Positions 1 to 48,150 of a DNA stretch of 48,150 bases are shown here, one piece after another. Numbering within the stretch: the first letter of the stretch is position 1; every line of letters begins with the position of its first letter. Both the position numbers and the translations under genes were made by a program. Under the pieces are notes generated by a model that saw only the letters and a list, made by a program, of their open reading frames with translations, was not told the origin of the DNA and ran no database searches. Origin of the DNA: Acidobacteriota bacterium (GTDB taxonomy: Bacteria; Acidobacteriota; Blastocatellia; HR10); contig JAUQQC010000005.1 of assembly GCA_030550025.1 (NCBI GenBank), positions 202,857 through 251,006 of the forward strand. Direction: 5' to 3'.

Positions 1-903
1 GAATTCCTTCCCCAGCTCTCGGGCGACGTCGTGGTCCAACGTCTGATTGATCGTCAGGAAGAGGCGTCGCGCGACGAGCTTCTGGAGCACATCGCGAGGC
101 GCGACCTGCAATTTCTCGGCGAACTCGCGCACGGTCACCGTCTCCGGCAACCGGATCGGTTTCAGCTCCTTCACGGGCGGGGGAGGCGGAGAAGCGGTCA
201 CTACCGGAGCGTCCACGCTCGGGGCGGGCTTCTTCGCAGGCGCAGGCATCGGACGACGAATGCGTCGTCGGCGCTCGTCTCGCGGAGGGACGTAGACGGT
301 GCTCGCTAAATCGGGAGCGGGCGTGGCCATCGAAGCGCTGAGCGCGCTCGAAGGTCGCAGGATGATGACCTGAGGCTTAGACGGGCGTGCCTTCGGCTCC
401 GGCGCGGCTTCCGGGGCCGGACGCGCTTCTTCAGCGGGAGCGGCCGTCGGGGCTGCCGCCATCGGAGGTGGCGATGGCGGTGGAGGCGGAGCCACTGGTT
501 TCAACGGCATTACCTTCATGCGCGGCTCCGTCTCGACCTTCGGCCTCTCCAGTCGCTCGGAGACCTGGCGCGCTTCTTTGCCAACGGTCGCTCGACTGAC
601 ATCCGGCTTCACCGGCTCGCGCTCTCTCGGCGGGAGCTCCTCGGGCACTTCCTTCGGTGGCGGACTCGGCACCGTGGCTTGCTCCGGCGCCACCTCCTTG
701 GCCCGTTTCACCAACCGCGGTCGGATCTGCGAGACCTCCGGCACCTTGGCATAATGCCGCGAGCGAATCTGCTCGGCCTGCTCCTCGGTCAACGAATTCG
801 AGGGCACGCTCACATCGAAGCCGAGCTGCCGCGCCTCCTCGATCACGCGGCGTGGCTCCAACTTCAACTCTCGGGCCAATTCATAAATGCGTATCTTCTT
901 CAT
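1..903 (-). CDS. infB: Translation initiation factor IF-2, N-terminal part (truncated by window edge)
   Basis: The first 301 residues of IF-2 are visible; the G domain and everything after it lie beyond the left edge. The protein opens MKKIRIYELARELKLEPRRV, the usual IF2_N helix pair. A long Pro/Glu/Ala-rich linker follows. A second IF2_N-like segment lies near the edge (TVREFAEKLQVAPRDVLQKL). IF-2 brings fMet-tRNA to the 30S subunit and drives subunit joining by GTP hydrolysis. The start codon is preceded by GGAGGGG. It is the third gene of rimP-nusA-infB, 44 bases after nusA; ylxR and rplGA-type small genes sometimes found between nusA and infB are absent. Confidence 0.95.
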   Translation of the reverse strand, partial: MKKIRIYELARELKLEPRRVIEEARQLGFDVSVPSNSLTEEQAEQIRSRHYAKVPEVSQIRPRLVKRAKEVAPEQATVPSPPPKEVPEELPPREREPVKPDVSRATVGKEARQVSERLERPKVETEPRMKVMPLKPVAPPPPPSPPPMAAAPTAAPAEEARPAPEAAPEPKARPSKPQVIILRPSSALSASMATPAPDLASTVYVPPRDERRRRIRRPMPAPAKKPAPSVDAPVVTASPPPPPVKELKPIRLPETVTVREFAEKLQVAPRDVLQKLVARRLFLTINQTLDHDVARELGKEF

Positions 904-947
904 CCCCTCCCCTTCCCCCGAGTTGGCATTCTCCTTGCGCGAGCGCC

Positions 948-2273
948 TCACGATCGCTCCTCCGATGCGGATGCGCTCGATGCCGGCTCAAGAGGCCGCT
1001 CCCCCACGATCGCCTGCGCAGCCGCTCTCACTTCCGTCGCTTGAGCGAGGCTCCAATCCAGCTTCTCCGCCAGCTGATCCACATCGGAGCTGGCGATCTG
1101 TTCGACCGTCGCGAATCCTTTGGCCTTGAGCTGTTCCACCATCGTCTCGGGAAGACGTCCTTCGAGGGCGCTGAGCGGCGTTCCCCCTCCGGATACCAGT
1201 TGCTCCATCTGCGCGGCCACCTCCCGCTTCAACTCCGACTCGCTCCGAATGTCAATGTGCCAGCCTACGAGCTTCACCGCCAAACGCACATTCTGCCCCT
1301 GCTTGCCGATAGCGAGCGAGAGCTGATCATCATCCACGATGACCTCCAAGCGACGCGCCACCGGATCCACGATGTGAACGCGATTCACTCGGGCGGGGCT
1401 CAGCGCGCTGGCCGCGAACTTCGCCGGATTCTCCGACCACTCGATGATATCGATCTTCTCCCCGTGCAATTCGCGGATGACGGCCTGCACGCGGCTCCCC
1501 TTCATCCCCACGCACGCGCCGACCGGATCCACATCAGGATCACTCGAGGCTACGGCGATCTTAGCGCGTTCGCCCGGATCGCGCGCACAGGCCTTGATCT
1601 GAACCGTCCCATCGTAGATCTCCGGGACCTCCAGTTCGAAGAGCCGCATGATCAGCTCAGGAACCGTTCGCGAGAGAATGATCTGATGTCCTGCCCCCCG
1701 ATTGACCTCCTTGATCACCGCGCGGATGCGATCGCCAACCGAATACCGCTCGGCCTTCGACTGTTCGGAGCGTGGCAAGAGGGCCTCCACGGTCCCCAGA
1801 TCCACGATCATGTCCCCCTTCTTCTCGAAGCGCTTCACGAAGCCACTGACCAACTCGCCGACGCGCCCGACATATTCCTCGTAGATGCGCTGGCGTTCGG
1901 CCTCGCGCACCTTCTGCATGATGGTCTGCTTGGCCATCTGCGCGGCGATGCGCCCCAGGCCCTCAAACGGCCGCGGGATCTCCACGATATCGCCGACCTC
2001 CGCCCCCTCGACCAGCTGATTCGCTTCCTGCAGACTGATCTCCCGGGCCGGATCGGTCACCTGCTCGACGACAACCTTCCGAGCGAAGATCTCGATCTGT
2101 CCCGTCTCCGGATTGTACTCGACGTCAATATCCTCGCCCGTGGCCTTGAACTGTTTCTCATACGCCCGGCGGATGGCCTCCTTGAGAGCCGTGATGACCG
2201 CCTCCGGGTCGATGTTCTTCTCCCGGCTGAGCAGCTCAATGCTCTCGGCAATCGGGCTTCTCGGATTCGCCAT
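948..2273 (-). CDS. nusA: Transcription termination/antitermination factor NusA
   Basis: A 441-residue NusA that binds RNA polymerase near the RNA exit channel and modulates pausing, hairpin-dependent termination and antitermination. The order is an N-terminal polymerase-binding domain (from about residue 5, SIELLSREKNIDPEAV), S1, then two KH domains (GACVGMKGSRVQAVIREL, later LAIGKQGQNVRLAVKL). There is a single C-terminal helix-hairpin-helix repeat (about 370-425) and a short Ser/Ala/Glu tail. One C-terminal repeat makes it shorter than the 495-residue E. coli protein. The start MANP was chosen because GAGGGGGAAG lies just upstream; an in-frame ATG five codons earlier lacks this. It lies between rimP and infB, and NusA may act on the terminator-like hairpin ahead of rimP. 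Confidence 0.96.
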   Translation of the reverse strand: MANPRSPIAESIELLSREKNIDPEAVITALKEAIRRAYEKQFKATGEDIDVEYNPETGQIEIFARKVVVEQVTDPAREISLQEANQLVEGAEVGDIVEIPRPFEGLGRIAAQMAKQTIMQKVREAERQRIYEEYVGRVGELVSGFVKRFEKKGDMIVDLGTVEALLPRSEQSKAERYSVGDRIRAVIKEVNRGAGHQIILSRTVPELIMRLFELEVPEIYDGTVQIKACARDPGERAKIAVASSDPDVDPVGACVGMKGSRVQAVIRELHGEKIDIIEWSENPAKFAASALSPARVNRVHIVDPVARRLEVIVDDDQLSLAIGKQGQNVRLAVKLVGWHIDIRSESELKREVAAQMEQLVSGGGTPLSALEGRLPETMVEQLKAKGFATVEQIASSDVDQLAEKLDWSLAQATEVRAAAQAIVGERPLEPASSASASEERS

Positions 2274-2373
2274 ACTCTTCCCCCTCATGCCGAACGATTC
2301 GGGGAGAGGCTCCGACCCGATCGGGTGGAGGCCCGCCCCCTCGATCTCCCCCCTGGTTTTCGGATGGGTCCCG

Positions 2374-2856
2374 TCACCTCGCTCGGGACTTCCCCCACTC
2401 GAACGCCAGATGCGCTTTGCGAATCTTCGGGTAAGGGATCACCACCTCGCGCTTCAGCTCACGCTCGCGCACGGTCACTTCGTCTCCTTCGATTCCGAGC
2501 AACTCGCCCACGAAATGTCGCCGCCCTTCGAGCGGCTCCCACGTCTCGATCCTCACGACGCGACCAGCGAACCGCTGGTAATCGCTCCGCCGATATAATC
2601 CTCGCTCGATGCCCGGCGAGCAAACCTCCAACACGTACCGATGTGGGATCGGATCCTCGACATCCAACACGACCCCGATGCGCTCGCTCACCCGGGCGCA
2701 GTCATCTACCGTGACCCCACCGGGCTTATCCACAAGGACGCGCAGGATCATCCCCTGTCGCCCCCCGGCAATCTCCACGTGCACCAGCTCGAAGCCCAGG
2801 GCGGCGATGACCGGCTCGATGATCTCCGTCACGCGCTCGACAAGACCCACACCCAT
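2374..2856 (-). CDS. rimP: Ribosome maturation factor RimP
   Basis: A 160-residue RimP, needed for 30S assembly. The N-terminal domain carries the family pattern for this position (EPVIAALGFELVHVEIAGG, then LRVLVDKPGGVTVDDCARVS). The central VLEVCSPGIERGL motif is diagnostic, and the C-terminal Sm-like domain ends with IPYPKIRKAHLAFEW. The start MGVGLVERV is chosen because GGGGGAGT precedes it and because the reading frame upstream runs through a hairpin and T-tract. It is first in rimP-nusA-infB. Its leader holds an intrinsic-terminator-like structure directly against the ribosome site, described separately. Confidence 0.94.
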   Translation of the reverse strand: MGVGLVERVTEIIEPVIAALGFELVHVEIAGGRQGMILRVLVDKPGGVTVDDCARVSERIGVVLDVEDPIPHRYVLEVCSPGIERGLYRRSDYQRFAGRVVRIETWEPLEGRRHFVGELLGIEGDEVTVRERELKREVVIPYPKIRKAHLAFEWGKSRAR

Positions 2857-2864
2857 ACTCCCCC

Positions 2865-2889
2865 AAAAAAAAGTGGGCTGACCGCCCAC
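2865..2889 (-). terminator. Intrinsic terminator/attenuator-like hairpin with T8 in the rimP leader
   Basis: On the minus strand: GTGGGC-GGTCA-GCCCAC followed by eight T. This is a perfect 6-bp GC-rich stem with a 5-base loop and an uninterrupted U-tract, the form of a Rho-independent terminator. The T-tract ends exactly where the rimP Shine-Dalgarno GGGGGAG begins, so it cannot serve an upstream minus-strand gene (none exists; the next gene is divergent). It must act within the leader of rimP-nusA-infB, either as an attenuator or by influencing access to the ribosome site. Confidence 0.75.
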
Positions 2890-2929
2890 GTCCGCATCAC
2901 CCCCACACCCGACTCGAATGAGAAGTATA

Positions 2930-2958
2930 ATGATAGCCCGCTCATCTGATGAAATCAA
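2930..2958 (-). promoter_or_regulatory. Predicted sigma70-type promoter of rimP-nusA-infB
   Basis: On the minus strand, TTGATT, a 17-base spacer and TATCAT. The expected start of transcription is near 2923, giving a leader of about 65 bases that contains the hairpin and T8. No experimental support. Confidence 0.5.
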
Positions 2959-2994
2959 GTACGACCACCTTTGGCACACACTTGCTCCATCCCC

Positions 2995-3024
2995 TTGACA
3001 ATGGAGATGACCAGCCCCTACCAT
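2995..3024 (+). promoter_or_regulatory. Predicted sigma70-type promoter of nuoA
   Basis: A consensus TTGACA, an 18-base spacer and TACCAT. The -10 box ends only 8 bases before the ATG at 3033, so the transcript would start at or within a few bases of the start codon (leaderless). It is divergent from, and not overlapping, the rimP promoter. Confidence 0.5.
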
Positions 3025-3032
3025 TGATGCTC

Positions 3033-3425
3033 ATGAAAGCACCTATGATGCTCTTCTTGCAAACGGATCCGATCTACGGGTATCTGCCGATCGTCGTGCT
3101 CCTGTTCCTGGCCGCGCTCTTCCCGGCCCTGGTGCTGGGGATCGGGCGGCTGCTGCGTCCGATGAAGCCCGAAGCGCCGAAGCTCTCTCCCTACGAGTGC
3201 GGCGTGGACCCGATCCTGGACGCGCGCGAGCGGTTCTCGGTGCGCTACTACATCATTGCCATGCTCTTTTTGATCTTCGACGTGGAGACGGTCTTCCTCT
3301 TCCCCTGGGCCGTCATCTACGACAAGCTGGCGCTTTTTGGCCTCATCGAGATGGCCATCTTCCTCGGCCTTCTCATCGTAGGGTATTACTACGCCTGGCG
3401 AAAAGGAGCATTGGAATGGACGTGA
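3033..3425 (+). CDS. nuoA: NADH-quinone oxidoreductase subunit A
   Basis: A membrane subunit of complex I with three predicted transmembrane segments: [19 protein letters not shown], the middle [20 protein letters not shown], and [18 protein letters not shown]. Diagnostic are the loop [22 protein letters not shown] (Cys of the active/deactive loop) and [11 protein letters not shown]. The length is about 130 residues, normal for the family. The frame is open back to an ATG at 2949, but a TTGACA/TACCAT promoter lies inside that extension and NuoA proteins begin close to the first helix, so 3033 (or 3045) is preferred. The gene overlaps nuoB by 10 bases. No other complex I gene apart from nuoB is in the window. 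Confidence 0.92.
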
Positions 3426-3955
3426 ATCTGGAGGAATACGCGCAGGCCGGAGGATTTTTGACGACGACCGTGGATGCCGTCTTCAATTGGGCGCGCAAGT
3501 CGGCGCTGTGGCCGATGACGTTTGGGCTCGCCTGCTGCGCCATTGAGATGATGGCCACGGGCGCCTCCCGTTTCGACATTGATCGGTTCGGCGCAGGGGT
3601 TTTCCGTCCGAGCCCGCGGCAGTCGGATCTGATGATCGTCGCCGGGACCGTCACGCTGAAGATGGCGCCCGTTGTGCGCCGCGTCTACGACCAGATGCCC
3701 GAACCCAAGTGGGTCATCGCCATGGGCGCGTGTGCCAGCGTTGGCGGCCCCTTCGATTCGTATTCGACCTTGCAGGGCGTAGATCGGGTCGTCCCCGTGG
3801 ACGTCTACATTCCGGGATGCCCGCCGCGGCCCGAGGCGCTGCTTTACGGCCTCATGCGCCTCCAGGACAAGATCATGCGCGAGCACCCAAGCCTCTACAT
3901 CTTCGGCCGCGAACGCGTCGTGCGCGTCACGCCCATTGCGGAATCGGCGGCCTGA
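3416..3955 (+). CDS. nuoB: NADH-quinone oxidoreductase subunit B (cluster N2 subunit)
   Basis: A 179-residue peripheral-arm subunit that holds the terminal [4Fe-4S] cluster N2 next to the quinone site. The tandem cysteines in [11 protein letters not shown], the Cys in MGACASVGG and the Cys in [10 protein letters not shown] provide the four ligands expected. [20 protein letters not shown] is characteristic. The start ATG lies inside the end of nuoA, with AAAAGGAG seven bases upstream, implying translational coupling. It is followed not by nuoC but by a MidA-family methyltransferase, so the complex I genes of this organism are split. Confidence 0.95.
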
Positions 3956-4042
3956 GTCCTCTGACGGTTGAGCGTGTTCCCGCCGAAGCGGGGATCGGGC
4001 ATTCCCGCCTCCTTCAAAACCGCTTCTGAAAAGGCTCGCTTC

Positions 4043-5143
4043 ATGAATGAGCGCGGCAGCAAGTGGCCGCTTGAGGAGAAACTCAAGGCGCGCATTCGGG
4101 AAACCGGACCGATTCCCTTTCGGGATTTCATGCACGCCGCCCTCTACGATCCCGAACACGGATACTACATGCGACGCGCGGAGATCGGAGTGCGCGGAGA
4201 TTATATAACGAGCGCGCATTTGCACCCGATCTTCGGAGAGCTCCTGGCGAAAAAATTTCTCGCCCTTTTTCGCGATCTCGCACCGCCATGGACGCTTCTG
4301 GAATGGGGAGCAGGAACGGGACGACTGGCTGCGGATGTGCTCGCCGCTTTCGAGCAGGAGCCGGAGGCGCGTTCGATCCGCTACCTCATCTGCGAGATCA
4401 GCCCTCGCCTTCGAGCGGAGCAGCAGCGGCTCCTCGAGAACCGACCCAACGTCGCCTGGGTGAGCGAAGACGATCTGGAGGTGGAGAGCCTCACGGGCCT
4501 CATCTTCTCGAACGAACTGCTTGATGCCTTCCCCGTCCATCGCGTCCTGCGAGAGCGTGGAGCGTGGCGCGAACTCTACGTGACGCTGCGCGGCGAGGCA
4601 TTCGCATGGGTGCTTGGCGAGCTGACCCGTCCAGAGATCGCGCGCTACTTCGAGGAGGTTGGGATCGAACTGGGGGAAGGACAGATCGCTGATGTCGCGA
4701 TGGACATCGTCCCATGGCTCCAGCGCGTGGCGGCGATCTTGCGAGAGGGGTATGTGGTGACGATCGACTACGGGGACACGGCCGATCGGCTTTATGACCG
4801 AACGCGCTGGGAAGGAACCCTCCGGTGCTTCTATCGCCGCCAACTCGTTTCGGACCCTCTCGCGCGCGTCGGGGAGCAGGACATCACGGCGAGTGTGGAC
4901 TTCACCCTGATTGCGCGCGCGGGGCAGGCCGTCGGCCTCGAGGTCGTGGAGTTCAAGAGTCAGCGAGAGCTCCTCATGGAGCTCGGGCTTTTGGAGCGGG
5001 CGAGCGTGAGGTTGCAGCACGCCGCGTCTTCCGCCGAGGAGGTGGCCGCGCGGCTCGCGCTCAAGCATTTCCTCGTGCCGAGCGATCTGGGCGAGAACTT
5101 CAAAGTCCTCGTGCAAAGGAAGCGTCGCTCGACGATGGTTTGA
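4043..5143 (+). CDS. midA: MidA/NDUFAF7-family SAM-dependent methyltransferase (DUF185)
   Basis: A 366-residue class I methyltransferase of the DUF185/COG1565 family. The family N-terminal signature is PIPFRDFMHAALYDPEHGYY. The SAM loop is LLEWGAGTGRLAADVL, and the conserved SNELLDAFPVHRV and VVTIDYGD follow, where the Asp and Tyr line the active site. Human NDUFAF7 dimethylates an Arg of NDUFS2 (the NuoD homologue) during complex I assembly. Placement 87 bases after nuoB on the same strand suggests the same role here. The ATG at 4043 has a weak GAAAAGG upstream; earlier TTG starts in frame are less likely. Confidence 0.88.
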   Translation: MNERGSKWPLEEKLKARIRETGPIPFRDFMHAALYDPEHGYYMRRAEIGVRGDYITSAHLHPIFGELLAKKFLALFRDLAPPWTLLEWGAGTGRLAADVLAAFEQEPEARSIRYLICEISPRLRAEQQRLLENRPNVAWVSEDDLEVESLTGLIFSNELLDAFPVHRVLRERGAWRELYVTLRGEAFAWVLGELTRPEIARYFEEVGIELGEGQIADVAMDIVPWLQRVAAILREGYVVTIDYGDTADRLYDRTRWEGTLRCFYRRQLVSDPLARVGEQDITASVDFTLIARAGQAVGLEVVEFKSQRELLMELGLLERASVRLQHAASSAEEVAARLALKHFLVPSDLGENFKVLVQRKRRSTMV

Positions 5144-5162
5144 GGTGCAGAAATGGCGTAAA

Positions 5163-7703
5163 ATGTTCCCTCCGATGAGGTCGCGAAGGGCCAATCGGAG
5201 GGAGCCGGCGTCGGTCCTCGTCGTGGAGCGGCAAGCGCCGCGATCGCGGCGGCGAAGGATCGGCCGAAGGCTTCTCGTGTTGGCAGTGGGCCTTGTGCTC
5301 GGTCTGTCGGCGTTCGGGTATTTTTACCTGGAGGCCGAACAGGACCTGGATGCGTGGCTCGCTGGGCGTCTGGGGCAGAGTGAGCCGACGATCTTCTATG
5401 CGGCACCGCGCCGCATTCGCGTCGGGCAGCGGCTCTCTCGCGAACACGTGCTTGGGCATCTCAGTCGCGCCGGATACACGGAGTCCTCGAAGACGGAAGA
5501 TCTCCGACGCGGCCGGTATCGGAATGGACGAGAGGGCGTGGACGTCTGGCCCGGCGTGCTGGCTGCCGAACGCTTCCCGCGCCTGCGCATCGTCTTCTCC
5601 CGCGACGGACGTACGATCCAACGGCTCGTGGATCTGGAGACCGGCCGCGATCTGGAGAGCGCGGACCTCGAACCGGAACCCATCGGCTCGGTCGCCCGAT
5701 CGGTCGGGACGCCTACGGATTCCAGGCGCGGTTTGCGTTTGGAAGTCGAATATCGGCAACTCCCGCGGCACCTCGTCCACGCCATCGTCGCCGTCGAAGA
5801 CAAACGATTCTTCGAGCATACGGGCGTGGATTATTTGGGCATCTTACGCGCGCTCTGGCGCGATCTCCGCGCGGGCGAAGTCGTCCAAGGGGGTTCGACG
5901 ATCACGCAGCAACTGGTCAAAAACATCCTCGTCGGCTCGGAACGGACGCTGTGGCGAAAGGTGCGCGAGGCTTTCCTCGCGCTCGCCTTAGAGCGGCGAT
6001 TGAGCAAAGAAGAGATCTTCACCCGATACGTCAACGTCATCTATCTCGGACGGCGCGGCGGACTCTCGGTCTACGGCGTGGGTGCCGCGGCGCGGGAATA
6101 TTTCGACAAAGACGTCTCGCACCTGACGCTTCCCGAAGCGGCCTTTCTCGCTGGGATCATCCATCGCCCCGGATCCTACATCACGGCGACGCCCCGTCCA
6201 GAGGTCTTGGAGCGCGGTCTGCGTCGTCGCAATCTCGTGCTCGATCTGATGGCTGAACAAGGCTTCATCACCCGCGCGGAGGCGGAGGCGGCCAAGCGCG
6301 CTCCGCTCGGCTTGCGTTTTCGCGCCGGACGTCCGGGGACCGAAGTGAGCGCCCCGTACTTCCTCGACTACGTGCAAGAGCAACTGGCCGAGCTGTTCCC
6401 CACGAGCGATCTCGGACAACTCGGCTACCGCATCTACACGACCATTGACATGGACCTGCAGCGCGCGGCCACGACGGCACTGACCGAAGGGTTGGAACGA
6501 CTGGATCGAGAGTTGGCGCGGCGTCGAGAGCGAACCCCTCCGGGGACCGTGCAAGGAGCGCTCGTGGCCCTGCACGCGCGCACGGGGGCGATCTTGACGA
6601 TGGTCGGCGGACGGAACTACGTGGAGAGCCAATTCAACCGCGCCACCGATGCGCGTCGCCAACCGGGATCGGCCATCAAACCGTTCGTCTATGCGGCGGC
6701 TTTGGAATCGGGAGAGCATGAGGGAAGACCGCTGACGCTCGCCGATCTCTACATGGATGAGCCGCGCACTTTCGAGGGGGGGTATGCGCCCAAGAACTTC
6801 GGCGATACGTATCTCCTTCGTCCCGTGACTGTGCGCGAGGCTCTGGCGCGTTCGCTCAACGTCGTCACCGTTCAGATCGCGCAGGAGACCGGATATGAGA
6901 CGGTCGCCCGCATGATCGAGCGCTGCGGCTTGCCGCGCCCTCCGGCGCACGCGGCGACGGCGTTGGGTGCGTCCGAAGTCACCCCACTTGAGCTGGCAGC
7001 CGCCTACACGGTCTTTCCTAGCGGTGGCCAACGGGCCGTGCCTTTCGCCATGGCGCGTATCATCACGGCCGAAGGACGTCTGCTTCAAGAGACGGCGCCT
7101 CGACGAATCGAGGCCCTGCCGGCCACGGTCGCCTATCTGGTGACCAGCGCGCTGCAAAGTGTCATTGCCGAACCCTACGGGACCGGACATGCGGCCAGTG
7201 CCCTCGGACTTCCAGCCATCGCCGGCAAGACCGGCACCTCACAACGAAGCGATGCGTGGTTCGTCGGCTTCACCCCTCAGCTCGTCGCCGTCGTATGGGT
7301 GGGCTTTGACGATAATCGGCCGTTGCCGCTAGCGGCCTCTCGCGCTGCGCTCCCCATCTGGATCGCCTTCATGCGGCAAGTCGCCGCAGTGCGTCCGGAT
7401 CTCACGACCGGGAGCTTCACGCCTCCGGAAGGCATCGTCGAGCACGTCGTGGACCCAGAGACGGGACTTCGCGCGACCGATCACTGCCCCCAGAAACGCG
7501 TGGAGCTGTTCCTTCAGGGTCGCGAGATCACCGCGCTTTGTACGCTGCATCCGGGCCAGCCGGTCGAGGAAGTCCCGGAAGTCCCGCCGGAGAATCCTCC
7601 TCTTCCCGTCCCGCCTCCGGACGAATCCGCTCCCGTCCCGGAGACGCCGTCCGCGCCGAAGACGCGCCCGCTTCGCACGCGTCTGCCTCTTCCTGACCGC
7701 TGA
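5163..7703 (+). CDS. Bifunctional class A penicillin-binding protein (PBP1B-like)
   Basis: An 846-residue peptidoglycan glycosyltransferase/transpeptidase. The order is a basic cytoplasmic tail, one membrane anchor (about 35-57), a PBP1B-type UB2H-like region (EPTIFYAAPRRIRVGQRLS, about 74-175), and a GT51 domain with the catalytic Glu in VEDKRFFEH (211-219) and GGSTITQQLVKN (243-254). The transpeptidase has SAIK (503-506), SLN (564-566) and KTGT (689-692). The C-terminal 60 residues are Pro-rich. It builds and cross-links periplasmic glycan. The start is uncertain: GTG 5145, ATG 5163 and ATG 5175 are all in frame. TAAAAT at 5159-5164 would fit a promoter for 5175. Confidence 0.93.
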   Translation: MFPPMRSRRANRREPASVLVVERQAPRSRRRRIGRRLLVLAVGLVLGLSAFGYFYLEAEQDLDAWLAGRLGQSEPTIFYAAPRRIRVGQRLSREHVLGHLSRAGYTESSKTEDLRRGRYRNGREGVDVWPGVLAAERFPRLRIVFSRDGRTIQRLVDLETGRDLESADLEPEPIGSVARSVGTPTDSRRGLRLEVEYRQLPRHLVHAIVAVEDKRFFEHTGVDYLGILRALWRDLRAGEVVQGGSTITQQLVKNILVGSERTLWRKVREAFLALALERRLSKEEIFTRYVNVIYLGRRGGLSVYGVGAAAREYFDKDVSHLTLPEAAFLAGIIHRPGSYITATPRPEVLERGLRRRNLVLDLMAEQGFITRAEAEAAKRAPLGLRFRAGRPGTEVSAPYFLDYVQEQLAELFPTSDLGQLGYRIYTTIDMDLQRAATTALTEGLERLDRELARRRERTPPGTVQGALVALHARTGAILTMVGGRNYVESQFNRATDARRQPGSAIKPFVYAAALESGEHEGRPLTLADLYMDEPRTFEGGYAPKNFGDTYLLRPVTVREALARSLNVVTVQIAQETGYETVARMIERCGLPRPPAHAATALGASEVTPLELAAAYTVFPSGGQRAVPFAMARIITAEGRLLQETAPRRIEALPATVAYLVTSALQSVIAEPYGTGHAASALGLPAIAGKTGTSQRSDAWFVGFTPQLVAVVWVGFDDNRPLPLAASRAALPIWIAFMRQVAAVRPDLTTGSFTPPEGIVEHVVDPETGLRATDHCPQKRVELFLQGREITALCTLHPGQPVEEVPEVPPENPPLPVPPPDESAPVPETPSAPKTRPLRTRLPLPDR

Positions 7704-7729
7704 CGCGAGAGGATCGCTGCCATTAGGGA

Positions 7730-7748
7730 ACTGGGAGGCGTTCCCAGT
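7730..7748 (+). promoter_or_regulatory. Perfect inverted repeat before the ompH-like gene
   Basis: ACTGGGA-GGCGT-TCCCAGT: a 7-bp perfect stem with a 5-base loop. There is no T-tract. It lies 27 bases after the PBP stop codon and ends 3 bases before the extended -10 of the next gene, covering its -35 region. It may be an operator or a weak terminator. Confidence 0.4.
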
Positions 7749-7751
7749 GCA

Positions 7752-7760
7752 TGCTACAAT
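7752..7760 (+). promoter_or_regulatory. Extended -10 promoter element of the ompH-like gene
   Basis: TGCTACAAT, an extended -10 box (TGN-TACAAT). The same nine bases precede ruvB. No good -35 hexamer lies 17 bases upstream, as often seen with extended -10 promoters. Confidence 0.45.
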
Positions 7761-7802
7761 TGTCCATTCACACCGAAACTTCAACCGATGGAGGGGAGAA
7801 GG

Positions 7803-8384
7803 ATGAAGCGACATCTTTTCACGCTCACCCTAGCCGGCCTCATGGGGGCAGCCGGATGGACATTCGCCGCACGACAGCAAGCGACGCAACCGACCTCCAA
7901 TGCCCAAACGTTGAAGATCGCCATCCTTGATAGTCGCCTCTTCACCACCGAGAACGGCATCCAACAGCTCCTGCAGCAAATGCGCCAGACGGACGAATCG
8001 TTCCGCGACCGCTTGGCGGCGCTCCAGAAACTTCAGCAGCAGATCCAGAGCCTGCAACGCGAGCTGCAAACCCAGTGGGCGAACCTCACGCCTCAAGCAC
8101 GCGAGCAGAAGCAGGACGAACTGGAGGAGCTGCAGAGTCGCTATCAACGCGAGAACGAGGACTTTCAGCGGGACTATGAGCGGGCCATGCGTCGAGCGAC
8201 CGACCCCATTCGCGAACGCATCTTCACCTTCCTGGCCTCGTATGCGCAGGCGCGGCAGATTCAACTCGTACTCGATCACGCCGTGCTCAGCCAGGCGGGG
8301 GCCATCAGCTATTTCGATCCTTCGCTTGACATCACCCGAGAGTTCATCGCCGAATACAATCGCGCGCATCCGGTGGGGCGGTGA
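7803..8384 (+). CDS. OmpH/Skp-family periplasmic chaperone
   Basis: A 193-residue secreted protein. The N-terminus MKRHLFTLTLAGLMGAAGWT is a signal peptide, with cleavage likely after TFAA. The mature part begins with the short beta strand typical of the family (LKIAILDSRLFTTENG). It continues as a long charged coiled coil (about 65-145) rich in Gln/Glu/Arg, and ends with a strand-helix segment (IQLVLDHAVLSQAGAISYFDPSLDIT), the OmpH C-terminal pattern. Skp proteins form trimers that hold outer-membrane proteins in the periplasm. GGAGGGGAGAAGG directly precedes the ATG. It has its own promoter-like element rather than close coupling to the PBP gene. Confidence 0.87.
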   Translation: MKRHLFTLTLAGLMGAAGWTFAARQQATQPTSNAQTLKIAILDSRLFTTENGIQQLLQQMRQTDESFRDRLAALQKLQQQIQSLQRELQTQWANLTPQAREQKQDELEELQSRYQRENEDFQRDYERAMRRATDPIRERIFTFLASYAQARQIQLVLDHAVLSQAGAISYFDPSLDITREFIAEYNRAHPVGR

Positions 8385-8410
8385 TCGCCCCTTGTCCGTG
8401 CGCTCGGCTC

Positions 8411-8440
8411 TTGAGGCGAACGCCGGAGGTCGCGTAGAAT
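8411..8440 (+). promoter_or_regulatory. Predicted promoter of the threonine dehydratase gene
   Basis: TTGAGG, an 18-base spacer and TAGAAT. The transcript start is expected near 8447, only a few bases before the ATG at 8454, and there is no Shine-Dalgarno between. It also argues against the in-frame ATG at 8439, which falls inside the -10 box. Confidence 0.4.
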
Positions 8441-8453
8441 GCCATGCGCGGCC

Positions 8454-9419
8454 ATGAACCTGCGGGAGGTCCTGCGAGCGCGACAACGGCTGCGCGGCGT
8501 GATCTGGCCGACGCCGCTTGTTCGCTCCCCTTGGTTGTCCGAACACCGCTCGGCACAGGTCTATTTGAAGCTCGAAAACCTGCAACTGACCGGATCCTTC
8601 AAAGTGCGCGGCGCGCTCTACAAGCTCATGCGCTTGGGACCGGAAGCGCAGCGACGGGAGATCCTCACCGTCTCCGCGGGCAATCATGGGCGCGCCCTCG
8701 CCTATGGAGCCGAACTCTTCAACGCGCGGGCGACCATCATCGTGCCCCGCACGGCCGCGCCGACGAAGATCGAAGCCATCGCTCGCCATCGCGTCAGCTT
8801 GCTGCTTGTAGGCGAGGACTACGACGAAGCCGAACAACAGGCGCGCGAGATGGCCGCGCGCTCGGGCGCCCTCTTCCTCTCGCCCTACAACGACGCGGAC
8901 GTCATCAGTGGACAAGGGACGATCGCCGTGGAGATGTTGGAGGCCATCCCGCAATTAGACGCGCTGCTTGTCCCAACAGGAGGGGGAGGTCTGCTGGCCG
9001 GCGTCGCGCTCGCTGCTCGCGCCTTGAATCCGAAGATCAAGGTCTTCGGCGTACAATCGGAGAATTCGCCGGCCATGTACGAATCCTTCCGCGCCGGCCG
9101 CCTCGTTCGCGTCCGGGAACGGGAGACGCTCGCCGACGGATTGGCCGGGAACATTGAGCCGGAGTCCATCACCTTCCCGATCATCCGGCAATATGTGGAC
9201 GATATTCTGCTCGTCTCCGAGAAGGCGATTCGCGAAGCGATCGTCCTACTGCTCAAACACGAACATCAGGTCGTCGAAGGCGCCGGCGCCGTGGGCGTGG
9301 CCGCCCTCTTGGAACTCTCGCGCGATTTCGGTCAGCGGATCGGCGTGATCCTCACCGGCAGTAATATTGATCTGGATCGCCTGACCGCGCTCCTTGTCGC
9401 TGCGGCGACGCCCGCGTGA
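8454..9419 (+). CDS. Threonine/serine dehydratase (PLP-dependent, no ACT domain)
   Basis: A 321-residue fold-type II PLP enzyme. The PLP lysine is in LTGSFKVRGAL, the phosphate-binding loop is PTGGGGLLAG, and SAGNHGRALAYGA carries the substrate-binding Asn. It deaminates L-threonine to 2-oxobutanoate or L-serine to pyruvate. It ends after the catalytic domain, so it is the short, catabolic-type form without the regulatory C-terminal domain of biosynthetic IlvA. Serine racemase is a possible alternative within the same family. It converges on the proline dehydrogenase gene with only three bases between stop codons, and both enzymes belong to amino-acid catabolism. Confidence 0.88.
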   Translation: MNLREVLRARQRLRGVIWPTPLVRSPWLSEHRSAQVYLKLENLQLTGSFKVRGALYKLMRLGPEAQRREILTVSAGNHGRALAYGAELFNARATIIVPRTAAPTKIEAIARHRVSLLLVGEDYDEAEQQAREMAARSGALFLSPYNDADVISGQGTIAVEMLEAIPQLDALLVPTGGGGLLAGVALAARALNPKIKVFGVQSENSPAMYESFRAGRLVRVRERETLADGLAGNIEPESITFPIIRQYVDDILLVSEKAIREAIVLLLKHEHQVVEGAGAVGVAALLELSRDFGQRIGVILTGSNIDLDRLTALLVAAATPA

Positions 9420-9422
9420 GCT

Positions 9423-10349
9423 TCACCCCAGGATGAGGTGCCGCAGCAGGAAGAGGAGATTCGCCGGCCGCTCAGCCAATCGGCGCATGAACCACGGGAA
9501 CCACGAGGACCCGTAAGAGATGAGCACAAGCAGGCGATACCCCTCACGCGCCAAGCGTCGTTGTTCCTCGCGCTGAATTCCGTAGAGCATCTGGAACTCC
9601 GTCTCCGAACGCGGGATGCCCGATGCGGCCGCGAACTCGGCGATCCGGCGAATGAGCGCGCGATCGTGTGTGGCGATGGCCGCCCGCACACCGTCTCGCT
9701 GCGCCGCGCTAAGGAGATGCCGAGCGAGCGCGAAGAAATTCGCATTCACGTCGCGCTTGCGCGGAAAGGCGCGATCGGGCGGCTCGCGATATGCCCCCTT
9801 CACGAGCCGAATGGCCGGTCGAAGCGGCAGCAACGAGAGCAAGTCGCGCTCGGTCCGGTAGAGATACGCTTGCAAGCAAACCCCCACGTTCGAGGAGATG
9901 GCGCGCGCGCGCCGATAAATCTCCAGCGTGATGTCCACATAGGGACTCGACTCCATGTCGATCCACACGGTCTGATGGGGCGCCGCGGCTTCCAACAATC
10001 GGCGGACGTTCGCAAAGCACAACTCCGGGTCCAGATCCAGGCCAAGCTGAGTCAACTTCACGGAGATCTCCGCCGGTCGCTCCCACGCGCGAATCCGCGC
10101 GAGCACCTCCACATAGTGAGCGGCAACGGCCTCCGCCTCTCGCGCATTGGTGATGTTCTCGCCGAGATAGGTGAAGACCGTCCCGATGCCCTGCTCCTGC
10201 AGCGCCCGCCCAGCCTCAAGCGCCGCTTCAAGCGTCTCCCCCGGAATGAAGCGCTCGACCGTGCGTCGCACGAACCGATAACGCGGCGCTCGCTCTCGCA
10301 GCCATCGGTTCTGCGATCCCACGAGAAGCAACGTGCGCAAGACGCCCAT
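9423..10349 (-). CDS. Proline dehydrogenase (monofunctional, FAD-dependent)
   Basis: A 308-residue PRODH TIM barrel that oxidises L-proline to pyrroline-5-carboxylate and passes electrons to quinone. Visible family motifs are ISVKLTQLGLDLD, WIDMESSPYVDITL, VGVCLQAYLYRTERDL, RLVKGAYREPP, IATHDRALI and FQMLYGIQREEQRRL, together forming the FAD and proline site. It is the single-domain type, and no pyrroline-5-carboxylate dehydrogenase is in the window. It is last in a minus-strand series rsmI / TonB-like / PRODH. GGAGGAGAAGAGG precedes the start. The C-terminal hydrophobic stretch NLLFLLRHLILG may touch the membrane. Confidence 0.92.
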   Translation of the reverse strand: MGVLRTLLLVGSQNRWLRERAPRYRFVRRTVERFIPGETLEAALEAGRALQEQGIGTVFTYLGENITNAREAEAVAAHYVEVLARIRAWERPAEISVKLTQLGLDLDPELCFANVRRLLEAAAPHQTVWIDMESSPYVDITLEIYRRARAISSNVGVCLQAYLYRTERDLLSLLPLRPAIRLVKGAYREPPDRAFPRKRDVNANFFALARHLLSAAQRDGVRAAIATHDRALIRRIAEFAAASGIPRSETEFQMLYGIQREEQRRLAREGYRLLVLISYGSSWFPWFMRRLAERPANLLFLLRHLILG

Positions 10350-10380
10350 GGCCTCTTCTCCTCCAAACGAGATGCCCCTC

Positions 10381-11331
10381 TCACGGCACAGCTTGAAACA
10401 TCACTTCCTCGCGAACGATCGCGCGAACGGGTTGCCCGTTCAATCGCGCCGGAAGGAATCGGAAGCGTTGGAACGCCTCAAGGGCGAACGTTTCCAGTTC
10501 CCGATCGAATGCTCGCACGATGCGCGCGTTCGTGACGCGTCCATCGAGGGTCACGACTCCCTCGACCAGAACGGTCCCCAGCGGGCGGCGCGTGGGGAAT
10601 TTCGGGACGACGCGCTCGACCAGAACGGGCGGGAGGAAGACGTCCTCCGGCCGCATCGAGATTGCGCGTCCGTACTCGTCGCACGGAGCGGAAAGCTCCT
10701 GCGGACGATTCCGCAACTGCCCTTGTGGGACGATCGCCACCGTCACCGTCATGAGTGCCGCCCGGGGTTGAGCCTCGGTCGTCGAGAGCGCACCTTCGAG
10801 CACGATGGTCTCGAAATGGCGCACTTCGACATCCTCCACACGCAGGATCGTCCGTTCGCCGTACGTCACCGCGAAATGCATCGAAACGTCCGCCCGCGAG
10901 ACGGCGACCAACTCGATCGCGCGCCAGAGGACTCGCGAAGCGAGGGTCTCCATCTGCTCTTCGATCGGGCGCTGACTCCTTTCCGCAGAGCGTCCTTCGA
11001 TGAACACGCCATCGCGAAAGCGTTCACCGGGCAGAAGGCCGATGGAACGAATGTGCCGGGGAACGAGCTGTTCGATCCCAAACGTCTTTCGGAGATACGT
11101 CGCTTCGGCCTCGAGACTCTCGAAGGTCTGTGCCAAGCGCACCGGTTCGGGATTCGGCGATGTCGCCCTTCCCGACACCTCATAGACCACCATCGTCACG
11201 TTCGCGCCCAATCGCATCCGTTCGGCGATGCGCGCCTGCTCGGCCAGCGCCAGACCGAGCGCTTCACTGAGGAAGCCGCCGAGGATCGCCCATCGAACCA
11301 TGGGCGATATCGTTTTCCGCCTCTTACGCAC
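10381..11331 (-). CDS. Secreted protein with a TonB-type C-terminal domain
   Basis: A 316-residue protein of unknown exact role. The C-terminal 85 residues (PPVLVERVVPKFPTRRPLGT onward, with VEGVVTLDGRVTNARIVRAF and FRFLPARLNGQPV) match the TonB C-terminal fold. Unlike true TonB, it has no long Pro-rich spacer, and the N-terminus looks like a cleavable signal (MVRWAILGGFLSEALGLALA, cut likely after ALA) rather than a permanent anchor. The middle (about 35-220) is an unrecognised, charged domain. The gene overlaps the end of rsmI by 8 bases if the first ATG is used. It may be a periplasmic protein using the TonB fold for binding rather than energy transduction. Confidence 0.7.
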   Translation of the reverse strand: MRKRRKTISPMVRWAILGGFLSEALGLALAEQARIAERMRLGANVTMVVYEVSGRATSPNPEPVRLAQTFESLEAEATYLRKTFGIEQLVPRHIRSIGLLPGERFRDGVFIEGRSAERSQRPIEEQMETLASRVLWRAIELVAVSRADVSMHFAVTYGERTILRVEDVEVRHFETIVLEGALSTTEAQPRAALMTVTVAIVPQGQLRNRPQELSAPCDEYGRAISMRPEDVFLPPVLVERVVPKFPTRRPLGTVLVEGVVTLDGRVTNARIVRAFDRELETFALEAFQRFRFLPARLNGQPVRAIVREEVMFQAVP

Positions 11332-12175
11332 TGCTCGCCTCCTCTCGATGGCTCACGTAGGCGCGGTAGACCTCTCGTCGGCTCACGCCGTACTCTTCGG
11401 CCACGCGCCGGATGGCCGTCTTCGCATCGAGGCCGGTCACGGACATCACGGCTTTCACCCGCTCGGCGAGCGTGGTCGCATCCACTTCGGTCGGGCATGC
11501 CCCCGTCGCTCCAGCGACCAGCAGGACGAGCTCGCCTTTGACCGGCGCTGCGGCCACGCGCTCGGCCAGTTCCGCGAGCGTCGCGCGTTCGAACGTCTCA
11601 TGCACCTTCGTCAGCTCGCGCGCCAACACGGCCGGTCGCGCCCCCAGAATCTCGCACATGTCTGCGAGCGTCTCCACCAGCCGATGCGGCGCTTCAAAGA
11701 AGATGAGCGTGTAGGGGATCGTCTTCAGCCGCTCCAACTCCGCTCGCCGCGGCCCGCGCCTTGCCGGAAGGAATCCAACGAAGAGGAATCGATCCACGGG
11801 TAAGCCCGCCGCCATCGCTGCTGTCGTCACCGCCGAAGGACCGGGAATCGGCACGACCGGAATCCCTTCGGCAATGGCCCGCTCAAGCAGCACTTCGCCC
11901 GGATCGGAGAGAAGCGGTGTGCCCGCATCGCTGACGAGCGCCACGCTCCGCCCTTCCTTCAACCGCGCGATAAGCTCCTCCGCCCGCTTCCTCTGGTTGT
12001 GCTCATGATAGCTGACGAGCGGCCGCCGGATGCCATAATGGCGAAGCAGCTTAAGCGTCTGCCGCGTGTCCTCGCAGGCGATGAGGTCCACTGCCTGAAG
12101 GATCCGCAGAGCGCGCAGCGTGATGTCCTCCAGGTTCCCGATGGGCGTCGCCACGATGTACAACGTGCCCGGCAT
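11324..12175 (-). CDS. rsmI: 16S rRNA (cytidine-1402-2'-O)-methyltransferase RsmI
   Basis: A 283-residue SAM-dependent tetrapyrrole-methylase-fold enzyme that 2'-O-methylates C1402 in the ribosomal P site. Family motifs are [65 protein letters not shown] and [10 protein letters not shown]-terminal helix-turn-helix ([21 protein letters not shown]) completes it. ATG 12175 is preferred over a TTG four codons upstream because the protein then starts [11 protein letters not shown] as usual. A TTGAAA/TATCTT promoter ends ten bases before this ATG, so the mRNA may be leaderless. It is divergent from ruvB. Confidence 0.95.
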
Positions 12176-12185
12176 GAGAGAGTTC

Positions 12186-12215
12186 AAGATACCCCACCGC
12201 CCCCGACGATTTCAA
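12186..12215 (-). promoter_or_regulatory. Predicted promoter of rsmI
   Basis: Minus strand TTGAAA, an 18-base spacer and TATCTT, ending 10 bases before the rsmI ATG. There is no Shine-Dalgarno in between. Confidence 0.45.
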
Positions 12216-12302
12216 CCGCACGCGATGACCATGCCCCCCGCGTGGGCGCCCCCTCACCGCCGCGGCGCCGAGAATGCCTTTTCGTCTGGCCCCGACTCCT
12301 GT

Positions 12303-12310
12303 GCTACAAT
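12303..12310 (+). promoter_or_regulatory. Extended -10 promoter element of ruvB
   Basis: GCTACAAT, the core of the TGCTACAAT repeat (12302-12310) shared with the ompH-like gene. It ends 9 bases before the ruvB ATG, leaving no room for a ribosome site. The -35 is weak (TTCGTC at 12281). Confidence 0.45.
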
Positions 12311-12319
12311 GATCGCGAC

Positions 12320-13363
12320 ATGCCGAAGCGGCATCCGCTCATTAACGGGACGCCGACGGAAGAAGATCGGCAGTACGATGCTCGACTGCGCCCGCTTCGA
12401 CTCGACGAGTACATCGGACAGTCGAAGCTCAAGGAGAATCTGAGCGTCTTCATCCGCGCCGCGCGCGCACGCGGTGATGCGTTGGATCATGTCCTTTTGC
12501 ACGGCCCGCCGGGGACGGGCAAGACGACGCTCGCCTACATCATCGCGCACGAATTGGGGGTCGAGATTCGCGCGACCTCCGGGCCGGTCATCGAACGCTC
12601 GGGCGATCTGGCGGCGTTGCTCACGAACCTGGGGCCGCGCGATGTGCTCTTCATTGACGAGATTCACCGGCTCAACCCCGCTGTCGAGGAGATCCTCTAT
12701 CCGGCCATGGAAGCCTATCAGCTGGACATCATCATCGGACAAGGGCCGGCCGCGCGCTCGATCAAAATTGATCTGCCGCCGTTCACCTTGATCGGCGCGA
12801 CGACGCGCAAGGGTCTTCTGGGTGCTCCTTTGCGCGGTCGCTTCGGCATCGATCTGCACCTGGACTTCTACGCGCCGGAGGAGTTGGAGCAGATCGTCCT
12901 GCGCTCGGCGCGCATTCTGGGGATTGAGATCGAGCCCGAGGGAGCGCGCGAGATCGCCCGCCGCGCGCGCGGCACGCCCCGCATCGCCAACCGGCTGCTG
13001 CGCCGCGTCCGCGATTTCGCCCAGGTCGAAGCTGATGGGCGCATCACGCGCGAGGTCGCCGAGTACGCGCTCAATCGCATGGAAGTGGATCGCTTCGGAT
13101 TGGATGAGGTGGATCGTAAGCTGCTGTTGACGATCATCGAGAAGTTCCACGGAGGGCCCGTCGGCCTGAACACCCTCTCGGCGGCCATCAATGAGGAGAA
13201 GGACGCCATCGAGGAGATTTACGAACCCTATCTCATCCGCATCGGATTTTTGAATCGCACGCCGCGCGGCCGCGTCGTCACCGAAGCCGCCTATCGTCAC
13301 CTCGGCTACGCGACCCCGCGCCTTCCGTTGGCCGATCAGGGCCTCTTTCCCGAACCCTCGTAG
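12320..13363 (+). CDS. ruvB: Holliday junction branch-migration ATPase RuvB
   Basis: A 347-residue AAA+ motor that, with RuvA, drives branch migration at Holliday junctions. Walker A is [12 protein letters not shown] (61-72) and Walker B is [10 protein letters not shown]. Sensor and arginine finger regions are [18 protein letters not shown] and [18 protein letters not shown]. The C-terminal winged helix follows (LGYATP near the end). The length matches the family. No ruvA or ruvC is adjacent. The ATG is nine bases from an extended -10 box with no Shine-Dalgarno. Confidence 0.97.
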
Positions 13364-13422
13364 GGGACTCGGCGGTCCTCGAACTCGCGGTGATCGGCGA
13401 CGAGAGCGTGCCGGTTCATCCC

Positions 13423-13452
13423 TTGTCTGAGTCACCCTTAGGCGTTTATATT
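13423..13452 (+). promoter_or_regulatory. Predicted promoter of the arsenate-reductase-like gene
   Basis: TTGTCT, an 18-base spacer and TATATT. The expected start is about 11 bases before the ATG at 13470, with no clear Shine-Dalgarno. Confidence 0.4.
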
Positions 13453-13469
13453 CATCGCTCGTTGGGCTG

Positions 13470-13865
13470 ATGAAGAACATCTTGTTCGTGTGCGTGGAGA
13501 ACGCATGCCGCAGCCAAATGGCTGAGGCCTGGGCGCGGCATCTCGGACAAGGACACGTGCGGGTCTGGAGCGCCGGATCGCGTCCCGCAAAGGAGGTTAA
13601 TCCATATGCGCGCCTGGTCATGCACGAGCGCGGGATCGAGTTGACCGAAGCGTCACCCAAGGGATTCGAAGCACTCCCGGAAGTGACCTGGGATATCGTC
13701 GTCACGATGGGCTGCGGAGACGAGTGCCCATGGATCCCCGCGCGCCGGCGGGTGCAATGGGACATCCCGGATCCCAAGGGCCAATCATTAGAGGTCTTCC
13801 GTCGGATTCGAGACGAGATCGAACGCCGCACGCGAGAGCTTTTGGAAATGCTCGATTCGGCATGA
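13470..13865 (+). CDS. Arsenate reductase / low-molecular-weight protein-tyrosine-phosphatase family
   Basis: A 131-residue LMW-PTP-fold protein. The N-terminal P-loop is CVENACRS (Cys8...Arg14), the CX5R phosphate/arsenate site. A second Cys pair in [13 protein letters not shown] (Cys82, Cys86) and WDIPDPKG match thioredoxin-coupled arsenate reductases (ArsC), where a relay of three cysteines reduces As(V) to As(III). A plain phosphatase would lack the distal cysteines, so arsenate reduction is the better guess. No ars repressor or efflux gene is nearby. It is a single gene with its own promoter between ruvB and the ABC ATPases. Confidence 0.85.
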
Positions 13866-14001
13866 CGCGCGCCCGGAGGACTGCCCATTTTGGCTCCAAC
13901 ACGGCGAGGAACGAGGGGGCGACTCCCGAACCGCACGCGTTCTCTCACACTTGGGTGCCCGCGGAGGCGCTGCGCGTTGGCGGCGGATGGAAGCGCGAAC
14001 T

Positions 14002-15027
14002 ATGTCTGACAATGCCTTGCTCGAGGTGAGAGACCTGCGCACGTACTTCTTCACGGATCGCGGCCTCGTGCGCGCGGTTGATGGCGTGAGCTTCTCGATC
14101 GCGCGGGGACGCACGCTGGGACTGGTCGGCGAATCCGGTTGCGGGAAATCGGTCACGGCACTATCGCTCATGCGGCTCGTCCCCCCACCGGGACGCATCG
14201 TCAGTGGAGAGATCCTCTTCGAGGGACGGAACCTCTGCCAGTTGGATGAAGAAGAGATGCGGCACTTGCGCGGTGCCCGTTTGGCGATGATCTTCCAGGA
14301 TCCGATGTCGGCGCTCAATCCCGTCCTCACGGTGGGATTCCAAATCGCAGAAGCCGTGCTCGCGCACGAGCGCGTCTCCCGCCGCGAGGCTTTCGAACGC
14401 GCTATCGAGATGATGCGGGCCGTCGCCATCCCCGATCCCGAACGGCGCGCGCGCAGTTACCCGCACGAGTTGTCCGGCGGCCTGCGACAGCGTGCGCTGA
14501 TCGCGATGGCGCTCGTCTGCCGCCCGGCGCTCCTGATCGCCGATGAACCCACGACGGCGTTGGACGTCACGATCCAGGCGGAGATCCTCGATCTCCTCGC
14601 CCGCTTGCGCGAAGAGTTTCGCTTGGCCATGCTGTTGATCACGCATGATCTGGGGATCGTCGCTCAGACGGCCGACGAGGTGGCCGTCATGTATGCCGGT
14701 CGCATCGTCGAATATGCCCCGGTGCGCGAGATCTTCCACAATCCGCAACATCCGTACACGCGCGGCCTTCTGCGCTGCGTGCCACGCCTTGTGGCGTCGG
14801 GAGGGGAACCGCGCCGGCTGGAGACGATCGAAGGGACGGTGCCCGACTTGCGGAATCTCCCCCTCGGGTGCCCGTTTGCCGATCGGTGTTCGGAAGTGCG
14901 GCCGACGTGTCGAGAGGGAGACGTCGAGATGATCGAGATCGTCCCCGCGCACTTCGTGCGCTGCGTCGCGCGCGGATCGCCGATCCGCCCGGCAGAAGCG
15001 CGCCTCGCCCACGGCGCTGCGCCTTGA
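14002..15027 (+). CDS. Dipeptide/oligopeptide ABC transporter ATPase (DppD/OppD type)
   Basis: A 341-residue nucleotide-binding subunit. Walker A is GESGCGKSV, the Q-loop is [10 protein letters not shown], the signature is LSGGLRQR, Walker B is [12 protein letters not shown] and the H-loop is ITHDLG. The C-terminal oligopeptide-transporter extension starts at [14 protein letters not shown] and has four Cys (GCPFADRC...C...C), typical of OppD/DppD. It forms a heterodimer with the next gene, eight bases downstream, to power peptide or related uptake. The permeases and binding protein are not in the window. An in-frame ATG at 13987 is a possible alternative start. Confidence 0.93.
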
Positions 15028-15035
15028 GAGGAACG

Positions 15036-16007
15036 ATGCCGACGACCGACGCACTCATCGTCGTCAAAGACCTCAAGAAATACTTCCCCCTGCGGCGCGG
15101 CCTCTTGTTCGGGAAGCCAATATGGGTGCGCGCCGTAGACGGCGTGAGCTTCACGATCCACGAGGGGGAGACGCTGGGGCTGGTCGGCGAATCCGGTTGC
15201 GGGAAGACGACGACGGGACGATGTCTCCTGCGGTTGATCGAGCCAACGGCGGGAGAGATATGGTTCGACGGCACAGACCTGCTTCGACTCTCCAAGCGCG
15301 AGCTGCGCCCACTGCGTCGCCACATGCAGATCGTCTTTCAAGACCCATACGCGTCACTGAATCCCCGGATGACCGTCGGCGAGATCATCGAGGAGCCGCT
15401 CCGTATTCATCGCGTGGGGACGCCCTCAGAACGGCGCGCTCGCGTCCGCGAGTTGCTCGCGGAGGTCGGGCTTCCGACAGACGCCCTCACCCGATATCCG
15501 CATGAATTCTCCGGCGGACAACGGCAGCGCATCGGGATCGCGCGTGCCCTCGCCCTGCGGCCGAAGTTCATCGTCGCCGATGAGCCCGTGTCGGCGCTTG
15601 ATGTCTCGATCCAAGCGCAGATCGTGAATCTGCTTCAGGACCTACAGCAGCGATACGGCCTCACCTATCTCTTGATCTCGCATGGGTTGGCGCTCGTCCG
15701 ACATATCGCCACGCGCGTCGGCGTGATGTATCTGGGAAAGCTCGTCGAGATCGCACCGACGGAGCAGCTCTATCGCCATCCCTTGCATCCCTACACGCAC
15801 GCGCTGTTGCAGGCGGTGCCGGAGCCGGATCCGGACGTGCGCGGACAACGGGTGCCGCTGCGTGGAGAGCCTCCCTCCCCCTTGCATCCTCCTTCTGGCT
15901 GCCGTTTCCACACCCGCTGCCCGTTCGCCATGACCGAATGTCGAGAGGCCGAGCCCAAGCTGAAAGAAGTCGCGCCCGGCCATTTCGTCGCGTGCTTCCT
16001 CGTGTGA
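15036..16007 (+). CDS. Dipeptide/oligopeptide ABC transporter ATPase (DppF/OppF type)
   Basis: A 323-residue partner of the preceding ATPase. Walker A is [11 protein letters not shown], the Q-loop is [15 protein letters not shown], the signature is [15 protein letters not shown], Walker B is [12 protein letters not shown] and the C-terminal extension is [14 protein letters not shown], followed by a four-Cys motif (GCRFHTRC...C...C). The residue after the H-loop His is Gly (ISHGLALV) rather than the usual Asp, a minor oddity. GAGAGGAACG precedes the ATG. The two ATPase genes stand without permease or binding-protein genes. Confidence 0.93.
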
Positions 16008-16021
16008 GGGCGAAACCGCCC

Positions 16022-16050
16022 TTGACAGTCGTGGGCCTCTCTCACATACT
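16022..16050 (+). promoter_or_regulatory. Predicted promoter of the DAHP synthase-prephenate dehydratase gene
   Basis: Consensus TTGACA, 17 bases, CATACT. Transcription would start near 16057, leaving a leader of about 270 bases, the longest gene-free stretch in the window. A short GGGCG/CGCCC repeat directly after the preceding stop lies just upstream. Confidence 0.5.
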
Positions 16051-16085
16051 GTAAGTTCACACTTTTCGTCGTCGAGGACGTGCGG

Positions 16086-16244
16086 ATGTTGGAGCGATGG
16101 ATGATCGAACGGATGAGCCACCTGATGCCCGCGGCGCACACATTGCGGCGGAGGCGCGGGGCATCGGTGGGCTCCTCGTTTCGTCCCCTTTCGTCCTCGA
16201 CACCATTTCGCTTTCGTCCGCCGCGGGCGGACGAGCGCGACTGA
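16086..16244 (+). other. Candidate leader peptide ORF (52 codons) in the aroF-pheA leader
   Basis: ATG with GAGGACG about nine bases upstream. The encoded peptide is Arg-rich and has three Phe codons in its last third: TTT at 16179, 16206 and 16212 (context STPFRFRP). The last one abuts a strong hairpin. This resembles attenuator leader peptides in principle, but GC-rich non-coding DNA easily yields such ORFs, and the Phe density is much lower than in E. coli pheL. Confidence 0.25.
16214..16234 (+). promoter_or_regulatory. Strong 9-bp hairpin in the aroF-pheA leader
   Basis: TCGTCCGCC-GCG-GGCGGACGA, a perfect 9-bp stem with a 3-base loop. It lies at the end of the candidate leader ORF, in mid-leader. 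There is no T-tract after it, so a classical intrinsic terminator is not shown. Confidence 0.5.
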
Positions 16245-16305
16245 CTCCCTCTGACGCCGACAGCTCATCCCGAGCGAACACCATTTCCCGGAAGATCGCG
16301 GGAGA

Positions 16306-16318
16306 TCCTCTTCGAGGA
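16306..16318 (+). promoter_or_regulatory. Small hairpin over the ribosome site of the aroF-pheA gene
   Basis: TCCTC-TTC-GAGGA pairs part of the Shine-Dalgarno (GAGGAGG, 16314-16320). It could limit translation when folded. Short and possibly chance. Confidence 0.3.
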
Positions 16319-16327
16319 GGCGAACCT

Positions 16328-18013
16328 ATGGCCATTCAATTGAAACTCGTTCATTGGGAGGCGAAGAAGGAGCGGACGTTAGTGCGCGTGAGGGATCGGA
16401 TCATCGGTGGTGAGAAGTTCGTCGTCATGGCCGGCCCTTGCGCGGTGGAGAATCGAGAGATGATGCTGGAGATCGCCGAACGGGTCAAGCGCATGGGCGT
16501 CACGATGTTGCGCGGGGGCGCGTTCAAGCCGCGCACTTCGCCCTACAGCTTCCAAGGCTTGGGCGAGGAAGGATTGAAGATCTTGGCCGAGGCCCGCGAG
16601 CGTACGGGGCTACCCGTCGTGACCGAGGTCCTCTCGCCCGAGCACGTTGAACTCGTGGCTGCGTATGCCGACATGCTGCAGATCGGCGCGCGCAACATGC
16701 AGAACTTCGAGCTGCTCAAGGCCGTCGGCGAGCAACGAAAGCCCGTTCTCCTCAAGCGCGGGATGGCCGCTACACTCGAGGAATTCCTGGCCGCCGCTGA
16801 ATACATCCTCGTGCGCGGCAACGAAAACGTCGTCCTTTGCGAGCGCGGGATTCGTACCTTCTCCGACCATTCGCGCTTCACGCTCGATCTCAGCCTGATC
16901 CCCGTCCTCAAGACGAAGACGCACCTGCCCATTATCGTGGATCCGAGCCACGGCACCGGCAACCGGCAGCACGTCGCGGCGATGGCGTTGGCGGCCATCG
17001 CCGCTGGTGCGGACGGGATCATCGTCGAAGTTCACCCGGATCCGGAGAAGGCCCTCTCCGACGGCCCGCAGAGCCTCTATTTCGAGCAACTGGAGAAGCT
17101 CATGCGCGATTTGGAGGTGATCGCTCCGGTCGTCGGACGCCAGCTCGATCTCTCCTATAAGCCGGTCGTTCCGACCGCATGGGTGAAAGTCTCGCCACTG
17201 AGGATCGCCTATCAGGGTGAACCCGGCGCCTTCAGCGAGAAGGCCGTCTTCCAATACTTCGGCGAGAACGTCCAAGCCGTCGCCCACACGACGTTCCGCG
17301 ACGTCTTCGAGGCCGTCGCGACGCGCCGCGTCCATTACGGCGTGATCCCGATCGAGAATTCCCTGACCGGAAGCATCCACGAGAACTACGACCTTCTGCT
17401 CGAATACGACGTCGCCATCGTCGGCGAGTTGAAGCTGCGGATCATCCACAACCTCATCGCCCACGAAGGGGCCACGCTGGAGGAGATCCGCCACGTCTAC
17501 GTCCATCCGCAAGCGATGGCGCAGTGCCACCTCTTCCTCGCGGCGCATCCCGAATGGGAGGTCCACCAGGTCTACGATACGGCCGGCGCCGTCAAGCATA
17601 TCAAGGAGAAGGGCTTGCGCGATGCGGCGGCCATCGCCAGCCTCGATGCCGCCAAACGCTTCGGCATGGCCGTGCTCAAGGAGGGCATCGAATCCGATCC
17701 GAGGAATTATACGCGCTTCCTCGTCGTCTCGGCCGAACACGCGATCACCGAGAAGGCGAATAAGACGTCGCTCATCTACAGCACGCCGAATGTGCCGGGG
17801 GCTCTGTTGCGCACGCTCAAGGTTTTCGCCGATCGGAACATCAACCTCGTGAAGCTCGAATCCCGACCGATCGCCGGTCGTCCCTGGGAGTACGTTTTCT
17901 ACGTGGACTTGGAAGGACGCTTAGATGATCCGAACATCGCCGGAGCAATCGAAGACGTGCGACAGTTGACGGACTTCCTGAAGATCCTTGGTTCCTATCC
18001 GGCCTCGCCCTAA
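16328..18013 (+). CDS. DAHP synthase - prephenate dehydratase - ACT fusion
   Basis: A 561-residue fusion joining the first step of the shikimate pathway to the committed step of phenylalanine synthesis. Residues about 20-265 are a type I-beta (AroF/KDO8P-like) DAHP synthase: GPCAVEN with the metal Cys38, [35 protein letters not shown] and [10 protein letters not shown]. Residues about 291-468 are prephenate dehydratase: [26 protein letters not shown], and the catalytic TRF in NYTRFLV (462-464). Residues about 478-556 are an ACT domain with both Phe-binding motifs, GALL (491-494) and ESRP (511-514). No chorismate mutase domain is present. GAGGAGG precedes the ATG. Phe bound at the ACT domain could inhibit both activities. 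Confidence 0.93.
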
Positions 18014-18072
18014 ACGCGTCGGGGGTGATCCCTCCCCGCGCTTGACAAGGGAAGGCGGCTGCTGGTTGAATT

Positions 18073-18094
18073 CTCTCGCCACCCTGGGCGAGGG
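18073..18094 (+). promoter_or_regulatory. Hairpin directly before the LeuA-like gene's ribosome site
   Basis: CTCGCC...GGCGAG forms a perfect 6-bp stem (18075-18080 with 18087-18092), extendable by a G-T and a C-G pair. It is followed at once by the GGAAGGAGG ribosome site. A TTGACA occurs upstream at 18042 with a weak TTGAAT 18 bases on. It may be a leader structure or a weak terminator of the upstream gene. Confidence 0.35.
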
Positions 18095-18109
18095 AAGGAG
18101 GCGAGCATT

Positions 18110-19357
18110 ATGCAGGAGCATCCGCTCATCTATGATTGGAACCGTGTGGGGGGGGATGTCCCGACGGTGCGGGAGATCGAGTTCGACGACGAGACGCTGC
18201 GCGACGGTTTGCAATCGCCCTCGGTGATCAATCCCTCCATCGAAGAGAAGATTGAGATTCTGCATCTGATGGCGAGCCTTGGGATCGAGTCGGTGGATCT
18301 CGGCTTGCCCGGAGCTGGATCACATGTCGTCGAGACGGTGACGCGCTTGGCCAAGGAGATCGTCAACGCGCGTCTACCGATTCGTCCCAACTGCGCCGCG
18401 CGCACGGTGCGCGCCGACATCCAACCGGTCATCGACATCTCGGAGAAAGTGGGCATTCCCATCGAGTGCTGCACGTTCATTGGGTCGAGCCCCATCCGCC
18501 AGTACGCCGAAGATTGGACGCTCGATATGATGCTGCGCGCCACCGAAGACGCCGTCACCTTCGCCGTCCGCCACGGCTTGCCCGTCATGTACGTCACCGA
18601 GGATACGACGCGGGCGCATCCGGAGACGCTGCGTAAGCTCTACAAGACGGCCATCGAATGCGGGGCGCGCCGCATCTGTCTGGCCGACACGGTTGGGCAT
18701 GCCACGCCGCGCGGCGTGCAAGCGCTCGTGCAATTCGTCAAGCAAGTTATCGCCGACACGGGCGAGGAGGTGAAGATCGACTTTCACGGCCACATGGATC
18801 GCGGCCTCGGCGTGATCAATACGATCGCGGCCATCGAGGCGGGCGTACACCGCGTTCACGGTTGCGCGCTCGGCATCGGCGAACGATGCGGGAATACGCC
18901 GATGGACCTACTGCTGGTGAACCTGCAACTGATGGGATACATCCGCCGCGACCTCTCGAAGCTGGGCGACTATTGCCGCGCTGTCGCCCGAGCCTGCGGC
19001 ATCGAGATCCCCTTCAACTATCCGGTCGTCGGGCGCGATGCCTTTCGTACGGGAACGGGCGTGCACGCCGCCGCTGTCATCAAGGCATACAGGAAGAACG
19101 ACGTTGAGCTGGCCAACACGGTCTATTCGGGCGTTCCGGCCCATTGGTTCGGGTTGGAGCAAACGATTGAGATCGGTCCAATGAGCGGGAAATCGAACGT
19201 CATCTTCTGGCTGGAGAAGCGCGGGATCGAGCCGACCGAAGAGCGCGTCGAACGTCTCTTCGCCGCGGCGAAGCGGTCACCGCGCGTGCTCACCGAGGAC
19301 GAGGTGTGGACGCTTCTGGCCGAATCCGCCGACGTGCGCGAGCAATCCTCCGGATGA
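18110..19357 (+). CDS. 2-isopropylmalate/homocitrate synthase family protein (LeuA-like, no regulatory domain)
   Basis: A 415-residue DRE-TIM metallolyase condensing acetyl-CoA with a 2-oxo acid. The catalytic entry motif is FDDETLRDGLQSP (25-37), the metal-binding HGHMDRG is at 226-232 and GIGERCGN (255-262) follows. After the barrel there is a communication-type helical region, but the LeuA leucine-binding C-terminal domain is missing, so it is probably not the standard feedback-regulated LeuA. Homocitrate, citramalate or re-citrate synthase are alternatives that sequence alone does not separate. It overlaps the M20 peptidase gene by four bases (ATGA), implying coupled translation. It lies 96 bases after the aroF-pheA fusion. 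Confidence 0.8.
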   Translation: MQEHPLIYDWNRVGGDVPTVREIEFDDETLRDGLQSPSVINPSIEEKIEILHLMASLGIESVDLGLPGAGSHVVETVTRLAKEIVNARLPIRPNCAARTVRADIQPVIDISEKVGIPIECCTFIGSSPIRQYAEDWTLDMMLRATEDAVTFAVRHGLPVMYVTEDTTRAHPETLRKLYKTAIECGARRICLADTVGHATPRGVQALVQFVKQVIADTGEEVKIDFHGHMDRGLGVINTIAAIEAGVHRVHGCALGIGERCGNTPMDLLLVNLQLMGYIRRDLSKLGDYCRAVARACGIEIPFNYPVVGRDAFRTGTGVHAAAVIKAYRKNDVELANTVYSGVPAHWFGLEQTIEIGPMSGKSNVIFWLEKRGIEPTEERVERLFAAAKRSPRVLTEDEVWTLLAESADVREQSSG

Positions 19358-20613
19358 TGGATATGATCACGACTGCGACGACACCACCGATGCCCTCGGG
19401 CGCTTCGCGCTTACTCCCCTTGCTTGACCATCTGCGCGTCGCACGGGCGTTGGCTTGGTTGGACGCACACGTGGATGAGATCACGCGCGAGCACATTCGC
19501 CTTTGCGAGATCCCGGCTCCCCCCTTTGGCGAAGCGGCGCGTGCCGCTTACTTGCGCGATCGGTTTCACGAGATAGGGCTCGCCCGCGTCCACCTTGATG
19601 GCGTCGGCAACGTCCGCGGATGGCGACCAGGACGACAGCTTGCTCCTCTTGTCGTGCTCGCTGCCCACCTGGATACGATCTTCCCGGCCGGAACGCAAAT
19701 TCGTGTCCGTCAAGAAAACGGACGACTTTACGCTCCAGGCATCAGCGACAACGCCTGTGGACTGGCCGCTCTGCTTGCTCTGAGCGAAGCCCTGAACGCC
19801 GCAGCGGTTCGGACACAAGGCTCATTGCTGTTTCTTGGCACCGTTGGCGAAGAGGGTGAAGGCGATCTGCGCGGCGTGCGCTACGTCTTCCAAGGAGACG
19901 AGCGTCTCCCAGAGGTCCACGCCTTCATCGCCCTGGAAGGCGCCGGTGCCGACGGGATCGTTCACTGCGCGCTCGGTTCGCGCCGCTATCGCCTCCACGT
20001 CCGCGGCCCGGGCGGACATAGTTGGGGGGATTTCGGCACGCCCAATCCCATCCATCCGCTCGTGCGCACGGCGTTGCGGCTGATGAGCTGCCCCTTGCCG
20101 GAGCATACGAGCGTGAGCCTCACGCGCATCGCCGGAGGGGAAGCCATCAATGCGATCCCGCAGACGGCGTATTTGGACGTGGATGTGCGCTCGACGTCTC
20201 CGGAAGAGATCGCCCGCATCGAGCGCTTTCTCCGCGAGACCTTGGAGCAAGCGGTTCATGCGGAGAAGCTGCGACAGCGGACTGCTCGCGCGCGTGCCAG
20301 CGAGCGCAAAGACCTGCAGTATCACATCGAAGTGCTCGGGGATCGGCCAGCCGGAAGGCTCTCCCCCGATGCGGAGATCGTGCGAATCGCTTGGGAAGTC
20401 ACGCGGTGGCTCGGTCGCACACCGCAACTGGAATGCGCCTCGACCGATGCCAATCTCCCGATCGCCCTCGGCGTGCCTGCGATCGCAATCGGAACAGGGG
20501 GAGAGGCCGGCAACGTCCACACGCTTGAGGAATGGTATGCGCCCGAAGGCCGTGCGCTCGGCTTGAAACGCGCGCTGCTCATCGCGCTCGCCCTGGTTGG
20601 CATAGACGCCTGA
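19354..20613 (+). CDS. M20-family metallopeptidase/deacylase
   Basis: A 419-residue two-zinc hydrolase of the M20 family (peptidase T, DapE, ArgE and relatives). Zinc ligands and catalytic residues appear in order: VLAAHLDTIF (His, Asp), GISDNACG (Asp), TVGEEGEGDLRG (Glu-Glu), FIALEGAG, and near the end NVHTLEEWY (His). The lid/dimerisation segment contains RGPGGHSWGDFG and GGEAINAIP. There is no signal peptide, so it is cytoplasmic. The start lies within the stop of the LeuA-like gene. The substrate is unknown; the coupling to an acyl-transferring synthase leaves open a deacylase role in a biosynthetic pathway, but PepT-like aminopeptidase activity is equally possible. Confidence 0.85.
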   Translation: MMDMITTATTPPMPSGASRLLPLLDHLRVARALAWLDAHVDEITREHIRLCEIPAPPFGEAARAAYLRDRFHEIGLARVHLDGVGNVRGWRPGRQLAPLVVLAAHLDTIFPAGTQIRVRQENGRLYAPGISDNACGLAALLALSEALNAAAVRTQGSLLFLGTVGEEGEGDLRGVRYVFQGDERLPEVHAFIALEGAGADGIVHCALGSRRYRLHVRGPGGHSWGDFGTPNPIHPLVRTALRLMSCPLPEHTSVSLTRIAGGEAINAIPQTAYLDVDVRSTSPEEIARIERFLRETLEQAVHAEKLRQRTARARASERKDLQYHIEVLGDRPAGRLSPDAEIVRIAWEVTRWLGRTPQLECASTDANLPIALGVPAIAIGTGGEAGNVHTLEEWYAPEGRALGLKRALLIALALVGIDA

Positions 20614-20614
20614 A

Positions 20615-20634
20615 GGGGGCCTCTCGCCGCCCCC
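20615..20634 (+). terminator. GC hairpin after the M20 gene
   Basis: GGGGGC-CTCTCGCC-GCCCCC, a perfect 6-bp stem starting two bases after the stop codon. There is no T-tract, so it may only slow polymerase or protect the 3' end. Confidence 0.35.
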
Positions 20635-20724
20635 GCGGCACCGCCCTCGCGCGATTTGCGCTCTCCGCCCCTCCTCGAGCACAATCTTCCCTCGGTTGAA
20701 CTCCAAATGGGGAGGAGGACTTCG

Positions 20725-22782
20725 ATGCGAGCCACATCGCTTACGCACGTTCCTGGACGCGCGATCTGGGCCCTCATCCTTTCCGCCCTCTGCGCGTTCC
20801 CCCTGCGAGCTGCCGCGAGCAGACGCCCCTTCACCTTCGACGACCTGATGGCGATCCAGCGTCTGGGCGATCCGCAGGTCTCGCCCGATGGGAAGTGGAT
20901 CGCGTTCACGGTGACGACGATGGACAAAGCGAAGAATGCGCGGTACACGGACATCTGGCTGCTCCCGACAACAGGGGGAGAGCCGCGCCCGCTCACAACG
21001 CATCCCGCCACCGACGTGCGCCCGCGATGGGCTCCCGATGGACGACGGCTTGCATTCATCTCCACGCGCGATGGGACGCCGCAGATTTGGACGATAGATG
21101 TCACTGGAGGCGAGCCCCAGCCCCTCACGCGTTTCCCTACGGGCGCCTCCGGTGTGCTGTGGTCTCCGGATGGACGACATCTGGCGTTCACGGCCGAAGT
21201 CTATCCCGACTGCCCGGATGAAGCCTGCAATCGCCAGCGCGAAGAAGAACGCGCTCGAAGTCCAGTCAAGGCGCGCATCTACACCCGCTTGCTCTATCGG
21301 CATTGGGACACGTGGAAGGACGGCAAGCGCCGCCACCTCTTCGTCATCTCGGCCGACGGGGGTCCGGCGCGCGATCTCACCCCGGGCGATCACGACGTCC
21401 CCCCTTTTGCCTTGGGCGGCCCTGACGACTACGCGTTCTCGCCGGACGGGAGCGAAATTTGCTTTGCGCGCAAGGAGAGTCACGACGAGGCGATCAGCAC
21501 CAATAGCGATCTCTGGATCGTCCCCGTGCGCGGCGGCGAACCCAGACGGCTCACGACGAATCCCGCCGCCGATAATTCCCCCCTCTATTCCCCCGATGGG
21601 CGCTACATCGCCTATCGGGCACAAGAGCGTCCGGGATTCGAGTCCGATCGCTGGCGGCTGATGCTCTACGATCGTCAGACCGGACGCACGCGGAGCCTCA
21701 CCGATGCCCTCGATCACTGGGTCGAAGAGTTCGTGTGGGCACCCGACAGTCGGCACCTCTACTTCACCGCCGCCGAAGGCGGAGCCTTCCCGATCTACGC
21801 CCTGACCATCGCGACCGGAGAGATACAAAAACTCGTGCCAACGGGGACGAACGAAGGATTGCAAATCACGCCCGATGGAAAGACGCTCATTTTCCTCCGC
21901 CACAGCTTCTCGCAACCGGCCGAGCTGTATCGCGTGAACGTGGATGGGAGCCAACTCGCTCCGTTGACGAGGATGAATGCCGAACGACTCGCGGAGATTC
22001 AGTGGGGAGATGTCCGCTCGATCTGGTACACGGGCGCCGCAGGAGCGCGCGTGCAGGGATGGCTCATCACGCCGCCGGGATTCGATCCTTCCCGGAAATA
22101 CCCCATGATCGTGCTCCTTCACGGAGGGCCACAAAGCGTATGGGCGGATCTCTTCCACTATCGGTGGAACGCGCAACTTTTCGCCGCAGCGGGTTACGTC
22201 ATCTTCTTGCCGAACCCTCGGGGCAGTATCGGCTTCGGACAGCACTTCATCGACGAGATCAGCGGCGATTGGGGCGGCAAGGTCTACGAGGATGTGATGC
22301 GCGGCGTGGACGAGGTGGTGAGCCTCGGCTTCGTGGATCCGAATCGCATCGGCGCGGCCGGAGGGTCTTACGGCGGCTACCTCGTCAATTGGATCGCCGG
22401 GCAGACGGATCGCTTCCGCGCGCTCGTCTCGCACGCTGGCGTCTTCAACCTGATCAGCATGTACGGTTCGACCGAAGAGCTCTGGTTCCCCGAATGGGAG
22501 TTTCGCGGCACACCCTGGACGAATAAGGAGCTCTACGAGCGGTGGTCCCCCCATAATTTCGCGCAGAACTTCAAAACGCCGACGCTCGTCATCCATGGCG
22601 AACTCGACTTCCGCGTGCCGCTCGGCGAAGGGCTGCAGATGTTCACCGCCTTGCAGCGCCGGAACGTGCCTTCGAAGCTCGTCGTCTTCCCCGACGAGGG
22701 CCATTGGATCCTCAAGCCGCAAAATAGCGAACTGTGGTATCGGATGGTGATCGAGTGGTTCGACGCTCATCTCAAATCGTAA
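20725..22782 (+). CDS. S9-family serine peptidase (prolyl oligopeptidase / acylaminoacyl-peptidase type)
   Basis: A 685-residue secreted peptidase. A signal peptide (about 1-32, IWALILSALCAFPLRAAA) is followed by a TolB-like seven-bladed propeller with repeated SPDGK/SPDGR/APDGR blades (about 50-410). An alpha/beta hydrolase domain follows, with nucleophile elbow GGSYGGY (Ser548), Asp628 in HGELDFRVP and His660 in PDEGHW. The oxyanion HGG is at YPMIVLLHGGP. It cleaves short peptides that enter the propeller and is probably periplasmic. GGGGAGGAGGAC precedes the ATG, and it stands as its own unit. Confidence 0.93.
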   Translation: MRATSLTHVPGRAIWALILSALCAFPLRAAASRRPFTFDDLMAIQRLGDPQVSPDGKWIAFTVTTMDKAKNARYTDIWLLPTTGGEPRPLTTHPATDVRPRWAPDGRRLAFISTRDGTPQIWTIDVTGGEPQPLTRFPTGASGVLWSPDGRHLAFTAEVYPDCPDEACNRQREEERARSPVKARIYTRLLYRHWDTWKDGKRRHLFVISADGGPARDLTPGDHDVPPFALGGPDDYAFSPDGSEICFARKESHDEAISTNSDLWIVPVRGGEPRRLTTNPAADNSPLYSPDGRYIAYRAQERPGFESDRWRLMLYDRQTGRTRSLTDALDHWVEEFVWAPDSRHLYFTAAEGGAFPIYALTIATGEIQKLVPTGTNEGLQITPDGKTLIFLRHSFSQPAELYRVNVDGSQLAPLTRMNAERLAEIQWGDVRSIWYTGAAGARVQGWLITPPGFDPSRKYPMIVLLHGGPQSVWADLFHYRWNAQLFAAAGYVIFLPNPRGSIGFGQHFIDEISGDWGGKVYEDVMRGVDEVVSLGFVDPNRIGAAGGSYGGYLVNWIAGQTDRFRALVSHAGVFNLISMYGSTEELWFPEWEFRGTPWTNKELYERWSPHNFAQNFKTPTLVIHGELDFRVPLGEGLQMFTALQRRNVPSKLVVFPDEGHWILKPQNSELWYRMVIEWFDAHLKS

Positions 22783-22837
22783 GGAAGAGGAGGACGGAGC
22801 GACTGAATCCGAGGACTTTCCATCTCGATCTCGGATC

Positions 22838-22867
22838 TTGCCCGATGCCCTGTGGGCAGTCTACTAT
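22838..22867 (+). promoter_or_regulatory. Predicted promoter of the secreted/membrane gene pair, with a palindrome in the spacer
   Basis: TTGCCC, an 18-base spacer and TACTAT. The spacer contains the perfect inverted repeat TGCCC-TGT-GGGCA (22846-22858), placed where a repressor would block polymerase. Confidence 0.35.
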
Positions 22868-22885
22868 ACCTCTTCCAAGGGGGAA

Positions 22886-23527
22886 ATGCCTGTGAAGCGA
22901 TATGTGCCGGTCTTCCTCCTGCTGGGACTTGCGCCGCCGCCGTGGGCTTCGGCAAGGCCTTTTGCTTCATCGGAAGGGTTCTGGAACGCTCCTTCGGCCG
23001 CCTTCGGGAATGCGCGCTCTGTTCGGCAGGACCCACGCCGCGCCCCTCCAAACCCCACGACTCCTGAGCGGCCAAAGGGCGCAGCCATCACCTTCGGAGG
23101 AAAAACCCATGAGGAGATCCTGCCGAATCCATACCGATTTGCTCTCGCGCCAGAGATCGTCTCCGACGCCGTCGTGGAGTTGTTGAAAGAACTGGAACTC
23201 CCGCTGGACGAGCGGGAGAGCCAACCCCGCGCGGGTCTCTTCCGAACAGAATGGTACGTCTTCAGCAAAGGCATCCCTGCGAAAAACGAGCTGCTGCGCG
23301 TAGCCGATCTGCCCAGCAGCGAGATCCACAATTGGACGCGCGCGCGGTATCGGGTGGAGATCCGCGTCAATCTCATCGAGCCGAACGCGACGACCGTGAC
23401 GGTTGTTGCGGAGATCGAGGGACTCGTCCAAGACGTCGTGGGCAGCGCGTGGATTCGTTGTCGCTCTCGTGGGGTCATCGAGAATAACCTCCTGCGCGCG
23501 CTGCGCGAACGCTTGGAGGCCAAATGA
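22886..23527 (+). CDS. Secreted protein of unknown function
   Basis: A 213-residue protein not recognised. The N-terminus (MPVKRYVPVFLLLGLAPPPW then ASA) is a signal peptide without a lipobox Cys. A Pro-rich linker (about 45-80) follows. The C-terminal domain (about 95-213) alternates helix and strand: VSDAVVELLKELELPLDERE, FRTEWYVFSKG, and strands YRVEIRVNLIEPN and TTVTVVAEIEG, ending in an amphipathic helix. This grip-like pattern recalls BamC/NlpB-type lipoprotein domains, but only loosely. AAGGGGGAA precedes the ATG. It overlaps the next gene by four bases (ATGA), so the two probably act together at the cell envelope. Confidence 0.7.
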   Translation: MPVKRYVPVFLLLGLAPPPWASARPFASSEGFWNAPSAAFGNARSVRQDPRRAPPNPTTPERPKGAAITFGGKTHEEILPNPYRFALAPEIVSDAVVELLKELELPLDERESQPRAGLFRTEWYVFSKGIPAKNELLRVADLPSSEIHNWTRARYRVEIRVNLIEPNATTVTVVAEIEGLVQDVVGSAWIRCRSRGVIENNLLRALRERLEAK

Positions 23528-24417
23528 ACACGAGCGACGGACTCATTTTGATCCTCCTTGGCCTGGCCATTGGTCTCGCCTTCGTCCTTCTCTGGATGTA
23601 TGCTCATCAGCAGAGAAGTGGAGCGTCGCGGCGCGCGCCAACGATTCCGGAACCCACATCTTCGCCTGCTCTCGCCTCATCGCAGCCGATGAGTTCGAGC
23701 CAGAGCGCGCCGGAGGCCTCAACGCGAGCGCTTGATCCAGCCCCCCAACGGCTTCAGCCCGAGCAGGCCATGAATCCCCCCCCGGAACCTCCAATCGCAG
23801 GAAGGCCGCTCGCCCGGCGAGCGGGCGCGCATCGAGGCAGTCTCTGGATCAGTCACGCGCTTCCCCCCGAACTGGAACGCGCGCGCCTGGAGCGCGAGTT
23901 GCGAGCGCTCATCGAGCGCCGACGAAAGGCTCGCCGTCGCCTACTGTACGTAGGCGGGGGCGTCCTGGGTCTGCTCGCCCTGGCCCTGCTCATCCCCTCA
24001 GCGCGCTCGGCTCTCAAACCCTATGCCACATGGCTAGGCATCCGATTGGGATTCCTCCCCCCGCCCCCGCCGCCAGAACTCGCGCCGCCCCCTAGGGACT
24101 TGGAGGTCTCCTACTCCAACCAGGTGGAGGAGAAAGGCGGACGCCTCACATTCCGAGGGACGGTGCGAAATATCTCAACCTCAGAGACCTTCGAGAACCT
24201 TTACGCCGAACTCTCCTTGATCAAGCGCGAGAGCCGATTGATCGAGACGCGCGTCGTGCCAGTTCGCCCTTCTCGACTCCGACCGGGTGACGTTGGGACA
24301 TATGAGCTGACCGTCTCGGCTTCGGAATTCATGGGAAATCGCCGCGTGCGCCTTCTCGCCGATGGGGGCGAGATCCCTTACCGATATGTCCCTCCCGAAG
24401 CCCCACGGTCGCAGTGA
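23524..24417 (+). CDS. Membrane protein with a FxLYD/DUF3426-like C-terminal domain, unknown function
   Basis: A 297-residue protein. Two membrane segments are predicted: [20 protein letters not shown] (about 7-26) and LLYVGGGVLGLLALALLIP (about 140-158). Between them lies a disordered Ser/Pro/Ala stretch and a very basic helix (LERELRALIERRRKARRRLL). A PPPPPPELAPPP linker leads to a C-terminal beta-sandwich (about 195-290) with GRLTFRGTVRNISTSETFEN and LRPGDVGTYEL, resembling FxLYD or DUF3426 domains that are often extracytoplasmic. The start overlaps the stop of the secreted protein gene. It precedes the ECF sigma gene, but that gene has its own promoter. Confidence 0.68.
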   Translation: MNTSDGLILILLGLAIGLAFVLLWMYAHQQRSGASRRAPTIPEPTSSPALASSQPMSSSQSAPEASTRALDPAPQRLQPEQAMNPPPEPPIAGRPLARRAGAHRGSLWISHALPPELERARLERELRALIERRRKARRRLLYVGGGVLGLLALALLIPSARSALKPYATWLGIRLGFLPPPPPPELAPPPRDLEVSYSNQVEEKGGRLTFRGTVRNISTSETFENLYAELSLIKRESRLIETRVVPVRPSRLRPGDVGTYELTVSASEFMGNRRVRLLADGGEIPYRYVPPEAPRSQ

Positions 24418-24440
24418 TCGACCGAGCCGAGAAAAAATCT

Positions 24441-24470
24441 GGAACTTTCCCGGCGAATCCTCCGTCTGTA
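24441..24470 (+). promoter_or_regulatory. ECF-sigma-type promoter before the sigma gene (likely autoregulation)
   Basis: GGAACTT (24441-24447), 15 bases, CGTCTGTA (24463-24470). A GGAAC -35 with a CGTC -10 at 16-17 bases is the classic pattern read by RpoE-like ECF sigma factors, which usually transcribe their own gene. An A6 run lies just upstream (24432-24437), as in many such promoters. Confidence 0.6.
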
Positions 24471-24533
24471 TAGGTGTCGCGTGAAACTGATGCGAGGGCT
24501 TCGGTCGTAGAAGGCGAGGTGAGGGAGAGCGCG

Positions 24534-25130
24534 ATGAGTATAGAGTTGGCACGACCGATCTCGGAATGGCAATTGATCCAAGCCTCGGCGGCTGGAGATG
24601 AGCGGGCCTTCGAGCAGCTCTATCAGCACTACAGCCGCCGCGTTTACTCCCTCTGCCTCCGCCTTTTGGGGAATCCGGCGGATGCCGAGGACGTGACGCA
24701 GGAAGTCTTCCTGCAGGTTCATCGGAAGTTGAAGACCTTTCGGGGCGATGCGGCCTTCACGACCTGGCTCTATCGGTTGACCGTCAACGCTGCGCTCATG
24801 CACTTGCGCAAGAGCATCGTGCGACATGAACAGGCCGAAGAGGATGAGCAGATCAAAGTCCTCACCGATCAGGTAGCGCGCGAGCGACCCAGTCGGTTGC
24901 TGGATCGAATCGCTCTGGAACGTGCCATTGGTGCGCTCCCACCCGGGTATCGCACGGTCTTCATCTTGCACGACATCGAGGGCTATGAGCACGAGGAGAT
25001 CGCCCGTATGCTCGGTATCAGTGTGGGGACGACGAAATCCCAACTCCATAAAGCCCGCATGCGCTTGCGCCAGCTTCTGACCACCCCTCCTGCCCTTCCC
25101 GAAGGACGAAATCATGACGAGCAACGCTAA
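24534..25130 (+). CDS. ECF RNA polymerase sigma factor (RpoE-like)
   Basis: A 198-residue extracytoplasmic-function sigma factor. Region 2 is clear: [20 protein letters not shown], then [20 protein letters not shown] and [20 protein letters not shown]. Region 4 has [20 protein letters not shown], then [20 protein letters not shown] and RMRLRQLL, the helix-turn-helix for the -35 element. There is no region 1.1 or 3. GGGAGAGCG precedes the ATG. A GGAACTT...CGTC promoter upstream suggests it drives itself. No zinc-finger anti-sigma gene follows; only a 12-codon ORF overlaps its end before the convergent DUF5916 gene. Confidence 0.93.
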
Positions 25131-25152
25131 GCCCTTCCGCCCTCGAGACTGA
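25114..25152 (+). other. 12-codon ORF overlapping the end of the ECF sigma gene
   Basis: ATG placed 17 bases before the sigma stop in another frame, preceded by GAAGGACG, reading [12 protein letters not shown] then stop. The position is where an anti-sigma gene usually begins. It could be a remnant of one or a chance ORF. Confidence 0.2.
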
Positions 25153-25171
25153 GGGGATTTCCACAAGCGAT

Positions 25172-27508
25172 TCAGAAATTGAAGAGGTAGGTGAACTTCA
25201 CCAAAAGGGCGCGATCGAGAAGACGACCCGTACCAGACTCCCGACGTTCGTTGTACACGATGAAGAGATCGCTCAACGGGCGATGGATGATGTTGAAGCG
25301 GATATTGGAGGACCAGCTCCGCGCGACGCTGTTGTACTGGATGAGGGCGTTGAGGAAGATCGAAGTGCTGAACGAATAGGCGGCGCGCAACGTGAGCAGA
25401 TCGGTGTGAAATTGACCGGTCGAGAGGCGAATATTATTGCGCGTATGAGTGAAGCTCATGTTGAACCGATAGCTCGCGCGCACGTTCGCCCCACCCGAAT
25501 AACTCTGGCGATACCCGTCATAAAACGGCCCCGCCCCTAATCGAAGACTCACCGAAATGGGACGGCTGCGATCGCTATTGAAGAGGAAGAAGTGCTCGTT
25601 AAAGCGATAGCGGCCAATGGGGACAACCGTCGTGGGATGGATTTGAAACGGCCGCTCTAACCGTTCATAAGTCGAATTCACCCCCACTTCGAGGAACGCG
25701 CCATTTTGGAAAAAGAGCGGGAGGTGATAATCCACAAGCCGCGTATCCAATCGCCCGGACGGATCCATGATGTAATCGATCTGCCAATGCGGGAAGATCT
25801 CGCGAACGACGCGGCTGATGGCGCGTGGCCTCCAATGCAGGCCGAGAAAATCCGATGCTTTGCGAATACCGAGACGCGGGACGAATCCCAGCTCGTTCTT
25901 GAAATTCTCCCCGATGCTCGTGAAGGAATGGCGCGTATCCCAGAAGTTGTTTCGCCAACTTATGCCGGCGCGCCATGCCGCCGTGCCACGGCGAAGTCCC
26001 GGGGCAGCCACTTTAGCCATGTAGCCGTGCAGATTCAGGTTTTGGAAGAAGCGAAAGTTGGCATCCCCTCCATAAACGCGCTGGGGTGCACGAGCGCGGG
26101 CCATGTTCATGAACATGAAGCCGAGATCGGAATTCGCCAGCACGTTGCGGCGCACGCGCGTGACGAGGAAGTTGGTCGCCGGCGTACGGCCGAGCGCTTC
26201 CTGCTGAATGTTTAAAAACCCCAACTCATATGGCCCCACGCGTCCGGTCAACCGCATTCCGGCGCGCAGCGGGATCGGCTCGCCATTTTCGGAGAGGCCG
26301 ATCCGCCGGCTGAAGAAAAGGATGAGATCGTTGCGCACCGCCCCCAACCGGCCGCCCATCCCTCCACCTCCTGCCCCGCCCATCATCCCGCCACCTTGTT
26401 CCCCAGGACCGAAGCGGAAGATCCCCGAGCCTTCGAGGAAGAAGTCGCGTTTCTCGGGAAAGAAGAGACTGAACCGCGTGAGGTTGATCTGCTGCTCATC
26501 GGCCTCGACCTGCGAGAAATCGGTATTGTAGGTCACATCCAAGGTCAACCCCGAAGTCACCCCCCACTTGGCGTCCACGCCTCCATCGCCCCGAAAGACG
26601 CGATGGGGGGTCGGCCCTCCCGTCGAAAAGTCCGCCAGGCTTCCGATCACATAAGGCTTGATTCGAAGGTTCGTCCCCGGGCGAATGTCCTCAAGCCCCT
26701 CGAGCACCCCAGCGCGAGAGACATAGTGGATGCTGTTGAACATGCGGGGGATGGGCGCCCAATAGCTCTCTTCGTTCTTCCGTCGGATGCGGCGCATGAA
26801 ATTGATGCCCCACACTTGGACATCGCCTTGGCGGAATTTGAGCGTCCGAAAGGGGATCGCCATCTCTACGGTCCATGCCCGCTCGTTGATTTGCGTTCGG
26901 ACGTGCCAGATGCCATCCCAATCCGAATTCACCTCACGCCCTTCATTGGTCATTTGTGCATCCCATTTCGCCCCCCCCGGGTTCGTCGCGAATTCGTATC
27001 CGTTCCGCCGATCGAAGAAGGTATCGAGGACGACCTGGACGACGTCGCCGTTGGAGAGGTTGAAATCCTTGCGCAACTCGTTAATGATGAGGCGATGAGG
27101 TTCGCTGTCGTAAGCGATGATGCCGATGTAGAGCGTCTCGTGGTCGTAAACGACGCGCGCTTCGGTCGGCTCGGTCGCCGGCTCTCCTTCGCGCGGCTCG
27201 GTTTGAATGAAGTTATCGGCGACATCGGCTTGCTGCCAGACGGGCTCGTTCAAAAAGCCATCGAGGAGGATCTTCTCGCTCTCCGGGAGGCGAGTCGCCC
27301 GAAGGCGATATGCCCTTGCTCCTCGGCGAAACTCAGCCTCCCGCCCTCCTTCCGATCCCCCCGTCTTCTGCTCCTGAGCCCCCGACTTCGCCTCTCCCTG
27401 CGGCGTCCCGAGCGCGAACAGCGCGCCGCTGTGGAGCATACTGAGGAACAGGAGCCCTATTCCCACAACTCGGGCATGGCAGCGCTCCCACATCCGCTTC
27501 ACCCGCAT
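25172..27508 (-). CDS. Outer-membrane beta-barrel protein with CBM9-like domain (DUF5916 family)
   Basis: A 778-residue exported protein. A signal peptide (about 5-33) and a charged linker are followed by a CBM9-like sandwich (about 75-240: LDGFLNEPVWQQADVADNFI, ARVVYDHETLYIGIIAYD, FATNPGGAKWDAQ, WTVEMAIPFRTLKF). The DUF5916 barrel then runs from about 250 to the end, with FFPEKRDFFLEGSGIFRFG and many alternating strands, ending in the aromatic C-terminal strand FTYLFNF. Around residue 380-400 a Gly/Met-only loop (GGGMMGGAGGGGMGG) interrupts the barrel. The family is common in Acidobacteriota, Bacteroidota and Gemmatimonadota; its function is not established. The promoter is TTGACA/CACCAT. 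It is convergent with the sigma gene. Confidence 0.88.
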   Translation of the reverse strand: MRVKRMWERCHARVVGIGLLFLSMLHSGALFALGTPQGEAKSGAQEQKTGGSEGGREAEFRRGARAYRLRATRLPESEKILLDGFLNEPVWQQADVADNFIQTEPREGEPATEPTEARVVYDHETLYIGIIAYDSEPHRLIINELRKDFNLSNGDVVQVVLDTFFDRRNGYEFATNPGGAKWDAQMTNEGREVNSDWDGIWHVRTQINERAWTVEMAIPFRTLKFRQGDVQVWGINFMRRIRRKNEESYWAPIPRMFNSIHYVSRAGVLEGLEDIRPGTNLRIKPYVIGSLADFSTGGPTPHRVFRGDGGVDAKWGVTSGLTLDVTYNTDFSQVEADEQQINLTRFSLFFPEKRDFFLEGSGIFRFGPGEQGGGMMGGAGGGGMGGRLGAVRNDLILFFSRRIGLSENGEPIPLRAGMRLTGRVGPYELGFLNIQQEALGRTPATNFLVTRVRRNVLANSDLGFMFMNMARARAPQRVYGGDANFRFFQNLNLHGYMAKVAAPGLRRGTAAWRAGISWRNNFWDTRHSFTSIGENFKNELGFVPRLGIRKASDFLGLHWRPRAISRVVREIFPHWQIDYIMDPSGRLDTRLVDYHLPLFFQNGAFLEVGVNSTYERLERPFQIHPTTVVPIGRYRFNEHFFLFNSDRSRPISVSLRLGAGPFYDGYRQSYSGGANVRASYRFNMSFTHTRNNIRLSTGQFHTDLLTLRAAYSFSTSIFLNALIQYNSVARSWSSNIRFNIIHRPLSDLFIVYNERRESGTGRLLDRALLVKFTYLFNF

Positions 27509-27543
27509 CTCTCCCGCGAACCTCCTCAGTCGAAACAACACAA

Positions 27544-27572
27544 ATGGTGGCAAATCGATCGCCGGATGTCAA
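27544..27572 (-). promoter_or_regulatory. Predicted promoter of the DUF5916 gene
   Basis: On the minus strand, a perfect TTGACA, a 17-base spacer and a weak CACCAT. GAGGAGG (27521-27527) follows as a ribosome site 12 bases before the ATG. Confidence 0.4.
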
Positions 27573-27598
27573 CGTCGCGCTTTTTTGGTGCTCTGTCC

Positions 27599-27627
27599 TT
27601 GCGTTCGGCGAAGCCGAGGGTTACGCT
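27599..27627 (+). promoter_or_regulatory. Predicted promoter of rsgA
   Basis: TTGCGT, 17 bases and TACGCT, ending 18 bases before the rsgA ATG. The spacer contains a small inverted repeat, TCGGC-GAA-GCCGA (27605-27617). No Shine-Dalgarno is seen. Confidence 0.35.
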
Positions 27628-27645
27628 TGAAAATCCGGATTCGGT

Positions 27646-28575
27646 ATGAATGGGGGCATTCGCCACGGGAAGGTCCTGAAGGCAATCCGAGGCCATTATT
27701 GGGTGGAGACGCTCGAAGGGCTTTATCATTGCTACGCCCGCGAGAGCGTGGTGAAGAAGGCGAAAGGGACCAACCCGATCGTCGTCGGCGATGAGGTCAC
27801 CCTTGAGGTCGCTGATGAGGCAAAGAAAGAGGGAGTGATCGTCGAGCTACATCCGCGTCGCACGAAGCTCTCGCGACGCGTCTCCACGGGGACGAAAGAG
27901 CTGGAGCAGGTTGTCGCCGCCAACGTGGATAATCTCGTCATCGTCTCCTCGGTCGCTGATCCGCCGTTTCGTCCCGGGCTCATTGATCGTTACCTGGTGG
28001 CTGCTGCCAAAGGGGCGTTGCAACCGATCATCTGCGTGAACAAGGTGGACCTGGAAGGCATCGAGGACCTCCGCGACATTCTCAATATGTACCGCGATCT
28101 CGGCTATCCCGTCGTCCTGACGAGCGCCAAGACGGGGCATGGCATTGAAGAGTTGCGCGAGCAGTTGCGCGATAAGACTTCGGTTTTCGCCGGACATTCC
28201 GGCGTCGGCAAATCGTCACTGTTGCGCGTCCTGGTACCCGGCATTCACGTGAAGGTGGGCGAAGTGAATCCCCGCACGGGGCGCGGTCGGCACACGACGA
28301 CGGCAGCGGAGCTGGTGCGTCTTCCCGACGGCGGTTACGTCATCGACACCCCCGGCATCCGACAATTCAGCCTGTGGGACCTGACTGAGGAGGACGTCCG
28401 AAGGTTCTTCGTCGAGATCGCGCGCTATGGTGCCGGATGCCGATTCGCCGATTGTTCGCACACGGTCGAGCCTGAGTGCGCCGTGCGCGCCGCTATGGAG
28501 GACGGGCGTATTCACCCGCGTCGGTATGAGAGTTTCTTGCGGCTTCTCGAAGAGGCGCGCGGTGAGATCGAGTAG
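27646..28575 (+). CDS. rsgA: Ribosome small-subunit-dependent GTPase RsgA
   Basis: A 309-residue late 30S assembly factor. The N-terminal OB-fold (GKVLKAIRGHYWVETLEGLY, GDEVTLEV) is followed by a circularly permuted GTPase domain: G4 VNKVD precedes G5 TSAKTGHG, G1 GHSGVGKSSLL and G3 DTPGIRQF. The C-terminal zinc finger is CRFADCSHTVEPEC. The length fits the family. It is divergent from the DUF5916 gene and convergent with tenA, six bases apart. Confidence 0.96.
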   Translation: MNGGIRHGKVLKAIRGHYWVETLEGLYHCYARESVVKKAKGTNPIVVGDEVTLEVADEAKKEGVIVELHPRRTKLSRRVSTGTKELEQVVAANVDNLVIVSSVADPPFRPGLIDRYLVAAAKGALQPIICVNKVDLEGIEDLRDILNMYRDLGYPVVLTSAKTGHGIEELREQLRDKTSVFAGHSGVGKSSLLRVLVPGIHVKVGEVNPRTGRGRHTTTAAELVRLPDGGYVIDTPGIRQFSLWDLTEEDVRRFFVEIARYGAGCRFADCSHTVEPECAVRAAMEDGRIHPRRYESFLRLLEEARGEIE

Positions 28576-28581
28576 CCGCGC

Positions 28582-29241
28582 TCACGGGAGCGCCACCGGC
28601 CACCGTTCCCCTTCCCACGCCATGTCCCAAAAGCGCACCTCATATTGAGCCGTGAGGAGGAAGAGTTCGCGCATCGCCACGCGCGTCGCCTCCGAGGCCC
28701 CCTCGGCCAGAGCATCGAGCGTCTGACCGAGCCAGTGGACGTACTCGCGAAAGGCTGGGTTCGTCCACTGCTCGATGAAGGCTTGCCAGGGACTCGTCGC
28801 CTGCTGCTTCTCCTTCACCCAAGTCCACGCATCCAGATAGGCTTTCTCAGCAGCATAAAGGACGGTGAAAGCCTCGGGGAACGAGCGCCCGTAGGCGGTG
28901 GCCAGCAGAAACTGCACATAGGCATGACATGTCGGGAGCATGCTGACTCCCTCGAGCGCGACCTGATGCTCGCGCGCCAATCGCTCGAAGAGCTCCAGTT
29001 CGCGAGAGAGCGCCGCGAGGGCTTCTCCCAGAGGACGACGCAACGCCGCCGGCGCTCTCGCTAGCAGAACGGCCAAAAACGGGATAGCTTCCCGAACGAA
29101 GAGATAGTCCTGCTGCATCCATCGCACGAAGATCTCGCGCGGGATCGTCCCAGCGGCCGTCTCCGCGAGGAACTGATGTTCCCGTACGACCTTCCACACG
29201 GGCTCAGCGTGGCGAAGCAATTCTTCGTGAAAGGTGGACAT
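28582..29241 (-). CDS. tenA: TenA family protein (aminopyrimidine aminohydrolase / thiaminase II)
   Basis: A 219-residue all-helical protein of the TenA/heme-oxygenase-like fold. Family features are the N-terminal FVRWMQQDYLFVREA with Asp45, the catalytic Cys105 in LPTCHAYVQFLL, and AEKAYLDAWTWV with YVHWLGQ further on. TenA hydrolyses the amino group of degraded thiamin pyrimidine and so salvages HMP. No other thiamin gene is close. GGGAGGAGAG precedes the start. It appears to be the last gene of the long minus-strand series beginning at tuf, preceded by a small unknown gene. Confidence 0.87.
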   Translation of the reverse strand: MSTFHEELLRHAEPVWKVVREHQFLAETAAGTIPREIFVRWMQQDYLFVREAIPFLAVLLARAPAALRRPLGEALAALSRELELFERLAREHQVALEGVSMLPTCHAYVQFLLATAYGRSFPEAFTVLYAAEKAYLDAWTWVKEKQQATSPWQAFIEQWTNPAFREYVHWLGQTLDALAEGASEATRVAMRELFLLTAQYEVRFWDMAWEGERWPVALP

Positions 29242-29298
29242 AGCATCTCTCCTCCCAGAGCCTCGCGCACGATCGCGAGGCGGTACTTCCACACGCGG

Positions 29299-29616
29299 TC
29301 ATGTCTCCGAGCGGCAATACTCCTCGTAGGCGCGGCGACATCGAGCGAGCACTTCATCCGGGAAGGTCACGCGATAGTGGTACTTGGCGACGAAACTCGG
29401 GACCTCGGTGACGCGCGCGCCTACAAGGTGCAATGCCCGGGGCGCTTCTTCCGCGGCGATTCCGAATCGGTGGAGCGCCTTGAGCAATCGCGCCAAGGGC
29501 ATCTCGCGATAGACCTTTCGTCCCCGCGCCACGTACTCGCCGATGGCCAATTCGGCCTGTCGCCGTAACCGAAGCGCCTCCTCGGAAGAGAGGAGAAGAG
29601 GCTCGAAAGCGTCCAT
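29299..29616 (-). CDS. Small protein of unknown function between accC and tenA
   Basis: A 105-residue protein, not recognised, beginning MDAFEPLLLSSEEALRLRRQ and ending RAYEEYCRSET. It looks cytoplasmic: there is no signal peptide or membrane segment, and it is rich in Arg, Ala and Glu, with predicted helices in the first half and a short strand region (VPSFVAKYHYRVTFP) in the second. GGGGGGGACGAG precedes the ATG. It has the same strand and close spacing (47 bases after accC, 57 before tenA) as its neighbours, so co-transcription with them is likely. Confidence 0.65.
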   Translation of the reverse strand: MDAFEPLLLSSEEALRLRRQAELAIGEYVARGRKVYREMPLARLLKALHRFGIAAEEAPRALHLVGARVTEVPSFVAKYHYRVTFPDEVLARCRRAYEEYCRSET

Positions 29617-29663
29617 CGCTCGTCCCCCCCTTGATCGCCACGTGGGAGAGGCCGGCCAATGGC

Positions 29664-31037
29664 TCACCCGAGTCCGATCGGTTCCTCCTCCAGAGCCCTC
29701 ACCCGGCGCATCCATTCCTCCATGAAATGCGTCGAGAGGCGACCGGCGATGAATTCCGGGTCCTGGAAGATCTTCTGATGCATGGGGATGTTGGTCTTGA
29801 TCCCCTCGATGAGGAAGCCTTCGAGCGCCCGTCGCATCTTGGCCAGAGCTCGCTCGCGATTGCGATCTCGGACAATGAGCTTGGCGATGAGCGAATCGTA
29901 ATACGGCGGAACGGTATAGCCGGGATAGATGGCTGTATCCACGCGCACGCCCGGTCCACCGGGAACCGTGATCGCCGTGATGGTGCCGGGAGAGGGGATA
30001 AAGGTCTCCGGGTCCTCGGCGTTCACCCGGCACTCGATGGCGTGTCCGGAGAAGATGATCTCTTCCTGGCGGAAGCTGAGCGGCTCGCCCGCAGCGATTA
30101 GGATCTGCTCGCGCACCAGGTCCACGTTGGTGATCATCTCGGTGACGGGATGCTCCACCTGAATGCGCGTGTTCATCTCCATGAAGTAATACTGCTCGCC
30201 GTCGAAGAGGAACTCCATCGTCCCAGCGCTCGTGTACCCGATCTCGCGCGCTGCGCGAGCGGCCACGGCCCCCATCTCCGCACGCAATTCTGGGGTGAGC
30301 GCGACCGAGGGTGCTTCCTCGATCAACTTCTGATAGCGCCGCTGGATCGAGCACTCGCGCTCGCCCAGATGCACGACCTGGCCATGCTCATCGGCCAAGA
30401 CCTGGATCTCGATATGGCGTGGGCGTTCGAGATATCGCTCGATATAGAGGTCACCGTTTTTGAAGGCCGCTTCGGCTTCGCTCTGCGCCGTTTGGAAAGC
30501 CGTCGGCAACTCCTCGCGCGAGCGCACGATGCGCATCCCGCGGCCGCCTCCTCCGGCTGCCGCCTTGAGGATCACCGGAAGCCCGATCCGCTCGATGACG
30601 GCCAGCGCTTCCTCCACCGTTCGGACGACGCCATCACTTCCGGGAAGCACGGGCACGCCCAACGCCTTCATCGTCTCGCGCGCTCGCACTTTGTCCCCCA
30701 TCAACCGAATGACCGAGGACGGAGGCCCGATGAACTTGATCTGACAGGCTTCGCAGACCTCGGCGAAATAAGCGTTCTCGGAGAGGAACCCATAGCCCGG
30801 ATGGATAGCGTCAGCATCTGTGATCTCCGCCGCGCTGATGATCGCCGGGATGTTGAGGTAACTCTTGCTCGAGGGCGCGGGCCCGATGCAAACGGCTTGA
30901 TCGGCCAACTGCACGTGCAGGGCTTCACGATCGGCCTCGGAGAAGACGGCGACCGTTTTGATCCCCAACTCCTGGCACGCCCAGATGACCCGGCAGGCAA
31001 TCTCGCCGCGATTCGCGATGAGGACCTTGCGGAACAT
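29664..31037 (-). CDS. accC: Acetyl-CoA carboxylase, biotin carboxylase subunit
   Basis: A 457-residue ATP-grasp enzyme that carboxylates biotin on AccB with bicarbonate and ATP, the first half of malonyl-CoA formation. Motifs are [17 protein letters not shown] at the start, [17 protein letters not shown], the Gly-rich [34 protein letters not shown], and the catalytic [14 protein letters not shown]. The C-terminal domain follows ([16 protein letters not shown]). It lies 19 bases after accB. No accA or accD is in the window. Confidence 0.97.
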
Positions 31038-31056
31038 ACGCTCGGCTGCGGAACGC

Positions 31057-31551
31057 TCAGGCTCGCGTATTCGGTTTGATGGCGAACAGCGGTTGCCCGT
31101 ACTCGACCGGCTGTCCATTCTCCACGTAGATCTTGACCACCTCTCCGGCGATATCGGATGTAATCTCGTTCATCAGCTTCATGGCCTCGATGATGCACAA
31201 GACCGTCCCCGGCTCCACGTGATCCCCGACCTCGACAAACGGGCCCGCTGTCGGATTCGGAGCGCGATAGAACGTGCCCACAATGGGCGATCGAATGATG
31301 TGATATACCTTCTCGTCCTCGAGCGGAGGGGGCGTCTCGACGACCGGGGCAGCGGGCGCTGAGGGAGCCGGCATCGGCTCAGCGACCGGAGAAGAGGAAA
31401 CGGCGCGCGCCGCTGAAGATTCGACCGCATGAAGGCTCGGCGGCGCATTGCGCCGAATCCGCAGCTTGAAATCCGGTTGCTCGAGCTCGAACTCGGCGAA
31501 CTCCTTCTCGGCGACCAGTCGAATGATCTCTTTCAGCTCTTTGATGTTCAT
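31057..31551 (-). CDS. accB: Biotin carboxyl carrier protein of acetyl-CoA carboxylase
   Basis: A 164-residue carrier. The N-terminal helical domain ([20 protein letters not shown]) is followed by a Pro/Ala-rich linker (about 45-85) and a biotinyl domain (about 88-164) with the target Lys in [11 protein letters not shown]. The thumb typical of AccB is [17 protein letters not shown] two codons upstream (31557) would overlap the peptidase stop as GTGA; either start gives coupled translation. It precedes accC. Confidence 0.95.
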
Positions 31552-31553
31552 CG

Positions 31554-32627
31554 TCACACGACGAGCAAATCCTTCGGCGTTGGCGTCAGGACCTCACTCC
31601 CGCGCTCATTCACGATGACGACGTCCTCGATGCGCACGCCGCCCCATTCCGGGAGATAAATGCCGGGCTCCACCGTGACGACGGCTCCGGCGGGCACCCG
31701 ATCCTCGTTGTGCCGCGAGAGGCGCGGGGCTTCATGGACCTCAAGCCCAATGCCGTGACCGGTCGCGTGGCCGTAGAACGCCCCATAGCCGCGCGCAGTG
31801 ATCAGATCGCGCGTGAGGGCGTCAATATCGCACGCGCGCATGCCCGCGCGCATCTCCCTCTCACAGCGAAGTTGCGCTTCCAGGACGGCGGCGTAGACTT
31901 GGCGCGCCCGCGCATCCGGCGTGCCCACGTAGATCGTGCGCGTCATATCGCTGCAATATCCCCCCACGACCACGCCGAAGTCAATCACGACGAACTCATT
32001 ATATCCGATTCGCTTCTCCGAAGCGACACCATGCGGCAAGGCCGAACGCTCCCCGGAGGCTACGATCGTCTCGAAGGCGATGCGCTCAGCTCCGGCGCGC
32101 CGCAGCCGATATTCCAATTCGGCCGCCAGATCCCGCTCTCGCACGCCGGGCCGAATCTCCTCGACGAATTCGGCGAAGACCTGGGCCGCCAACTCGACGG
32201 CGCGACGAATGGCCTGCTGCTCCTCGGCCTCTTTCACCATGCGCACGTCCTCGATTATCCCTCGCGTCGAGACCCATTCAACCCCATCTCCGAGCTCGCG
32301 GGTGAGAAATTCATATCGGGCGAGGCTCAACCGTTCCGCCTCAATACCGACTCGCCGCGGTCGCTCCCGCTTCAGGAGATCAGTGAGCGCCCGCTCGTAG
32401 GAGTCCTCCACCGGGAAGAGACGAGCAGCTACCTCCGTCTGGGCATGCAACATATATCGGGAGTCGGTGATGAAGTGCGTCGCCTCCAGCGTCACGATGG
32501 CAATCCCCGCACTTCCGGTGAATCCCGTGAGGTATCGGATGTTCGGCAGGTGCGTGACGATCAGCGCGTCAAGCTGCTGCTCGACAAGCGCGCGCCGGAC
32601 TCGCCCTTGTCGCGCGAGGAAATCCAT
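31554..32627 (-). CDS. Xaa-Pro aminopeptidase/dipeptidase (M24B)
   Basis: A 357-residue pita-bread metallopeptidase. The creatinase-like N-terminal domain (LDALIVTHLPNIRYLTGFTG) is followed by the catalytic domain with the two-metal ligands in order: VVIDFGVVVGGYCSDMTRTI (two Asp), GHGIGLEVHE (His), VEPGIYLP (Glu) and GGVRIEDV (Glu). It removes or splits N-terminal residues next to Pro. GAGGAGATC precedes the ATG. In many bacteria this gene is followed by efp, accB and accC; here efp is missing and accB starts directly at the stop codon. Confidence 0.9.
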   Translation of the reverse strand: MDFLARQGRVRRALVEQQLDALIVTHLPNIRYLTGFTGSAGIAIVTLEATHFITDSRYMLHAQTEVAARLFPVEDSYERALTDLLKRERPRRVGIEAERLSLARYEFLTRELGDGVEWVSTRGIIEDVRMVKEAEEQQAIRRAVELAAQVFAEFVEEIRPGVRERDLAAELEYRLRRAGAERIAFETIVASGERSALPHGVASEKRIGYNEFVVIDFGVVVGGYCSDMTRTIYVGTPDARARQVYAAVLEAQLRCEREMRAGMRACDIDALTRDLITARGYGAFYGHATGHGIGLEVHEAPRLSRHNEDRVPAGAVVTVEPGIYLPEWGGVRIEDVVIVNERGSEVLTPTPKDLLVV

Positions 32628-32683
32628 GATCTCCTCTACGAACGAGGCTTTCGATAGCCCGAACCAGCGACCACCACGTTCGA

Positions 32684-33148
32684 TTAGGAGGCTTTCTTCC
32701 CTTCCTTGACCAACTCGATCACCGCGAGCTGCGCCCCATCCCCCTTTCGCAGCCCGAGCTTCAAGATGCGCGTGTATCCCCCCGGACGATCGCTGTAGCG
32801 TGGACCGATCTCGTCAAAGAGTTTCTTGAGGGCTTTCACGCCCGCCGTCCGCTCGATCGTGCGAACGGGCTCCTTCTTATGTTCCCGAAATCGCACCTGG
32901 GCATGCCCGCCGATGAAATACCGTGCGGCGAGACGACGGTAATGCAGCGCCTGCGCCGGCGTCTCCGCCCGCAGGCTGCGCCGGGCCAGCGTGATCGCGC
33001 GCTCGGCGAAGCGACGCAACTCCTTCGCCTTGGCCAGCGTCGTCACCACCCGTTCCTCGAGGATGAACGACGTGCAGAGATTGCGCAGCATCGCCAGACG
33101 ATGCTCCGTCGGGCGCCGCAACTTCCGATGGTCCACGCGATGGCGCAT
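32684..33148 (-). CDS. rplQ: Ribosomal protein L17
   Basis: 154 residues. The start MRHRVDHRKLRRPTEHRLAM is the family hallmark, followed by LRNLCTSFILEERVVTTLAKAKELR. It carries a C-terminal extension after the core, ending in Lys-rich EGKKAS. It follows rpoA by 11 bases, as in the alpha operon. Confidence 0.96.
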   Translation of the reverse strand: MRHRVDHRKLRRPTEHRLAMLRNLCTSFILEERVVTTLAKAKELRRFAERAITLARRSLRAETPAQALHYRRLAARYFIGGHAQVRFREHKKEPVRTIERTAGVKALKKLFDEIGPRYSDRPGGYTRILKLGLRKGDGAQLAVIELVKEGKKAS

Positions 33149-33159
33149 ACGCCTCCTCC

Positions 33160-34155
33160 CTAGGGCAGCACCTGTCCCTTCTCATCAACCTTCATCCCCA
33201 GCGAGAGATTGAGGCTCGCCAGGACGTTCTTCACCTCGTTGAGCGACTTCCGGCCGAAATTCTTCACCTGCATGATCTCCGATTCCGTGCGCTGGATGAG
33301 GTCGCGGACGGTGTGTACCCCTGCATTCTTCAGGCAATTGAACGCGCGTACCGACAGCTCCAACTCCTCAATCGGCCGATTCAGCACCTCTTCAGGGATG
33401 ATGCGCGGGGGTTCGACAACTGTCGAGATGACCTCCCCGACGGTCTCCTCCTCTTCCTCCTCGAAGTTGATGAAGATCGAGAGGTGGTCCTTGATCAGCT
33501 TGGCCGCCATCCCCAAAGCGTCCGCCGGCTTGATCGCTCCATTGGTCCAAATCTCCAGAATGAGCTTATCGTACTCGGTCACCTGCCCGATGCGCGCCGG
33601 TTCCACCGCCATGTTCACCTTTCGGATGGGCGAATGGACCGAGTCCACGGGAATGTAGCCGGCCGGTAGATCATCATCGAAGTTCCGCTCGGCGGGCACA
33701 TAGCCGCGCCCCCACTTGACGCGCATCTCGACGTTGAGCGAGCCGCCCTCGGCAATAGTGGCAATATAAACGTCGGGATCCAGAACCTCGGCCTCGCTCG
33801 GCGTCTCGATGTCGCGAGAGTAGACCTCGCCCGGAGCATCCTTCTGGAGCCGCACCGTCACTGGGCCCGCCGTATGGAGGCGGAAAGGGACGCGCTTGAG
33901 ATTCAAGATGACGTCCGTCGCGTCTTCGACGACCCCAGGAATCGGGGAGAACTCATGCAACACGCCCTCGATCCGCACGGCCGTCACGGCCGCTCCCTCG
34001 ATGCCGGCCAAGAGCGCTCGCCGCAGGCTGTTGCCGATCGTCGTCCCAAACCCACGTTCGAAGGGCTGCGCCGTGAACCGCCCGTAGCGATCCGTGAGCG
34101 TCTCCAGATCGCAGACCACGCGTCTCGGTCTTTGGAAACCCGTCCAGTATGGCAT
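33160..34155 (-). CDS. rpoA: RNA polymerase alpha subunit
   Basis: 331 residues. The N-terminal assembly domain has [20 protein letters not shown] and [13 protein letters not shown]. An acidic linker ([12 protein letters not shown], near 230) leads to the C-terminal domain with two helix-hairpin-helix parts ([40 protein letters not shown]) that contact UP elements and activators. It lies 12 bases after rpsD. Confidence 0.97.
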
Positions 34156-34167
34156 GCTCGTTGCTCC

Positions 34168-34821
34168 CTACTTCGAGTACAATTCCACGATGAGATTTTC
34201 GCGAATGTCGGCCGAGATATCGGCCCGCGTCGGCAGCGCGACGACGCGTCCGCGGCAATTCTCCACGTCACTCAATTCGAGCCAGCCGGGACGTCCCGTT
34301 CGCCCAGCCGCCGTCTGAAGCGCCTCTTGCACGTGGACGTTCTTCCGCATCTCCGGGACCACACTGATCTCATCGCCCGGCTGGACGCGGAATGACGGGA
34401 TGTCTACTGTGCGCTCGACGCCCCCCCGCTTGACCAAGATGTGCCCGTGATTCACCAACTGCCGCGCGTGCGCCCGCGAGAGCGCGAATCCCAGACGATA
34501 GACGACATTATCCAGTCGCCGCTCCAGCAGCGTGAGCAACGCCTCGCCCGTCACCCCTTTGCTGCGGGAGGCCTCCTCGAAATACCGCCGGAATTGCCGC
34601 TCCAGAACGCCGTACATGCGCTTGACCTTCTGCTTCTCGCGCAATTGCTCGGCGTAACCGGTGAGTTTGGCTCGCCGCATCTCGCGGCCATGCTGGCCCG
34701 GCGGGAACGTCCCTCGCTTCTCGATGGCGCATGAGGGCTTGAAGCACCGATCTCCCTTCAGGAAGAGCTTCATGCCCTCTCGCCGACACAATCGGCATAC
34801 CGGTCCCGTGTATCTCGCCAT
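34168..34821 (-). CDS. rpsD: Ribosomal protein S4 (zinc-binding form)
   Basis: 217 residues. The N-terminal cysteines in [18 protein letters not shown] and the nearby SC make a C4 zinc site. The core includes [20 protein letters not shown] and the S4 RNA-binding fold. It nucleates 30S assembly. The 72-base gap to rpsK is the largest in the ribosomal cluster and shows no clear structure. Confidence 0.97.
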
Positions 34822-34893
34822 ATGCCCCTCAAAACGCGGCGCACGAGATCACCCGCGCGCCGGAAGCTCTCGTCTCGGAATGTCTTCCCCATC

Positions 34894-35292
34894 TCAAACA
34901 CGCCGCCGCTTCGGTGGGCGGCATCCGTTGTGGGGGATCGGCGTGACATCTCGAATGACCTTGATCTCCAACCCAGCGGAGTGCACGGCGCGAATGGCCG
35001 ATTCACGCCCCGATCCCGGTCCCTTCACCCAAACCTCGCAACTCCGCATCCCGCACTGCTCGCGCGCCATCGTCGCTGCGCGAAGGGCCGCCTGCTGGGC
35101 CGCAAAGGGCGTCCCCTTGCGCGAGCCCTTGAAGCCCAACGTCCCTCCACTCGCCCATACGAGCGTGTTCCCTTCCAGATCGGTCACCGTCACGATCGTG
35201 TTATTGAACGTGGACTTGATGTGCACGATGCCGTGCGGCACAATCCGCTTCTCCTTCTTCTTCGCTCCCCTTCGCCTGCCCGCCTTCGCCAT
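34894..35292 (-). CDS. rpsK: Ribosomal protein S11
   Basis: 132 residues. [20 protein letters not shown] and the C-terminal [18 protein letters not shown] are diagnostic. The N-terminus is Lys/Arg-rich. It lies in the 30S platform, and the gene sits 15 bases after rpsM. Confidence 0.97.
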
Positions 35293-35307
35293 AGCTATTC
35301 TCCCCCC

Positions 35308-35691
35308 TCACTTCTTCCCGGGTGCCTTCTTCTTCGGCACGGTCGCCCGGCGCGGCCCCTTCCGCGTACGCGCGTTGGTGTGCGTCCGCTGCCCGCGCAC
35401 AGGGAGGCCCAAGCGGTGGCGGATCCCTCGATAGCAGCCGATCTCGATGAGGCGGCGGATGTCCATCTGAATCTTCTTCCGCAGATCACCCTCGATGCTC
35501 CCCTCCTGATCGATGATCTGACGGATGCGCGCGATCTCCTCGTCGGTCAGATCGCGCACTTTCTTATCCGGATTCACGCCCGCTTGCTGCAGGATGCGCG
35601 CCGAGCGCGAACGCCCGATGCCGAAGATATAGGTCAATCCGATCAAGACGCGTTTATTGGGCGGAATCTCGACGCCCGCGATTCGTGCCAT
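35308..35691 (-). CDS. rpsM: Ribosomal protein S13
   Basis: 127 residues. [20 protein letters not shown], the helix-two-turn-helix [14 protein letters not shown], and the basic tail [16 protein letters not shown] are typical. It contacts 23S and 5S rRNA bridges and P-site tRNA. Six bases separate it from rpmJ. Confidence 0.97.
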
Positions 35692-35697
35692 GGCCCC

Positions 35698-35811
35698 TCA
35701 CCCCTGCCGTTGCTTATGCTTTGGATTCGTGCAGATGACGCGCACCACCCCCTTGCGGCGGATGATGCGACAGCGATCGCAGATCCGTTTGACGGAAGCT
35801 CTGACCTTCAT
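35698..35811 (-). CDS. rpmJ: Ribosomal protein L36 (zinc-binding form)
   Basis: 37 residues: [20 protein letters not shown], then [17 protein letters not shown]. The three Cys and one His of the C+ zinc ribbon are all present. Normal length. It follows map by 30 bases; the infA gene that commonly lies here is absent. Confidence 0.96.
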
Positions 35812-35841
35812 GGCGCTCCCCCTCACGACACAAGTCGCAAA

Positions 35842-36627
35842 TTATAACACCCGATGAGATCCTTCGCCAAGAGGCGCTGAATCGAGCGCCGTCAGGATGA
35901 CGGGCCCGCGCTCGGTGATGGCGATCGTATGCTCGAAGTGCGCCGAAGGCTTCCGATCCACCGTCCGCACGGTCCAGCCATCGTCGGCGATCTCCACCTC
36001 ATGTGTCCCCATGTTGAGCATCGGCTCAATGGCCAGCACCAGCCCCGCGCGCAGACGCAAGCCGCGCCCCGGCGTGCCGAAATTCGGCACTTGCGGATCC
36101 TCATGCATCTGGCGCCCGACCCCATGCCCGCAGAAATCGCGCACGACCGAATACCCGTGCGCTTCGGCGTAAGATTGCACGGCGTAGGAGATGTCGAAGA
36201 GCCGATTCCCCACACGCGCTTGCGCGATCGCCCGATAGAGCGCTTCCTCCGTCACCCGCAACAGGCGCTGCAACTCCTCGGAGACGTCTCCGACAGGGAC
36301 CGTGATCGCCGCATCGGCCACATAGCCATCGAGCGTCACCCCGCAATCAATCCCCACGATGTCCCCGGCCCGCAGTTTTCGATCCGAAGGGATGCCGTGC
36401 ACGACCTCCTCGTTGATTGAGGTGCAGATCGAAGCCGGGAACCCCCGATAGCCCTTGAACGTCGGAATGCCCCCCTGCGCGCGAATCTTCGCCTCAGCAT
36501 AGCGATCCAATTCGCGCGTGGTCACCCCAGGTTGCGCCATTTCGCGCAGATCGCGCAAGACCTCGGCGACGATACGCCCGGCCCGCCGAATCTTCTCGAT
36601 CTCCTCCTTGGTCCGACACACAACCAT
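35842..36627 (-). CDS. map: Methionine aminopeptidase, type I
   Basis: 261 residues. It removes the initiator Met from nascent proteins. M24A motifs and metal ligands: [20 protein letters not shown] (two Asp), [20 protein letters not shown] (His), VLAIEPMLN (Glu), and a final Glu in [13 protein letters not shown] 36627 gives the usual [17 protein letters not shown] start. A GTG at 36636 would overlap the adk stop by four bases and is a possible alternative. Confidence 0.95.
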
Positions 36628-36632
36628 GAACG

Positions 36633-37307
36633 TCACCCCTTGGGATCTTCCTCCGCCATCTCTGCTCTCACAATCGTCTCGATCTGCTGAAAGGTTTCCG
36701 CGATCGAGCGCTCGCCGTCCACCTCGAAGAAGGGGACGCGCCCTCGGTAATATTCCAACAGCGGCGCCGTCTTCTCCTGATAGACATCATAGCGTTTCTC
36801 GATCGCCTCCGGAACGTCATCAGCTCGCCGCACAAGCGGCACCTGACAACGATCGCACTGCTCGTCTTGGCGCGGCGGCTTGAGCCGAAGATTGTAGATC
36901 TCTCCGCACTGCGGGCAGGAGCGCCGCTCGGTCAAGCGCTCCACCAAGGATTGGCGCGAGACGGCGATGTTGATGACGATCACGCGTTTGCCCTGCGCAC
37001 GTGCCAACTCTTCGAGGAACATCGCCTGCGCCACCGTGCGCGGATATCCATCGAGAATATATCCCCGCTGACAATCCGCCTGCGCTGTGCGTTCGCGAAG
37101 AATCTCGGTCAGGATCTCGTCGCTCACCAACTGACCAGCCTTCTGCGTCTCGCGCACGATGCGCCCCAGCTCCGTCTCCGTCTCGGCGATCTCGCGCAAG
37201 ATGTCGCCGGTCGAGATCTTCGGCCATCCGAAGCGCTCCGCCAAAAGCCGCGCCTGTGTACCCTTCCCCGCTCCCGGCATCCCCATGAGGACGATGATCG
37301 CGCCCAC
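36633..37307 (-). CDS. adk: Adenylate kinase (long form with zinc LID)
   Basis: 224 residues. It interconverts ATP + AMP and 2 ADP. The P-loop is [11 protein letters not shown], the AMP site ISTGDILRE and GYPRTVAQA. The LID (about 125-160) has four Cys, CPQCGEIYN...CDRC, forming a structural zinc site as in Gram-positive and thermophilic enzymes. It sits between secY and map as in the classic spc operon. Confidence 0.96.
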
Positions 37308-37316
37308 CGCCTGCCC

Positions 37317-38729
37317 CTATCCGATGCGCCGGCCGCGCAGGCGCCGTCCCCGCGGGCCGAGGAACCCATCGTAATGGCGCATGATGAGCTGCGACTCGAT
37401 CTGCGCGATTGTATCCATGGCCACGCCCACGACGATCAGCAAGGATGTGCCCCCGAAATAGAATTGGAAGCCCAAGCCATCTTGAATCCAACTGAGCCCC
37501 GGCGTATTCGCCAGGACGTTGGAAAGCCAAGGCCCGATCCACGGGATCTCTTGCACCTTGAATCCCGTCAGGATGAGTTGCGGGATCAAGCAGATGACCG
37601 CCAGATAGAGCGAGCCGACGGCCGTCAACCGCGTCAGGATCTCGTTCAGATATTCCGACGTGCGCTTGCCCGGTCGGATGCCCGGGATGAATCCGCCATG
37701 CTTGCGCAAGTTCTCAGCGACTTCGTCCGTGTTGAAGATGATCGAGACGTAGAAGAAGCTGAAGAAGATGATGGCGATCACGAAGACGAGATCGTAAAAC
37801 GGATGTCCCGCGCGGTTGAAATTCTGCACGTGGCGTTGCAGCCACGTCCAATTGGTGAACTGGGCGATCGTCTGCGGGAAGGAGAGGACCGAAACGGCGA
37901 AGATGACCGGGATCACTCCCCCCATATTCACCCGCAACGGCAGATGCGTCATCTGCCCACCGAGCACGCGTTGGCCGACGACTCGACGCGCGTAGCTGAT
38001 AGGGATCTTCCGCTGCCCGCGCTCCACGAAGACGACGGCGGCGACGATCAGTATCCCCGCCACGAGCATGAGCAGAATCCCAAGCGTCGTCAGCGGATCC
38101 GCCCGCTCGATCCGCTCCCAAATCTGCGCGAGCGCGCGCGGCAACCCGATGACGATCCCCGCGAAGATGATGAGCGAGATGCCGTTGCCCACCCCTCGCT
38201 CGGTGATCTGCTCCCCGATCCACATGATGAAGATCGTCCCGGTCGTCCAGGTCAGTGCGGCCAACGGGATGAACGCTCGCGGACTCAAGCCCGTCACCAG
38301 ATCGGGTTGCTGCGTGAGCCAGTAGGCGATCCCCGTGGATTGAATGAGACAGAGCAAGACGGTCAAATAGCGAGTGTATTGATTGATCTTACGGCGTCCG
38401 AGTTCCCCCTCCTGCTGAATCTGCTTCACCCGCTCGGAGACGACCGTCATCAGCTGCATGATGATCGAGGCCGTGATGTAGGGCGTCACCCCGAGCGCGA
38501 AGATCGAGACGACGCGCAAGTTCCCTCCGGTGAAGAGATCCAGGACACCGAGCAAATTGCTCGCCACGTCGCGCCACAGCCGCTCGAGCACGACCTGATC
38601 GATCCCCGGGGTGAGGATCACTGACCCGGCGCGATAGACGACCAACATGGCAAGCGTGTAGAACAGGCGCTTGCGCAGGTCGGGAATGATGAAGATGTTG
38701 CGGAAGGTTTTGATGAGATTCTCAAGCAT
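37317..38729 (-). CDS. secY: Protein translocase channel subunit SecY
   Basis: 470 residues with ten predicted membrane helices. It forms the export channel with SecE and SecG. Visible: start [20 protein letters not shown], the plug region after [10 protein letters not shown], a cytoplasmic loop [17 protein letters not shown], and [20 protein letters not shown] near loop C5. GGAGGGGAT precedes ATG 38729; an upstream in-frame start six codons earlier lacks it. It is 39 bases after rplO. Confidence 0.97.
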
Positions 38730-38768
38730 ATCCCCTCCGCCGCTCACCGCCCGATGCCCGTCCTCCGG

Positions 38769-39224
38769 CTATCGAGCGATCACCTCCACGCTCCCCCCGG
38801 CAGCGAGAATCTTCTCTCGTGCCGAGGCACTGAACCGATGGGCCACGACGCGCAAGGGCTTGGTCAGCTCGCCTCGCCCAAGAATGACGACGCCATCCCC
38901 GATCTTCTTGACGATGCCGCGCTCGTGCAGGATCTTCGGCGTGACTTCCGCCCCGGCCTCGAACTTCGCCTCCAGGACATCCAGGTTCACCTCGGCCCAC
39001 TCCTTTTTGAACTCGTTGGTGAACCCCCGCTTGGGCAGCCGGCGGATCAGGGGCATCTGACCGCCCTCAAATCCCGGTCGCATCGAGAAGCCCGAACGCG
39101 ACTTCTGCCCCTTGTGCCCGCGCGTGGCCGTCTTGCCGTGACCGGATCCGGGCCCACGCCCAACGCGCTTGGGCCGATGCACGGCTCCGGCCGGCGCCTT
39201 CAGATTGTGCAATCCAAGAGCCAT
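38769..39224 (-). CDS. rplO: Ribosomal protein L15
   Basis: 151 residues. The Gly/Lys-rich N-terminus ([20 protein letters not shown]) is diagnostic, as is [17 protein letters not shown]. It precedes secY. Confidence 0.97.
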
Positions 39225-39248
39225 AGCGCTTCCCCCTCATCGAAGGCC

Positions 39249-39461
39249 TCACGCCTTCGGCTCGTCCTCCAGAATGCGCACAAGGTGCGGAACCTTCGCC
39301 ACCATGCCACGAATGGCCGGGTGATCCGGGCGCTCGACGATCTGATTGAGCTTGGTCAGGCCGAGGCTCCGCACAATGATCTTGTGCTTCTTCGGATGCC
39401 CAATGACGCTCCGGTAATATTGAATCCGAATCATCTTGGTCGGTTGCTTCTCCTCGCCCAT
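39249..39461 (-). CDS. rpmD: Ribosomal protein L30
   Basis: 70 residues. The core is IRIQYYRSVIGHPKKHKIIV then LGLTKLNQIVERPDHPAIRG. A nine-residue extension (MGEEKQPTK) precedes the usual start; it is kept because GGAGAGGAG lies before this ATG. Confidence 0.95.
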   Translation of the reverse strand: MGEEKQPTKMIRIQYYRSVIGHPKKHKIIVRSLGLTKLNQIVERPDHPAIRGMVAKVPHLVRILEDEPKA

Positions 39462-39483
39462 AGGCTCCTCTCCAAAAGCGCGC

Positions 39484-39993
39484 TCACAACTCGGCGACCG
39501 ACTTCCCGCGCAAGCGGGCGACCTCCTCGGCGCTACGTAACATCAAGAGCCCGGCGAAGGTCGCGCGCACGACGTTATGCGGATTGTTCGAACCAATGGA
39601 TTTCGTGAGCACGTCGCGCACGCCCGCCGCCTGCATGATCGCTCGCACGGGGCCACCGGCGATCACGCCCGTCCCTTCAGCCGCCGGACGCAGGAGCACC
39701 TTTCCCGCTCCGAAATGCCCGATCACTGGATGTGGGATCGTCGTCCCCTTCAGGGGGATGCGGATGAGATTCTTCTTCGCCGCTTCGATGCCCTTCTTGA
39801 TCGCCGCAGGCACCTCGCGCGCTTTCCCCAAGCCGAAGCCTACGATCCCCTCCCGATTGCCGACGACGACCAGCGCGCTGAAGGAGAGGTTCTTCCCCCC
39901 CTTGACGACCTTCGCCACGCGCTTGACCGAGACGACATATTCCTTCAGCGTCAACCCCTCGGGTGAGATGATCTCTCGCTTCGCCGTCGCCAT
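39484..39993 (-). CDS. rpsE: Ribosomal protein S5
   Basis: 169 residues. [20 protein letters not shown] and [20 protein letters not shown] are hallmark segments of the double-stranded RNA-binding and C-terminal domains. It contributes to decoding accuracy. Confidence 0.97.
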
Positions 39994-40004
39994 ACCCCCC
40001 CCTT

Positions 40005-40379
40005 TCAGAACTCCAAGCCCGCTTCGCGCGCTGCCTCCGCCAGCGCCTTCACGCGCCCGTGATAGCGATAGCCCCCGCGATCAAAGACGACCCGCGTGAT
40101 CCCCTTCTCCAAGGCGCGCGCAGCGATCAACTTCCCGACCTCGCGCGCCGCGGCGACGTTCCCCCCATATCGGGGACGTCCATCCGCGCGCAGCGCGCGA
40201 TCGAGCGTCGAGGCCGCCGCCAGCGTGATCCCCCGTTCGTCGTCAATGATCTGCGCGTAGATGTGGCGCAGGCTTCGGAACACGGCCAAACGCGGTCGCT
40301 CGGCCGTCCCTCGAACCCGCTTGCGAATGCGTCTGTGAACGGCGAGACGTCGTTCTTGTCGTGTCTTCTTCTTGATCAT
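40005..40379 (-). CDS. rplR: Ribosomal protein L18
   Basis: 124 residues. It binds 5S rRNA. The basic N-terminus ([20 protein letters not shown]) is followed by [19 protein letters not shown] and [20 protein letters not shown]. Confidence 0.97.
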
Positions 40380-40388
40380 ACCCTGCGA

Positions 40389-40943
40389 TCACTTCCCGGT
40401 CTTTCCGGGCTTCAGCCGCAGCACCTCATCCGCGTACCGAATGCCTTTGCCCTTGTAGGCATCCGGTCGCCGCAAGCTCCGAATGTTCGCCGCGATCTGC
40501 CCGACCAATTGTTTATCAATCCCGGAGACGATGAGCGTCATCTGATACTCCGGGATCGGCTTATTGCGCCGCTCGACCTTCACGTCAATGCCGTCGGGGA
40601 TGGGAAACTCAATCGGATGCGAATAACCGAGCGAGAAGATGATCCGCCGCCCCTGCACCTCCGCCTTATACCCGATCCCGACGATGTCGAGCTCCCTGGT
40701 GTAGCCTTCGGTGACCCCCCGTACGGCATTAGCCGCCAGCGCGCGCGCCAGTCCGTGTAAGGCCTTCGCCTCATCGTCCTCGCGCTCGGCCACGAGCATC
40801 CCATCCTGTAGACGGAAGCGAATGCCGGAAGGCACCGGAGTCCGAAGCGTCCCCTTCGGCCCGGTGATCTCCAGATGCGTCGGGGCGATCGCCACAGTCA
40901 CCCCAGCCGGAATCGGGATCGGCTTCCGTCCAATGCGCGACAT
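40389..40943 (-). CDS. rplF: Ribosomal protein L6
   Basis: 184 residues with the two L6 repeats. [19 protein letters not shown] opens it, and [14 protein letters not shown]-type sequence (here [18 protein letters not shown]) closes it. It lies near the factor-binding site. GAAGGAGGTG precedes the start. Confidence 0.97.
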
Positions 40944-40990
40944 CTCTTGATCACCTCCTTCTCGAGCGCCGAGCCTTCACCTTCGGCTCT

Positions 40991-41386
40991 TCAATAGACA
41001 TAGCACAACACTTCTCCGCCCACGTTCCGACGGCGCGCGTCGCGCCCGGTCATGATGCCCTTGGGCGTGCTGAGGATGGCAACCCCCAATCCGCCCAAGA
41101 CGCGCGGGATCTCCTTCGCTCCCACATAAATGCGCCGTCCCGGCCGAGAGACCCGCTCCAAGTTCAGGATCGGCGTCTCCCCCTCCGGCCCGTACTTCAG
41201 GTAGAGGCGCAAGGTCTTTTTGGCGCCTTCGCCCATGACCTTGAAGTTGTTGATGTACCCCTCTTCCTTCAAAATGCGGGCGATCTCCACCTTCAGCTTC
41301 GAGGCCGGCACATCCACGCGAGGATGGCGCGCCCGCACAGCATTTCGGATGCGCGTCAACATATCCGCGATCGGATCGGTCATCAT
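40991..41386 (-). CDS. rpsH: Ribosomal protein S8
   Basis: 131 residues. MMTDPIADMLTRIRNAVRAR at the start, and ILSTPKGIMTGRDARRRNVG with GGEVLCYVY at the end, are typical. In E. coli S8 represses the spc operon; no matching RNA site was identified here. The start follows GGAGGGG by about ten bases. Confidence 0.96.
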   Translation of the reverse strand: MMTDPIADMLTRIRNAVRARHPRVDVPASKLKVEIARILKEEGYINNFKVMGEGAKKTLRLYLKYGPEGETPILNLERVSRPGRRIYVGAKEIPRVLGGLGVAILSTPKGIMTGRDARRRNVGGEVLCYVY

Positions 41387-41404
41387 GGCCGTCATCCCCT
41401 CCCT

Positions 41405-41590
41405 TCACCAACTCGCTTTGATGACGCCCGGGATGTGCCCCTCCAACGCGAGTTGACGGAAGCACAACCGGCAGAGCATGAACTTACGATAGTAACCCCG
41501 CGCGCGTCCGCAGCGCCGGCACCGATTCCGATAGCGGACTTTGAATTTGGGCTCCTTCATCATCTTGGCGAACTGACTCTTTCGCGCCAT
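41405..41590 (-). CDS. rpsN: Ribosomal protein S14 type Z (zinc-binding)
   Basis: 61 residues, the short zinc form. [20 protein letters not shown] has the two CxxC pairs. The C-terminus ends GVIKASW as in the family. It lies three bases after rplE. Confidence 0.97.
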
Positions 41591-41593
41591 AGC

Positions 41594-42163
41594 CTATGCC
41601 CCCGTGCGGAACGGCATCCCCAGAAGCGCGAGCAAGGCTCGCGCCTCCTCGTCCGTCTTCGCCGTCGTCGTGATGCAGATGTTCATCCCGCGCGCCTTAT
41701 CCACCTTGTTGAAGTCCACCTCGGGGAAGACCAGCTGATCCCGCAGCCCGATCGTGTAGTTGCCGCGCCCGTCGAACGACTTGGGCGAGAGCCCGCGGAA
41801 ATCGCGCACGCGCGGCAGGGCGATGTTGATGAGCCGATCGAGGAACTCGTACATGCGATCGCCCCGCAGCGTCACCATGGCGCCGATAGCCATCCCCTTG
41901 CGCAGCTTGAACGCCGCGATGGACTTCTTCGCCCGCGTGATCACGGGCCGCTGCCCTGTGATCAGGGACAACTCCTCGACGGCACGATCCAAGGCCTTGG
42001 GATTCTGGATCGCTTCTCCCAACCCCATGTTGATCGTGATCTTCTCCAGCCGCGGCACGGCCATCGGATTCGTATAGCCGAACTCCTTCATGAGCGCGGG
42101 CACGACGACCTCGCGATAGCGTTGCTTCAATCGCGGCACATACTTGGGCGCTTTCGCGACCAT
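41594..42163 (-). CDS. rplE: Ribosomal protein L5
   Basis: 189 residues. It binds 5S rRNA and contacts P-site tRNA. Hallmarks: [56 protein letters not shown], and [19 protein letters not shown]. Confidence 0.97.
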
Positions 42164-42174
42164 ACTCCATCACC

Positions 42175-42525
42175 TCACTTATCGATCACGCCGCCGCAGC
42201 GTTTGCAGATACGGATCTTGCGCCCGTCGGCCCCCACCTCACGACGGATGCGCGTCGGACGATTGCAGGCCGGACAGACGACCATCACGTTCGAGATGTC
42301 AATATAGGCCTCTCGCTCGACAATCCCTCCGGCGATGCCCCGCCGCGGATTCGGACGTACGTGTCGCTTCACGATCCGCATCCCCTCGACCAAGACTTTC
42401 CCCTCGCGGGGCTTCACCTCCAGGACGCGCGCCCGTTTGAGCACGATGCGTCCGGACGGATCGCGCTCTTTGATATTGCTTCCAGCCAGCACGACGACCG
42501 TATCATTCTTCTTGATGTGCGCCAT
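42175..42525 (-). CDS. rplX: Ribosomal protein L24
   Basis: 116 residues. A KOW motif near the start (KNDTVVVLAGSNIKERDPSG) is followed by NPRRGIAGGIVEREAYIDIS. The C-terminal CPACNRPTRIRREVGADGRK...CKRC has four Cys, a possible zinc site. Confidence 0.96.
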   Translation of the reverse strand: MAHIKKNDTVVVLAGSNIKERDPSGRIVLKRARVLEVKPREGKVLVEGMRIVKRHVRPNPRRGIAGGIVEREAYIDISNVMVVCPACNRPTRIRREVGADGRKIRICKRCGGVIDK

Positions 42526-42529
42526 AGTT

Positions 42530-42898
42530 TCAGATCACCTCCGGCGCCAGGCTGATGATCTTCATGAACTTCTTCTCGCGCAGCTCGCGCGCGACCGGCC
42601 CGAACACGCGCGTCCCGATCGGCTCGCCGTCGGGTTTGATGAGCACAGCCGCGTTATCGTCGAAGCGGATGTAGGTTCCGTCGCGACGTCGAACCTCCTT
42701 TCGCGTGCGTACGATCACGGCGCGCACGACCTGCCCCTTCTTGACAGCGGCATCAGGGGCCGCTTCCTTCACCGTCGCCGTGATCACATCGCCTAAGGTG
42801 GCGACCGGTCCGGTCGAGCCCCCGACCGGCATGATGCATTGGATTTTCTTGGCGCCGGAATTATCGGCCACCTCCAGCATCGTGCGCATCTGGATCAT
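42530..42898 (-). CDS. rplN: Ribosomal protein L14
   Basis: 122 residues. [20 protein letters not shown] and [20 protein letters not shown] are diagnostic. It starts inside the rpsQ stop (ATGA). Confidence 0.97.
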
Positions 42899-43230
42899 AG
42901 GCCCTCACCTCCGATCTCCTCGCTCAGCTCGGGTTCGGCCTCCGGCACCCGGCGCGCGGCCCGCTGGAGGATCTCCACCACGCGCCAGCGCTTATGCCGG
43001 GACAAGGGGCGCGTCTCCATGATCCGCACCTTGTCGCCGACGCGCGCTCCCAGCTCATCGTGCGCCATGAACTTGGAGCGCCGCTTCACCACGCGTTCGT
43101 ACTTCGGATGGCGCACCAGCCGCTCGACCGTCACGACGACAGTCTTCTGCATCTTATCGCTGGTCACGATGCCGACCATCTCGTGGCGATGGCCACGCCG
43201 TCGGGTCGGTGTCGTCTCGCTCATACTCAT
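42895..43230 (-). CDS. rpsQ: Ribosomal protein S17 with C-terminal acidic extension
   Basis: 111 residues. The OB-fold core is [37 protein letters not shown] and [20 protein letters not shown]. It is longer than the usual ~85 because of a short N-terminal lead and an acidic tail ([16 protein letters not shown]). It overlaps both neighbours by four bases. Confidence 0.95.
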
Positions 43231-43430
43231 CTCCGAACCCCCAGCTCGCGCTCGCGTAGAATCGTCAACACGCGGGCGAGCTCCTTCTTGGTCTGGCGAT
43301 AGGTCTTGAGTACCTCCATCTCACCCAAGCTCAGCCGGAAGCGCAGTCGAAAGAGCGATTCCCGCAGCGCCCCCTCATGCGCGCGCAACTCTTCATCGCT
43401 CATCTCGCGCAAGCGTTCGATCGGCGTCAT
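43227..43430 (-). CDS. rpmC: Ribosomal protein L29
   Basis: 67 residues, two helices. [20 protein letters not shown] then [20 protein letters not shown] is the family pattern. It overlaps rplP and rpsQ by four bases each. Confidence 0.96.
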
Positions 43431-43855
43431 GCCAAGACCTCCTCCTGTTCCCGCCGGGTGACGAACTTCGTCTTAATGGGCAGCTTCGAGGCAGCTAGCC
43501 GGAAGGCCTCGCGCGCCATCTCTTCGGAGACCCCCTCGATCTCAAAGAGAATGCGCCCGGGCTTGACGACAGCCACCCAGAACTCGGGCGAGCCTTTCCC
43601 CTTCCCCATGCGCGACTCCTGCGGCTTGCGCGTCACCGGCTTGTCCGGGAAGATACGGATCCAGAGCTTGCCCCCGCGCTTGACATGACGCGTGATCGCC
43701 ACGCGCGCCGCCTCGATCTGCCGATCCGTGATCCAGGCCGGCTCCAACGCCTTCAGGCCATACTCCCCGAAGGCGATCGTCGCCCCACGCGTCGCGATCC
43801 CCGACATGCGCCCCCGCTGCTGCTTGCGATATTTCACCTTCCTCGGCATCAACAT
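43427..43855 (-). CDS. rplP: Ribosomal protein L16
   Basis: 142 residues. [20 protein letters not shown] at the start and [20 protein letters not shown] with [20 protein letters not shown] are characteristic. It sits near the A and P sites. The start MLMP is kept because L16 proteins usually begin MLxPK/R. Confidence 0.97.
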
Positions 43856-43871
43856 AAGCCCGTTCCTCCTC

Positions 43872-44543
43872 TCATCGCCGCCCGGAAGGCTTCGTCCCCT
43901 TCAGCATCGCCGCGCGCGGATCCAGGACATCGCCCCGATAGATCCACACCTTCACCCCGATCACCCCATAGGTCGTATAGGCTTCGGCGAACCCGTAATC
44001 AATGTCCGCGCGTAGCGTCTGCAGCGGCAACCGCCCATGCAGATACCACTCCGAGCGCGCGATCTCAGCCCCGTTGAGCCGCCCCGAGACGCGAATCTTG
44101 ATGCCCCGGGCGCCGAAGCGCATAGCGTCCTCGACGGCCTTGCGCATCGCCCGACGGAAGGCCACCCGCTTCTCCAACTGCTGAGCGACCTTCTCCGCCT
44201 GCAATTGCGCGTTCAACTCAGGCCGCTCGATCTCCTGAATGTGGATCGTCACCTCGCGCTTGGTGCGCTCGGCGATCTCAGCGCGCAGCCGATCGATCTC
44301 CGTCCCCTTGCGCCCGATGATGATCCCCGGCCGCGCCGTGTGGATGATGAGCTTCAACTTGTTCGCCGCGCGCTCGATGTCCACGTGCGAGACACCGGCG
44401 CCACTGAACCGCTGCTTCAGCTCCTGCTTGAGCTTCAAATCCTCAAGCAGCAACTTCCCATAGTCCTTCTTCGCGAACCAAACCGAGTGCCACGGCTTGA
44501 TGTAGCCGAGGCGAAACCCATAGGGATGGACTTTCTGCCCCAC
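43872..44543 (-). CDS. rpsC: Ribosomal protein S3
   Basis: 223 residues. [20 protein letters not shown] opens it, the KH loop is [14 protein letters not shown], and the C-terminal domain has [20 protein letters not shown] and [14 protein letters not shown]. It lines the mRNA entry channel. Confidence 0.97.
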
Positions 44544-44546
44544 GAC

Positions 44547-44930
44547 TTATGCCTCCCCTCCTTCCGACTTTCGCGTGGAGACGACGATCGTGATGTGGCT
44601 CGATCGCCGCCGTTCGAGATACGCGCGCCCGCGCGGCGCCGGACGATAGCGACGCGATCCCGCGCGGTGCTTCGTCGGCCCCGAATTGACATAGCATTCC
44701 GAGATGACGAGATCATCCACATCCAGGGCGATGTTCTGCTCATCGGCCTTGCGCATGGCATTGGCGATGGCCGACTGTAACACGCCCAGGATCTTGCGCG
44801 CCGCCCGCTTCGGGCTGAAGAGCAAGATCGAGCGCGCTTCATTGACGCTCTTGCCGCGAATCAGATCAATGACCAGGCGCGCCTTCTGCGGTGAGCCCGG
44901 AATGTACTTGCCGACTGCCCTGGCTTCCAT
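44547..44930 (-). CDS. rplV: Ribosomal protein L22
   Basis: 127 residues from MEARAVGKYIPGSPQKARLV. The beta-hairpin reaching into the exit tunnel and the terminal SSHITIVVSTRKSEGGEA are typical. Starts further upstream in the same frame run into rpsS and are not supported. Confidence 0.96.
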   Translation of the reverse strand: MEARAVGKYIPGSPQKARLVIDLIRGKSVNEARSILLFSPKRAARKILGVLQSAIANAMRKADEQNIALDVDDLVISECYVNSGPTKHRAGSRRYRPAPRGRAYLERRRSSHITIVVSTRKSEGGEA

Positions 44931-44943
44931 ACGCGCTTCCCCA

Positions 44944-45237
44944 TCATTTCCGCTTGGCCGTCTTCTCGGCCTTGGAGCTCTTCTCCGGATGGCCACGGAA
45001 GGTCCGCGTCGGCGCGAACTCCCCGAGCTTATGCCCCACCATGTTCTCGGTGATGTAGACCGGGATGAACTTCCGTCCATTGTGCACAGCGATCGTATGC
45101 CCGACCATCTCCGGAATGATCGTCGAGCGCCGCGACCAGGTCTTGATGACCTTCCGCTCTCCCATCTCGTTCAGCTTCCGAATCTTCTCCAGCAGATGAT
45201 CATCCACAAAGGGTCCCTTTTTGAGCGACCGTCCCAT
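44944..45237 (-). CDS. rpsS: Ribosomal protein S19
   Basis: 97 residues. [39 protein letters not shown] and [16 protein letters not shown] are diagnostic. It sits in the 30S head. Confidence 0.97.
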
Positions 45238-45243
45238 AGGCCT

Positions 45244-46062
45244 TCACTTCCTCCGTTGAATGATGAACCGATCCGTGCGCCGATTCCGTCGGGTCTTGTA
45301 CCCAAGGGTCGGCTGCCCCCACGGCGTCTGCGGATGGTTCCCCTTGGAGCGGCCCTCGCCTCCCCCATGCGGATGATCAATGGGATTCATGGCAATCCCG
45401 CGCGTGGTCGGGCGAATCCCAAGCCAGCGCTTACGTCCGGCCTTCCCCAGCGAGATGTTCTCATGATCGAGATTGCTCACCTGTCCGATCGTCGCCATGC
45501 AGTTGACGTGGATCAAGCGAATCTCGCCCGAAGGCAAACGGACGTGCGCGTAGTCGCCCTCTTTGGCCAGCAATTGCGCGGCGCTTCCGGCGCTGCGCAC
45601 AAGCTGTCCTCCCTTACCCGGCCGCAGTTCGATGTTGTGAATGGTCGTCCCGATCGGGATGTTCTTAAGCGGCAGCGCATTACCCACGAGGATGTCCGCA
45701 TCGGGGCCGGAGACGACCGTCTGCCCCACCTTCAACCCGTGCGGCGCCAGGATATAGCGCTTCTCGCCGTCCGCATAATGGAGCAGAGCGATGAAGGCCG
45801 ACCGATTCGGATCGTACTCGATCGTGGCCACGCGCGCCGGGATGCCGAACTTATCCCGCTTGAAATCAATGAGGCGATAGCGCCGCTTATGCCCCCCGCC
45901 GCGATGTCGGACCGTGATATGTCCGTCATTGTTTCGACCGTGAATTCGTCGCTTGCTGACCGTGAGGGGCTTGTACGGCTCCTCGGCCGTGATCTCCTCC
46001 TTGGTCAGAAACGTTTGAAACCGTCGCGACGAGTTCACTGGCGCGACCGTTTTGATCCCCAT
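45244..46062 (-). CDS. rplB: Ribosomal protein L2
   Basis: 272 residues. [20 protein letters not shown] and, near the end, [20 protein letters not shown] with [15 protein letters not shown] form the conserved core around the peptidyl-transferase region. Confidence 0.98.
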
Positions 46063-46087
46063 ACTGACCTCCTTTCCGGCCGGCCCT

Positions 46088-46390
46088 TCAAACCAGCTCC
46101 GTGTACTCGGTGATCCGCTCCCCGGCCCGGAGCGTCACATACGCCTTCTTCCACGCCGCCCGCCGCCCGCGCAGCCGTCCGAAGCGAAAGACCCGCTTGC
46201 CGCGATAGTTCACCGTCCGCACCTTCTCGACCTTCACCTTGAAGATGCGCTCGACGGCCTGTTTGATCTCCTGCTTATTCGCCTCTCGGTCCACCTTGAA
46301 GACCAAAACCTGCTTCCCCTCCTGCTCCTTCAGCCGCAACGCCTTCTCGGTCACGACCGGCGCTTTGATGACCTCCCAAAGGCTCCGCAT
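46088..46390 (-). CDS. rplW: Ribosomal protein L23
   Basis: 100 residues. [17 protein letters not shown] and [20 protein letters not shown], followed by [14 protein letters not shown], mark the family. It lies at the tunnel exit, where trigger factor and SRP dock. GGGGGAGGAGGACG precedes the ATG. Confidence 0.96.
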
Positions 46391-46409
46391 CGTCCTCCTC
46401 CCCCTTGAC

Positions 46410-47042
46410 TCAGCTTCGCGAGAGGATCGCCTCCACCTCCCGGATCGCCGCCTGCGAGAAGGCGATCATCTCATAGTAGAGCGCATCGTAGACGTTCATG
46501 CCGTATCCGCTCGTCAGCTTCACGCGCGGCAAGTTGCGCGAGGCGAGCGCGAGATTGCGATTCTCCAACGAATCTACAAGCAGCGTCTTCTTCTCCGCCA
46601 GGCCGAGCGCCGTGAGCACGCGCACCAACTCCTTCGTCTTATGACTGGGGAGCGACAGCTCGTCGAAGACGAGCAGATTGCCCTCGCGCAAGCGCTCCGA
46701 GAGCACAACGGCCAGCGCCGCGCGCCGCACCTTCTTCGGCAGCTCGTAAGAGTAATCGCGCGGCTTGGGCCCATGCACCGTCCCGCCGTGTCGCCACAGG
46801 GGCGTGCGAATCGAGCCCACGCGCGCGCGTCCCGTCCCCTTCTGCCGCCACAGCTTGCGCCCGCTGCCGGAGACCTCACCCCGCGTCTTCGTCGAAGCCG
46901 TCCCCGCTCGTTGCTTCGCCAGGAACCAACGCACAGCTTCCCAGACCACCGCTTGATTGAGTGGACGCGCGAAGACGCGATCCGAGAGCGCGATCTCACC
47001 CACGATCTCCCCTTTCAAATTCCTCACCGGCACAATCGGCAT
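46410..47042 (-). CDS. rplD: Ribosomal protein L4
   Basis: 210 residues. The extended tunnel loop is visible as KLWRQKGTGRARVGSIRTPL and GGTVHGPKPRDYSYELPKKV. In E. coli L4 also represses the S10 operon; the S10 leader here would lie upstream of tuf or of rpsJ and is not evident. Confidence 0.97.
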   Translation of the reverse strand: MPIVPVRNLKGEIVGEIALSDRVFARPLNQAVVWEAVRWFLAKQRAGTASTKTRGEVSGSGRKLWRQKGTGRARVGSIRTPLWRHGGTVHGPKPRDYSYELPKKVRRAALAVVLSERLREGNLLVFDELSLPSHKTKELVRVLTALGLAEKKTLLVDSLENRNLALASRNLPRVKLTSGYGMNVYDALYYEMIAFSQAAIREVEAILSRS

Positions 47043-47055
47043 GCTTCGCTCCTCC

Positions 47056-47688
47056 TCACACTTGCGCCTTGCGGATGATCACATACCCGCCGTTAGGCCC
47101 GGGCACGCTCCCTTTCACCACCAACAGATGCCTCTCCGGATCAACGCGCATAACGCGCAGATTCCGCACCGTATGCCGCCGCATTCCCATGTGCCCCGCC
47201 ATGCGAGAACCCGGCCACACGCGCGACGGATAGCTGGAGGCTCCGATCGACCCCGGCGCCCGATGGAACATCGACCCGTGCGAGGCCGGTCCACCGGCGA
47301 ACCGATGTCGCTTGACGAAGCCAGCGAATCCTTTCCCTTTCGTCGTCCCCGTGACGTGCACCAACTCGCCCTCGCGAAAGAGGCTCACCAGCACCGTCTC
47401 CCCCACCTGCGGGTCCTCGCCCCCCGGCGCTAAGCGCACCTCGCGCAAGATGCGCGTCGGTGGCACCCCCGCGCGCGCGAAATGTCCCCGCATGGGCTTA
47501 TTCACCCGCTTGGGCGGTCGCTCCTCGACCAACCCAAGCTGCACAGCCTCATACCCATCCTTCGCCGCTGTCTTCCGCTGCACGACGACGCAGGGTCCGG
47601 CCTTGAGAACCGTCACCGGAACGGCCGTCCCATCCGGTTCGTAGATCTGCGTCATTCCAACCTTCTTCCCAATGAGCCCGGTGATCAT
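47056..47688 (-). CDS. rplC: Ribosomal protein L3
   Basis: 210 residues. [40 protein letters not shown] and [20 protein letters not shown] are diagnostic. The ATG overlaps the rpsJ stop (ATGA). Confidence 0.97.
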
Positions 47689-48011
47689 GACCGCTCCCTT
47701 CCGAAAGCTTTGATCTCCACATCCACGCCCGCCGGCAACTCCAACCGCATCAGTGCATCAATGGTTTGTGGCGTCGGGTTCAGGATGTCGATCAACCGCT
47801 TGTGCGTGCGGATCTCGAATTGCTCGCGCGATTTCTTATCCACGTGCGGAGAGCGCAGGACTGTGTACCGACTCTTGTCCGTCGGCAGCGGGATCGGACC
47901 GGCCACGCGCGCACCCGTGCGCCGAGCCGTCTGCACGATCTCGGCCGCCGATTGATCGAGCACGCGATGATCGTACGCCTTCAGCCGAATGCGAATCTTC
48001 TCATTCAGCAT
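47685..48011 (-). CDS. rpsJ: Ribosomal protein S10
   Basis: 108 residues. [40 protein letters not shown] and [17 protein letters not shown] are the family core. It is also NusE in antitermination complexes. GAGGGACT precedes the ATG, only 12 bases after the tuf stop. Confidence 0.97.
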
Positions 48012-48023
48012 AGTCCCTCAGGA

Positions 48024-48150
48024 TCACTCCAGGATTTCGGTGATGGTGCCGGCGCCGACGGTTCGGCCGCCTTCTCGGATGGCGAAGCGCAAGCCCCGCT
48101 CCAGAGCAATTGGGGTGATCAGCTCCACCTCCAAATTCACATTATCCCCC
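48024..48150 (-). CDS. tuf: Elongation factor Tu, C-terminal end (truncated by window edge)
   Basis: The last 41 residues are visible: [20 protein letters not shown], then [20 protein letters not shown] and stop, the conserved end of domain 3. The rest lies beyond the right edge. A tuf gene directly before rpsJ is the common str-S10 arrangement. Confidence 0.95.

Follow-up and report, generated by a model that had tools for sequence, protein, structure and literature searches.

At one end of the window (the whole 48,150-nucleotide stretch of Acidobacteriota DNA analysed here), the domains of RimP, NusA and IF2 are encoded in that order on the minus strand (Pfam), as a rimP-nusA-infB operon. 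The 101 bases before it (2958-2858, minus strand) run from a sigma-70-like promoter through to a Shine-Dalgarno sequence (Table 1). The -35 and -10 hexamers are separated by a spacer of 17 bases, and are followed by a hairpin with a perfect 6-bp stem and a 5-base loop, and by a U-tract. A sequence-only reading of this DNA had placed a promoter, hairpin, T8 and GGGGGAG before rimP in about 100 bases, and each part was found there on the minus strand. It had also noted no upstream minus-strand gene that would need the terminator, which holds: the upstream neighbour, which encodes NADH dehydrogenase chain 3 (Pfam), is divergent and lies on the plus strand, and thus no minus-strand gene ends at the hairpin. 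Transcription starting about 7 nt past the -10 would make a terminated RNA with a predicted length of about 58 nt. The divergent NADH dehydrogenase genes have a promoter-like sequence of their own, TTGACA-18-TACCAT, on the plus strand at 2995-3024 of the window.

Table 1. Features of the rimP leader and the operon that it precedes (positions in the window).
Feature	Position	Strand	Remarks
-35 TTGATT	2953..2958	-	rimP-nusA-infB promoter; hexamer common to 5/5 genus members and neighbouring families
-10 TATCAT	2930..2935	-	kept in relatives
Terminator hairpin GTGGGC-GGTCA-GCCCAC (rimP-leader stem motif)	2873..2889	-	conserved in class; unique in genome
U-tract T8	2865..2872	-	T-rich tail kept in relatives, often interrupted
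Shine-Dalgarno GGGGGAG	2858..2864	-	abuts U-tract; such contact only in this genus
Probable rimP start codon GTG	2848..2850	-	inferred from alignment with four genus relatives and 7-nt spacing
rimP, first gene of the operon	2374..2856 (to 2850 if GTG start)	-	Pfam RimP_N 5.2e-27, RimP C-terminal domain 1.9e-16
nusA	948..2288	-	Pfam NusA_N 5.7e-39, KH_5, S1
infB, cut by window edge	1..951	-	Pfam IF2_N 1.9e-23

The start of rimP had been read as the ATG at 2856-2854. The aligned first codon in four genus relatives is a GTG, two codons inside the ATG at 2856 (2850 here). GGGGGAG is 7 nt from this GTG, whereas it is 1 nt from the ATG. Given the relatives' aligned GTG and this difference in spacing, translation of rimP probably begins with the GTG at 2850. 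The T8 ends 8 nt before the ATG and 14 nt before the GTG.

The hairpin is not a chance occurrence, and it is its uniqueness and conservation, not the terminator scan or the folding energy, that carry the case. A loose terminator scan found 2 candidates in 2 kb, against 1.2 +/- 1.1 expected from shuffles, and the leader, folded as a single sequence, has no excess stability over its shuffles (z 0.7 to 1.3). At gathering thresholds, none of the Rfam covariance models matched the window, and nothing relevant was retrieved from 14 loci up to E 5; as the motif is short, both searches have low informative value. The pattern GTGGGCN3-9GCCCACTTTTT, however, matches once in the 3.17-Mb genome, at the rimP leader. 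Among the matches listed for GTGGGN4-14CCCACTTTTT in 58 relatives, 30/33 are rimP leaders as judged against rimP coordinates; of the remaining three, two fall outside rimP leaders and the third is a palindrome that was read from the opposite strand. GGGTG..CACCC, a control hairpin matched in composition, gave 10 scattered matches. A recurring match, GTGGGCTCTTACCCCACCTTTT, looks like a piece of RNase P RNA and was left out of the leader counts.

Comparison of the rimP leaders of relatives, as the sequence-only reading had proposed, found GTGGG..CCCAC with a T-rich tail in 46 of 56 leaders from the class and a wobble variant in 2 more (48/56). When all 1024 possible 5-base stems are ranked by how often they occur before rimP, GTGGG comes first (46/56), followed by register-shifted versions of this hairpin; with single-base shuffling of the leaders, any stem reaches 3 at most. 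In the wider phylum, 50/63 motif matches lie within 400 nt upstream of rimP in genomes with tabulated rimP coordinates, a sample drawn from the matches listed and biased towards genomes that have them. The alternative that the hairpin arose by chance, or terminates some other gene at its 3' end, as might be supposed from similar sites being about as frequent in shuffles in the loose scan, is refuted by the cross-phylum conservation, together with the divergent upstream gene and the one match per genome, and has a negligible probability.

The motif is also widespread beyond the phylum. An untargeted pattern scan of bacterial species genomes returned at least 84 sites in at least 80 loci. Of the 84 sites listed, 55 stand before a same-strand rimP, in taxa including Acidobacteria, alpha-, beta- and deltaproteobacteria, Nitrospira, Rokubacteria, Marinimicrobia and others, and nusA is in reach at 52 of the 56 rimP-adjacent sites among those listed. 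Several of the sites without rimP are too near the end of their locus to judge.

The GGG/CCC pairs are invariant in the class and Chloroflexota sets, but this was a condition of the search and is informative only together with the ranking against all stems. The outer stem pairs change on both sides and stay paired, for example from A-T to G-C or C-G, and in Chloroflexota from T-A to G-C. Such compensated changes fit a selected hairpin; they are not proof of sequence recognition by NusA. Across the class, the leaders are short, with no larger element in common, but in this genus a G-rich stretch ahead of the stem could base-pair with its 3' arm. One genus (g16; seven genomes, L047-L050, L052, L053 and L055) has kept rimP-nusA and lost the hairpin, and three relatives from the same family (L040, L043 and L051) have kept the hairpin with a broken U-tract (e.g. 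CCTTGATTT). These cases, like the unexceptional folding of the single leader, weigh against the reading as an attenuator.

As judged from its sequence, the hairpin with its T8 is a clear copy of the rimP-leader, an attenuator that has already been described. Naville & Gautheret (2010; PMC2965389) called the rimP-leader 'the most ubiquitous transcription attenuator', and defined it by a GGGc(..)gCCC stem and a U-stretch 4-130 nt from the gene, with no visible antiterminator; NusA was named as the best candidate for the sensed protein, and RimP feedback was considered too. The element described here shares with it the place before rimP-nusA-infB, the stem, the U-stretch and the specificity of the motif for the operon, and its distance to the gene falls inside the published range with either start codon (8 or 14 nt). 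An antiterminator is likewise not visible, except that the G-rich stretch of this genus could pair with the stem. It differs in the contact between U-tract and Shine-Dalgarno seen in this genus, and in that the motif, placed before rimP in that paper, is also found here before nusA in rimP-less Chloroflexota (see below).

NusA feedback has been addressed in two other bacteria. According to the summary in a review (PMC12288461, for Mondal et al. 2016), NusA of B. subtilis is autoregulated by NusA-stimulated termination in the 5' leader. Both systems have an intrinsic terminator in the 5' leader of the nusA operon, with antiterminator-free feedback proposed here as well. However, NusA dependence was shown in B. 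subtilis, as that review reports it, and is only predicted here; in addition, the B. subtilis leader is 180 nt long (cited in PMC2965389), against the approximately 58 nt predicted here. In S. agalactiae (PMC4448216), a leader RNA ends 31 nt after the start, before rimP-nusA-infB, and NusA feedback was proposed. The likeness to the present case lies in the very short leader RNA, the predicted intrinsic terminator before rimP and the proposed feedback, although the 31-nt RNA was observed, whereas the length here is a prediction.

Which protein is sensed can be approached through genomes in which the genes of the operon have come apart. In two Chloroflexi from the untargeted scan, the hairpin lies directly before nusA, and no rimP was detected in either genome. 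Searches of 121 Chloroflexota genomes detected rimP in 15 of them and nusA in 114. Of the 92 Chloroflexota nusA leaders that were read, 90 belong to genomes in which no rimP was detected, and 76 of these 90 carry GTGGG..CCCAC within 260 nt, with a T-rich, often interrupted tail. GTGGG again ranks first of 1024 stems in the Chloroflexota nusA leaders. No description of this form, directly before nusA and with an interrupted U-tract, was found in the literature searched. In a class relative without detected rimP (G032, locus L084), the promoter and hairpin are kept before nusA. In the stretch before nusA of this genome (minus strand, about 2420-1880), every frame contains stops and only a weak remnant resembles rimP (VSSPGINCELY, E 0.048); its rimP thus appears to have decayed. 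In another genome (G412), nusA and infB share a contig at a distance of about 858 kb; nusA has the hairpin, and no such hairpin with a U-tract was found in the infB region. Chloroflexota cases in which nusA and infB are on different contigs (e.g. G414 and G366) are contig-edge cases and were left out of these separations.

In these comparisons, which are an addition of the present analysis, the element remains beside nusA when rimP is missing or has decayed, or when infB lies apart, and NusA is thus the most likely sensor. On balance, the 'rimP-leader' may really be a nusA leader, that is, the GGG/CCC hairpin may be an element that responds to NusA and accompanies nusA in different phyla, including the Chloroflexota form. 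Counting against a strict rule of this kind, no such hairpin was found within 1500 nt upstream of nusA (less at contig ends) in 24 rimP-less genomes of other classes.

The same attenuator with RimP or IF2 as the sensed protein is improbable. Both proteins are encoded in the operon, RimP feedback has been considered before (PMC2965389), and the 24 rimP-less genomes without the hairpin speak for this reading. However, sensing of RimP is at odds with the 76/90 Chloroflexota nusA leaders that have the hairpin where no rimP was detected, and with its retention beside the decayed rimP of G032, and sensing of IF2 with the location of the hairpin in G412, at nusA and far from infB.

With NusA as the sensor, RNA polymerase would have transcribed the hairpin within the first 60 nt or so, and NusA bound to the polymerase would favour formation of the hairpin and pausing on the U-tract. 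When NusA is plentiful, the transcript would end in the leader; when NusA is scarce, the polymerase would read through into rimP-nusA-infB. No antiterminator would be required. NusA attenuation is supported by deep conservation, by what others have reported for this element (PMC2965389, PMC4448216 and PMC12288461) and by the hairpin staying with nusA. Thus, it is probable that the element is the rimP-leader attenuator of rimP-nusA-infB with NusA as the likely sensor, the response to NusA in this bacterium being a prediction. The NusA feedback put forward in the sequence-only reading is therefore well founded as to leader attenuation and the likely sensor, but the idea is already described and is not new. 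The present case adds another lineage to what was called the most ubiquitous predicted bacterial attenuator, together with comparative evidence on which protein is sensed, and makes the recognition of the hairpin by NusA directly testable.

It is as improbable as sensing of RimP or IF2 that the element is a constitutive partial terminator, which would hold transcription of the operon at a low fixed level with no feedback. The hairpin and T8 do look like a strong intrinsic terminator, but it is the sequence of the stem, and not its strength alone, that is conserved across phyla, which a fixed terminator does not need. Moreover, feedback by NusA is published for the same element in B. subtilis, as reported in the review cited above.

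Very unlikely is attenuation coupled to ribosomes in this genus, in which the hairpin would be blocked, and read-through allowed, by a ribosome starting at an upstream ATG or by a 30S subunit bound to the Shine-Dalgarno. In this genome, the stem is preceded by GGGGGTGATG. The ATG (2897-2895, minus strand) follows GGGGGTG and stands 8 nt before the stem, and this ATG and a GGGG-rich stretch are kept in 5/5 genus members, in which the U-tract also abuts the Shine-Dalgarno. However, neither feature is present in most of the class, most leaders of family f8 start the stem 14-17 nt past the -10, with almost no room for a leader peptide, and the open frame after the ATG is not in one register among the five genus genomes, its frame relative to rimP differing between them. 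Coupling of the U-tract to 30S binding, also suggested in the sequence-only reading, fails as a general mechanism: contact of the U-tract with the Shine-Dalgarno is limited to this genus, and the distance from hairpin to gene varies widely elsewhere in the class, with the hairpin up to 184 nt from the aligned rimP start. A conserved leader peptide was rejected as well, as the stem-proximal ATG is a trait of the nearest groups.

Some leaders carry further features. In Chloroflexota (L234-L263 and L268-L327), where the hairpin directly precedes nusA, the U-tract is often broken, as in TTTTCTTGTTG. The short motif GCTTGC or GCTTAC turns up repeatedly just past the -10, near the expected transcription start, in families f4, f5, f8 and f9, and is present in 22/48 leaders (60 bases before the stem). 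A second small hairpin (e.g. GATGCGT..ACGTATC), differing in sequence between groups, seems to lie upstream of the terminator hairpin in L022, L037, L041, L042 and L045 (family f5), L056 and L009. Just upstream of rimP in L034 (genome G055), a different hairpin, TAGGCG..CGCCTA, followed by ATTTTGTTT, replaces the usual stem, and is perhaps a case of structure kept without sequence.
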